A model generated the notes under the pieces. It had not been told where the DNA came from, made no database searches, and saw nothing but the letters and a program-made list of their open reading frames with translations. From Thermoflexus sp. (GTDB taxonomy: Bacteria; Chloroflexota; Anaerolineae; Thermoflexales; Thermoflexaceae): a DNA stretch of 36,666 nucleotides. The DNA is taken from positions 1 to 36,666 of the forward strand of contig NZ_JANWXB010000345.1 of NCBI RefSeq assembly GCF_025055495.1. Direction: 5' to 3'. The position numbers were made by a program, and so were the translations under genes. This document shows, piece by piece, positions 1-36,666 of the stretch (within the stretch, counting starts at the first letter, position 1; every line of letters begins with the position of its first letter).

Positions 1-100
1 AAAACCCTTTGGGGGCGGGTCTGGCTGTTGTCCAAAAAATTTTTTTGGGTTTGGGGGGGGGCCCCCCCCCCCCCGCCCAGCCCCGAAAACCCCCAGATCG
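1..100. other. homopolymer-rich window edge
   Basis: Runs of A, C, T and G follow each other, including about eight G directly joined to about fourteen C near 53-74. No gene signal is visible. Such concatenated homopolymers are unlike the rest of the window and look like a low-quality contig end rather than biological sequence. They may also obscure the true promoter of the protease gene that follows. Confidence 0.5.
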
Positions 101-103
101 AAG

Positions 104-1066
104 ATGGACGAAGCTCGAATGGAACAGACGATGGACGAAGAAGCGCTGCTCGATGCGTATTCCCAGACGGTGATCCGTGTGGTGGAGCAGGTGGGCCCGG
201 CGGTGGTGAGCATCCGGGCCCGCGGGGCTCCTCGGAGGCGCCAGGCGGTGGAACCGATGGGATCCGGTTTCTTCATCACCCCGGATGGCTACCTCCTGAC
301 CAACAGCCACGTGATCCGCCCCATCCGGGATCCGGAGGTGACGTTGATCGACGGCCGTGTCTTCCCCGCCCGCCTTATCGGTGAGGATCCTTACACGGAT
401 CTGGCGGTGTTGCGGGTGGAGCGCGGGGAGAACTTCCCCGCCGCGCGGCTGGGGGATTCCTCCCGTCTGCGCCTGGGGCAGCTGGTGGTCGCCATCGGCA
501 ACCCCCTGGGCTTCCATTTCACTGTGTCCGCCGGGATCATCAGCGGCCTGGGGCGAGCGCTGTATGGCCCCGGGGGGCAGGTGATTGAAGACATCATCCA
601 GACCGACGCCGCCCTCAATCCTGGCAACTCCGGCGGCCCCCTGGTGGACAGCCGGGGTCGGGTGATCGGCGTTTGCGTGGCCACGATCCTGGGGGCGGAG
701 AACATCGCCTTCGCCATCCCCAGCCACACCGCGGAATGGGTCGCCGCGTTGCTGATCAAAGAAGGGCGCATCCGCCGCGCCTATCTGGGCATCGTGGTCC
801 AGTCCCGTCCGATCTCCGGGCCCTCCCCGGCCACCGGCCTGGAGATCCTGGAGGTGGACCCGCGGGGGCCAGCGGCTCGGGCCGGGCTTCAAGAAGGAGA
901 CATTTTGGTTCGAATCGGGGAGCAATCCATCCACAGCCTGGGAGAGCTGCACCGGTTCCTGGCTCACTGGCCGCCGGGACGCCCGGTGGAGGTCCAGGTG
1001 ATGCGGCAGAATCAGCCTCGGACGCTCGTGGTAACCCCCGGAGAAGCGCCCAGGCCCCAGCGGTGA
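104..1066 (+). CDS. HtrA/DegP-like trypsin-type serine protease with PDZ domain
   Basis: A 320-aa S1C-family protease. The catalytic triad is visible as His69 (TNSHV), Asp99 (YTDLAVL) and Ser176 in GNSGGP. A single PDZ domain occupies roughly residues 225-312 (LGI start, then GPAARAGLQEGDILVRIG). No signal peptide or transmembrane anchor is apparent at the N terminus, unlike classical periplasmic DegP, so it may act in the cytoplasm or the N terminus may be mis-set. ATGs at 104, 119 and 131 are all possible and none has a strong Shine-Dalgarno; 104 is the longest. The next gene begins 14 nt after the stop and is probably co-transcribed. Family role: degradation or chaperoning of misfolded proteins. 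Confidence 0.9.
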   Translation: MDEARMEQTMDEEALLDAYSQTVIRVVEQVGPAVVSIRARGAPRRRQAVEPMGSGFFITPDGYLLTNSHVIRPIRDPEVTLIDGRVFPARLIGEDPYTDLAVLRVERGENFPAARLGDSSRLRLGQLVVAIGNPLGFHFTVSAGIISGLGRALYGPGGQVIEDIIQTDAALNPGNSGGPLVDSRGRVIGVCVATILGAENIAFAIPSHTAEWVAALLIKEGRIRRAYLGIVVQSRPISGPSPATGLEILEVDPRGPAARAGLQEGDILVRIGEQSIHSLGELHRFLAHWPPGRPVEVQVMRQNQPRTLVVTPGEAPRPQR

Positions 1067-1080
1067 GCAGGAGCGGATCG

Positions 1081-2136
1081 ATGGAGCCGACTCGGCCCGT
1101 CCTCTCCTCGAAGCTCTGGAATACGTCCCCCTGGGGGGAAGGGTGGCATCTGCCCGCGCCTTATCGCTTCCTGGATCTTCGTGGGTCGCACCGCCAGATC
1201 GGGGAAGCGTTGGGCCTTCTCGGCCCGCCCTTCCGTCGTCCCCCCTGGTGGCCTCCCCCTCCGGATCTGGCCTTTGCGAAGGCCTGTCGTCAGCAGGTGG
1301 CGCGCTGGCACCCAGCCTTACTGGACGAATACGAGGGCTATGCCGCCGCCCAGGGGCTGGATCCGGATTTCCTGTGGCAGCAGATCAGTCGCACTTCCCT
1401 TCGATCCCGCCCCTTCGCCTGCTCGGCGGTTGTGTGGCGGGAGCCCGGCGGCCTCTGGGTTGGGCGGAACTACGACTTCCGGCCCGTCCAGCAGATCCGC
1501 GATCTGGTCCGGCTTTGGCCCCGCGACGGCCTGGCCTCCCTGGGGATGATGGGCAGCGTCCCGGGCGGGCGATATGATGGGGTGAACGAGGCGGGACTGT
1601 TCGTGTCGCTGCATGCGGTGATGGCGGACACGCCGCCTCCCCGACCGGGGATCCCATTCCATCTGATCCCGCGCGTCCTGCTGGAGCGCTATCGCTCCGC
1701 AGAGGAAGCGGTGGAGGCCCTGCTCCGGATGCCCCACATCCTGCCGATGAACGTCCTGGTCGCAGATCCCCATCGCGCTTATGTGGTGGAAGTCCATCCG
1801 GCGGTCGTCGCCGTGCGGGAGCTGGAGGACGGCGTCCTGGCGGTGACCAACCACTACGAGCATCCGATGACGCAGCCTTTTCGTGGGCGTCGGGATCTGG
1901 GGCCATCGGTCCGTCGAAAGGAGCGGCTGGAACGCTGGGTGATGATGGGCTCGGGATCGCCCCGGGAACGCCTCCGGGAGGCCCTAAGCGACCACGAGGC
2001 ACCGATCTGCGGTCACCGTCCCGGATTCACCACCCTGTGGTCCCTGATCGCTGATCTGAACCAACGACGGATCGAATACGCGCTGGGCTCCCCGTGTCGT
2101 GCTCCCTTCGTTCCGTTTCCGTGGCCGGGGGGCTGA
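1081..2136 (+). CDS. C45-family Ntn hydrolase / acyltransferase-like protein
   Basis: 351 aa. A likely N-terminal nucleophile Cys114 in the context PFACSAVVW is followed after a short loop by GRNYDF (129-133), the pattern of the acyl-CoA:6-aminopenicillanate acyltransferase / linear amide C-N hydrolase superfamily. In that superfamily autocleavage before Cys creates the active enzyme, so about 113 residues would form a propeptide. Further family-like features are the YDGVNEAGL segment and a late TNHYEH segment. The start at 1081 has an AGGAG-like site about 8 nt upstream and lies 14 nt after the protease stop. The open frame extends further upstream but overlaps the protease. The substrate cannot be told from sequence; members cut linear amides or lactams. 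Confidence 0.75.
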   Translation: MEPTRPVLSSKLWNTSPWGEGWHLPAPYRFLDLRGSHRQIGEALGLLGPPFRRPPWWPPPPDLAFAKACRQQVARWHPALLDEYEGYAAAQGLDPDFLWQQISRTSLRSRPFACSAVVWREPGGLWVGRNYDFRPVQQIRDLVRLWPRDGLASLGMMGSVPGGRYDGVNEAGLFVSLHAVMADTPPPRPGIPFHLIPRVLLERYRSAEEAVEALLRMPHILPMNVLVADPHRAYVVEVHPAVVAVRELEDGVLAVTNHYEHPMTQPFRGRRDLGPSVRRKERLERWVMMGSGSPRERLREALSDHEAPICGHRPGFTTLWSLIADLNQRRIEYALGSPCRAPFVPFPWPGG

Positions 2137-2144
2137 ACCCCCGG
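2125..2144 (+). terminator. GC hairpin overlapping the hydrolase stop codon
   Basis: CCGGGGG and CCCCCGG arms (7 bp) enclose a 6-nt loop that includes the TGA stop. There is no T-run afterwards, so termination would be weak or Rho-assisted. Confidence 0.3.
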
Positions 2145-2281
2145 CGCCATCCTAGGCGCGGTCACCAACGCAAAGGGGAAGGGTCGCCTTCCAGCGAAAG
2201 GACCGGCTTCAGGTTCCCCCTTCGCCTCAGCGTGCGCACATCTCTTTAAAGGAAGGCCATCGATCCGGTCCCCCGTTTGCG

Positions 2282-2310
2282 CTGGCAGACGGTAGCAAAA
2301 ATGGTATGAT
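2282..2310 (+). promoter_or_regulatory. sigma70-type promoter with extended -10
   Basis: CTGGCA (2282-2287), a 17-nt spacer and TATGAT (2305-2310) preceded by TGG, an extended -10. Predicted transcription start is near 2317. An in-frame ATG at 2306 lies inside this -10, so the regulator gene most likely starts at the ATG at 2351, which has GGGGAGGAG ten bases upstream. Confidence 0.6.
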
Positions 2311-2350
2311 AATAAAAACCTGCCTCCCCGTGGGGAGGAGCCTGAGCGCC

Positions 2351-5300
2351 ATGGAAGGGAGAGGCCTGGATTCCCTGGTTCGGTCGCACCTGATCCGTCG
2401 GGTGCGCGAGGGCCTGGCGGAAGGGCCTGTATGGATCGCCGCACCGCCGGGCTACGGGAAGACGATGCTGCTTCGACGCCTGGAGTACGATCTGCCTGGC
2501 AGCCGTTACCTTCCACTTCGCTCTTCCGTGATCGATCCTCAGCACCTGCGGGAGACGCTGGCCACCGCCGAGGGGGTGAGCGTCTTCCTTTTGGATGATC
2601 TGCACCAGCTTGCGGAGGGTCCCGAGGCCCTCGAGGAGCTGGCCCGCATGATCGCCCGGAATCCCCGGGGCTGGGTGGCAGGCGGCCGCTGGATCCCGGA
2701 GCGGCTCACGAAGGGGTCGTTCCCCCAAACCTGGCTCACGGAGGAGGATCTGGCCTTCTCCCCGGAGGAGATCGCGCGGATCCTCGGAGTGTCCCGGGAG
2801 CAGGCCCAGCGACTGCACGCGCGAACCCGTGGCTGGCCGATGGCCATCGCCCTGCTGGCCCAATCCGACGCAGGATCCTCGCCTATGGAACGATGGCCCC
2901 AGGCGCAGGATCGGCTGTTCGCGGAGCTCGCCCGCTCGCTCCTGAGCGCTCTCCCCGAAGACCTCCGGCGCTTCCTCTTTCGAACGGCCGTTCCCTTCTC
3001 ATTCAACATCGACCTGGCTGCAACCCTGCTGGAGGACCGGCCGAGCCTTCGAGCGCAGATCCCTCGACTGCTGGACGAGGTCCGCAGGCGAAGATTGTTT
3101 CTGGAACCGGCTGGCCCGAGCGGCTGGTGGCGTTACCACGAACTGTTCCGCGAGTTTCTCCTGCGTCACGCTCCGGAAACCCCCTCTGTGGCCTTCGCCC
3201 GGACCGTGCAGTGGTTTGAGGAGCAGGGCGACTTGGAGAATGCGGTGGAACACGCCCTGGCCGGCGAGCTGGAGGAGAAAGCCCTTCAGTTGCTACGGAG
3301 GCTGCCCGATGACTGGATCTGGCGTCATGGCCGCCAGTGGACGTTCCGCCGCTGGGTGCTGAGCCTGGGGGAGCCGGTGCGCCGGAAGGCGCCCGACTTG
3401 TTGCTGCGCGTCGGGAAGGAGATCCACCGGGCTGGCCGTTGGGAGGAAGGGCGGTCGATCCTGCGTCAGGCGCTCCAGCTGGCGGATGAGGCGAACGACC
3501 GGGAGCTTCGCCTGCGGGCCGCGCTGGCGCTGGCTTCTGCCTTCTGTGTCGAGGGGCAGTTTCGGGAAAGCCTGGCCTGGAGCCTCGAGGGGCTTTCCGA
3601 GGCTTCCGCCGCTGAACTCCGGATGCGCCTGCTGAAGACGGCCGCGGACGCTTGCGCCGGGCTGGGCCGATTCGGCGAGGCGCGCCGGTTTTACCGGGAG
3701 GCCCTATCGATCGCGGAGCGCCGAGGGGATCCCCATCATCCGTTCTTCCTCCGCCATAACCTGGCCGTTGGGGTGGAGATCGCCGCCGGGCGTTTTGCGG
3801 AAGCCCAGCGGCTGCTGCAGGCCAACCGGCCCTACTACGAAGATCGGCCGGCTCAGCGGATCACCCATCTCCTCGGATGGGCGATCCTCTTTGTCGAGAC
3901 CGGAAACTGGAGGCGCCTGGAGGAGGTTCTGGCCGAGATCGAGGCGCTGGAACAGGCGATCGAGGCCGGGCAGGCCAGCAACGAGTTCTGGTTCTGGTGG
4001 TGTCGGGCGATGGGGGCCATCGGCCTCGGGAACGGGGAGGCCGCCGCTCGGGCCCTGGAACGGGCCGGCGAGCTCGCCCGAGGGCATCCGGAGCGTGAGG
4101 GGGGGCTGGCCCAGGCCCAGGCCTGGTGGGCGCGGCGCCGGGAGGATCCCGAGGCGGCGATCCGGATCGCGGAGCAGGCCCTTCCCCGGCTCCGGGAGGC
4201 TCCGTTGGCCCGCGCGCTGGTGGCGCTGGAGCGAGATCTGGCCGCCTGGGCCGCCGGACGGCCCTCGTTGCATGAGGCCACCCGAAGCCTGATCCCGATG
4301 CGGGCCGGTGCCTCCTTGATCCGCCTCCGGGCGCTGATGGCGCTGTGCGCGCACCGCGCTGGGGATCCCCGCTGGACCCGACACGCGGGCGCGGCGCTCC
4401 GGGGGTTGCGCCGGCCGGACGCGGAGGGGATCCTGACGCATCGGGATCCCGAGCTGGGCCGGGATTTCTGGATGCTGTGTCTGGAAGAGGGGATCGCGGA
4501 AGCGCAAGTCCTCCGAGCACTCGGAACCTTGCGCCCGCTTCCCCAACTGGAGCGATCGCTGGGGCATCCGAAGCCCGCGGTTCGAATCCGAGCGGCCCAG
4601 GCCATGGCGGCGACCGGCGACGAGCGGGCGATGCCCTTACTATTCCGTGCGATGGGCCGGGAGCGCCATCCAGAGGTCCGCCAGGTTCTCCGCGCAAGCG
4701 TGCAGGCGCTGGAAGCCCTTCCGCCCCCGCCGCTGGAGATCCGGCTGATGGGAGGATTTGAAGCGCGGCGGGGTGGCCAACCCATCCCTGAATCCGCGTG
4801 GCCACGGCCGGCCGTCGCCCGGCTCCTGCAATACTTCGCCCTGCACCGGCGCGAGTGGCTGACCCGGGAGCGGATCCTGGAGGACCTCTGGCCCGAACGG
4901 GATCTGGAGGAAGCCGAGGGGATCTTCCGCCGGCTGTTCTCGTGGCTGCACCAGGTGCTGGAGCCGGCCATGCGCCCGAAGGGGCCGTTCCGCTATTTCC
5001 GGCTGGAGGGGGAGAGCGTTCTCTTCGATCCCTACGATGTGGTGCGGGTGGATGCGGAGCTCTTCGAGGCAGAGGTGCGTCGCCGGCTCGCCGCCCGGCC
5101 GATCCCGGCCGACGAGCTGGAGGCCTTCGCCGGGCAGCTTGCCCGGTGGGCTCCGCTGCTTCCAGGAAGCCCGTATGAGCCGTGGCTGATCCCGCATCAG
5201 GAGCGGCTGCGCGCGCTGTATGTAGAAGGCGCGCACGTGCTGGCCGAAGAATATCTGGCCCTCAGCCGACCGGCGGAGGCCATTGTATGGGCGGAACGGG

Positions 5301-5494
5301 CGATCTCGGAAGCGCCGTGGATGGAGGAGAGCTATCAGATCCTGATGCGGGCGTGGGCCCGCATGGGGCTACGGGGCCAGGCGCTGAAGGTTTACGAGCA
5401 GGCGGTGGAAGCCCTCCGCCGGGAGCTGCGGGCGGAGCCCGCCCCGCTCACCCGTTGGCTGGCGCAGCGCCTGCAGCGGGGGGAGCCGATATGA
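2351..5494 (+). CDS. MalT/SARP-like ATPase transcriptional regulator with HEAT-like segment and BTAD
   Basis: 1047 aa. An N-terminal STAND-type ATPase shows Walker A at 31-38 (APPGYGKT) and Walker B around 78-83 (VFLLDD). A long TPR-like helical region follows (about 290-700), then a HEAT-like segment near 733-785. From about 795 to 890 there is a winged-helix-like domain (EIRLMGGFEARRGG, then a RERILEDLWPE helix), and a bacterial transcriptional activator domain fills about 905-1040. This order (ATPase, TPR, C-terminal winged helix plus BTAD) is common in Chloroflexota and actinobacterial regulators. It probably binds a ligand, oligomerises with ATP and activates transcription; the target is unknown. 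It has its own promoter and may autoregulate. The start at 2351 is chosen from its Shine-Dalgarno and the promoter position. Confidence 0.85.
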   Translation: MEGRGLDSLVRSHLIRRVREGLAEGPVWIAAPPGYGKTMLLRRLEYDLPGSRYLPLRSSVIDPQHLRETLATAEGVSVFLLDDLHQLAEGPEALEELARMIARNPRGWVAGGRWIPERLTKGSFPQTWLTEEDLAFSPEEIARILGVSREQAQRLHARTRGWPMAIALLAQSDAGSSPMERWPQAQDRLFAELARSLLSALPEDLRRFLFRTAVPFSFNIDLAATLLEDRPSLRAQIPRLLDEVRRRRLFLEPAGPSGWWRYHELFREFLLRHAPETPSVAFARTVQWFEEQGDLENAVEHALAGELEEKALQLLRRLPDDWIWRHGRQWTFRRWVLSLGEPVRRKAPDLLLRVGKEIHRAGRWEEGRSILRQALQLADEANDRELRLRAALALASAFCVEGQFRESLAWSLEGLSEASAAELRMRLLKTAADACAGLGRFGEARRFYREALSIAERRGDPHHPFFLRHNLAVGVEIAAGRFAEAQRLLQANRPYYEDRPAQRITHLLGWAILFVETGNWRRLEEVLAEIEALEQAIEAGQASNEFWFWWCRAMGAIGLGNGEAAARALERAGELARGHPEREGGLAQAQAWWARRREDPEAAIRIAEQALPRLREAPLARALVALERDLAAWAAGRPSLHEATRSLIPMRAGASLIRLRALMALCAHRAGDPRWTRHAGAALRGLRRPDAEGILTHRDPELGRDFWMLCLEEGIAEAQVLRALGTLRPLPQLERSLGHPKPAVRIRAAQAMAATGDERAMPLLFRAMGRERHPEVRQVLRASVQALEALPPPPLEIRLMGGFEARRGGQPIPESAWPRPAVARLLQYFALHRREWLTRERILEDLWPERDLEEAEGIFRRLFSWLHQVLEPAMRPKGPFRYFRLEGESVLFDPYDVVRVDAELFEAEVRRRLAARPIPADELEAFAGQLARWAPLLPGSPYEPWLIPHQERLRALYVEGAHVLAEEYLALSRPAEAIVWAERAISEAPWMEESYQILMRAWARMGLRGQALKVYEQAVEALRRELRAEPAPLTRWLAQRLQRGEPI

Positions 5495-5552
5495 AACCGT
5501 CGCGTGGCGATCCGGCCCGCGCTCCCGTGCCTGCTGTCAGGCGGCGCCGTTT

Positions 5553-5570
5553 TGTTCCGATCTTGTTCCC
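5553..5570 (+). promoter_or_regulatory. direct-repeat operator candidate GTTC-N7-GTTC
   Basis: TGTTCCGATCTTGTTCCC, two TGTTCC half-sites 11 bp apart, about 57 bp upstream of the 66-aa gene. A TATCCT possible -10 follows ten bases later (5581-5586). The same 18-mer, 16/18 identical and in the same orientation relative to its gene, lies before the gene ending at 13752. The pattern matches the GTTCN7GTTC box bound by alphaproteobacterial LexA, but no LexA is in this window. Confidence 0.4.
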
Positions 5571-5626
5571 GCGCTTGGGGTATCCTGTCCGTGCACAACC
5601 GACCACCCTGGGCGCGAGGTCCGGCC

Positions 5627-5827
5627 ATGACGATTTCAGAACCCTCTCCTCGACCTCATGGCGTGCGCGTCTATATCCTGCGCCTGCGATACGAGCCGGA
5701 TGGCCGGATGCACGGCCACCTCACCGACCCCGTGAGCATGAGGCGATGGACCTTCGAGGAATTCGAGGGGCTCCGAAAGATCCTGGAGGAAATCGAAGGC
5801 AGGCAACAGCCGCCCGGCACGCCATAG
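5627..5827 (+). CDS. small hypothetical protein, 66 aa
   Basis: Not recognised. The product is soluble and charged: a beta-like N-terminal half (VRVYILRLRYEPDGRMHGHL) and an amphipathic helix (FEEFEGLRKILEEIEG). The chosen ATG has GCGAGG seven bases upstream. The frame is open further upstream to 5504, but that part is Arg/Trp-rich low-quality sequence containing the direct-repeat operator candidate, so it is excluded. The gene lies convergent to the PrsW-like gene. The preserved helix and plausible ribosome binding site argue for a real gene; function unknown. Confidence 0.55.
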   Translation: MTISEPSPRPHGVRVYILRLRYEPDGRMHGHLTDPVSMRRWTFEEFEGLRKILEEIEGRQQPPGTP

Positions 5828-5850
5828 CCCCGATGGCCTTTCGCTCGGGG
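5828..5850. terminator. hairpin between convergent genes
   Basis: CCCCGA and TCGGGG arms (6 bp) with an 11-nt loop, starting directly after the stop of the 66-aa gene and upstream of the convergent gene end at 5914. It has no clear T-run. Possibly a weak bidirectional terminator. Confidence 0.25.
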
Positions 5851-5913
5851 GGCAACTGATGAACGGTAGCGGGTGTGTCGTTCCGCAAGCCGAAGCCATT
5901 TCTCCAACATCCT

Positions 5914-6930
5914 CTATGCTTCGGCCCAGCGCCGCAGCTCGGCCCGCAGGCGCTCGATCTCCCCCTCCCAGCGCGCCTCCCCCAGCGCCGCCCGCTGGTG
6001 CTTCCGGAAGGCCAGCTCCGCCGCGGCATGGTGTAGCCGCCCCAGCCGCCGGAACCCCTCCAGGTCCCCCCGCAGCAGCGCCCGCAGGCGGGATCCGAGG
6101 CGCGCCGTGAAGGAGCCACACTCCCGATACACCGGCTCGGGCAACCGGCCGGCCTCCACCTCCTCGCGCAGATACATCCGGATCCACTGGCGCTCCCGGA
6201 AGAGGCCGTAGACTGCGATCCCGAAGATCAGCAACACGCCCATCCAGGACGCCGGCAGCCAGAGCAGGCACGGCAGCACGGATTGGGTCGCCTCGGTCAG
6301 GGTAGCGATCGTATTGTGCAGGGCGTGAAAGGCCATCGCCCCGCCCAGCCCCAGCATAGGCGCGGCCATCTTCACCGCGGCCGAACGCGAGAGGCGGGCC
6401 GCCGCAAACCCCATCCCCGTCAGGGCCGTCCAGGCGGCGTGGTTGAGGCCGAAGAAGATCGCCCGCGCGACGAAGTTGGCGAACATCCCTGCTAGTCCCC
6501 CCGCTGCGGCCGCGCCGATGAAATACAGGACGTTTTCCGTGGCCGCGAAGCCGAAGCCCACCAGGGAGCCATACAGGAAGCCGTCGTAGAGGCTGTCGAT
6601 CTCCCGCCGGTAAATCAGGAACAGGAGCAGCACAAAGGCCCCCTTGAACAGCTCCTCGGTGATCGGCGCTGCGATGATCGCGGAGAGCGCTCCGCCGGCC
6701 CGCTCACCCGCCACGGCCCCGAAGACGGCGGCCATGGGGAGCTGCGCGCAGATCGAGAGCAGGACGGTGGGCAAGCTTCCCCACAGAAAGGCTGCTCCCA
6801 TCAGCCAGAGGGGCTCCTTTTCAAAGCGGTCGAACCACCACACAAAGAGCGCGTAGAGAACCATCGGCCCGAACGCCAGGAAAGGGATAAAGCACAGCGC
6901 CATGATCGGGAATCCGTTCTGACCCTCCAT
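5914..6930 (-). CDS. PrsW-family intramembrane metalloprotease (paralogue 1)
   Basis: 338 aa with about eight hydrophobic segments. Family motifs are visible: ITEELFKG (motif 1, EExxK), GFGFAATENVLYF (motif 2), LNHAAWTALTG (motif 3) and a late HALHNT (motif 4). These would place Glu and His metal ligands inside the membrane. A cytosolic C-terminal helical tail of about 110 aa ends in a Glu/Arg-rich coiled-coil-like stretch with AFRKH. The start at 6930 has GGAGGAACAGGG upstream; the longer frame to 7014 adds a non-conserved leader. It is last in a three-gene row with paralogue 2 and an anchored surface protein. B. subtilis PrsW performs site-1 cleavage of an anti-sigma factor; the substrate here is unknown. 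Confidence 0.85.
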   Translation of the reverse strand: MEGQNGFPIMALCFIPFLAFGPMVLYALFVWWFDRFEKEPLWLMGAAFLWGSLPTVLLSICAQLPMAAVFGAVAGERAGGALSAIIAAPITEELFKGAFVLLLFLIYRREIDSLYDGFLYGSLVGFGFAATENVLYFIGAAAAGGLAGMFANFVARAIFFGLNHAAWTALTGMGFAAARLSRSAAVKMAAPMLGLGGAMAFHALHNTIATLTEATQSVLPCLLWLPASWMGVLLIFGIAVYGLFRERQWIRMYLREEVEAGRLPEPVYRECGSFTARLGSRLRALLRGDLEGFRRLGRLHHAAAELAFRKHQRAALGEARWEGEIERLRAELRRWAEA

Positions 6931-7051
6931 CGTCCCTGTTCCTCCAGAGGATTGAGCAGGCAGGCTGAACACCGGACACGCAGAAAGGCGTTTGTCTGCA
7001 CCCCCAACAGACATCGGATGCTTTGAGGCAAGGATCCGCTTCTTGTCCTCC

Positions 7052-8026
7052 CTACATTAGCTGTCGCAACAGCTCTCGCAGGCGCTGGATCTCCGCCTCT
7101 TCCCCTTTCTCCTTTAGGGCCATCTGCCGGTGCTTGCGAAAGGCGATCTCCGCGATCGTCTGGATCTGCAGGCCCCGCCGTCGCCAGGCGGCGATGTCTC
7201 CGCGCAGCAACGGCTCCCAGCGGTAGGTCAGTCGACCCGTCGGGGAGCGCAGGGTCTCGTACAGCGCCGCTGGCACCAGGCCCTGTTGCGCCTCCTCCGC
7301 CAGATAGCGAGCGATCCACGCGCTCTCCCGCGACATCCCGTAGATCACCAGGCCGATCATCAGCAGGATCCCCGACCCGTAAATCGCGGCCTGCAGCCCG
7401 GCCAGGCCCGGGTTCCAGATCGCGGGGATCAGGCTTAGATCGCGCAGGATGTGGAATCCGATCGCCGCCGCCACGCCCAGGATCGGCCAGGCCCAGCGCA
7501 AGCCCCCCCGGCTCAGCCGGGCGGCGGCAAACCCCATCCCGATCCACCCGGTGAAGAAGGCGTGCGCCAGGCCCAGGAAGAATGTCCGCTCGACCGCCCC
7601 GGCGATCCCCCACTGCCGCGCCGGCGCCGAGAGGACGGTGTCGGCGAAGGCGAAGCCGAAGCCTACCAGGGATCCGTAAAAGAAGCCGTCGTAGAGGCTG
7701 TCGATCTCCCGGCGATACAGGAGGAAGAGGCCCAGGAGGAACAGGCCCTTGGCCATCTCCTCCGCCGCCGGCAGCAGGAGGGCATTCCCCCAGATCGGGC
7801 CCGTCGGGCCGGGGAACATCCCCTCGCTGAGCGCCAGCAGGGTCGGGCGGATCAGGGCCGTCAGCACCATCGCCGGGAGGCTGCCCCAGAACAGCGCGGC
7901 GCCGATCAGATGCACCGGCTCCTTTTCGTAGCGATCCAGCCACCACCCCAGCAGGACGTAGATCCCCGTGGCGATCACCGCCCCGATCGCCGCCAGCCCG
8001 ATCGCTCCCACCGCTTGAACAGCCAT
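7052..8026 (-). CDS. PrsW-family membrane protein (paralogue 2, altered motifs)
   Basis: 324 aa, clearly a tandem paralogue of the downstream gene: same RYEKEP and RREIDSLYDGF segments, same topology, and same C-terminal tail with AFRKH and a Glu/Arg coiled region. Motif 1 Glu residues are retained (AAEEMAKG) as are His residues in LAHAFFTG and FHILRD. Motif 2 is changed, with the EN-x-x-Y pattern replaced by AD-T-V-L, and the last motif has Asp where the other copy has Asn. It may therefore be catalytically altered or regulatory. The start is fixed by a strong AAAGGAGGGATCT site; upstream in-frame ATGs lie inside the neighbouring gene. It begins 11 nt after that gene's stop, so co-transcription is likely. 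Confidence 0.8.
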   Translation of the reverse strand: MAVQAVGAIGLAAIGAVIATGIYVLLGWWLDRYEKEPVHLIGAALFWGSLPAMVLTALIRPTLLALSEGMFPGPTGPIWGNALLLPAAEEMAKGLFLLGLFLLYRREIDSLYDGFFYGSLVGFGFAFADTVLSAPARQWGIAGAVERTFFLGLAHAFFTGWIGMGFAAARLSRGGLRWAWPILGVAAAIGFHILRDLSLIPAIWNPGLAGLQAAIYGSGILLMIGLVIYGMSRESAWIARYLAEEAQQGLVPAALYETLRSPTGRLTYRWEPLLRGDIAAWRRRGLQIQTIAEIAFRKHRQMALKEKGEEAEIQRLRELLRQLM

Positions 8027-8037
8027 AGATCCCTCCT

Positions 8038-8841
8038 TTATTGCGCCTGGTAAATGAAGACGTAGAGCCATGCGTAGTTCTGGGTCTGGACGATATACCC
8101 TGCGAACTTCAATATCCCGTTTTCGTGATATGCTTCGAAGACCAGGGTGCTGGTGCTGTGGCTGACATATCCCGGCTCGTTCACCACCCCATCCTGGTCG
8201 AAATCCGTATCGATCCGCGCGAACTGGAATGGGGAATAGATCGGTTGCAAGCCCTGTTCGGCGACCATCACGCCCTGGAAGGCCTGCACGTTCGGGAAGA
8301 AGGGGCACGGGAAGAGGGTATAGCCCGGCTGATCGATCAGGCCGCAGCTTGCATCCACGCGCAGGGCCACCCCGCCCGTTTGCACGATGAATGTGCCGTC
8401 CCCCTGGGGTGCCACCTGGAAGACCTCCCCGGGACCCAGCTCACGGCACTGGTTCGTGTTCAGGTCGCACGTGTATCCCCCCACCCGGGCCAGCGTCCAG
8501 ACCTGACCGGCGGGTCCCGGCTGCGGGCCCGCCTGAGGTCCCTGAGGTCCCGTCCCAGCGCCAGGGCCAGATGGCGGCCCTTCCTGAGGCCCCGGACCCG
8601 TGCCGGGGCCCGGCTGTGGGCCCGACCCTGGTTGGAGCGCAGGCACCGGTGTCCCCGGTCGAGCGACCGGCCCCGGGGTGCCCCGGGCTGCACTCGAAGA
8701 GTCGGAGAAGAAGAGCCGGATCGTCAGCCCGCAGAACAGCAATCCCACACAGGCGATCCCGATCAACGCCAGACCAGCGCAACCGCCGCCGATGGCCAGC
8801 GGCAGTCGGCTTCCCGAGCTTCCAGATTCCACGGCGCTCAT
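8038..8841 (-). CDS. membrane-anchored protein with Gly/Pro-rich linker and extracellular domain
   Basis: 267 aa. A short cytosolic N terminus is followed by a transmembrane helix (about residues 15-45). A long, disordered, Gly/Pro/Gln-rich linker (about 55-115) with collagen-like GPQ repeats comes next, then a C-terminal domain of about 150 residues that I do not recognise. That domain holds three cysteines near its start and middle and a DTDFDQDG stretch followed by Asn, resembling dockerin or thrombospondin type 3 calcium loops. Start 8841 has GGGAGGAAAACG upstream. It heads a likely operon with two PrsW-type proteases, so it could be their substrate or a co-regulated surface sensor; that is inference. 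Confidence 0.65.
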   Translation of the reverse strand: MSAVESGSSGSRLPLAIGGGCAGLALIGIACVGLLFCGLTIRLFFSDSSSAARGTPGPVARPGTPVPALQPGSGPQPGPGTGPGPQEGPPSGPGAGTGPQGPQAGPQPGPAGQVWTLARVGGYTCDLNTNQCRELGPGEVFQVAPQGDGTFIVQTGGVALRVDASCGLIDQPGYTLFPCPFFPNVQAFQGVMVAEQGLQPIYSPFQFARIDTDFDQDGVVNEPGYVSHSTSTLVFEAYHENGILKFAGYIVQTQNYAWLYVFIYQAQ

Positions 8842-9050
8842 CGTTTTCCTCCCTTCTTCACGTCCATCTGGACTCTTCGGGTAGGATTAGCCAGCGCTTG
8901 CTGCAGCAGACCTAAAGCATCCTCAGTCTACAGGGGCCCGTGGAACAACTTACGAACACCACAGGCCTCTATGGGTGTGAGCGCTTGCGCGCCCTGCTCC
9001 GATCGAAAGGCCGCATGGGACCATCCGCGAGCGAGCCGAACGCATGGGGT

Positions 9051-10904
9051 CTACCCCAGCACCGAGCCGATTCCAACCGCCCAAAGGGCGACTCCGATCC
9101 CCCATCCCAGCCACCGACGACGGGGGTGCTCGCTCCACGCCACGGGGACCGCGGCGAGCAGCGCGCCGCCCGCCAGAAGAAAGAATTCCCCCCCCAGGAA
9201 GTCGATCGCCCCCTGGGCGAAGAGCCGCTCCAGCCCGGCCGGCGCCAGCGGCAGGATCGGGAGGGGAAGGATCCAGGGGACAGCCCGGAACGCGGCCGCG
9301 CCCAGCCCGATCCAGGCCGCGTGCTGCCAGCGCGCCCATCGAGAGGCCCCCCGATCCGCGGGCCACAGGGCCGTGCCGATGCCGAAGGCCAGGGGCGGAA
9401 GCCATCGGGCCTCGAGGGGAACCAGAGACATCAGCGGCAGCATCAGCCCGTAGCCGAGCAGGAAGGGTCGGATCGCCGAGGGCGCTTCCTCGGTTCCCAG
9501 CGTCGCCCGGAGCACCAAGAAGAACAGTGTGGGCATCCCCCACACAGTCGCTCCCAGCAGCGACCAGACCGTTCCTTCGCGGATGAACCCCTCCGGATTT
9601 TCCGTAAACTGGAAGATCATCAGGGTGAGGAGGAGGAGAAGGATGGCACAGAGCCATTCCAGCAGATCCTCCGCCTCTTCGGTGAGCTCCCGCATCCCCT
9701 TGATCGGCTCCCAGAGCCAGGCGACGGCGACCAGGAACAGTGGCCACCACTGCTGCGGGATCTCCAGGTCCAGGGCCTGGAAGAACCCCTGCCAGAACAT
9801 CGCCAGGAAGGCCACCGTGCCGATGGTCAGCGAGAGGTAGCGGACCCCAAAGGAAAGCGGATCCATCCGCCGGCGCATCCACAGGCCTGCCAGGCCCAGC
9901 ACCAACAGCCCCCCTGCCGCCGTCCGGGCCCCTAGATAAGCATCCGCCGGCCACTCCCGCATCCAATGGCGAAAGGGCAGGTAGACCAGGGGAAGCGGAT
10001 AAGGCAACGCCCACAGCAGATCCGTCCAGAACAGCGGAAGAGCGCCCAGGGCCAGCAGGATAGATAGGAACGGCAGGCCGCTGAGCAGCCGCGGATGCGT
10101 CCGGAGGATCGCCGCCCGCTGGCCCCAGAAGCGGCCCAGCTTGCCCCCTTCCTCCACCAGATTGGCGCCCAGCCACAGCCAGAGCGGCGCGCTCAACCCC
10201 CACAGCCCCGGGAGGGCGCTGCGGATGCCTTCCAGCAAGCCCTCGGAGGATCGACCCCAGGCCAGCAGATAAAGCAGCGTCAGCCCGAGCCACAGGCCCC
10301 CTCCACGGATCATCCGGGGAAGCCCCTTCCGGGGCCACATGGGGAGTATCGCCAGGACGATCCCGATGGCCATCTTCAGCGCGATGCTGAGCGTCAGGGG
10401 AATGGGAAAGTGGGGTGGGAACTGCGCCAGGGCCGCCGCCCACAGCAGGCGCCCGGGCCACCGTTCCAAGGCGGAGGCCGGGCGCGCGCGCTCGTAGAGG
10501 AACAGGGCGAGGGCAGGAAGGAGCAATGCGCCGGGAGACAGCACGCTCAGCAGCGGCGCAGCAAGGTAATACAGCGAATACAACGCCACCAGGAGCCGGA
10601 AGGCCAGCGGAAGATCGCTCGCCGTCGCCACCGATAGCGTCCACAGGAAAGGCAGCCAGAGGGCCATCAGCCCGGCCCCCAGGGGCCCGCTCAGAAAGGC
10701 CCGGAGGGTGAGGGAATCCCCGAGGAGCAGAGCCAGAAACCCGGCTCCCAACATGCCGGCGAGCAGGAGGAGCCACCCCCAGCCCCGCGGGCCCATTCGG
10801 AGCAGATCCGCGACCAGTCCGATCCCGCTCCGCTGGGATTCGTATACGAAAATCCGGGCCGCATCTCGTATGGCCCCCTGGATCTCGATCCACCAGCCGG
10901 TCAT
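9051..10904 (-). CDS. large polytopic membrane protein of unknown function
   Basis: 617 aa, predominantly hydrophobic, with roughly 15-18 transmembrane segments separated by short Arg-rich loops. No transporter, glycosyltransferase or protease motif is recognisable. A charged loop around the middle (IKGMRELTEEAEDLLEW) is the longest soluble part. Start at 10904 is preferred (GAGG about 6 nt upstream); the open frame to 10997 would run through the GTAGGGGC hairpin and the preceding gene. It lies 40 nt after the WD40 protein gene on the same strand and is probably co-transcribed with it. No function is assigned. Confidence 0.6.
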   Translation of the reverse strand: MTGWWIEIQGAIRDAARIFVYESQRSGIGLVADLLRMGPRGWGWLLLLAGMLGAGFLALLLGDSLTLRAFLSGPLGAGLMALWLPFLWTLSVATASDLPLAFRLLVALYSLYYLAAPLLSVLSPGALLLPALALFLYERARPASALERWPGRLLWAAALAQFPPHFPIPLTLSIALKMAIGIVLAILPMWPRKGLPRMIRGGGLWLGLTLLYLLAWGRSSEGLLEGIRSALPGLWGLSAPLWLWLGANLVEEGGKLGRFWGQRAAILRTHPRLLSGLPFLSILLALGALPLFWTDLLWALPYPLPLVYLPFRHWMREWPADAYLGARTAAGGLLVLGLAGLWMRRRMDPLSFGVRYLSLTIGTVAFLAMFWQGFFQALDLEIPQQWWPLFLVAVAWLWEPIKGMRELTEEAEDLLEWLCAILLLLLTLMIFQFTENPEGFIREGTVWSLLGATVWGMPTLFFLVLRATLGTEEAPSAIRPFLLGYGLMLPLMSLVPLEARWLPPLAFGIGTALWPADRGASRWARWQHAAWIGLGAAAFRAVPWILPLPILPLAPAGLERLFAQGAIDFLGGEFFLLAGGALLAAVPVAWSEHPRRRWLGWGIGVALWAVGIGSVLG

Positions 10905-10920
10905 CGCAGGCCTCAATGCG

Positions 10921-10948
10921 GTAGGGGCGAAACATTTTTGGCCCCTAC
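10921..10948. repeat. GTAGGGGC/GCCCCTAC inverted repeat
   Basis: A perfect 8-bp inverted repeat with a 12-nt loop (GAAACATTTTTG). It sits between two minus-strand genes and overlaps the stop codon of the WD40 protein. The same GTAGGGGC ends bound the larger repeat blocks near 12843 and 29395, and related half-copies lie near 16339. Confidence 0.7.
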
Positions 10949-12210
10949 GGCGCGGTCGTCCAGATCTGAATCCGATGGTCCACGGGAACCGGCGCACCGG
11001 TCCCGAGGAGCACAGCCAGCCCGGCGCCGTCTTCCACGAACCCCAGCCCCAGCGGACGTCCGGGGAGGATCTCCCGGGCCAGCCGACGCCCGGTGGCCGT
11101 CTCCCACAGATATAACCGCCCCCGCGTATCCCCCTCGCCCATCCAGTCCGCGATCCCCGCGATCCATCGCCCGTCCGGGCTAAAGGCCAGCTGCTGCAAG
11201 GTCACCGGCAGATCCGCTCCTTCGGTCTCCTGGGGGAAATCCAGCTCCGCCTGGAGCTGAAGTGTGACGTCTCGTTCGTCGGGATTCACCTCAACCCTCC
11301 AGAGCGCCGCCCGGCCGGGAGCAAGGACCATGCCATACGTCGGATGCTCGGCCTGTTGGTTCTCGGCCACAGCCAGCGTTTGCCCGTCCGGGGAGAGGGC
11401 GATGGCGCTGATCGGCTCGAAGGCGATCGATCCCCATCCCTCACCGGCATAGGCGTCCCACACCTCCATATCCGTTTCCCCACGGGTGATCTGGAAGATC
11501 AGACGCTCATCCGCATCCATGACAAACGCATCCCCTGGCCCATAGAGCTCGAACTCGAAAGCCGGGCGTCGGCTCTCCAGATAATATCCGATCAGATGGC
11601 TTTCCGTCCCCACCAGCACCAAGGTCCCCTGGGGCGAAAAAGCCACCGCTCGAGCTTGTCCAGTGGGGAAGAAAACATGATCCACCGTCTGCGCCGTCAG
11701 GTTCAGCAATTCCACCGTCTCGCCTGTGGACACCACCAGCCAGCGGCCGTCTGGGGAGAAGGCCATGCGGTTGACCTCTACGCCTTCTTCGACAGGAAAG
11801 CGCGCCAGCTCCCGATTGGTGCGGGGATCCAGGATGCGGATCTGACCGGATTCGCCGACCGCCAGGCGGGATCCATCAGGGGCGACGGCCATCTGGAAGG
11901 CCTCAACGGGGATCTCCTGACGCAATCGCCATCGCACCGAGCCGGGCGTCTCCAGAGCTCTTGTGGGGCTTGCCAAGGGCGTGGCCGTCCGCTCCGGCGT
12001 GGCGATCCGTTCCGTCGTTGGGGTGGGAGGCGGGGGAGTCCGCTCCCGGGTTTGCGGAGGGGTCGGGGAAGGTCTCGTCGCCTGGGGGAGCCGGGTCAGC
12101 ATCTCCGGCAGGAATCGATACGCGGCGATCCCGACGCCCAGGCCTCCGCACAGGCATAGAGCGCCGATAAGGCCGACGATCCCGATGATCCACCACGAAC
12201 GCGTGCGCAT
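10945..12210 (-). CDS. membrane-anchored WD40 beta-propeller protein
   Basis: 421 aa. An N-terminal transmembrane helix (about 6-32, WIIGIVGLIGALCLCGG) is followed by a Pro/Thr-rich linker to about residue 95. The C-terminal ~320 residues carry WD40-like blades marked by repeated AFSPDGRW / ALSPDGQTLAVA signatures (at least four) with intervening strands. Start at 12210 has GGAGGGTTTTGAG upstream; the longer frame to 12282 lacks such a site. Its stop overlaps a GTAGGGGC inverted repeat. It probably presents a propeller outside the membrane as a protein-binding scaffold; partners are unknown. It follows two zinc-ribbon membrane protein genes on the same strand. Confidence 0.75.
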   Translation of the reverse strand: MRTRSWWIIGIVGLIGALCLCGGLGVGIAAYRFLPEMLTRLPQATRPSPTPPQTRERTPPPPTPTTERIATPERTATPLASPTRALETPGSVRWRLRQEIPVEAFQMAVAPDGSRLAVGESGQIRILDPRTNRELARFPVEEGVEVNRMAFSPDGRWLVVSTGETVELLNLTAQTVDHVFFPTGQARAVAFSPQGTLVLVGTESHLIGYYLESRRPAFEFELYGPGDAFVMDADERLIFQITRGETDMEVWDAYAGEGWGSIAFEPISAIALSPDGQTLAVAENQQAEHPTYGMVLAPGRAALWRVEVNPDERDVTLQLQAELDFPQETEGADLPVTLQQLAFSPDGRWIAGIADWMGEGDTRGRLYLWETATGRRLAREILPGRPLGLGFVEDGAGLAVLLGTGAPVPVDHRIQIWTTAP

Positions 12211-12300
12211 CTCAAAACCCTCCGGGGGGATTTGGGAAGGGGACCATCCCGACCGCGAAGCGCCCGACCTCACGGGGCGCATGGAACACGGTCGCGCTTT

Positions 12301-12810
12301 TCATCGACCCCATCCGGAAGCGGGAAGCGCTCCACCGCAAGCCGGGCATCGCCGCCAGGTCGGATCCACCGCGCGGCTGCAATACGGACAACGGAAATCC
12401 GCAGGCTGTCCGCATCCTTCACACCGGACCTCGTGGGGATCCAGGCGCTGCCCGCAGGACGGGCAACGAAAGATCGCCATAGCGGGTGGGGAGACCTGAG
12501 GGGACGTCCCTTCGAGCGCTCGGGCGATCCCTCGGGCGGTGGTCTCGATCTCCTCCTGGAGGCGAGCGGCCATCGTGGCGGTGGGAATCGATGGGGGCGA
12601 GGGAAGCGAAGGCCGGGGGAATCGGAACCATCCCCCAATGCTGCGGCGCAGGGCCGCCGGAAGCAGCCACAGATTGACGGCCAGGGAGAGCGAGAGGATC
12701 CCCAGCAACACCCACCCCAGATTTTGCCCGCCGGTCAGGAAGGAAACTCCCAGCGCCGCGATCCCGACGAGAACCAACCCCCACCGGATCCCCCGCAGGA
12801 TCCCTTTCAT
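12301..12810 (-). CDS. membrane protein with C-terminal double zinc ribbon
   Basis: 169 aa. Two transmembrane helices lie in the first ~55 residues (WGLVLVGIAALGVSF; LGWVLLGILSLSLAVNLWLL). A Pro/Ser linker and a helix follow, then two zinc-ribbon units: CPSCGQRL paired with CEGCGQP, and CPYCSRAV paired with CPACGG. Each supplies a four-Cys zinc site (DZANK-like). Start at 12810 has AGGAGG six bases upstream. The ribbon probably mediates protein-protein contacts at the cytosolic face. It is separated from another zinc-ribbon gene only by a repeat block, which suggests a functional group. Confidence 0.7.
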   Translation of the reverse strand: MKGILRGIRWGLVLVGIAALGVSFLTGGQNLGWVLLGILSLSLAVNLWLLPAALRRSIGGWFRFPRPSLPSPPSIPTATMAARLQEEIETTARGIARALEGTSPQVSPPAMAIFRCPSCGQRLDPHEVRCEGCGQPADFRCPYCSRAVDPTWRRCPACGGALPASGWGR

Positions 12811-12842
12811 CCTTCACCTCCTGGCGCATTTCATCACATTGT

Positions 12843-13080
12843 CGTAGGGGCAACCCCCCGTGGTTGCCCCGTGTAGGGGCGACCCCCTGTGGTCGCCCTA
12901 ACGGGGGCAGGCATAGGGACCCGCCCCTGCGGACAGGCACGAGGGCCCGCCCGTAGGGGCAGGCACAGGGGCTTGCCCCTACGAAAATGAATGTGCCGCG
13001 CCGTTTTGTAGGGGCAACCCCGGGGGGGTGCCCATCATGGGCACCCCCGTGGTCGCCCCAATCCCCTGTGGTTGCCCTAT
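12843..13080. repeat. GTAGGGGC-bounded intergenic palindromic repeat block
   Basis: A chain of short units of the form TAGGGGC(A/G)ACC...GTGGTTGCCCC/GGTCGCCC, each partly palindromic, occurs several times between 12843 and 13080. Units vary in length and sequence. The block lies between two zinc-ribbon genes and contains no credible ORF. A related block is at 29395-29616. Such short GC-rich units are dispersed in many bacterial genomes and are often mis-called as small proteins. Confidence 0.75.
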
Positions 13081-13101
13081 CCCCCACGGCACCCATAGCC
13101 C

Positions 13102-13740
13102 TTAGACAGCCGCCCGTCCTCCCTCTCCCAGCTTCATCCCACACGACGGGCAAAACCGCGCGCCCGGGGGAAGCTCCGCCCCGCAGTTCGGGCAGAAGCG
13201 GTAGGCCATGGCGGGCGCGGCCTCGCCGCTGACCGGCGTGGGCACCGGTGTCGGTGACACGGTGGGAGGAGGCGGGGCCGGAGTTTCGCCCGCATAACGC
13301 TGGGCCTCCTGATAGCGCCCGGCCAGCCAGGCGGCGGTATCCGCTGGCAACGCGGCGCCGGTGGCGATGAACTGCTGGATGAACTCGAACGTCCGCTGGG
13401 GCAGTTTGCTCTGGCGCCAGGCGCCGTAGGCGGCCGTGAAGAGGAGCGGCCACAGCAGGAACAGGCCCGCCCCCGCGGCGATCGCTTTGTCCACCCATTT
13501 CCCGGCCCCCACCTCGACCATCAGGTTCTCCCCTTGTCGGCGCAAGACCACGTTCAGGGCCGAGGAAACCCCCATCAGGGTCCGCCAGGCCTCCTCCTGC
13601 CGGGCCTGGATCACCACCCCGCCCTGGGGGAGATCCAAAACCTGCACGTCGAACTTCTGCGCCCGATACCAGTCGGACAGGGCCTGAACCAGCTGGCCCA
13701 TGTTCAGGTTCGGGGCGTGGAACACTCGCTGATCCGACAT
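13102..13740 (-). CDS. zinc-ribbon protein with membrane helix
   Basis: 212 aa. The N-terminal ~85 residues form a predicted alpha/beta domain with a VVIQARQ strand; a hydrophobic segment (about 90-106, AGAGLFLLWPLLFTAAYG) follows, then a helical stretch and a Pro/Thr-rich linker. The C-terminal zinc ribbon reads CPNCGAELPPGARFCPSCG, the canonical zinc-ribbon signature with one four-Cys site. Start at 13740 has GGAGGGG upstream. The gene begins 11 nt after the stop of the 89-aa gene and is likely co-transcribed. The N-terminal domain is not recognised. Possibly an adaptor in a membrane assembly with the following zinc-ribbon protein. Confidence 0.7.
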   Translation of the reverse strand: MSDQRVFHAPNLNMGQLVQALSDWYRAQKFDVQVLDLPQGGVVIQARQEEAWRTLMGVSSALNVVLRRQGENLMVEVGAGKWVDKAIAAGAGLFLLWPLLFTAAYGAWRQSKLPQRTFEFIQQFIATGAALPADTAAWLAGRYQEAQRYAGETPAPPPPTVSPTPVPTPVSGEAAPAMAYRFCPNCGAELPPGARFCPSCGMKLGEGGRAAV

Positions 13741-13751
13741 GGCTCCCCTCC

Positions 13752-14021
13752 TTATGGTTGGGTTTGGAGGAACATCGTGAGCTGCATCGCGTTTAGCACC
13801 GCCAGCTCCAAGAGCAGCTGGGTGACCTGTTCATGAAGGGCATCATCGAGCCGGGGCTCGATCTCCCGCATCAGCGCGGCCACCCGTTCCGCTTGGGCCT
13901 TCACTTCCTCCGGCGTCACCCGGCCGTCCTCCATCGCCTGCTGCCAGGACTCCATTCGGTCCACGTATCGCTGGAAGAACAGGGCATCGCCCTCCTCGCT
14001 GAACCAGCTCGTCCGGGCCAT
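13752..14021 (-). CDS. small helical protein, 89 aa
   Basis: Unrecognised, strongly alpha-helical and acidic (RMESWQQAMEDGRVTPEEV, then ALMREIEPRLDDALHEQV), compatible with a coiled-coil or helical bundle. Start at 14021 (MARTSWF) has GGGAGG five bases upstream; the open frame to 14249 crosses low-quality Arg-rich sequence and the direct-repeat operator candidate, so it is rejected. It is the first gene of a minus-strand series and carries upstream the same TGTTCCGA-N2-TTGTTCCC element seen before the 66-aa gene at 5627. Confidence 0.65.
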   Translation of the reverse strand: MARTSWFSEEGDALFFQRYVDRMESWQQAMEDGRVTPEEVKAQAERVAALMREIEPRLDDALHEQVTQLLLELAVLNAMQLTMFLQTQP

Positions 14022-14068
14022 GGGGGCCTCCCTATGCGCGCAGGTTGCTTTCAGTGTCTCATGGGGCT

Positions 14069-14086
14069 GGGAACAAATTCGGAACA
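14069..14086 (-). promoter_or_regulatory. direct-repeat operator candidate GTTC-N7-GTTC
   Basis: Read on the minus strand, TGTTCCGAATTTGTTCCC lies 47 bp upstream of the start at 14021. It matches the element at 5553-5570 at 16 of 18 positions, with the same orientation relative to the downstream gene and the same 11-bp half-site spacing. A recognisable -10 is not obvious (GACACT ten bases downstream). Confidence 0.4.
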
Positions 14087-14173
14087 GGCCTCGAGATGGC
14101 CATCCCCGAATACGCCTCCTGAACCGCCGCATCGATGCGATGGGGAGCGCAAAGTGGTGCCGAGCTCTTATCC

Positions 14174-14212
14174 TTGGGGCTGGGCATCGCCTTCGGCGGC
14201 CCCCAGCCCCAA
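14174..14212. terminator. TTGGGGCTGG...CCAGCCCCAA hairpin with CTTCG loop
   Basis: TTGGGGCTGGG and CCCAGCCCCAA form an 11-bp outer stem; an inner CGCC-TTC-GGCG stem closes the loop. It lies downstream of lepA (minus strand) and shares its arms with the hairpin at 32890-32933. Likely a terminator or transcript-stabilising element, but there is no long T-run. Confidence 0.5.
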
Positions 14213-14393
14213 AACCCACAGGGGAGCTTAGAAGCTGCACGTCGCCCAAGGTGGACAGGCAGTGGGGAAGTCGAGGGTGGGGGACGAGGAGCCAAGCGCT
14301 GAATCCAAGGCCCCTGGCCTGGAACCTGCTTCAGGGTCTTGTTACGGACTGCTGAACGACCCGCTCAACCTTCGCGCCGGATCCGGGGACGGC

Positions 14394-16199
14394 CTACGCT
14401 TCCCGCCCCAGCTTCAATACCGCTAAGAAGGCCTCCTGAGGCACCTCAACGCGGCCGATCATCTTGAGGCGCTTCTTTCCTTCCTTTTGCTTTTCGAGCA
14501 GCTTCCGCTTGCGGGTGACATCGCCCCCGTAACACTTGGCCAGCACGTCCTTCCGCATCGCCTTGATGGTCGCTCGGGCGATGATCCGGCCGCCCACGGC
14601 GGCCTGGACGGCGACGTCGAAGAGCTGACGGGGGATCACCTCCTTCAGCTTCTCCACCAGCGCGTGGCCCTTATGATACGCCTGATCCCGGTGGACGATC
14701 AGGGCCAGGGCGTCCACCGGCTGGCCGTGAACCAGGATCTCCAGCTTCACTAGGTCCCCCGCCCGATAGCCCACAAACGTGTAATCCATCGAGGCGTAGC
14801 CCCGGGTGCGGCTCTTGAGCTGATCGTAGAAATCGATGATCAGCTCGGCCAGCGGCACCTCTGCCTCGATCATCACCCGCCGGGGATCTAGATAGGTCAT
14901 GTTCTGATAAACGCCCCGCCGTGAGGTGATGAGATCCATCACCGGCCCGATGTAGTCAGCGGGCGTGATGAGGGTGACCTTCATCCACGGCTCCCGGATC
15001 TCCTGGATGTGGGAGGGGTCGGGGAGGTCGGAGGGGCGGGTGATGGTCTTCACCTGGCCGTTGCGCAGCAGGACCTCATACTCCACGCTGGGCGCTGTGG
15101 CCACGATGTCCAGCCCATACTCCCGTTCCAGGCGCTCCTGGACGATCTCCATGTGGAACATCCCCAGGAAGCCGCACCGGAACCCAAAGCCCAGGGCCTG
15201 GGAGGTCTCCGGCTGGAAGACCAGGGCGGCGTCGTTCAGCTGCAGCTTCTCCAGCGCTTCCCGTAGAACCTCGTAATCTTCCCCTTCGGAGGGGTAAAAG
15301 CTGGCGAAGACCATCGGCTTAGGCGGACGGAACCCCGGCAGCGGCTCGGGGGCGGGACGGTCCGCCGTGGTGATCGTATCCCCGACCCGACATTCCCGAA
15401 CCGACTTCAGGCCGGTGGCCACATAGCCCACCTCGCCGGCCTCCAGACGGCCCGTCGGCGAGAGATCGGGGGTGAAGACACCGATCTCTATCGGCTCGCC
15501 CGTCACCCCGGTGGACATCACCGTGATCTTCCGGCCCATGGCGAGCCGACCGTTCACCACGCGCACATAGGCGATCACGCCTTTGTAGGAGTCGTAATGG
15601 CTGTCGAAGATCAGGGCCTGGAGTGGGGACTCCGGATCGCCTCGGGGCGGTGGGATCCGCTGCACCACCGCCTCTAATACCTCCTCTACCCCGATCCCCA
15701 GCTTGGCCGAGATCCGGAGGATCTCCGACTCCGGGATCCCCAGGAGCTCCGCGATCTCGCGGGCCACCTCGTCCGGCCGGGCCGCCGGCAGATCGATCTT
15801 GTTGATCACCGGGATGATGACCAGATCATGCTCCATCGCCAGGTAAAGGTTGGCCAGGGTCTGGGCTTCGATCCCCTGGGTGGCGTCGACCAGCAACACG
15901 GCCCCCTCGCAGGCGGCCATGGCCCGGCCGACCTCGTAAGAGAAATCCACGTGGCCCGGCGTGTCGATCAGGTTCAGCTCGTAGGTCCGGCCATCCCGCG
16001 CGGTATAGTGCATCCGGACCGCCGAGGCCTTGATGGTCACCCCCCGCTCCCGCTCCAGGTCCATCGAATCCAGCACCAGCTCCATCCCGTTGCGGGGCTG
16101 GATCGTGCCGGTGCGCTCCAGGAGCCGGTCCGCCAGGGTGGTTTTGCCGTGATCCACGTGGGCGATGATGCAGAAGTTGCGAATGTGTTCCAAACCCAT
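14394..16199 (-). CDS. lepA: elongation factor 4 (LepA), ribosome back-translocating GTPase
   Basis: 601 aa, the usual length for LepA/EF4. G1 is AHVDHGKTT (13-21), followed by DTPGH (G3) and NKID (G4) motifs; EF-G-like domains II, III and V follow. The LepA-specific C-terminal domain ends with [28 protein letters not shown]4 binds stalled or mis-translocated ribosomes and hydrolyses GTP. Start 16199 ([14 protein letters not shown]) matches the family. An ATG at 16277 lies within the -10 of the promoter at 16273-16302 and cannot be used. The ribosome binding site is modest (AGGGG close to the ATG). Confidence 0.97.
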
Positions 16200-16272
16200 T
16201 TCCCCTACACGAAAATCGCTGGCGAGCCATCGCCGATCAATCCCTTCGGCGCCTGGCCGTTCGGGCAAGTTC

Positions 16273-16302
16273 ATCATAAGCGGGGCACGGAAGCGTTGTC
16301 AA
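16273..16302 (-). promoter_or_regulatory. sigma70-type promoter of lepA
   Basis: On the minus strand TTGACA (16302-16297) is followed after 18 nt by TATGAT (16278-16273), close to consensus. Transcription should begin near 16266, leaving a leader of about 67 nt before the ATG at 16199. Confidence 0.75.
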
Positions 16303-16338
16303 ACCGGATCGAAGTTGCGTCGTTTGTCTACTCTTTAG

Positions 16339-16375
16339 CGGCGAAAAATCTTTCGCCCCTACGTTTCGCCCCTAC
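16339..16375. repeat. degenerate GTAGGGGC-type repeat
   Basis: Two GCCCCTAC half-sites (16355-16362 and 16368-16375) are preceded by GCGGCGAAAAATCTTTC, which resembles the loop and left arm of the 10921 inverted repeat. A partial member of the same dispersed family. Confidence 0.55.
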
Positions 16376-16584
16376 GGGGCCCGCGAGGCTCGGTCAAGAG
16401 GCGTTTCAGAGCGCTTGGAGGGGAGTGGGAGGAACGGATTCCCCATGTTAGGATTAAAGAAATCCCGGGAAGCCTCCGCGATCGGGAGGGTTTCTTCCCG
16501 CGGTGGATCCCGGCTGGGAATGGCGGTGGTTCCCTGGTCTTCACGCGCTGGGCGGGGACGATCTCAACCTGCGGGGAGGAGGCC

Positions 16585-19035
16585 ATGATCGGACGCTGGC
16601 TGTTGCGCATCGGGCGGATCCTCTTGATCCTCCTGGTCCTCATCGGAGCGGGCGGCGCCTTCTGGTTCTATCGGGCCTCCCGCCAGCCGTTCCCCCTCAC
16701 GCAAGGGGAGATCCCCCTCCCCGGCCTTCGAGCGCCCGTTACGGTGATCCGTGATCGATGGGGCGTGCCCCACATCTACGCTTCCAATCTCCATGATCTC
16801 TTTATGGCCCAGGGCTTCGTCCATGCCCAGGATCGCTTCTGGCAGATGGAATTCTGGCGCCATATCGGAACCGGCCGTCTCTCCGAGATGCTGGGGGCAA
16901 CCACTCTGAACCAGGATCGCTTCATCCGCACCCTGGGATGGCCGCGGGCGGCGCAGCGGGATCTGGAAGCCCTGGGGTCGGAGGAACGGGGGATCCTGGA
17001 AGCCTATGCGGCCGGGGTGAACGCCTATCTGGAACAAAATCGGGATCGCCTCCCCCTGGAGTTCACCCTGTTCCGCCTCTTCGGGCGGCGATGGGAAATC
17101 GAGCCATGGCGGCCGCTCCACACCGTCGCCTGGGCCAAGGTGATGGCCTGGGATCTGGGCGGGAACTGGGAGGACGAGCTCCTCAACGCCCGTATCGTCC
17201 AGCGGATCGGCCCGGAGCGCCTGGCCGAGATCGTTCTCCCCTATCCCGCCGACCGGCCGGTCATCGTGCCGACCGCAGTGGTCGAAACCCCGTTCCCCGA
17301 AGAGACGGCCCGCGCCCTGCTGGACCTCGGACGAGACCTGCGGCGGATGGCGCTGGGCAGCGCCCCGGATCGGGGGTCCAACAACTGGGTGGTGGCGGGC
17401 TGGCGCTCGATCACCGGGAAGCCGATCCTGGCCAACGATCCCCATCTCGACATCCAGATGCCCAGCATCTGGTATGAGGTGGCGCTGCATTGCGAGCCGG
17501 TTGCGCCCGAGTGCCCGATTCGGGTCGCCGGCGCATCGTTCCCGGGTGTCCCCGGCGTGATCATCGGCCACAACGATCGGATCGCCTGGGGCGTGACCAA
17601 CCTGGGGCCCGACGTCCAGGATCTCTATATGGAGCGGGCGAACCCGGAGAACCCCCTACAGGTGGAATTCCAGGGGAAGTGGGAGCCCGTGCGGGTGATC
17701 ACCGAGGAGATCCGGGTGGCCGGCCAGGCGGAGCCGGTGCGCCTGACGGTTCGGCTCACCCGCCATGGCCCGGTGATCAACGACGTGGTGGAAGCCCTCA
17801 CCCGCACCCAGACCCTCTACGCCTTCCGCTGGACGGCCCTGGAGCCCTCGGGGATCGTCCGGGCGTTGCTGCGCCTGAACCGGGCCCGGAACTGGGAGGA
17901 ATTCCACGAGGCCCTGAGGGACTGGGACGTGCCCGGCCAGAACTTCGTCTACGCCGATGTGGATGGACACATCGGCTACCAGGCCACCGGCCGTGTTCCC
18001 ATCCGGGCCAAAGGGAACGGGCTGGTCCCGGCCCCCGGCTGGAGCGGGGAGTATGAGTGGATCGGATACGTGCCCTATGAAGCGATGCCGCGCCGGCTGG
18101 ATCCGCCGGAGGGGTTCATTGTCACGGCGAACAACGCCGTGGTGGATCCTTCCTACCCGTATTTCCTGGCGGCGGTGTGGGACTACGGCGATCGGGCTCA
18201 GCGGATCACAGATCTGCTGCAAGCGAAGGATCGCCTTTCCATCGACGATGTGGCCGCCATCCAGAACGACACCTTCTCCCTGGCGGCCCAGGCCATCACG
18301 CCCTATGTGCTGAACCTTTCGTTTGAAGATCCCACCGTCCGCCGGGCCCAGGAGATCCTGCAGGCCTGGGATTTCCGGACGGCGCCGGATCAGGCTGGGC
18401 CGGCCATCTTCGAAACCTTCCTGAAGCATCTCCTTCATGAGACGTGGGTCGACGAGCTGGGGGAGGAGATCCTTAAGGATCTCCTCACAGGAGGCAGCCA
18501 CAACCGCTATTGGGCCCGCTGGGCGCTGGCTCAGCCGGAGCTTCCCTGGTGGGATGATCTTCGCACCCCCCAGCGGGAGACCCGGGATGATATCGTGCGG
18601 CGGGCTTTCGAGCGGGCTGTGGCCGAGCTGCGCGCTCGCCTGGGCGAGGATCCCCGAGCCTGGATCTGGGGGAAGGTGCACACCGCTTCCTTCACCCACG
18701 GGACCCTGGGGCAATCCGGGATCGGGCCGATCGAAGCGATCTTCAACCGCGGGCCTTACCCGGCCCCGGGAACCAGCGGAGCGGTGAACAACGTCGGCTT
18801 CAACATCCAGAAAGGATTCGCCGTGCGCAGCCTGCCCTCCCTGCGCTTCATCGCCTCGACCGCCAGCTGGTCCGACAGCCGCTTCATCCACACTACCGGC
18901 CAGTCCGGGCTTCCCTACCATCCGCATTACGATGACTTCATCCCGATGTGGCTCAAGGGGGAATACCACCCGATGCTCTGGTCCCGGGAGGAGGTGGAGC
19001 GGAATGTCGAGGGGATCTTAAGGTTGCAACCATAA
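16585..19035 (+). CDS. penicillin acylase family protein (S45 Ntn hydrolase)
   Basis: 816 aa. An N-terminal hydrophobic helix (about 9-30) serves as signal or anchor for export. Residues 50-70 carry the family APVTVIRDRWGVPHIYA start of the A chain, and FVHAQDRFWQME follows. The linker ends at a GSNNWVV motif where Ser265 is the predicted N-terminal nucleophile exposed by autocleavage, with the B chain running to the end. KPILANDPHL, AWGVTN and a late GSHNRYW-like region fit the family. Substrates range from penicillin side chains to acyl-homoserine lactones and cannot be chosen here. Start is supported by GGGGAGGAGGCC directly upstream. A structured tandem repeat follows its stop within 3 nt. 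Confidence 0.92.
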   Translation: MIGRWLLRIGRILLILLVLIGAGGAFWFYRASRQPFPLTQGEIPLPGLRAPVTVIRDRWGVPHIYASNLHDLFMAQGFVHAQDRFWQMEFWRHIGTGRLSEMLGATTLNQDRFIRTLGWPRAAQRDLEALGSEERGILEAYAAGVNAYLEQNRDRLPLEFTLFRLFGRRWEIEPWRPLHTVAWAKVMAWDLGGNWEDELLNARIVQRIGPERLAEIVLPYPADRPVIVPTAVVETPFPEETARALLDLGRDLRRMALGSAPDRGSNNWVVAGWRSITGKPILANDPHLDIQMPSIWYEVALHCEPVAPECPIRVAGASFPGVPGVIIGHNDRIAWGVTNLGPDVQDLYMERANPENPLQVEFQGKWEPVRVITEEIRVAGQAEPVRLTVRLTRHGPVINDVVEALTRTQTLYAFRWTALEPSGIVRALLRLNRARNWEEFHEALRDWDVPGQNFVYADVDGHIGYQATGRVPIRAKGNGLVPAPGWSGEYEWIGYVPYEAMPRRLDPPEGFIVTANNAVVDPSYPYFLAAVWDYGDRAQRITDLLQAKDRLSIDDVAAIQNDTFSLAAQAITPYVLNLSFEDPTVRRAQEILQAWDFRTAPDQAGPAIFETFLKHLLHETWVDELGEEILKDLLTGGSHNRYWARWALAQPELPWWDDLRTPQRETRDDIVRRAFERAVAELRARLGEDPRAWIWGKVHTASFTHGTLGQSGIGPIEAIFNRGPYPAPGTSGAVNNVGFNIQKGFAVRSLPSLRFIASTASWSDSRFIHTTGQSGLPYHPHYDDFIPMWLKGEYHPMLWSREEVERNVEGILRLQP

Positions 19036-19037
19036 GG

Positions 19038-19266
19038 GGGCGATTGAAATCGCCCGTGGGAGTCTGGAGGTGGGGATCGGCCTTCGCCGATCTGCAGAGG
19101 CGTCCGCGAAGGAGGACGCTGGGCGCGTCAGCGCCCCAGAGGGCCGGGCGATTGAAATCGCCTGTGGGAGTCTGGAGGTGGGGATCGGCCTTCGCCGATC
19201 TGTGGGGGCGTCCGCGAAGGAGGACGCCCGGCGCGTCAGCGCCCCAGAGGGCCGATTTCAATCGGC
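19038..19266. repeat. two tandem 108-bp structured repeats with closing inverted end
   Basis: Copy 1 is 19038-19145 and copy 2 19146-19253, with 6 differences by my reading. Each copy begins with the palindrome GGCGATTGAAATCGCC, then GATCGGC-CTTC-GCCGATC, then GCGTCC...GGACGC; the copies share the GCGTCAGCGCCCC tail. The block closes with GCCGATTTCAATCGGC (19251-19266), the inverse of the opening palindrome. The unit spans the gap between the acylase stop and the epimerase ribosome binding site. ORFs within it are artefacts. It resembles a transposable or transcript-structuring intergenic element. Confidence 0.85.
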
Positions 19267-19285
19267 ATAAAAAGGAGGTTTCCCG

Positions 19286-20197
19286 ATGCGTGTGCTGATC
19301 CCTGGAGGGACCGGGTTTCTGGGCCGTGCCTTGGCGGGACGCCTGCAGGAGGCGGGCTACGAGGTCATCGTGCTCTCCCGACAGCCCGAACGGGCGAGGC
19401 TTCCCCCGGGCGTGCAGGCCGTGCGCTGGGATGGGCGCACCGCTGCCGGATGGGCTTCCCTCGCCGATGGAGCCTTCGCCATCATCAATCTCGCTGGGGA
19501 AAGCATCGGGCAGCGGTGGACGGAGGCCGTGAAACGGCGCATCCGGGAGAGCCGCCTACAGGCCAGTCAGGCGGTGGTAGAGGCCCTCGCCGCTGCCAGC
19601 ACCAAACCCCAGGTCTTGTTGCAAAGCTCAGCGGTCGGATATTACGGCCCGCGGGGGGACGAGCAGCTGACCGAGGAGGATCCCCCCGGAACGGACTTCC
19701 TGGCCCGGCTGGCTGTGGAGTGGGAGGCCAGCACGCAACCGGTGGAGGCGATGGGCGTGCGCCGGGTGATCCTGCGCACTGGCGTGGTCCTGGAGCGGGA
19801 TGGAGGCGCCCTGGCTCAGATGCTGCTGCCGTTCCGCCTGTTCCTGGGCGGGCCCTTAGGGGACGGACGCCAGGGGTTCTCGTGGATCCACCGGGCGGAC
19901 TGGGTGGAGGCGGTGAAGTTCCTGATGGAGCACCCGGAGGCCCGCGGGCCCTACAACCTCACCGCCCCCCGGCCGGTCCGCAACGCGGAGTTCGCCCGCA
20001 TCCTGGGCCGGGTCCTGGGACGCCCTTCGTGGCTTCCGGTGCCCGCCTTCGCCCTGCGGCTGGCCTTCGGCGAGGGGGCGGACTTTCTGCTCACCGGGCA
20101 GTTCGTGCGGCCCCGGCGGCTGCTGGAAGCCGGCTTCCGGTTCCGATATCCCGATCTGGAGTCGGCGTTGCGGGCGATCCTCCAGCGGGATCGTTAG
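19286..20197 (+). CDS. TIGR01777 family NAD-dependent epimerase (YfcH-like)
   Basis: 303 aa. The N-terminal Rossmann motif GGTGFLG is at 7-13. The family segment SSAVGYYGPRGDEQLTEEDPP carries the SDR Tyr, and the C-terminal DUF1731-like region runs from NAEFARILGRVLGRP to GFRFRYPDLESALRAIL. Length is normal. Start has GGAGG seven bases upstream, in sequence directly adjoining the tandem repeat. Members are extended short-chain dehydrogenases of unknown substrate. A 13-bp hairpin follows 33 bases after its stop, so it is probably transcribed alone or with the acylase gene. Confidence 0.9.
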   Translation: MRVLIPGGTGFLGRALAGRLQEAGYEVIVLSRQPERARLPPGVQAVRWDGRTAAGWASLADGAFAIINLAGESIGQRWTEAVKRRIRESRLQASQAVVEALAAASTKPQVLLQSSAVGYYGPRGDEQLTEEDPPGTDFLARLAVEWEASTQPVEAMGVRRVILRTGVVLERDGGALAQMLLPFRLFLGGPLGDGRQGFSWIHRADWVEAVKFLMEHPEARGPYNLTAPRPVRNAEFARILGRVLGRPSWLPVPAFALRLAFGEGADFLLTGQFVRPRRLLEAGFRFRYPDLESALRAILQRDR

Positions 20198-20229
20198 CGG
20201 ATCAGGTTTTGGCTTTCGCAAGGAGGTCG

Positions 20230-20266
20230 GGGCGGGCGAGGCTGCTGAAGGTGGCCTCGCCCGCCC
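20230..20266. terminator. 13-bp GC hairpin after the epimerase gene
   Basis: GGGCGGGCGAGGC (20230-20242) pairs perfectly with GCCTCGCCCGCCC (20254-20266) around an 11-nt loop. There is no T-run. Likely a transcription end structure. Confidence 0.5.
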
Positions 20267-20684
20267 ACGCTCAGAGGATCTCGGGGAGAGGGAACGAAGG
20301 GAGAAGAGGCCGCCGGCATCCCAGCCCTCGTCGGGCCGCAGTGAGATGCTCCCCCTCGCTCGTTTCCCCTTGGGATTTTGGGGAGTGGAGCCGGGCGCCT
20401 TCGGTATCCGGCTCCGCACCTCAAAATGTTTAAATCCTCCCTCCCCGTGGTCTGAAAGGCCGTGAGAAGGGAGGATTCAGGGAAGCGGGACCATCCAGTT
20501 TCCTCCACCGGGCTTTCAACGGCGTCCCTCCTGCCCGGAATGGACTGGGGGCCAGGGGTTCCCCGAACCAGCCTCAGGGGGTTCCCTATGCTCCTCGGAG
20601 CGCTTCGGCTGGCGAAGCGAAGCCGCGCTCCGGAAAGGCTCCGCCCTCAACGCTGACCCGGGAACGATCCGATAGTGGATCCGC

Positions 20685-20690
20685 TAAAAT
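20685..20690 (+). promoter_or_regulatory. -10 element candidate for the kinase gene
   Basis: TAAAAT at 20685-20690, 42 bp before the kinase start. A matching -35 is poor. Confidence 0.3.
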
Positions 20691-20732
20691 GAAATCAGCC
20701 TTGGCAGGCAGGTTAGGGGGAAGAGGACCGCC

Positions 20733-21716
20733 ATGCTCAAGCCGGGGACCCTGCTCCACGGCCGCTATAAAATCCTGCGTCCGATCGGACGAGGGGGGAT
20801 GGGCGCCGTCTATGAGGCGGAGGATACCTTGCTGGAAGGCCGCCGCTGTGCCATCAAGGAGATCCTCTTCAGCTTCGAGGCGGATCCGGCCTATCGGGAG
20901 CAGGTCCGCCTGCAGTTCTACCGGGAGGCCAGTGTGCTGGCCCGGCTGGATCACCCGAATCTCCCCAAGGTCTCGGACTATTTCTCCGAGGGCGACCGCG
21001 ATTACCTGGTGATGGACTTCGTCCCCGGCCAGGATCTGCGCGAGATCATCGATGCGGCGAAGGCGAGCGGACGGTTCCTCGATGAGCGGATGGTGCTGAA
21101 CTGGGCCGAGCAGCTCTGCGACGCCCTGGACTACCTGCACCGTCAGGACCCCCCCATCGTGCACCGGGACATCAAGCCCTCGAACATCAAGCTGACGCCT
21201 GATGGCCGCATCAAGCTGGTGGACTTCGGGCTGGTGAAGCTGCTGGCGCCGGACGAGGATCGGACCATCACCATCCTTCAGGGGCGGGGCACCGCCGCGT
21301 ATACCCCGCTGGAGCAATACGGCGGCGATGTGGGCCACACCGACGTTCGCTCCGACATCTACGCCCTGGGGGCCACCCTTTACCATCTGCTGACGAACAC
21401 GCCCCCTCCCGACGCGCGGACGCGGTTCCTGAAGCCCGACGCGCTGGTCCCGCCCCGAGCGATCAACCCGCGGATCTCTCCGCGCGTCGAGCGGGCCATC
21501 CTGAACGCGATGGCCATGCATCCGGATGACCGCCCGCCCAGCATCGCCGCCTTCCGGGCGGAGCTGCTGGGAACCGCCCCGACCAGCCGTCCGGTGGAGG
21601 TGTGGGCGCCTCCGGAGAGCGCATGGGAGATCCTCTGGCGTCGGCATCGGGGGCTGGCCTTCGCCGCCCTGGTCGCCTTCCTGATCGCCCTGATCGCCAC
21701 CCTGTTCAGCCGTTGA
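20733..21716 (+). CDS. Hanks-type serine/threonine protein kinase, C-terminal membrane anchor
   Basis: 327 aa. Kinase domain about 13-275: glycine loop GRGGMG (19-24), catalytic Lys42 (AIKEI), HRDIKPSN (Asp146, Asn151) and DFG (164-166). The region after DFG has GTAAYTPLEQY, a normal activation loop and P+1 segment. A single C-terminal transmembrane helix (about 306-325) follows a basic RRHR, leaving essentially no extracellular sensor domain such as PASTA repeats. The kinase is thus anchored at the inner face and may sense through partners. Start has GAGGA five bases upstream. Substrates unknown; the neighbours do not include an obvious PP2C phosphatase. Confidence 0.93.
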   Translation: MLKPGTLLHGRYKILRPIGRGGMGAVYEAEDTLLEGRRCAIKEILFSFEADPAYREQVRLQFYREASVLARLDHPNLPKVSDYFSEGDRDYLVMDFVPGQDLREIIDAAKASGRFLDERMVLNWAEQLCDALDYLHRQDPPIVHRDIKPSNIKLTPDGRIKLVDFGLVKLLAPDEDRTITILQGRGTAAYTPLEQYGGDVGHTDVRSDIYALGATLYHLLTNTPPPDARTRFLKPDALVPPRAINPRISPRVERAILNAMAMHPDDRPPSIAAFRAELLGTAPTSRPVEVWAPPESAWEILWRRHRGLAFAALVAFLIALIATLFSR

Positions 21717-21861
21717 TCCGCCGGATCAAAGGGACGCGGCGCGCCGCCGGCGGGGCCGCCCCGCCGCGTCCAACGGCCCGCCGACCGCAACGCTTGCGAT
21801 TTTTCATTTTCCCCACGAATCAAGAGCCCAATCCGCCACCACGGAAATGCTATCACCCCCC

Positions 21862-21890
21862 TTGCTGGAAAAGTTGAGATCATCTAAAAT
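21862..21890 (+). promoter_or_regulatory. sigma70-type promoter of the regulator/Cys-rich operon
   Basis: TTGCTG (21862-21867), a 17-nt spacer and TAAAAT (21885-21890), 31 bp upstream of the first ATG. It stands in a notably AT-rich patch and is probably the promoter for 21922 onward. Confidence 0.6.
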
Positions 21891-21921
21891 TTAAGGCGGC
21901 CCGTCTTGGGGAAGGTGCCGG

Positions 21922-22488
21922 ATGGAGGTTGCCCTGATCGGCGGTTGCGCCCTGCGCGCGCAGGGCCTTCGGTGCCTTTTAGAGGCAGAAGGGCACGCTC
22001 CGATCTGGATTGCCTACACCGCCGCCGATGCCCGAAGCCTTTGTTCGCTCCATCCTCCGGCGAGGCTGTTGCTCGATTTCGCCCTGCCGGATTCCTCGGG
22101 TCCGCGCCTGCTCTATCGCCTGCGCCTCGAACACCCCGCCCTGGATGGCGTTGTGATCCTGGAGGATCTCCATCCCGCCTTTCTCGCCCTGGCCTGGCGG
22201 GCCGGCGCCCGAGCCGCCCTCCCCAATGGCCTCCCCCTGTCGGTTCTGCGCGAACGGCTCCGAGCTTTTCTGGAAGGCTCCGCGTCCTGGTCGCCGGGAA
22301 CGGTGCGGGCGGCGCGAGGGTGGTGGACCCACTACGGGATTCCGTGGGCGAGCCTCTCCCCGCGCCAGCGGGCGGTGGCCCTGGGGATGGCCCGCCCGGT
22401 TGATCCTGGGGCTTCCTCCAAAAACAGGGAAGGAGGAGCCAGACATTCCCTCGTTGATGGGGAAGCGAGCCGGGGCCGAAGGGCATAG
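21922..22488 (+). CDS. degenerate NarL/LuxR-type response regulator, broken HTH
   Basis: 188 aa. Residues 1-115 keep the fold of a receiver: VALIGGCALRAQGLRCLLE, phosphoacceptor-like Asp52 (LLLDFALPDSSG) and a C-terminal LRERLRAFLE helix. The acidic pair that binds Mg is replaced by Gly7-Gly8 and the conserved Lys by Asn102, so phosphorylation is unlikely. LSPRQRAVALGMA (145-157) is the first helix of a LuxR-type HTH, but the frame then becomes unrelated sequence. In the next frame the DNA encodes LGLPPKTGKE...AGAEGHR, which resembles the HTH recognition-helix end. A frameshift with loss of about nine codons explains this. The next gene starts 1 nt after the stop, so translation may be coupled. 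Confidence 0.65.
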   Translation: MEVALIGGCALRAQGLRCLLEAEGHAPIWIAYTAADARSLCSLHPPARLLLDFALPDSSGPRLLYRLRLEHPALDGVVILEDLHPAFLALAWRAGARAALPNGLPLSVLRERLRAFLEGSASWSPGTVRAARGWWTHYGIPWASLSPRQRAVALGMARPVDPGASSKNREGGARHSLVDGEASRGRRA

Positions 22489-22489
22489 G

Positions 22490-23527
22490 ATGGGAACCGA
22501 ATCCTGGACGCGGGAGGTGGAATCCCGGAGCGATGGGCGGCTGCGGGCGCGCTCGTCGCGTGAGGCGGAGGTCCAGGCCCTGCTGGACCGGGCGCGGCCG
22601 GGCTGGCGCTGGGAGCCGATGTTGTTAGAGGTGGACGGGGAGCAGGCGCGGGTCTATGCTGGGCTGGCGATGCGCCTGCGACTAGTGGGGATCTTGGGGC
22701 CGGTGCGGGCGCTGCGGGTGGCGCAAATCGTCGCCCGCTTCGGGGGGCCGGTGCTGGGGGTGGACGTGGGACGGCGCGATTTCCTCCGCCGCGCCCTAGG
22801 GGCCCTGGCCGGGTGGATCGCCCTCCGGAGCGTGGGGCAGCCCGCGGCAGCGGCAGCGGCTCCCCCTCCACCTGCTGCCCCCGGCCTGCCCCCGATCCGC
22901 CAGAGCCGCCTGCTGGAGGGAGAGGCGCGCGAGGCGCTTTTACGGAAATTCCAGGGGCATCCCGACCTGCGGGCTCTGGGGGTGAAAGCGCCGGGGCCGG
23001 AAAGCGAGGCGGTGGCGGTCCTTCACGAGCTGGCCGATGGCAACCGCCTGGAGGCCGTAGCGTGGGTGGAGGGGGAACGGCAAATCATCGTTGCCTATCT
23101 CTTCGACCATCCTCAGGTGCTTGAAACATCTCCTGTTCGGATGCAGAGCGAAGCGTTGCGGATTGCCGCAGAGGGAGAGCGCGCTCGTTTGGTGATGCGC
23201 AGCGTGAACGGGCGGCTCACGGCCGGCACGCGAGCAGGGGATGGAATCCTTATCCAGCCCATGAGTCATTGCCCCGGATGCAGCGGAAACTGCTGGATGG
23301 GGCCTTACGAGACCGATTGCTTGTCATGTGCCTCGTGGAATATTTCCTGCTTAGTGGGCTGTTGTGCGACATGTGCTTTCATGTGCATCGATTGCGCCTT
23401 GGGTAATCTCCGGTCCTGTGCCTACTGCTTTGCGTGCGTGTTTGTGATCTGCCCATGGTGCGGTAATGGTTGCTGCACGCGATGGGTCCATTCCTGCTGC
23501 CCGTGCTCGCCCTGCCCCGGCCCCTGA
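22490..23527 (+). CDS. Cys-rich precursor-like protein with internal twin-Arg motif
   Basis: 345 aa in three parts. Residues 1-90 are a charged domain with no Cys. Residues 95-118 (RRDFLRRALGALAGWIAL) look like a twin-arginine signal, followed by an Ala/Pro linker and a ~110-residue domain (about 138-255). The last part (261-345) has 22 Cys in CxxC, CC and CxxxC spacings. The first 260 residues contain no Cys at all. Architecture recalls halocin C8-type precursors (Tat signal, immunity-like domain, Cys-rich C-terminal peptide), but sequence relationship is unproven. The ATG at 22490 follows the regulator stop by 1 nt with only a weak ribosome binding site. GC content drops in the Cys-rich part. 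Confidence 0.75.
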   Translation: MGTESWTREVESRSDGRLRARSSREAEVQALLDRARPGWRWEPMLLEVDGEQARVYAGLAMRLRLVGILGPVRALRVAQIVARFGGPVLGVDVGRRDFLRRALGALAGWIALRSVGQPAAAAAAPPPPAAPGLPPIRQSRLLEGEAREALLRKFQGHPDLRALGVKAPGPESEAVAVLHELADGNRLEAVAWVEGERQIIVAYLFDHPQVLETSPVRMQSEALRIAAEGERARLVMRSVNGRLTAGTRAGDGILIQPMSHCPGCSGNCWMGPYETDCLSCASWNISCLVGCCATCAFMCIDCALGNLRSCAYCFACVFVICPWCGNGCCTRWVHSCCPCSPCPGP

Positions 23528-23537
23528 GTGACAGGAT

Positions 23538-23693
23538 ATGAATAGCACGGCTCAGGCCTGGATGCGCAATATCTATGTTTTACAAGATGCACCTTATGGC
23601 CTCAGGAAAGCCATTTGGGCGGTCTCGCCTGCTCGAAATCTCCCAGGCTTTTCAGCCGCCATGAGATCGCTATTGCGAGGGGAAGACCTATGA
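23538..23693 (+). CDS. small ORF, 51 aa, coupled to the 4-TM protein gene
   Basis: The ATG at 23538 opens a 51-aa frame whose TGA overlaps the ATG of the next gene (ATGA at 23690). This arrangement suggests translational coupling. The peptide (MNSTAQAWMRNIYVLQDAPYG start, LLRGEDL end) is basic and partly amphipathic with no Cys and no transmembrane segment. Its ribosome binding site is weak (AGGA very close to the ATG). I recognise no family. It lies between the Cys-rich gene and its membrane partner. Confidence 0.4.
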   Translation: MNSTAQAWMRNIYVLQDAPYGLRKAIWAVSPARNLPGFSAAMRSLLRGEDL

Positions 23694-24082
23694 GCCTTAA
23701 GCCCCAGACCGAACGAAGTTTAAAAGTGCTTCACCTTGTAACCAGTGGAGTCCTGGGACTATGGCTATTCACCACTCCTTCGGATCCGCTTGTGGATAAG
23801 CTGGTTATCGGTGGAAGTCTTGTAGCCATCGTCGTCTATGTGCTGAGCTGGGATGAAAAGAGCCGGCGTTTCAGGTTGCCATGGCGGCTTCCTGAGCTCC
23901 TCATATTCACGGTTCCTACGGCGTTATTGTTGCTGACCTTGGCGAGGACTCGATGGGCTTCTCCCGGACAGGCTGACCTGATCCGATGGATCTGGTGGCT
24001 GATTTCCGCCTCGTTCTACCTGAATGCTCTTCTGGTCAAGCATTCAGGAACGCCTTCCAGCTCGCACGCCGATCGAGGCTGA
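23690..24082 (+). CDS. 4-TM membrane protein A next to Cys-rich gene
   Basis: 130 aa with four predicted transmembrane segments: about 14-33 (VLHLVTSGVLGLWLF), 38-55 (LVIGGSLVAIVVYVL), 68-88 (LPELLIFTVPTALLLLTLA) and 98-118 (LIRWIWWLISASFYLNALL). Short, charged loops separate them. Start at 23690 has GAGGGGAAGACCT upstream and overlaps the preceding small ORF stop. Not recognised as a known family. Two other proteins of 132 and 130 aa with the same topology follow the other Cys-rich frames, so a partner role such as immunity, export or anchoring is possible. Base composition is lower in GC than the flanks. Confidence 0.65.
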   Translation: MSLKPQTERSLKVLHLVTSGVLGLWLFTTPSDPLVDKLVIGGSLVAIVVYVLSWDEKSRRFRLPWRLPELLIFTVPTALLLLTLARTRWASPGQADLIRWIWWLISASFYLNALLVKHSGTPSSSHADRG

Positions 24083-24153
24083 TCGATCTCAATCTACGAG
24101 CCAATCGAGATGAAAATCTCTCCCATCGATCATCTTCCATTTAGACGGATCGC

Positions 24154-24339
24154 TTGTCATGTGCCTCGTGGAATCTAAGATGTCTTGTCAATTGCTGCGG
24201 GCCGTGCGCTTTCACCTGCACCAACCTCTGGACCTGCATCGCATGCGCCGTAATCTGGTGCCCCTGGTGTGTCTCTGCGAACTGCTGCTATCGGTGGATT
24301 CTGGACTGCTGTCCCTGTGGGGGATGCTCAGGCCCGTGA
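24154..24339 (+). CDS. Cys-rich peptide copy 2, leaderless duplicate
   Basis: 61 aa from a TTG codon, 16 Cys. It aligns with the Cys-rich tail of the 345-aa protein from its LSCASWN segment to the final GP; both end in CC-P-C-x-x-C. Nucleotides 24142-24174 match 23309-23341 with three differences, and the Glu274 codon GAG is TAG here, so the upstream leader and immunity-like region are absent. No Shine-Dalgarno or ATG is visible. It may be translated from TTG by an unusual route, or be a decapitated duplication remnant. A 4-TM gene follows 30 nt after its stop. Confidence 0.45.
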   Translation: MSCASWNLRCLVNCCGPCAFTCTNLWTCIACAVIWCPWCVSANCCYRWILDCCPCGGCSGP

Positions 24340-24369
24340 AGCGCCTGGAACTCTAACCAAGAGGGTGCA

Positions 24370-24768
24370 ATGTTAGGGATCCATTCTCGACACCTCTGGT
24401 GGCTACGCTTGATTCTGGCCTGGGGCTTCTTCTTGTGGCTGCTGGATCTCGCTGCTCGAGATCCTCGCTCCATCCCTTTGTCGGCATCCTTCTTTCTGAC
24501 CTGGATCGTTGCCTGGCTGGTCGACTCCGCAGCCCGACTGAGCATTCCCTCAGATCGAGAACCACCCTGGCTGTTGACCGCACTGAACACTCTGGTCATC
24601 GGCATAATGGCCTGGATCAACACCTCATGGGCTTCTTTGGGGATACGCGATGGAATGCTCTGGCTGTTTGCGGGATTATACCCATTCAGCCAGCCAAGCC
24701 CATGGATTCGAGCGTGGAAGGATCTCCAAGGGATATGGAGCGCTCGTTCCCTTGAGGAGCGACCCTGA
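24370..24768 (+). CDS. 4-TM membrane protein B next to Cys-rich copy 2
   Basis: 132 aa. Trp-rich transmembrane segments lie at about 9-28, 37-57, 69-92 and 95-108. Start has AAGAGGG five bases upstream. It shares length and topology, not obvious sequence, with proteins A and C. The Cys-rich frame 3 opens four bases after its stop. Unknown function; candidate partner of the Cys-rich peptides. Confidence 0.6.
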   Translation: MLGIHSRHLWWLRLILAWGFFLWLLDLAARDPRSIPLSASFFLTWIVAWLVDSAARLSIPSDREPPWLLTALNTLVIGIMAWINTSWASLGIRDGMLWLFAGLYPFSQPSPWIRAWKDLQGIWSARSLEERP

Positions 24769-24772
24769 TTGA

Positions 24773-24982
24773 ATTCCGCTTCAATCTTCAGACCCTGAAA
24801 TCCTCCAACCGGATTGTTGTCCCTTATGGATAAGTTGCACTGCCTGGCCCGTGATGTTGGGCATATATGCGGCCTGCTGCGCGGCAGGTGGAGCGGTCTG
24901 CTGTGCACATCTGCTCGCTGTGGCTGGAATCGCTGCTGAGATCCGTAGCGCCGCGCAGTCCTGCAGCCCATGCCAACCCTAA
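24773..24982 (+). pseudogene. Cys-rich frame 3, no canonical start
   Basis: The open frame from 24773 (after a TGA at 24770) to the TAA at 24980 encodes about 69 residues with nine Cys including three CC pairs and an AACCAAGGAVCC core, ending SCSPCQP. No ATG, GTG or TTG precedes the first Cys pair; the first standard starts are GTG 24851 and ATG 24854, giving 43 or 42 aa without a ribosome binding site. It may be a relic or use a non-standard ATT start. Its stop overlaps the AAGGAG site of the frame at 24995. It occupies the same position relative to a 4-TM gene as copies 1 and 2. Confidence 0.35.
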
Positions 24983-24994
24983 GGAGCAAGACCG

Positions 24995-25166
24995 ATGTGG
25001 GGAACGTGGATCTGGCGAGGGCTCTGGATTTCCGTGGGCTTTCAGATGTTCTATCTGACCACGGCCTACCCGTCTCCCAATGTGGATTCTGTGTTGGGGG
25101 AGGGTCGCGGAACCGCTTCCGTCGGCAACGATCGCGCCCGAAGGCGCTTTCTTTCGGAGGTTGGAA
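24995..25166 (+). other. possible membrane-protein N-terminal relic
   Basis: ATG 24995 follows a good AAGGAG site by eight bases. Its first ~26 residues (MWGTWIWRGLWISVGFQMFY) are hydrophobic and Trp-rich like the start of 4-TM protein B. The frame then loses membrane character and overlaps the gene at 25167 out of frame. It could be a truncated duplicate, or a short leader peptide. I would not call it a confident gene. Confidence 0.2.
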
Positions 25167-25559
25167 ATGACCACTTCCCGTCAGGGAACCGGGCCCTGGA
25201 AACGCAGGGTCCTTGCCTCCCTCCTCGCCTTTCTGATCCTCGTCCATCTCTGGCTGTATCGGCAGCACCCTCGGCCGGAGATCCTGTGGGGCGGGATCGG
25301 TGCCCTTCTGATCATTGGCCCCCTGCTCTTCGAAGGGTGGATCTCCCCTCGCCTCTGGATCCGGATCCGGGCCGCCTTGGGGATCGTCGGCCTCACTCTT
25401 CTCACCTGGCTCAGCGCGTGGCCGATGGCCTCCCCTTCGGCCCGGGGAGGTCTGGTTCTGATTTACGGGGCCGGGGTTCTGGGGCTGCTATATGAGCTGG
25501 TCTCGGGGAGGCCGATCGGGCAGGCTTTGCGCCGAGGATCCGAGATCGAGAGGAAGTAG
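25167..25559 (+). CDS. 4-TM membrane protein C
   Basis: 130 aa with four transmembrane segments, about 14-32 (VLASLLAFLILVHLWLY), 38-58 (EILWGGIGALLIIGPLLFEGW), 68-89 (LGIVGLTLLTWLSAW) and 95-115 (LVLIYGAGVLGLLYELV). Start at 25167 has a strong GGAGG six bases upstream; the longer frame from 25080 lacks such a site. Length and topology match proteins A and B. GC content returns to the window average here. The 266 bases after its stop carry no credible gene. Function unknown. Confidence 0.65.
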   Translation: MTTSRQGTGPWKRRVLASLLAFLILVHLWLYRQHPRPEILWGGIGALLIIGPLLFEGWISPRLWIRIRAALGIVGLTLLTWLSAWPMASPSARGGLVLIYGAGVLGLLYELVSGRPIGQALRRGSEIERK

Positions 25560-25825
25560 CTGCTGGGGAGTCAAGCCCGCAGCGGTCGCCGGGGAGGATG
25601 AGTGCAGATCTGTGCCGGCCCGGCGATCGGATGGTGTTCGGTGTGGGTGAGCTGTTCTGGGAGCCGATGGGGACGCATTAGGATTTCCTTGGGAACGGGG
25701 TTGTAGGCCAGCGGCCTGCGGCTCAATAGTGTAGCTCTCAATTCCAAGTCACGATGGAGTGCGAGGCATTCGTCGTGCGCTGGCCTTCGGGTTATCCACA
25801 AGATTCAGGCAGAGAGGAGAGCGCC

Positions 25826-26038
25826 ATGCGACCCCTTCCTTTTCGAGCTGTGCTGGTGGAGGCGGTGGTTAGCGGGTTGGTCTTCTTTGTGGTGGGATTG
25901 TCCATACGGCTGTGGATGGATGGACGGACGCTGCAAGAGGCCTTTTCGATCGCGCTGGTTGGCGCCATCGGTTTCGGGATCGCTTGGACTGGCTTTCACG
26001 TTCTCCTTCGTCGCACCGTCCGCCGGCACACACGGTGA
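25826..26038 (+). CDS. small 2-TM protein (paralogue 1)
   Basis: 70 aa: transmembrane segments at about 8-29 (VLVEAVVSGLVFFVVGLSI) and 41-61 (SIALVGAIGFGIAWTGFHVLL), ending in a basic RRTVRRHTR tail. Start 25826 is supported by GAGGAG seven bases upstream; the longer frame from 25754 is not. The 88-aa product at 26987 has the same plan (helix, charged loop, GAIG/GAAIG helix, basic LLRR/ILRR tail). Function unknown. Confidence 0.55.
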   Translation: MRPLPFRAVLVEAVVSGLVFFVVGLSIRLWMDGRTLQEAFSIALVGAIGFGIAWTGFHVLLRRTVRRHTR

Positions 26039-26083
26039 GGCGGGAGCCGGTTGGGCTGCTTTACGGACGGCCATACAAGGGTT

Positions 26084-26109
26084 GACCCGCCCTCCCGTTG
26101 GGCGGGGTC
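26084..26109. terminator. GC hairpin after the 2-TM gene
   Basis: GACCCGCCC and GGGCGGGGTC arms pair with one bulged G around a 7-nt loop, 46 nt past the gene stop. No T-run. Confidence 0.25.
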
Positions 26110-26230
26110 TGCGTCGGGAAGTGCCGCTGGCAGCGATTGGATGTGGCTTACAGGCCAGCCCAGCGCTCAACACGCGTCCAGCACGGGGAGGATGAGACAG
26201 AGGCCGAAAAGGGCTGGGAGGGCTTCCCGG

Positions 26231-26800
26231 CTACGCTTCGCCCGGAAAGCGATTGCAGCCTGCGCGCGGGGGGCTTCCGCTCAGACAATCGCCGGCGAAA
26301 CGATCTCCTCCACCCGGTCCACCCGGGCTGTAGACGGGGAGGTCACCTCCACCACCAGATCCGGCACCCCACAGGCCTGCTCCCCGATGCGGTCCGTGTG
26401 CTCCTTCGCGATGAAGAAGAGATTGGGCTCCCGGATCTTCCCCGGCCACAGGCGCACGGGCAGCGGGGCGATCCGAAACATGCCCTAGGTCATGCTCCAG
26501 GCAGAGCAGGACTCCCTTGCCGGCCCATGACCGTCCCTCCGTCCTCATGCAACGCGCAGGCGATCCCCTTTGACAACAGGCTGGACAATCGGCTCGCTGT
26601 TCGATCGCCTCCATTGCGGCGGTCTCGCTCCGTCGCGGGATCGGCTCGTCCTCTACCGGCTCCAGATGCCCCTCGATCGCTTCCCGAAAGTCCCTTAGGG
26701 CCTCCTTGACGGTCTCTCCCTTGCGGATGCGACCAGGCAGCAAGGGCACGCTGAGTATGCCCACCTCCTTGCTCAGCTCCAGCATCGTTTGGAATCGCAC
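26231..26800 (-). CDS. HicB-like antitoxin fused in frame to remnant sequence
   Basis: 189-aa frame from GTG 26800, which has GGAGGAGG five bases upstream. The first ~65 residues match the HicB antitoxin plan: RFQTMLELSKEVG, VPLLPGRIRKGETVKEALRDFREAIEGHLEPVEDE. From about residue 75 on the frame is low-complexity Arg/Gly/Ala sequence that overlaps an Uma2 relic out of frame. HicB normally represses and neutralises an adjacent HicA RNase; no hicA is visible on either side, and the antitoxin probably lost its partner and its own stop. An alternative is that HicB is still made with an aberrant tail. Confidence 0.45.
   Translation of the reverse strand: MRFQTMLELSKEVGILSVPLLPGRIRKGETVKEALRDFREAIEGHLEPVEDEPIPRRSETAAMEAIEQRADCPACCQRGSPARCMRTEGRSWAGKGVLLCLEHDLGHVSDRPAARAPVAGEDPGAQSLLHREGAHGPHRGAGLWGAGSGGGGDLPVYSPGGPGGGDRFAGDCLSGSPPRAGCNRFPGEA
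26281..26520 (-). pseudogene. Uma2-family (DUF820) nuclease remnant
   Basis: On the minus strand the segment RIAPLPVRLWPGKIREPNLFFIAKEHTDRIGE, then DLVVEVTSPSTARVDRVEE, is the core of Uma2 endonuclease-like proteins (here broken into shorter quotes by position 26281-26481). Just upstream, LEHDLGHV is encoded in another frame, so a frameshift lies near 26480. The N-terminal half and the usual C-terminal WLVDP region are missing. Uma2 proteins are abundant restriction-like nuclease-fold proteins in Chloroflexota and cyanobacteria. This copy is inactive. Confidence 0.6.
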
Positions 26801-26986
26801 GAGAACCTCCTCCGAGCTTCGGCGAACATTTGCTCCACGACCTTGCTTCGAAAAGCTAGGCGATCTAAGATGATAAGGGAACCCCAAGGGTCGCCGCGGC
26901 GCGGCCCGGATTCGAGGAGGTTCTTTCTGAACACTGGAGGCGGCCGAGGCCAGCGGCATGCCAAACCGGGCCAGAGGAGGAAATCC

Positions 26987-27253
26987 ATGCAGCGCTCTAA
27001 CCCTATGCAGCGCCTGCAAGAGGGCGTCGCTCGAGTTCCGGCCCTGCCCGTCCTCGTGGCCCTTACGCTGAGCGCCGCAGTAGGGTCCATCATCGCTGGC
27101 GTGGGGCTCGAAGGGCTGAGGGTCGAAGAGGTCCTCCCCCGCGCGCTGAGCAGCGCGGTCGGCGCGGCGATCGGTGGGACGCTCTTTTACTTCTACTTCC
27201 TGATCCTGCGCCGGATCCGAAAGCCAACCAATGGATCACTCCCACACTCTTAG
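26987..27253 (+). CDS. small 2-TM protein (paralogue 2)
   Basis: 88 aa, segments at about 19-40 (LPVLVALTLSAAVGSIIAG) and 53-75 (ALSSAVGAAIGGTLFYFYFLIL), then a basic LRRIRKPTN tail. Start 26987 has GAGGAGGAAATCC upstream; the longer frame to 26789 overlaps the HicB ribosome binding site on the other strand and is rejected. Topology and tail resemble the 70-aa protein at 25826. The two flank the HicB/Uma2 remnant. Function unknown. Confidence 0.55.
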   Translation: MQRSNPMQRLQEGVARVPALPVLVALTLSAAVGSIIAGVGLEGLRVEEVLPRALSSAVGAAIGGTLFYFYFLILRRIRKPTNGSLPHS

Positions 27254-27365
27254 GGTGTTAGGGTGGAGCCGACCGCGGGATCGCTGCGTGTAGTCGGGCA
27301 ACCCGATCGCCGCTCGAGGTGAAGGGAAAAACGATGAGGGCCTTGGATCGAGGATCGGATGGGGC

Positions 27366-29075
27366 TCAGGGATGGGCTTCCATCACCCGCCGGCGGACGG
27401 CCTCGGGATCCGCCTGACGAAGCGCTTCCTCCGCCAGCGCGCGGGCTTCCGCCATCGACCAGCGGCGGACAGCGGCTTTGACCTCCGGCACCCGCACTGG
27501 GTTCACGCTGAGCTCCTGCACCCCCAGCCCGATCAGCACCGGCACCGCGACGAGATCCCCCGCCAGCTCCCCGCAGACGCCGACCCACTTCCCGGTCCCC
27601 TCCGCCGCGGCGGTCACGTGGCGGATCAGGCGCAGCACCGCCGGGTGCAATCCGTCGGCCAGCCCGGCCACCGCCGGATTCGTCCGATCGGCCGCCAGGG
27701 TGTATTGCGTCAGGTCGTTGGTCCCGAGGCTGAAGAAATCCACCCAGGGCAGGAAATGCTCCGCTAACAGCGCGGCCGCCGGCACTTCCACCATCATCCC
27801 CACCTGCAGGTCCGACGGCAGGGGATGACCTTCTGCGGCCAGGTTCGAGCGCACTTCCTCGAAGAACGCGCGGAGCCAGCGGATCTCCTCCACGGTGCTC
27901 ACCATCGGGAACATAATCCGCAGCGGGAACCCCGCCCCGGCGCGGAGCAACGCCCGAAGCTGCTGACGCAGCAGGTCCGGATGCTGCCGGGAGAGCCGCA
28001 CGCCCCGCACGCCCAGGAACGGGTTGGCCTCCGGAGGCATGGGGAGGTAGGGCAGCGGCTTGTCCCCACCGACATCCAGGGTGCGCACCACCACCGGCTT
28101 TCCCCCCATGGCCTCCAGGAGCGCTCGGTAGACGTTGATCTCCTCCTCCTCGGTGGGGGCCGCTGCTCGATCCAGATAGAGGAACTCCGTGCGCAACAGG
28201 CCGATGCTATCGGCCCCCTTCTGGAAGGCCTGGCGGGCATCCTCCAGGCTCCCCACATTGGCGGCCACCTCGATGCGCACGCCATCCCGGGTCTGGGCCG
28301 GCTCATGGGCCACGGCCTCCGCCTGCGCCCGCTCCTGAAGCCACAACATCCGCCGGGCCTGAGCCTGCCGCACGGTCTCTGGCTCGGGCTCCACCTCAAT
28401 CCATCCTCCCTCGCCGTCCACCAGCAAGGGCGCCCCATCGGGAACCGTTCGGAGGGCTGCGCCGACCGCCACTACCGCAGGAACCCCCAGGCGGCGGGCC
28501 AGGATGGCGGCGTGGGCGGTGGGTCCCCCTCCTTCCGTGACGAAGGCCAGCACCCGCTGGGGGTCCAGGGTGACGGTTTCCGAGGGCAACAGATCATCGG
28601 CCACCACCACCACGGGGTGATCGGGCATCCGGGGCGCCTCCGGACCGCCCGCCAGATGGCGCAGCACCCGATTCCCCACATCCCGCACATCGGCCGCCCG
28701 GGCCTGAAAATAGGGATCCGGCAGCGCCGATAGCTGAGCGGCGAAGGCCTCCACGGCCTTCTGCCACGCCACCTCCGCGGAGGCCCCTGCGGCGAGCTCC
28801 GCTTCCACCGCAGCCATCAGCTCCGGATCCTGGAGCATCAGCTCCTGGGCCTCGAAGATCGCCAGCTCCTCGGGAGACAGGCGCTCTCGCTGGGCCTCCC
28901 GCAACGCGGCCAGCTCCGCCGCCGCCCGCTCTTGGGCTTCTTGCAGCCGCATCCGCTCGACCGCTGCATCCTCCCCTTGCATCCGCATCGCAACCGGGAG
29001 AGCCCGCCGGAACCACCAGGCCGGGCCTAGGGCGATCCCTGGGGAAGCCGGGAGCCCCTGTAGACGACGGCTCAT
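27366..29075 (-). CDS. ptsI: PEP-protein phosphotransferase, enzyme I of the PTS
   Basis: 569 aa, normal length. N-terminal region binds HPr; the phosphorylated His188 lies in GGPTAHAAILARRLGVPAVV. The PEP-binding barrel carries SLGTNDLTQYTLAADRTNPAV and the catalytic Cys501 in VCGELAGD. It transfers phosphate from PEP to HPr. Its ATG overlaps the HPr stop (ATGA), so translation is coupled. No sugar-specific EII genes are in the window. With dhaM nearby, the likely end acceptor is the dihydroxyacetone kinase. Cytoplasmic. Confidence 0.95.
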   Translation of the reverse strand: MSRRLQGLPASPGIALGPAWWFRRALPVAMRMQGEDAAVERMRLQEAQERAAAELAALREAQRERLSPEELAIFEAQELMLQDPELMAAVEAELAAGASAEVAWQKAVEAFAAQLSALPDPYFQARAADVRDVGNRVLRHLAGGPEAPRMPDHPVVVVADDLLPSETVTLDPQRVLAFVTEGGGPTAHAAILARRLGVPAVVAVGAALRTVPDGAPLLVDGEGGWIEVEPEPETVRQAQARRMLWLQERAQAEAVAHEPAQTRDGVRIEVAANVGSLEDARQAFQKGADSIGLLRTEFLYLDRAAAPTEEEEINVYRALLEAMGGKPVVVRTLDVGGDKPLPYLPMPPEANPFLGVRGVRLSRQHPDLLRQQLRALLRAGAGFPLRIMFPMVSTVEEIRWLRAFFEEVRSNLAAEGHPLPSDLQVGMMVEVPAAALLAEHFLPWVDFFSLGTNDLTQYTLAADRTNPAVAGLADGLHPAVLRLIRHVTAAAEGTGKWVGVCGELAGDLVAVPVLIGLGVQELSVNPVRVPEVKAAVRRWSMAEARALAEEALRQADPEAVRRRVMEAHP

Positions 29076-29353
29076 CCGCCATCCTCTCCGAACCGGGATT
29101 CCACCAGCGTCTTCAGCGTGATGATGGCATCCGCCTCATCCGGCCCCTCTGCGATGATCTCAATGACATGGCCGCGTTCCGCGCCCAGGGTGAGCACGGC
29201 CAGGATCGCCTTCGCGTTCACCGGGGGCGTCCCACGGGTGACGTTGCGCACTGTGATGTTCGAGCGAAAGCGAGCGGCCGTCTGAACAAAGAGGGCCGCC
29301 GGCCGCGCGTGCAAACCGACTGCGTTGGTCAAGGTCAACGTGACCTGTTGCAT
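29072..29353 (-). CDS. ptsH: HPr-type phosphocarrier protein
   Basis: 93 aa. Phosphoacceptor His15 in NAVGLHARPAA is intact. The regulatory Ser46 region, normally NxKSI, is NAKAI (Ala49 here), so HPr kinase control is absent. It relays phosphate from enzyme I to DhaM. Start 29353 has GAGG about eight bases upstream plus a nearer GGAGGA; the longer frame to 29494 is mostly repeat-derived sequence and is rejected. Stop overlaps the ptsI start. Confidence 0.9.
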   Translation of the reverse strand: MQQVTLTLTNAVGLHARPAALFVQTAARFRSNITVRNVTRGTPPVNAKAILAVLTLGAERGHVIEIIAEGPDEADAIITLKTLVESRFGEDGG

Positions 29354-29394
29354 TCCTCCAGCCTCAAATCGGATCAATCCCGATCTATTTGTAT

Positions 29395-29616
29395 TGTAGG
29401 GGCAGGTTGTATTGTGGGGGCAGGCCCCCGTGCCTGCCGCAGGCCCCTGTGCCTGCCCCCCGTCGGGGCGACCACGGGGGGTTAGGGCAACCATGGGGGG
29501 GTGCCCCTACAAAACGATACGGCGCATCGGTTTTCGTAGGGGCGGGCACGGGGGCCCGCCCCCGTTGGGGCGACCACGGGGGGCGGGGCAACCACAGGGG
29601 GTTGCCCCTACGAACG
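29395..29616. repeat. GTAGGGGC-type intergenic repeat block
   Basis: Several units with GGGGCAGGCCCCCGTGCCTGCC, GGGGCGACCACGGGGGG and GGGGCAACCACAGGGGGTTGCCCC patterns follow each other, bounded by GTAGGGGC near 29397 and GCCCCTAC near 29609 and interrupted at 29503-29540. It separates dhaM from ptsH. Same family as 12843-13080. No gene is seen in it; short ORFs encode repetitive GGLPLR-type artefacts. Confidence 0.75.
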
Positions 29617-29659
29617 GAATCGTGCCGCGCAGACGACGCCTCCGGCCCGCGTTTCGTCT

Positions 29660-30067
29660 TCATCCCCCCTGGGGCACCTTAGGCATCCGACAGGCCTCAA
29701 CCGCCGAAGCCTCGATCTCGGTCGCGGTTTTGCCGATCGAGGCCTCCACCGCGGCGACGATCGCGCCCTCCACCAGCGGCGCCTGGCTTAACCGGATGCG
29801 GGGGCGGACCTCGGGGGCCAGCATCTCGATCGCCATCTGGGCTCCCATCACCGCGCTGCCCAGATCCATCAACACCAGGACCTCATCCGCCTGGGCGAGG
29901 GCCATCTCCAGCGCCTGGCAGATTCGATCCACGTTGGTGCCCAGGGTGTGCTCGTCCAGACCGCCGGCCGCAAAGATCGGAACCCGGCCCCGCACCATCT
30001 GCTCGGCCAGTTCCTTGACCCCTTCCGCCAGTTTGGCGCTGTGGGCGACGATCACCAGAGCGACCAT
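29660..30067 (-). CDS. dhaM: DhaM, PTS-dependent dihydroxyacetone kinase phosphotransferase subunit
   Basis: 135 aa, EIIA-Man fold type. His9 (VIVAHSAKLAEG) is the predicted phosphoacceptor, and AAGGLDEHTLGTNVDRI and LMDLGSAVMGAQMA match DhaM. It accepts phosphate from HPr and rephosphorylates ADP bound by DhaL. This is the stand-alone form without fused HPr or enzyme I domains found in E. coli. Start has GAGAGG five bases upstream, and the gene begins 9 nt after the DJ-1/PfpI gene stop, so they are likely co-transcribed. DhaL lies at 35963-36601; DhaK is not seen. Confidence 0.9.
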   Translation of the reverse strand: MVALVIVAHSAKLAEGVKELAEQMVRGRVPIFAAGGLDEHTLGTNVDRICQALEMALAQADEVLVLMDLGSAVMGAQMAIEMLAPEVRPRIRLSQAPLVEGAIVAAVEASIGKTATEIEASAVEACRMPKVPQGG

Positions 30068-30076
30068 ACAAACCTC

Positions 30077-30628
30077 TCACCGGGCGGGGGATGGAGGGAC
30101 CAGCTCGCCCACCAGGGCGGCCACCAGCTCCCGGCAGAAGGCCGGGATATCCGGAACCACCCGACCCCAGACCAGGTTGCCGTCCCGGAAGGCCGGCTCA
30201 TCCACCCAGATGGCTCCCGCGTTGATCAGGTCGTCCTTGATCCCCAGGCTTCCGGTCGCCCGGTGCCCCCGCACGATGCCGGCCGAGATCCCCACTTGGC
30301 CGCCGTGGCAGATCATCGCCACGATCTTCCCTTGCTGGTAAGCCTCGCGGACCAGGCGGAGGACCGCTTCATAGCGCCTCAGCTTATCCGGTGCCCAGCC
30401 GCCGGGGACCACCACCGCATCGAAATCCGCAGCGGAAACCTGATCGGCGGCCACGTCCGCTTTCGCGGTGAGCCCCCCACTTTTGCTGCGGACGACCTTC
30501 CCGGCCTCCAGCCCCACCACCGTCACAAAGGCTCCTTCCTCCTGAAGACGCATCAGCGGGACCCAGAACTCCAGGTCCTCGAAGCCCTCCTCCACCAGGA
30601 TCGCCACCTTTCGACCATTCAATCGCAT
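30077..30628 (-). CDS. DJ-1/PfpI family protein
   Basis: 183 aa. Nucleophile Cys107 followed by His108 in MICHGGQVG, and Glu14 in VEEGFEDLEFW, match the type 1 glutamine amidotransferase-like PfpI/DJ-1 family (protease or deglycase activities reported). FDAVVVPGGWAPDKLRR is the usual central segment. Placement beside dihydroxyacetone genes could fit repair of methylglyoxal or DHA-derived damage; that is inference. Start has a strong GGTGGAGGAGCC upstream. The 126 bases between it and the methyltransferase gene contain an AT-rich TAACATAACATATG patch on the minus strand that might hold a promoter. Confidence 0.85.
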   Translation of the reverse strand: MRLNGRKVAILVEEGFEDLEFWVPLMRLQEEGAFVTVVGLEAGKVVRSKSGGLTAKADVAADQVSAADFDAVVVPGGWAPDKLRRYEAVLRLVREAYQQGKIVAMICHGGQVGISAGIVRGHRATGSLGIKDDLINAGAIWVDEPAFRDGNLVWGRVVPDIPAFCRELVAALVGELVPPSPAR

Positions 30629-30754
30629 GGCTCCTCCACCTCACTCCAGGATCAGGGGGTTTTGGAGGTGGACAGCTGGCCTGTAGCCAGCCCCTCCCTT
30701 CCATCCGCCTTGCGGAGGACGGGCCTCTGGTCCGCCGCACCGGCATATGTTATG

Positions 30755-31366
30755 TTAGGAGACGCGCCCTTCGATGAGAGTCCGCTCGCACGCTGGGCAG
30801 TTCTCAACTTCCCATACATGTTCCAGGACCGTGGCGTCGATGAGCTCCGGCGGACCCTCGCGGAACCCCACTGCTCCGCACCGGCAAGCATACCAGCCCA
30901 GCGGGACCTTTTCAAAGGAAAGGGCCGGCCCCAGAGGGATCTCCTCCACCCCCATACGCCACCGGGCGTTGGTGAATAAGCGACGACAGCCCACGCGGCG
31001 AAGTTTATGCATGTAAACGGGGAAAGCCGCACAATGCCGCATCAACAGGATCGCGCTCTCCACCGGGGGGAACGGCCAGGTCCGCGCGTCCGCCCAGACG
31101 ATCGTTAGCTCCTCCGAGAGTTGAAGCGGCTGCTCCCATCGCAGGGCTCCTGGGAGAAATCCCCGCGCGCGCATCCCTTCGGCCAGCAGGGCCCACTGGC
31201 GTTCCACCGCCACCACCCGGCATCCCCGCTCCGCCATCCGCGACGAAAGCCGAAGATCTCCCGCCCCGATCTCCAGCACCCGCTCCCCGGGCTGGAGCCG
31301 GGCCAGGATCCCATCGTAGACCTCTTCGTCATAAGGGGCCCATAGCCGCTCCCAGTCGTCGATCAT
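30755..31366 (-). CDS. SAM-dependent methyltransferase with Cys-rich C-terminal motif
   Basis: 203 aa. Class I motif I is VLEIGAGDLRLSS followed by VVAVER, and a motif IV-like VWADARTWPF is present. The C-terminal third carries a CRC pair (YACRCGAVGF) and CPAC near the end, suggesting a small zinc site. Start at 31366 is chosen because its ATG overlaps the sdhD-like stop (ATGA), indicating translational coupling; the open frame to 31399 lacks a good ribosome site. Target (small molecule, nucleic acid or protein) is unknown. It is the last gene of the sdhBCD-like cluster. Confidence 0.75.
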   Translation of the reverse strand: MIDDWERLWAPYDEEVYDGILARLQPGERVLEIGAGDLRLSSRMAERGCRVVAVERQWALLAEGMRARGFLPGALRWEQPLQLSEELTIVWADARTWPFPPVESAILLMRHCAAFPVYMHKLRRVGCRRLFTNARWRMGVEEIPLGPALSFEKVPLGWYACRCGAVGFREGPPELIDATVLEHVWEVENCPACERTLIEGRVS

Positions 31367-31692
31367 ACGCCCCGCGATCGAACCAGCCACGAGAGCCATA
31401 CCCCATAACCGATCATCACCAGGCCCAACAGCGTCAGGCCCCGCTTCAGCCAGCGATCCGTTCCCGGCCCGATTCCCAGATCCAAAATAATGGCTCGAAC
31501 ACCCATCAGCGCGTGGGCGGTGACCACCACCAGGAAGAGGATCTCCCAGGCGAACACCACCGGATGGGACAGATAAGCCACTACATCCTGATAGGTTCGC
31601 AGGCCGCCTTCAACCACGAAATGGTTGAAGACCATATGAAGCGTTAACAGGATCAACAGGAGCAACCCGGTGAAAGCTTGCCAGATCCACAT
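31363..31692 (-). CDS. SdhD-like membrane anchor subunit
   Basis: About 109 aa with three transmembrane helices. The second carries HALMGVRAIILDLG, the heme-binding His-x-x-x-G-x-R segment of succinate dehydrogenase/fumarate reductase cytochrome b subunits. An earlier His pair (LHMVFNHFV) lies in helix 1. Start 31692 has CAGGGG upstream; the frame opens at a TTG at 31722 with no ribosome site. Its stop overlaps the methyltransferase start. It should pair with the SdhC-like subunit to hold heme b and a quinone site. Confidence 0.8.
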   Translation of the reverse strand: MWIWQAFTGLLLLILLTLHMVFNHFVVEGGLRTYQDVVAYLSHPVVFAWEILFLVVVTAHALMGVRAIILDLGIGPGTDRWLKRGLTLLGLVMIGYGVWLSWLVRSRGV

Positions 31693-31750
31693 CTCATGGC
31701 CCCTGGGAAAAATAAGATGCAACCCGAGGGATTTTGTGAACCGAAGCCGT

Positions 31751-32140
31751 TTATCCAGTGATCGCGAAGATGGCGTAGACGGCCACAGCGGTCATCAGCA
31801 GGGTCAGGGTCATCACCCCCCAGAACAGCCGGGCCTGATGGGGCACGCCGATCCCCAGGCCCAGCAACGTCACGCGAACGCCATTCAGCGCGTGATACAG
31901 GATCCCCAGGATCAGAAGGCCATCCAGCGCCAGAAAGAGCGGGGACTTCGCCATTGCGATGAAGGCATCCCACGCCTCGGGCCCCTGGGCGAGCAGGCGC
32001 AACACATACAGATGGATGAACAGGTAGATCACCAGGCCGATGCCCGTCAGGCGCATGAGCAGGAAGGCCAGCCCTCCTTCCCGGCGGCCCCGCAGGTCGA
32101 CCCATCCGCCCGCGCGCTTCCAGCGCGATGCTTCCTTCAT
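31751..32140 (-). CDS. SdhC-like cytochrome b membrane anchor subunit
   Basis: 129 aa, three transmembrane segments. LLMRLTGIGLVIYLFIHLYVL and the heme-ligand-like LYHALNGVRVTLLGLG are typical of SdhC/FrdC-type anchors. Start at 32140 overlaps the stop of the Fe-S subunit (ATGA), and GGAGGTGGGCG lies upstream. It would pass electrons from the Fe-S subunit to quinone. The 58-bp gap to the SdhD-like start is short; the two are clearly one unit. Confidence 0.85.
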   Translation of the reverse strand: MKEASRWKRAGGWVDLRGRREGGLAFLLMRLTGIGLVIYLFIHLYVLRLLAQGPEAWDAFIAMAKSPLFLALDGLLILGILYHALNGVRVTLLGLGIGVPHQARLFWGVMTLTLLMTAVAVYAIFAITG

Positions 32141-32856
32141 CGCCCACCTCCGATCCAGCGCCGGAACTTCTCGACGATCAGGCGACGGCGCAAACGCCCG
32201 ATCGCGGAGGCCGGATCCACGTTCGATGGACACGCCGCTGTGCATTCCATCGCGGAGTGGCAGCGCCAGGCCCCGTGCGGATCATCGGCCAGCGCCAGCA
32301 GCCGTGCGGTATCCCCATCGCGGGGTTCCGCCAGCATCCGTTCGATGGCCGCCAGGGCCGCCGGCCCCAGATAAGCCTCATCGGCGGCCATCACGGGACA
32401 TGCGGAGAGGCACAATCCGCATTCGATACAGTCTTCGAAGCGGGTGCCCTGCTCGATCCCCCCCGGCAACGGGCGATCCGCGGTAAGCTCGTCCCGGCGG
32501 ATGATAGCGAATCCGATCTCCGCCATCCATTGCATCATGGGCGAAACGTCCACGAGGAGATCCCCCAGCCAGGGGAAATGTCGCAATGGCTCCACCTGGA
32601 TCGCCCGATCCGGGGAGAATTCCCGAAGCGGGGTAATGCACATCAGGCGTTCGCGGCCATTCACCCGAACCCCACAGGCACCGCACGAAGCGTGATGACA
32701 TGCATGGCGGAAGAGCAGGCTGCGATCCTGCTCGGCCCAGATCTTTTCGACCGCGTCGATGAGATAGGCCTCCGCGGGGAGCTCCACCCGATAAGTCTCC
32801 AGTCGGGGAGGGCTCCCCGGGCGCCCCCGCAACAGACGCAGTTGCCATGTGGGCAT
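32137..32856 (-). CDS. SdhB/FrdB-type iron-sulfur subunit
   Basis: 239 aa, normal SdhB length. [2Fe-2S] ligands Cys53, 58, 61 and 73 (CHHASCGACG ... LMC). C-terminal clusters: CIECGLCLSACP (Cys143, 146, 149, 153) and CHSAMECTAACP (Cys199, 205, 209), giving the [4Fe-4S] and [3Fe-4S] sites. Start 32856 has GGAGGAGCCCGCGA upstream; the extended frame runs through a hairpin. Normally SdhB docks on the flavoprotein SdhA. None is encoded here; the gene before it is a GlpA-type flavoprotein, 255 bp away. A partner encoded elsewhere cannot be excluded. Confidence 0.88.
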   Translation of the reverse strand: MPTWQLRLLRGRPGSPPRLETYRVELPAEAYLIDAVEKIWAEQDRSLLFRHACHHASCGACGVRVNGRERLMCITPLREFSPDRAIQVEPLRHFPWLGDLLVDVSPMMQWMAEIGFAIIRRDELTADRPLPGGIEQGTRFEDCIECGLCLSACPVMAADEAYLGPAALAAIERMLAEPRDGDTARLLALADDPHGAWRCHSAMECTAACPSNVDPASAIGRLRRRLIVEKFRRWIGGGR

Positions 32857-32889
32857 TCGCGGGCTCCTCCGAAATTCCTGAGTTTGAGG

Positions 32890-32933
32890 TTGGGGGCTGG
32901 ACCGGGGGCCGAAGGCCCCCGATCCAGCCCCAA
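32890..32933. repeat. long hairpin between glpA and sdhB-like genes
   Basis: TTGGGGGCTGG...CCAGCCCCAA outer arms and a GGGGGCC/GGCCCCC inner stem; on the transcribed minus strand the loop reads C-TTCG-G, a stable tetraloop. It shares arms with 14174-14212. In the glpA to sdhB transcript it could attenuate or stabilise; no T-run follows. Confidence 0.6.
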
Positions 32934-33111
32934 GCACCTTCTCCTCTCTTCCTGCGACCCCCTGGGCCGCGGGAAAGGAAAAGGGGAGAATTCCGCCTTC
33001 CCCGCCGATCCGGATCGCTTCCATTCCACGGCGTCAGGCAGAGGGCTTCCCCAGCCCGCAAGGGCTATGGAGGGTGAGGCAAATGGGGAACATCCCTCCC
33101 CCATGCAAACC

Positions 33112-34275
33112 CTACCCCTCAAAGAAGGCCCGATAGGAAAGCAGGGGCGTCTCCCGGGTCCGGCACGGGATCTCCAGCCCCAGCTTAGCGCACACCACGT
33201 CGACCACCTTCTCGGCCATCGCCCGCGCGGTGGTCATCTTCCCTCCAGTGATGGTGACAAACCCCTCCACACCGTCGGCCGCATGGTCGAAGCACTCAAA
33301 GGTGCGGGAGAGCTCCCGCCCATCGGCGGCTACTCCGCGCCGCCCCACCAGCGGGCGGGCCACGGCGAAGATCCCCCGGATCCCCCCCTGCGTGTAGCCG
33401 GGGATAAACTGCTCCGCCCGATCCAACAGCAGGCGCACATGGTCTTCCGGGATCGGGATGAAATCCGGATCTTCCACCCGCCATGAGGTGGTCCCGATGA
33501 TCGCTGTGCGGCGCTGGGGGACGATGATGTCGCCGTCCCCGGGCATGTTCAGGCGGTTGATCACCATGCGGTTCCAGCGTCGGCCCACCGAGATCATCAC
33601 CCCCGCCGTGGGAACCACCGGGACGTCCACCCCGGCCATCGCGGCGATCCGGCCAGCCCATGGACCGGCAGCGTTCACCACGATATCGCCGCCGATCACC
33701 CGCTCCTCGCCGGCTCGACGGTCCCGCACCCGGACGCCGGCAACCGTCCGGCCCTGAAAAACGAAATCCACCGCCTCGGTGTAGGTGAGGACGGTGGCAC
33801 CGTTATGCTTGGCCGTGGCCAGGAAGGCGAGGCAGAACCGGAAGGGCTCGAAGACCCCATCCGGGACCTGGACCGCCGCCCGAATGTTGGGGTTGAGATG
33901 GGGCTCCAGCGCCAGAGCCTGCTTCACCGGGATCTCTCGGGCGGGGATACCGCATTCCTCGCAGGCGGCCAGGAACCGCTCTTTGAAGGAGAGGTCCTGT
34001 TCATCCAGGGCCACGAACAGGCCGTCGTTCAGCTCCAGGGCCTCCGGCATGATGCGCCGCAGGATCATGTTCTCCTCAATGCACTCCCGGGCCGACTCCG
34101 GATCCCGCATCGCATATCGGCCTCCGGAGTGCAGCAAACAGTGGTTCCGCCCCGAAGTTCCCGAGGCGACCTCGCCCCGTTCCACCACGGTCACACGGAA
34201 TCCCCGAAGGGCCAGGTCATGGGCGGTGGCCGCCCCGGTCGATCCCGCGCCGATGACAATGACATGATAGGGCAT
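33112..34275 (-). CDS. glpA: glycerol-3-phosphate dehydrogenase, GlpA-type flavoprotein without C-terminal Fe-S domain
   Basis: 387 aa. FAD-binding VIGAGSTGAATAHDLALRG near the N terminus, the GlpA signature SGRNHCLLHSGGRYA then ESARECIEEN, VVNAAGPWA, and GFVTITGGKMTTARAMAE. Over this range it closely follows E. coli GlpA. E. coli GlpA is about 540 aa and carries a C-terminal Cys-rich [2Fe-2S] domain; this protein stops before it. No GlpB or GlpC follows; an SdhB-type Fe-S gene does. It oxidises glycerol-3-phosphate to dihydroxyacetone phosphate. Start 34275 has GGAGGAGGAAG upstream with a rather long spacer. A 36-bp palindrome separates it from glpK. Confidence 0.88.
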   Translation of the reverse strand: MPYHVIVIGAGSTGAATAHDLALRGFRVTVVERGEVASGTSGRNHCLLHSGGRYAMRDPESARECIEENMILRRIMPEALELNDGLFVALDEQDLSFKERFLAACEECGIPAREIPVKQALALEPHLNPNIRAAVQVPDGVFEPFRFCLAFLATAKHNGATVLTYTEAVDFVFQGRTVAGVRVRDRRAGEERVIGGDIVVNAAGPWAGRIAAMAGVDVPVVPTAGVMISVGRRWNRMVINRLNMPGDGDIIVPQRRTAIIGTTSWRVEDPDFIPIPEDHVRLLLDRAEQFIPGYTQGGIRGIFAVARPLVGRRGVAADGRELSRTFECFDHAADGVEGFVTITGGKMTTARAMAEKVVDVVCAKLGLEIPCRTRETPLLSYRAFFEG

Positions 34276-34300
34276 CACAGAGGTCTTCCTCCTCCAGAGG

Positions 34301-34336
34301 CGCCTTGGGGCGGGCCCGCGGGCCCGCCCCAAGGCG
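34301..34336. repeat. perfect 36-bp palindrome between glpK and glpA
   Basis: Each arm is CGCCTTGGGGCGGGCCCG and its exact reverse complement, with no spacer. As RNA the central bases must open to form a hairpin. The TTGGGGC arm resembles the 14174 and 32890 hairpins. It may end or attenuate glpK transcription, or mark a mobile repeat. Confidence 0.85.
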
Positions 34337-34375
34337 TAATGTCTAGATCGGAGGATCCGCGCGGTGGCCCCCGGT

Positions 34376-35890
34376 TCAGAACTCTACCCAGCCAAAGGAT
34401 CGCTCAACGGCCTTCTTCCACCCGGCGTAGAGCTTCTCCCGGGTCTGCGGATCCATCTGCGGCAGCCAGCGCTTGTCCTCCTTCCAGTATTGGCGGATCT
34501 GCTCCGGCCCGCTCCAGAAGCCCACCGCCATCCCGGCCGCATACGCCGCGCCCAGCGAGGTGGTCTCCGCGATCACCGGCCGGACTACGGGCACGCCCAG
34601 GATGTCGGCTTGGAATTGCATTAACAGCTCGTTGTAGACCATCCCGCCGTCCACCCGGAGTTCCGCCAGCTGGATCCCGGAGTCCGCATACATCGCGTCG
34701 AACACGTCCCGGGTCTGATAGGCGGTGGCTTCCAGAACGGCCCGGGCCAAGTGGCCTTTGTTGATATAACGGGTCAGCCCCACGATCACCCCGCGGGCGT
34801 CCAGCCGCCAGTAGGGGGCGAAGGCGCCGGAGAAGAAGGGCACGAAGTAGATCCCCCCGCTGTCCTCTACGGTGCGCGCCAGGTCCTCGATCTCCGCCGA
34901 GCGGGAGATCAGGCCCAGGTTATCTCGCATCCACTGGACCAGAGCCCCGGTGATGGCGATCGAGCCCTCGAGGGCGTAGATGCAGGGGCCATCACCGAAT
35001 TGATAAGCCACCGTGGTGAGCAGGCCGCTCTTGGAGGGGACGATGTTCGTGCCGGTGTTCAGGAGAAGGAAGCATCCGGTGCCGTAGGTGTTCTTGGCCA
35101 TCCCGACCTCCAGCCCAGCTTGGCCCACCAGGGCCGCCTGCTGGTCGCCCAGGTCGCCGCACACCGGCACCTCCGCCCTGAGCGGCCCGCTCTTCGGCGT
35201 CTTCCCGTAAATCGTAGGATCCGAGGAGGGACGGATCTGGGGCAGCATCTGGCGCGGGATGCGATGGATCTTCAGGATCTCATCGTCCCAGTCCAGGGTG
35301 CGCAGGTTCATCATCATGGTGCGGCTGGCGTTGGAGACATCGGTGACGTGAGCGCCGCCGTCCGGCCCGCCTGTCAGCCACCAGATCAACCATGTGTCGA
35401 TGTTCCCAAAGAGGGCCTCCCCCTTCTCCGCGTCCTCCCGTACCCCGGGGACGTTGTCCAGGATCCACTGGAGCTTGGGGCCAGAGAAGTAGGTGGCGAT
35501 GGGGAGGCCGGTCTTCTCCCGATACATCGTCTCGTAGCCTTCGCGCTGAAGCTGGGCGCAGATGGGGGCCGTGCGGGTGTCCTGCCAGACGATCGCGTTG
35601 TAGTAAGGCTTGCCGGTGCGCTTGTTCCAGACGATCGTGGTCTCCCGCTGGTTGGTCACCCCGATCGCGACGATGTCCTCCCCTGTGATCCCCGCTTTGG
35701 CCAGTGCGTTCTTCACCACCTCCTGGGTCCGCTCCCAGATCTCCATCGGGTTGTGCTCGACCCAGCCCGGCTGCGGGTAGATCTGCTCGTGCTCCTTCTG
35801 GTCCCAGGCGACCGCGTTGCTCTCATGATCGAAGATCATGGCCCGGGTGCTGGTGGTTCCCTGATCGATGGCCATCACATACTTCGCCAT
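34376..35890 (-). CDS. glpK: glycerol kinase
   Basis: 504 aa, full length. N-terminal [15 protein letters not shown] binds ATP phosphate; [25 protein letters not shown] and [10 protein letters not shown] are family signatures. FGGY-type C-terminal domain with [19 protein letters not shown]. It phosphorylates glycerol to glycerol-3-phosphate, the substrate of the following GlpA. Start has AGGAGGAATCGCC upstream. The 72-bp gap to dhaL includes a TATAAC on the minus strand (35925-35920) with a poor -35, so it may have its own promoter or be co-transcribed. Confidence 0.96.
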
Positions 35891-35962
35891 GGCGATTCCT
35901 CCTGGTCGTTTGTGATGAGGTTATACGGTTCCGGGGCAAACCTGAGGATGGAAGCCGACCGC

Positions 35963-36601
35963 TCAGGTCGCGTTGGCCCATGTATCGGCAGCCGCCTTCA
36001 GAATGAGATAAGACGAAGTCGCGCCGGGATCCTGATGGCCAGCGGAGCGCTCGCCCAAGTAGCTGGCGCGCCCCTTCCGGGCCACCATGGGGATCGTGGC
36101 TTTCATCCCTTGCTCCGCCGCCTCCGCCATCCGCTGGAGGGCCTTCCCGAAGGGGGTGCTGTTACGGATCGACTCTTTGAACGCCTCCAGGGCCGGCAGC
36201 AGAGCGTCGACCATCGTTTTATCGCCCGGGCGAGCCTGCCCGCGGGCGATCACCCCGTTAATGCCCGCCTCCAGGGCCTCCGCCCAGTCCTCTGGGGTCA
36301 GCATCAGCTTGTTGGCGGTCTTCACCCCCATTTGTAGGAAGAAGGTCCCATAAAGCGGACCGCCCGCACCGCCCACCGTGGCTACCAGGGTCATCCCCAG
36401 GGTCTTCAAGATCGTCCCGATGTCCTTGTCCGCGACGGAAGGCAACTTCGCCATAAAGGCCTTGAATCCACGATCCATGTTGGCGCCGTGATCGGCGTCG
36501 CCGATGGCCGCATCCAGTTGGGTGAGATAGTCCCGATTCTCCTCCAGCACCGCGGCGCAGCGCTCCAGCCAGGCCACCACATCATCTCGCATCACCGGCA
36601 T
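35963..36601 (-). CDS. dhaL: DhaL, ADP-binding subunit of PTS-dependent dihydroxyacetone kinase
   Basis: 212 aa. Mg/nucleotide ligands in LDAAIGDADHG (Asp30, Asp35, Asp37), GGAGGPLYGTFF, and the C-terminal RKGRASYLGERSAGHQDPGA identify DhaL. It holds tightly bound ADP, is rephosphorylated by DhaM and passes phosphate to dihydroxyacetone on DhaK. Start has GGAGGTGCGCAGGAG immediately upstream. DhaK should lie upstream, past the window end; 65 bases remain here with no gene. It is the first gene of the glycerol/DHA block. Confidence 0.93.
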   Translation of the reverse strand: MPVMRDDVVAWLERCAAVLEENRDYLTQLDAAIGDADHGANMDRGFKAFMAKLPSVADKDIGTILKTLGMTLVATVGGAGGPLYGTFFLQMGVKTANKLMLTPEDWAEALEAGINGVIARGQARPGDKTMVDALLPALEAFKESIRNSTPFGKALQRMAEAAEQGMKATIPMVARKGRASYLGERSAGHQDPGATSSYLILKAAADTWANAT

Positions 36602-36666
36602 CTCCTGCGCACCTCCGCTCGAATTTAGAGGCTTCCGGGAGACCCATTCTAGGCCCCTTGGGCCTC

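Follow-up and report, generated by a model that had tools for sequence, protein, structure and literature searches.

A partly decayed, probable polymorphic bacteriocin locus with an internal Tat signal, Cys-rich tails and spare cassettes in Thermoflexus

The window analysed here, the whole 36,666-nucleotide stretch of contig NZ_JANWXB010000345.1 of the hot-spring bacterium Thermoflexus sp., contains a locus that is best read, with a probability of roughly 0.6, as a partly decayed copy of a bacteriocin system. That system would be polymorphic, with Cys-rich peptides exported through Tat, immunity proteins in the membrane and cassettes kept in reserve. Comparison with relatives revealed a constant leader with variable tails, a Tat motif, a conserved neighbourhood, arrays of orphan tails, co-variation of the tails with their neighbours and tail-partner pairs that recur in a changed order. 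The first Cys-rich tail is probably an antimicrobial peptide, against which the small membrane protein encoded next to it would probably confer immunity. The arrangement, which recurs in distant relatives, seems to be a means, so far undescribed, by which rival bacteria exchange weapons.

All parts of the locus lie on the forward strand. The 345-aa precursor (22490-23527) is preceded by the remnant of a response-regulator or LuxR-type gene (21922..22488), in which the receiver-like part is retained and the DNA-binding (HTH) part deleted. The precursor consists of a truncated thioredoxin-like leader that has lost its CxxC stretch (22490..22771), an internal Tat-like signal, GRRDFLRRALGALAGWIAL...AAAAA (22772..22870), a middle domain without Cys (22871..23263), which the first-pass annotation had already recognised, and Cys-rich tail 1 as its C-terminus (23264..23527). 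The leader was assigned from the family alignment, the comparison with relative L004 and the AlphaFold and Foldseek analysis of an intact relative. Further downstream are small multi-TM protein 1 (23690..24082), the predicted cognate partner or immunity protein of tail 1; Cys-rich tail 2 (24145..24339) with small multi-TM protein 2 (24370..24768) as its predicted partner; and the degenerate Cys-rich tail 3 (24773..24982) with small 4-TM protein 3 (25167..25559) as its predicted partner. Three Cys-rich frames with 22, 16 and 9 Cys, each followed by a membrane protein of ~130 aa, had been described on first inspection, and all of them are present. They are not cassettes of equal rank as then supposed: the first is the sole full precursor in the window, and frames 2 and 3 are orphan tails, because they have no ATG or GTG start before the Cys region and no signal. 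A simple hydropathy scan gives three helices for the 23690 protein, three for the 24370 protein and four for the 25167 protein, so the four helices originally assigned to each hold for the last and are approximate for the other two. A purine-rich, RBS-like stretch lies just 5' of the ATG in each of these TM genes. Two small 2-TM proteins follow. The first (25826..26038), with an RBS-like sequence upstream of its gene, is a homologue of a 2-TM protein located directly after a Cys tail in genome G276 (L050; phmmer E 6.7e-7), and the second (27005..27253), a possible further orphan partner, is related to the first (phmmer E 1.3e-4). A scan of the locus for promoters and terminators gave nothing above chance.

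The layout in the relatives is a response regulator followed by the precursor and a small multi-TM protein, and the precursor comprises a thioredoxin-like domain, an internal Tat motif, a variable middle and a variable Cys-rich tail. The regulator lies upstream of the precursor in Thermomicrobium roseum and six other loci (L050, L053, L057, L058, L084 and L093). In Chloroflexota and one Bacillota MAG, the leader is constant while the tails are unrelated between paralogues. Several Thermoflexus copies are pseudogenes. The twin-Arg-like signal noted at first is present in the window precursor but is internal, behind an N-terminal domain of ~95 aa, and not N-terminal. The RR-x-F/L-L motif occupies a fixed position in 23 of 26 relatives, the TIGR01409 TAT_signal cut-off is reached in two relatives, and TatC and VKOR are encoded in the genome. 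The model of the leader of an intact relative has a pLDDT of ~95, and its best Foldseek matches are mostly thioredoxin-fold proteins (E 0.016 and above). The leader of most relatives resembles the DCC1-like thiol-disulfide oxidoreductases (PF04134) in the N-terminal CxxC and the predicted thioredoxin-like fold, but its Pfam match stays under the gathering score (18.2 bits against 27.8 in one example), and an internal Tat signal follows it in the same protein. Comparison of the leader sequence profile with the PDB yielded weak matches, none a thioredoxin. The middle domain is predicted to be alpha/beta, with a pLDDT of ~65-90 over residues 131-200, and similar middle domains occur in L030, L056 and T. 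roseum. The fold predicted for the whole window precursor was discarded owing to its low confidence (mean pLDDT 62.5), at which the Foldseek matches are meaningless.

The CxxC of the leader, conserved in 22 of the 26 relatives, is absent from the window copy, where comparison with L004 showed that the former start and the CxxC are deleted. The regulator remnant has a weak Pfam Response_reg match (E 0.0017) and is 74% identical at the DNA level to the regulator gene of L004, which is intact and encodes 227 aa; ~220 bp are gone from the remnant at the HTH. By these comparisons the window copy is partly decayed, with loss of the leader CxxC and of the regulator DNA-binding domain, and because of these losses it may be poorly expressed or dying. 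A more far-reaching explanation, which is compatible with any reading of the family and which we consider somewhat unlikely, is that most of the window array is what an old tandem duplication left behind, pseudogenes without present function. The two losses, the degenerate state of tail 3 and the pseudogenes in sister genomes are consistent with it. However, the reading frames of the precursor and the three TM proteins are uninterrupted, RBS-like sequences precede the TM genes, and the window leader shows a dN of 0.16 against a dS of 0.59 relative to L004. The orphan arrays are also not a local accident, because T. roseum and its relatives have orphan tails and TM genes arrayed in the same way.

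Tails 1 and 2 are homologous (59% identical; 72% DNA identity across 78 nt; z = 16.5 relative to composition-matched shuffles), and tail 2 is 40% identical over 45 aa (3e-9) to a Cys-rich ORF in genome G347 that also precedes a TM gene. Tail 3 has a weak similarity to tail 1 (z = 3.0, with 7 of 1000 shuffles reaching the same). The 22-Cys type of tail 1 recurs in G276 (L052), where a protein homologous to the 23690 TM protein is encoded directly after it (E 9.9e-5 in the genome search, z 12.9). No homologue of the 24370 protein was detected outside the window, and the TM proteins have no family match in Pfam or NCBIfam. In shuffled downstream sequence such a Cys-rich stretch arises 0.00-0.27 times per region, and shuffles of the window gave 0. 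The GC content is 58.2% in tail 1 and 57.6% in the array against 66% overall, as the earlier remark on lower GC had it. Cys tails are also GC-poorer than their own genomes elsewhere, so the low GC is not proof of recent acquisition, and the acquisition suggested from it is not concluded here.

Orphan cassettes with homology to a precursor are found in the window, in T. roseum and in genome G174. T. roseum DSM 5159, whose locus runs from TRD_RS13975 to TRD_RS12290, has three clear orphan tails flanked by TM genes. G174 shows the same pattern, and its orphan tail retains ~70 aa of the precursor middle domain. The TM protein of the G174 orphan has its best match in T. roseum, in the TM protein paired with the orphan of similar type (z 30), with no other match equal to it. 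TM4 of G174 matches TM2 of T. roseum (z 48), the order differing between the two. The tail that belongs to the full precursor in G174 is an orphan in G473, where its TM partner is the same (z 67), and a TM4-type partner again stands behind the same tail type in G471 (z 57). Going by these matches, tail type and TM type move together between species despite the changed order.

A small TM ORF lies within 400 bp after the tail in 15 of 19 Cys-tail precursors, compared with 4 of 65 control genes (Fisher 8e-10). Tails without TM neighbours, which the first-pass annotation had regarded as evidence against its proposal, do occur and are a minority, 4 of 19, one of them cut by a contig end. The more alike two tails are, the more alike are their partners (Mantel r 0.48, p 1e-4), both within Thermoflexus alone (r 0.64, p 0.004) and in the other genomes (r 0.34, p 0.015), with p-values that are optimistic because the loci share phylogeny and are not independent. 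The conserved neighbourhood, the co-variation and the occurrence of the leader on fulvocin C-related tails (below) argue for the plan first proposed, a putatively secreted Cys-rich precursor with a membrane partner. It is unlikely that the TM proteins, instead of giving immunity, serve to export or process the tails or to anchor them in the membrane, with the tails still acting as secreted effectors. Dedicated membrane helpers are common in bacteriocin loci, and the TM genes stand right behind the tails and co-vary with them. However, a helper should serve many tails, yet the partners vary as much as the tails do; TM genes are kept beside silent, non-exportable orphan tails; and some loci have separate ABC transporters, an ABC-2 permease and ATPase adjoining two family members.

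The same leader bears fulvocin C-type bacteriocin tails on Streptomyces plasmids and in one Ktedonobacteria-like genome. The best curated match of the family is L032, in which the leader is fused to an NF033852 fulvocin C-related domain (107.9 bits against a cut-off of 35). Streptomyces plasmid proteins annotated as 'bacteriocin fulvocin C-related' share the N-domain with the window family, and tblastn with L030 and L023 as queries gave 41-46% identity over the N-terminal ~70-85 aa of such proteins. The Streptomyces proteins and L032 thus resemble the window family in the thioredoxin-like N-terminal domain and the C-terminal Cys-rich tail. In contrast, the window precursor does not match NF033852, and no multi-TM neighbour or orphan array is evident at the two Streptomyces fulvocin-type loci examined. 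Window-type tails also gave no match to the curated bacteriocin profiles. The leader by itself does not denote a bacteriocin, because some of its cargo in Thermoflexus is not Cys-rich; two of these proteins have HExxH metallopeptidase-like motifs. Silent-cassette variation of a surface or secreted structural protein, following the logic of pilin or variable-lipoprotein antigenic variation, would make the tails variable surface domains and not toxins. This would fit the constant leader, the variable tails, the donor cassettes without start or signal and the lack of a recognised toxic domain in the window tail; it is improbable, since a dedicated membrane partner swapped with each tail would be unexpected and homologous leaders bear curated bacteriocin tails.

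The tails compared contain 6 to 22 Cys, an even number in 16 of 19, and the number and spacing shift freely between paralogues; they have few His, Asp and Glu, many hydrophobic residues and no conserved metal motif. These properties make it very improbable that the tails are Tat-exported metal-binding or redox domains for metal trapping or electron transfer with the small membrane proteins as accessory subunits, a proposal that draws on the very high Cys content and on the thioredoxin-like leader with its CxxC in most relatives but leaves the cassette arrays without explanation.

In the bacteriocin system that we favour, the response regulator would control the precursor, whose conserved thioredoxin-like domain would remain cytoplasmic while the tail, folded and rich in disulfides, would be exported in vivo through the internal Tat signal. 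After cleavage, the released tail would attack the membrane of competitors, for the most part related bacteria, and kill them, and the small multi-TM protein in the producer membrane would neutralise the matching tail only. The downstream orphan tail and TM pairs would not be exportable and may give immunity to other types. They may also be donors from which recombination could replace the tail, and the partner, of the full precursor. We propose tentatively that such loci form a new polymorphic bacteriocin class, in which an in-cis thioredoxin-like domain would fold the disulfide-rich toxin in the cytoplasm before folded Tat export and silent cassettes of tail and membrane immunity protein would be recombined into the precursor to alter its specificity. 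The class would occur in Chloroflexota, thermophiles among them, and have relatives in Actinomycetota and Bacillota.

MafB/MafI, CDI and Rhs systems have a constant N-terminus, a variable C-terminus, a partner gene directly downstream and silent C-terminal cassettes without a start codon, each with its own partner gene (PMC4287609). The window family likewise has conserved N-termini with variable tails, co-varying downstream partners and orphan cassettes; it differs in having another leader, a Tat-motif route instead of type II, V, VI or VII secretion, and a small Cys-rich tail. Nothing in the comparisons made here pointed to sequence kinship with MafB, CdiA or Rhs. The CDI ionophoric toxins have membrane-acting polymorphic C-termini, formed by five-helix domains on giant Gram-negative surface proteins, and CdiI proteins that are small (72-100 aa), very hydrophobic and highly polymorphic (PMC11630599). 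Small, hydrophobic and polymorphic cognate partners and proposed membrane-acting C-termini are shared with the window family, whose Cys-rich tails are instead carried on Tat-type precursors of ~350 aa. The available part of a 2012 polymorphic-toxin survey makes no mention of twin-arginine, the Tat pathway, thioredoxin or cysteine-rich, and neither the halocin nor the fulvocin literature was found to describe the window layout.

Membership in the halocin C8 type, suggested by the first-pass annotation, was rejected: TIGR04449 had 0 matches in 301 Chloroflexota genomes with a Haloferax positive control, and the best score, on a relative, was 10.9 bits against a cut-off of 24. The halocin C8 precursor ProC8 is exported by Tat, its C-terminal Cys-rich hydrophobic peptide is freed after export, and the immunity peptide HalI lies inside the same precursor (PMC11509114). 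The window family is similar in precursor size and in the Tat motif, with predicted export, ahead of a C-terminal Cys-rich peptide. However, it has a separate co-varying membrane protein, likely for immunity, a thioredoxin-like leader and orphan cassettes.

Swap-cassette polymorphic toxins are known from large proteins that are either located at the surface or secreted by type II, V, VI or VII systems. In the present family, small Cys-rich bacteriocin-like peptides with a Tat signal and predicted export follow this evolutionary logic too, in a phylum, Chloroflexota, where to our knowledge such weapons are little studied. The family offers many natural candidate peptide/immunity pairs, and an oxidoreductase fused ahead of a Tat signal suggests a route to fold disulfide-rich peptides. 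In T. roseum, a cultured thermophile, the orphan 'hypothetical proteins' TRD_RS12290 to TRD_RS12315 gain a testable function.

The precursor of the array in the window is a reading frame of 345 aa (22490-23527, + strand), the last ~87 residues of which contain all 22 cysteines. A multi-transmembrane (TM) protein of ~130 aa starts directly 3' of it at 23690 and is followed on the same strand by a second Cys-rich frame (24145-24339, 16 Cys), a second TM protein (from 24370), a third, weaker Cys-rich frame (24773-24982, 9 Cys) and a third TM protein (from 25167). TM helices were counted by hydropathy scan and gene starts are predicted. Cys-rich frames 2 and 3 in the window have neither an ATG or GTG start upstream of the Cys region nor an export signal. 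Sequence comparison within the window showed that tail 2 is clearly homologous to tail 1, the precursor's own Cys-rich C-terminus. Further downstream lie two mutually related small 2-TM proteins (25826 and 27005, +), the first being related to a protein that another Thermoflexus genome encodes directly after a Cys tail. The array region has a GC content of ~57% vs. 66%. The frame LVRFQTMLELSKEVGILSVPLLPGRIRKGETVKEALRDFREAIEGHLE (26635-26870, - strand) resembles a HicB-type antitoxin remnant, and this stretch shares 75% DNA identity with one near a leader copy of T. sinensis (L009). A phosphoenolpyruvate-protein phosphotransferase (PtsI-like) gene (27366-29075, -) flanks the array.

Similar arrays occur in Thermomicrobium. 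In T. roseum DSM 5159, a response regulator is followed by the precursor TRD_RS12315 and five small TM proteins; of the four intervals that separate the TM genes, three contain unannotated orphan Cys tails. An S8 peptidase lies two genes 5' of the regulator. Three further genomes (G174, G471 and G473) probably belong to Thermomicrobium sp., as they resemble the named record of T. roseum. One G174 orphan tail still has ~70 aa of the middle domain of the precursor. Among the T. roseum orphans, the one most similar to it has a partner homologous to the TM partner of this tail (z 30). Another G174 TM gene resembles T. roseum TM2 (z 48), and the gene order differs. The tail type of the full G174 precursor is an orphan in G473 with the same partner (z 67), and a TM4-type partner again comes after the 'PPWGP' tail type in G471 (z 57) and, more weakly, in G473 (z 9.6-18). 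Thus, a pairing predicted in one genome was subsequently recovered in others.

Composition-controlled alignment scores of tails and TM proteins, compared with phylogeny ignored, gave a Mantel r of 0.48 overall (p 1e-4), 0.64 within Thermoflexus (p 0.004) and 0.34 outside it (p 0.015). In G276, the window tail type precedes a protein homologous to the TM protein at 23690. The tail-partner correlation is strong but not perfect, since related genomes are non-independent and dissimilar partners stand beside a few similar tails, such as window tails 1 and 2. A window-type tail in G276 (L052, C75, 10500-11680), frameshifted, lies behind a sequence that resembles the N-terminal domain of SurA/peptidyl-prolyl isomerase and stands in the place of the usual leader.

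Tail sequences are completely different among relatives, and their exported part contains about 6 to 26 Cys. One of these tails (L032, in a genome that looks Ktedonobacteria-like by its size and context) scores 107.9 bits to a curated fulvocin C-related bacteriocin family (cut-off 35), and Streptomyces plasmid proteins annotated as fulvocin C-related bacteriocins have the leader in common. A small TM ORF (50-170 aa, at least two predicted TM helices, start within 400 bp downstream) follows 15 of 19 Cys-tail precursors; of 65 other genes for soluble proteins at these loci, 4 are followed by one. Regulators lie upstream of many relatives' precursors. At two loci (L053 and L084), an ABC-2 type permease and an ATPase are encoded 3' of the precursor, in L053 with the TM protein in between; this transporter is possibly dedicated to export or self-protection. 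In T. tengchongensis and in G208 (L014 and L048), a ~930-aa FtsX/MacB-like permease and an ABC ATPase come immediately after a precursor with 12 Cys; L009 has a similar permease. On Rubrobacter radiotolerans plasmid 3 (L101), a leader-Tat-Cys-rich protein with 13 Cys follows an S8 serine peptidase and lies near response regulators. The S8 peptidases here and in T. roseum could be processing proteases.

The leader, the first ~115 aa, is multicopy in Thermoflexus, where one complete genome has 10 matching places. Across Chloroflexota it is rarer, being present in 14 of 400 sampled genomes, and it was also found in one Bacillota MAG. Intact copies begin with MxRYLLFDSGCxxC, and the CxxC is kept in 22 of 26 relatives. 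Residues 1-97 of a modelled intact relative have a pLDDT of ~95 and the order b-a-b-a-b-b-a-a. Thioredoxin-fold proteins make up most of its top Foldseek matches, the best of these with an E of only 0.016, probably because the remainder of the query is of low confidence; Pfam DCC1-like scores are under the gathering cut-off. An RR-x-F/L-L Tat-like motif and a hydrophobic stretch follow the leader at a fixed position, and the window's genome encodes TatC and VKOR. The Tat pathway exports proteins that are already folded; thus, the thioredoxin-like domain ahead of the signal could aid disulfide formation before export. The Thermoflexus leader is also joined to cargo other than Cys-rich tails. 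In G208 (L042 and L044, ~2.393-2.400 Mb), where leader copies cluster in tandem and are partly broken, some are fused to proteins with HExxHxxGxxH metallopeptidase-like motifs.

In the description of MafB, polymorphic toxin-immunity systems are marked by a constant leader, a variable tail, a directly downstream partner, start-less orphan tails with upstream homology, and joint exchange of tail and partner (PMC4287609). In sequence, the family of the window system shows these features. Cognate immunity proteins of CDI ionophores are described as small and very hydrophobic (PMC11630599). Here, a Tat-like export signal and a thioredoxin-like leader are combined with cargo that is Cys-rich and resembles bacteriocins. 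From these features of the sequences, we propose that the locus family would encode disulfide-rich peptides that are exported by Tat and act on membranes, together with membrane immunity proteins and swap cassettes.

Judged against L004, a relative with an intact regulator, the window copy of the locus is damaged. The upstream regulator lacks ~220 bp and thereby its HTH, and a second deletion removed the leader's ancestral start and the CxxC. The window copy thus cannot have the suggested role in pre-export disulfide formation in this form. The remaining leader has a dN/dS of 0.16/0.59 relative to L004, a divergence partly older than the deletions. Just 5' of the regulator remnant lies a gene (20733-21716, +) for a Ser/Thr protein kinase-like product that has a TM helix at its C-terminus.
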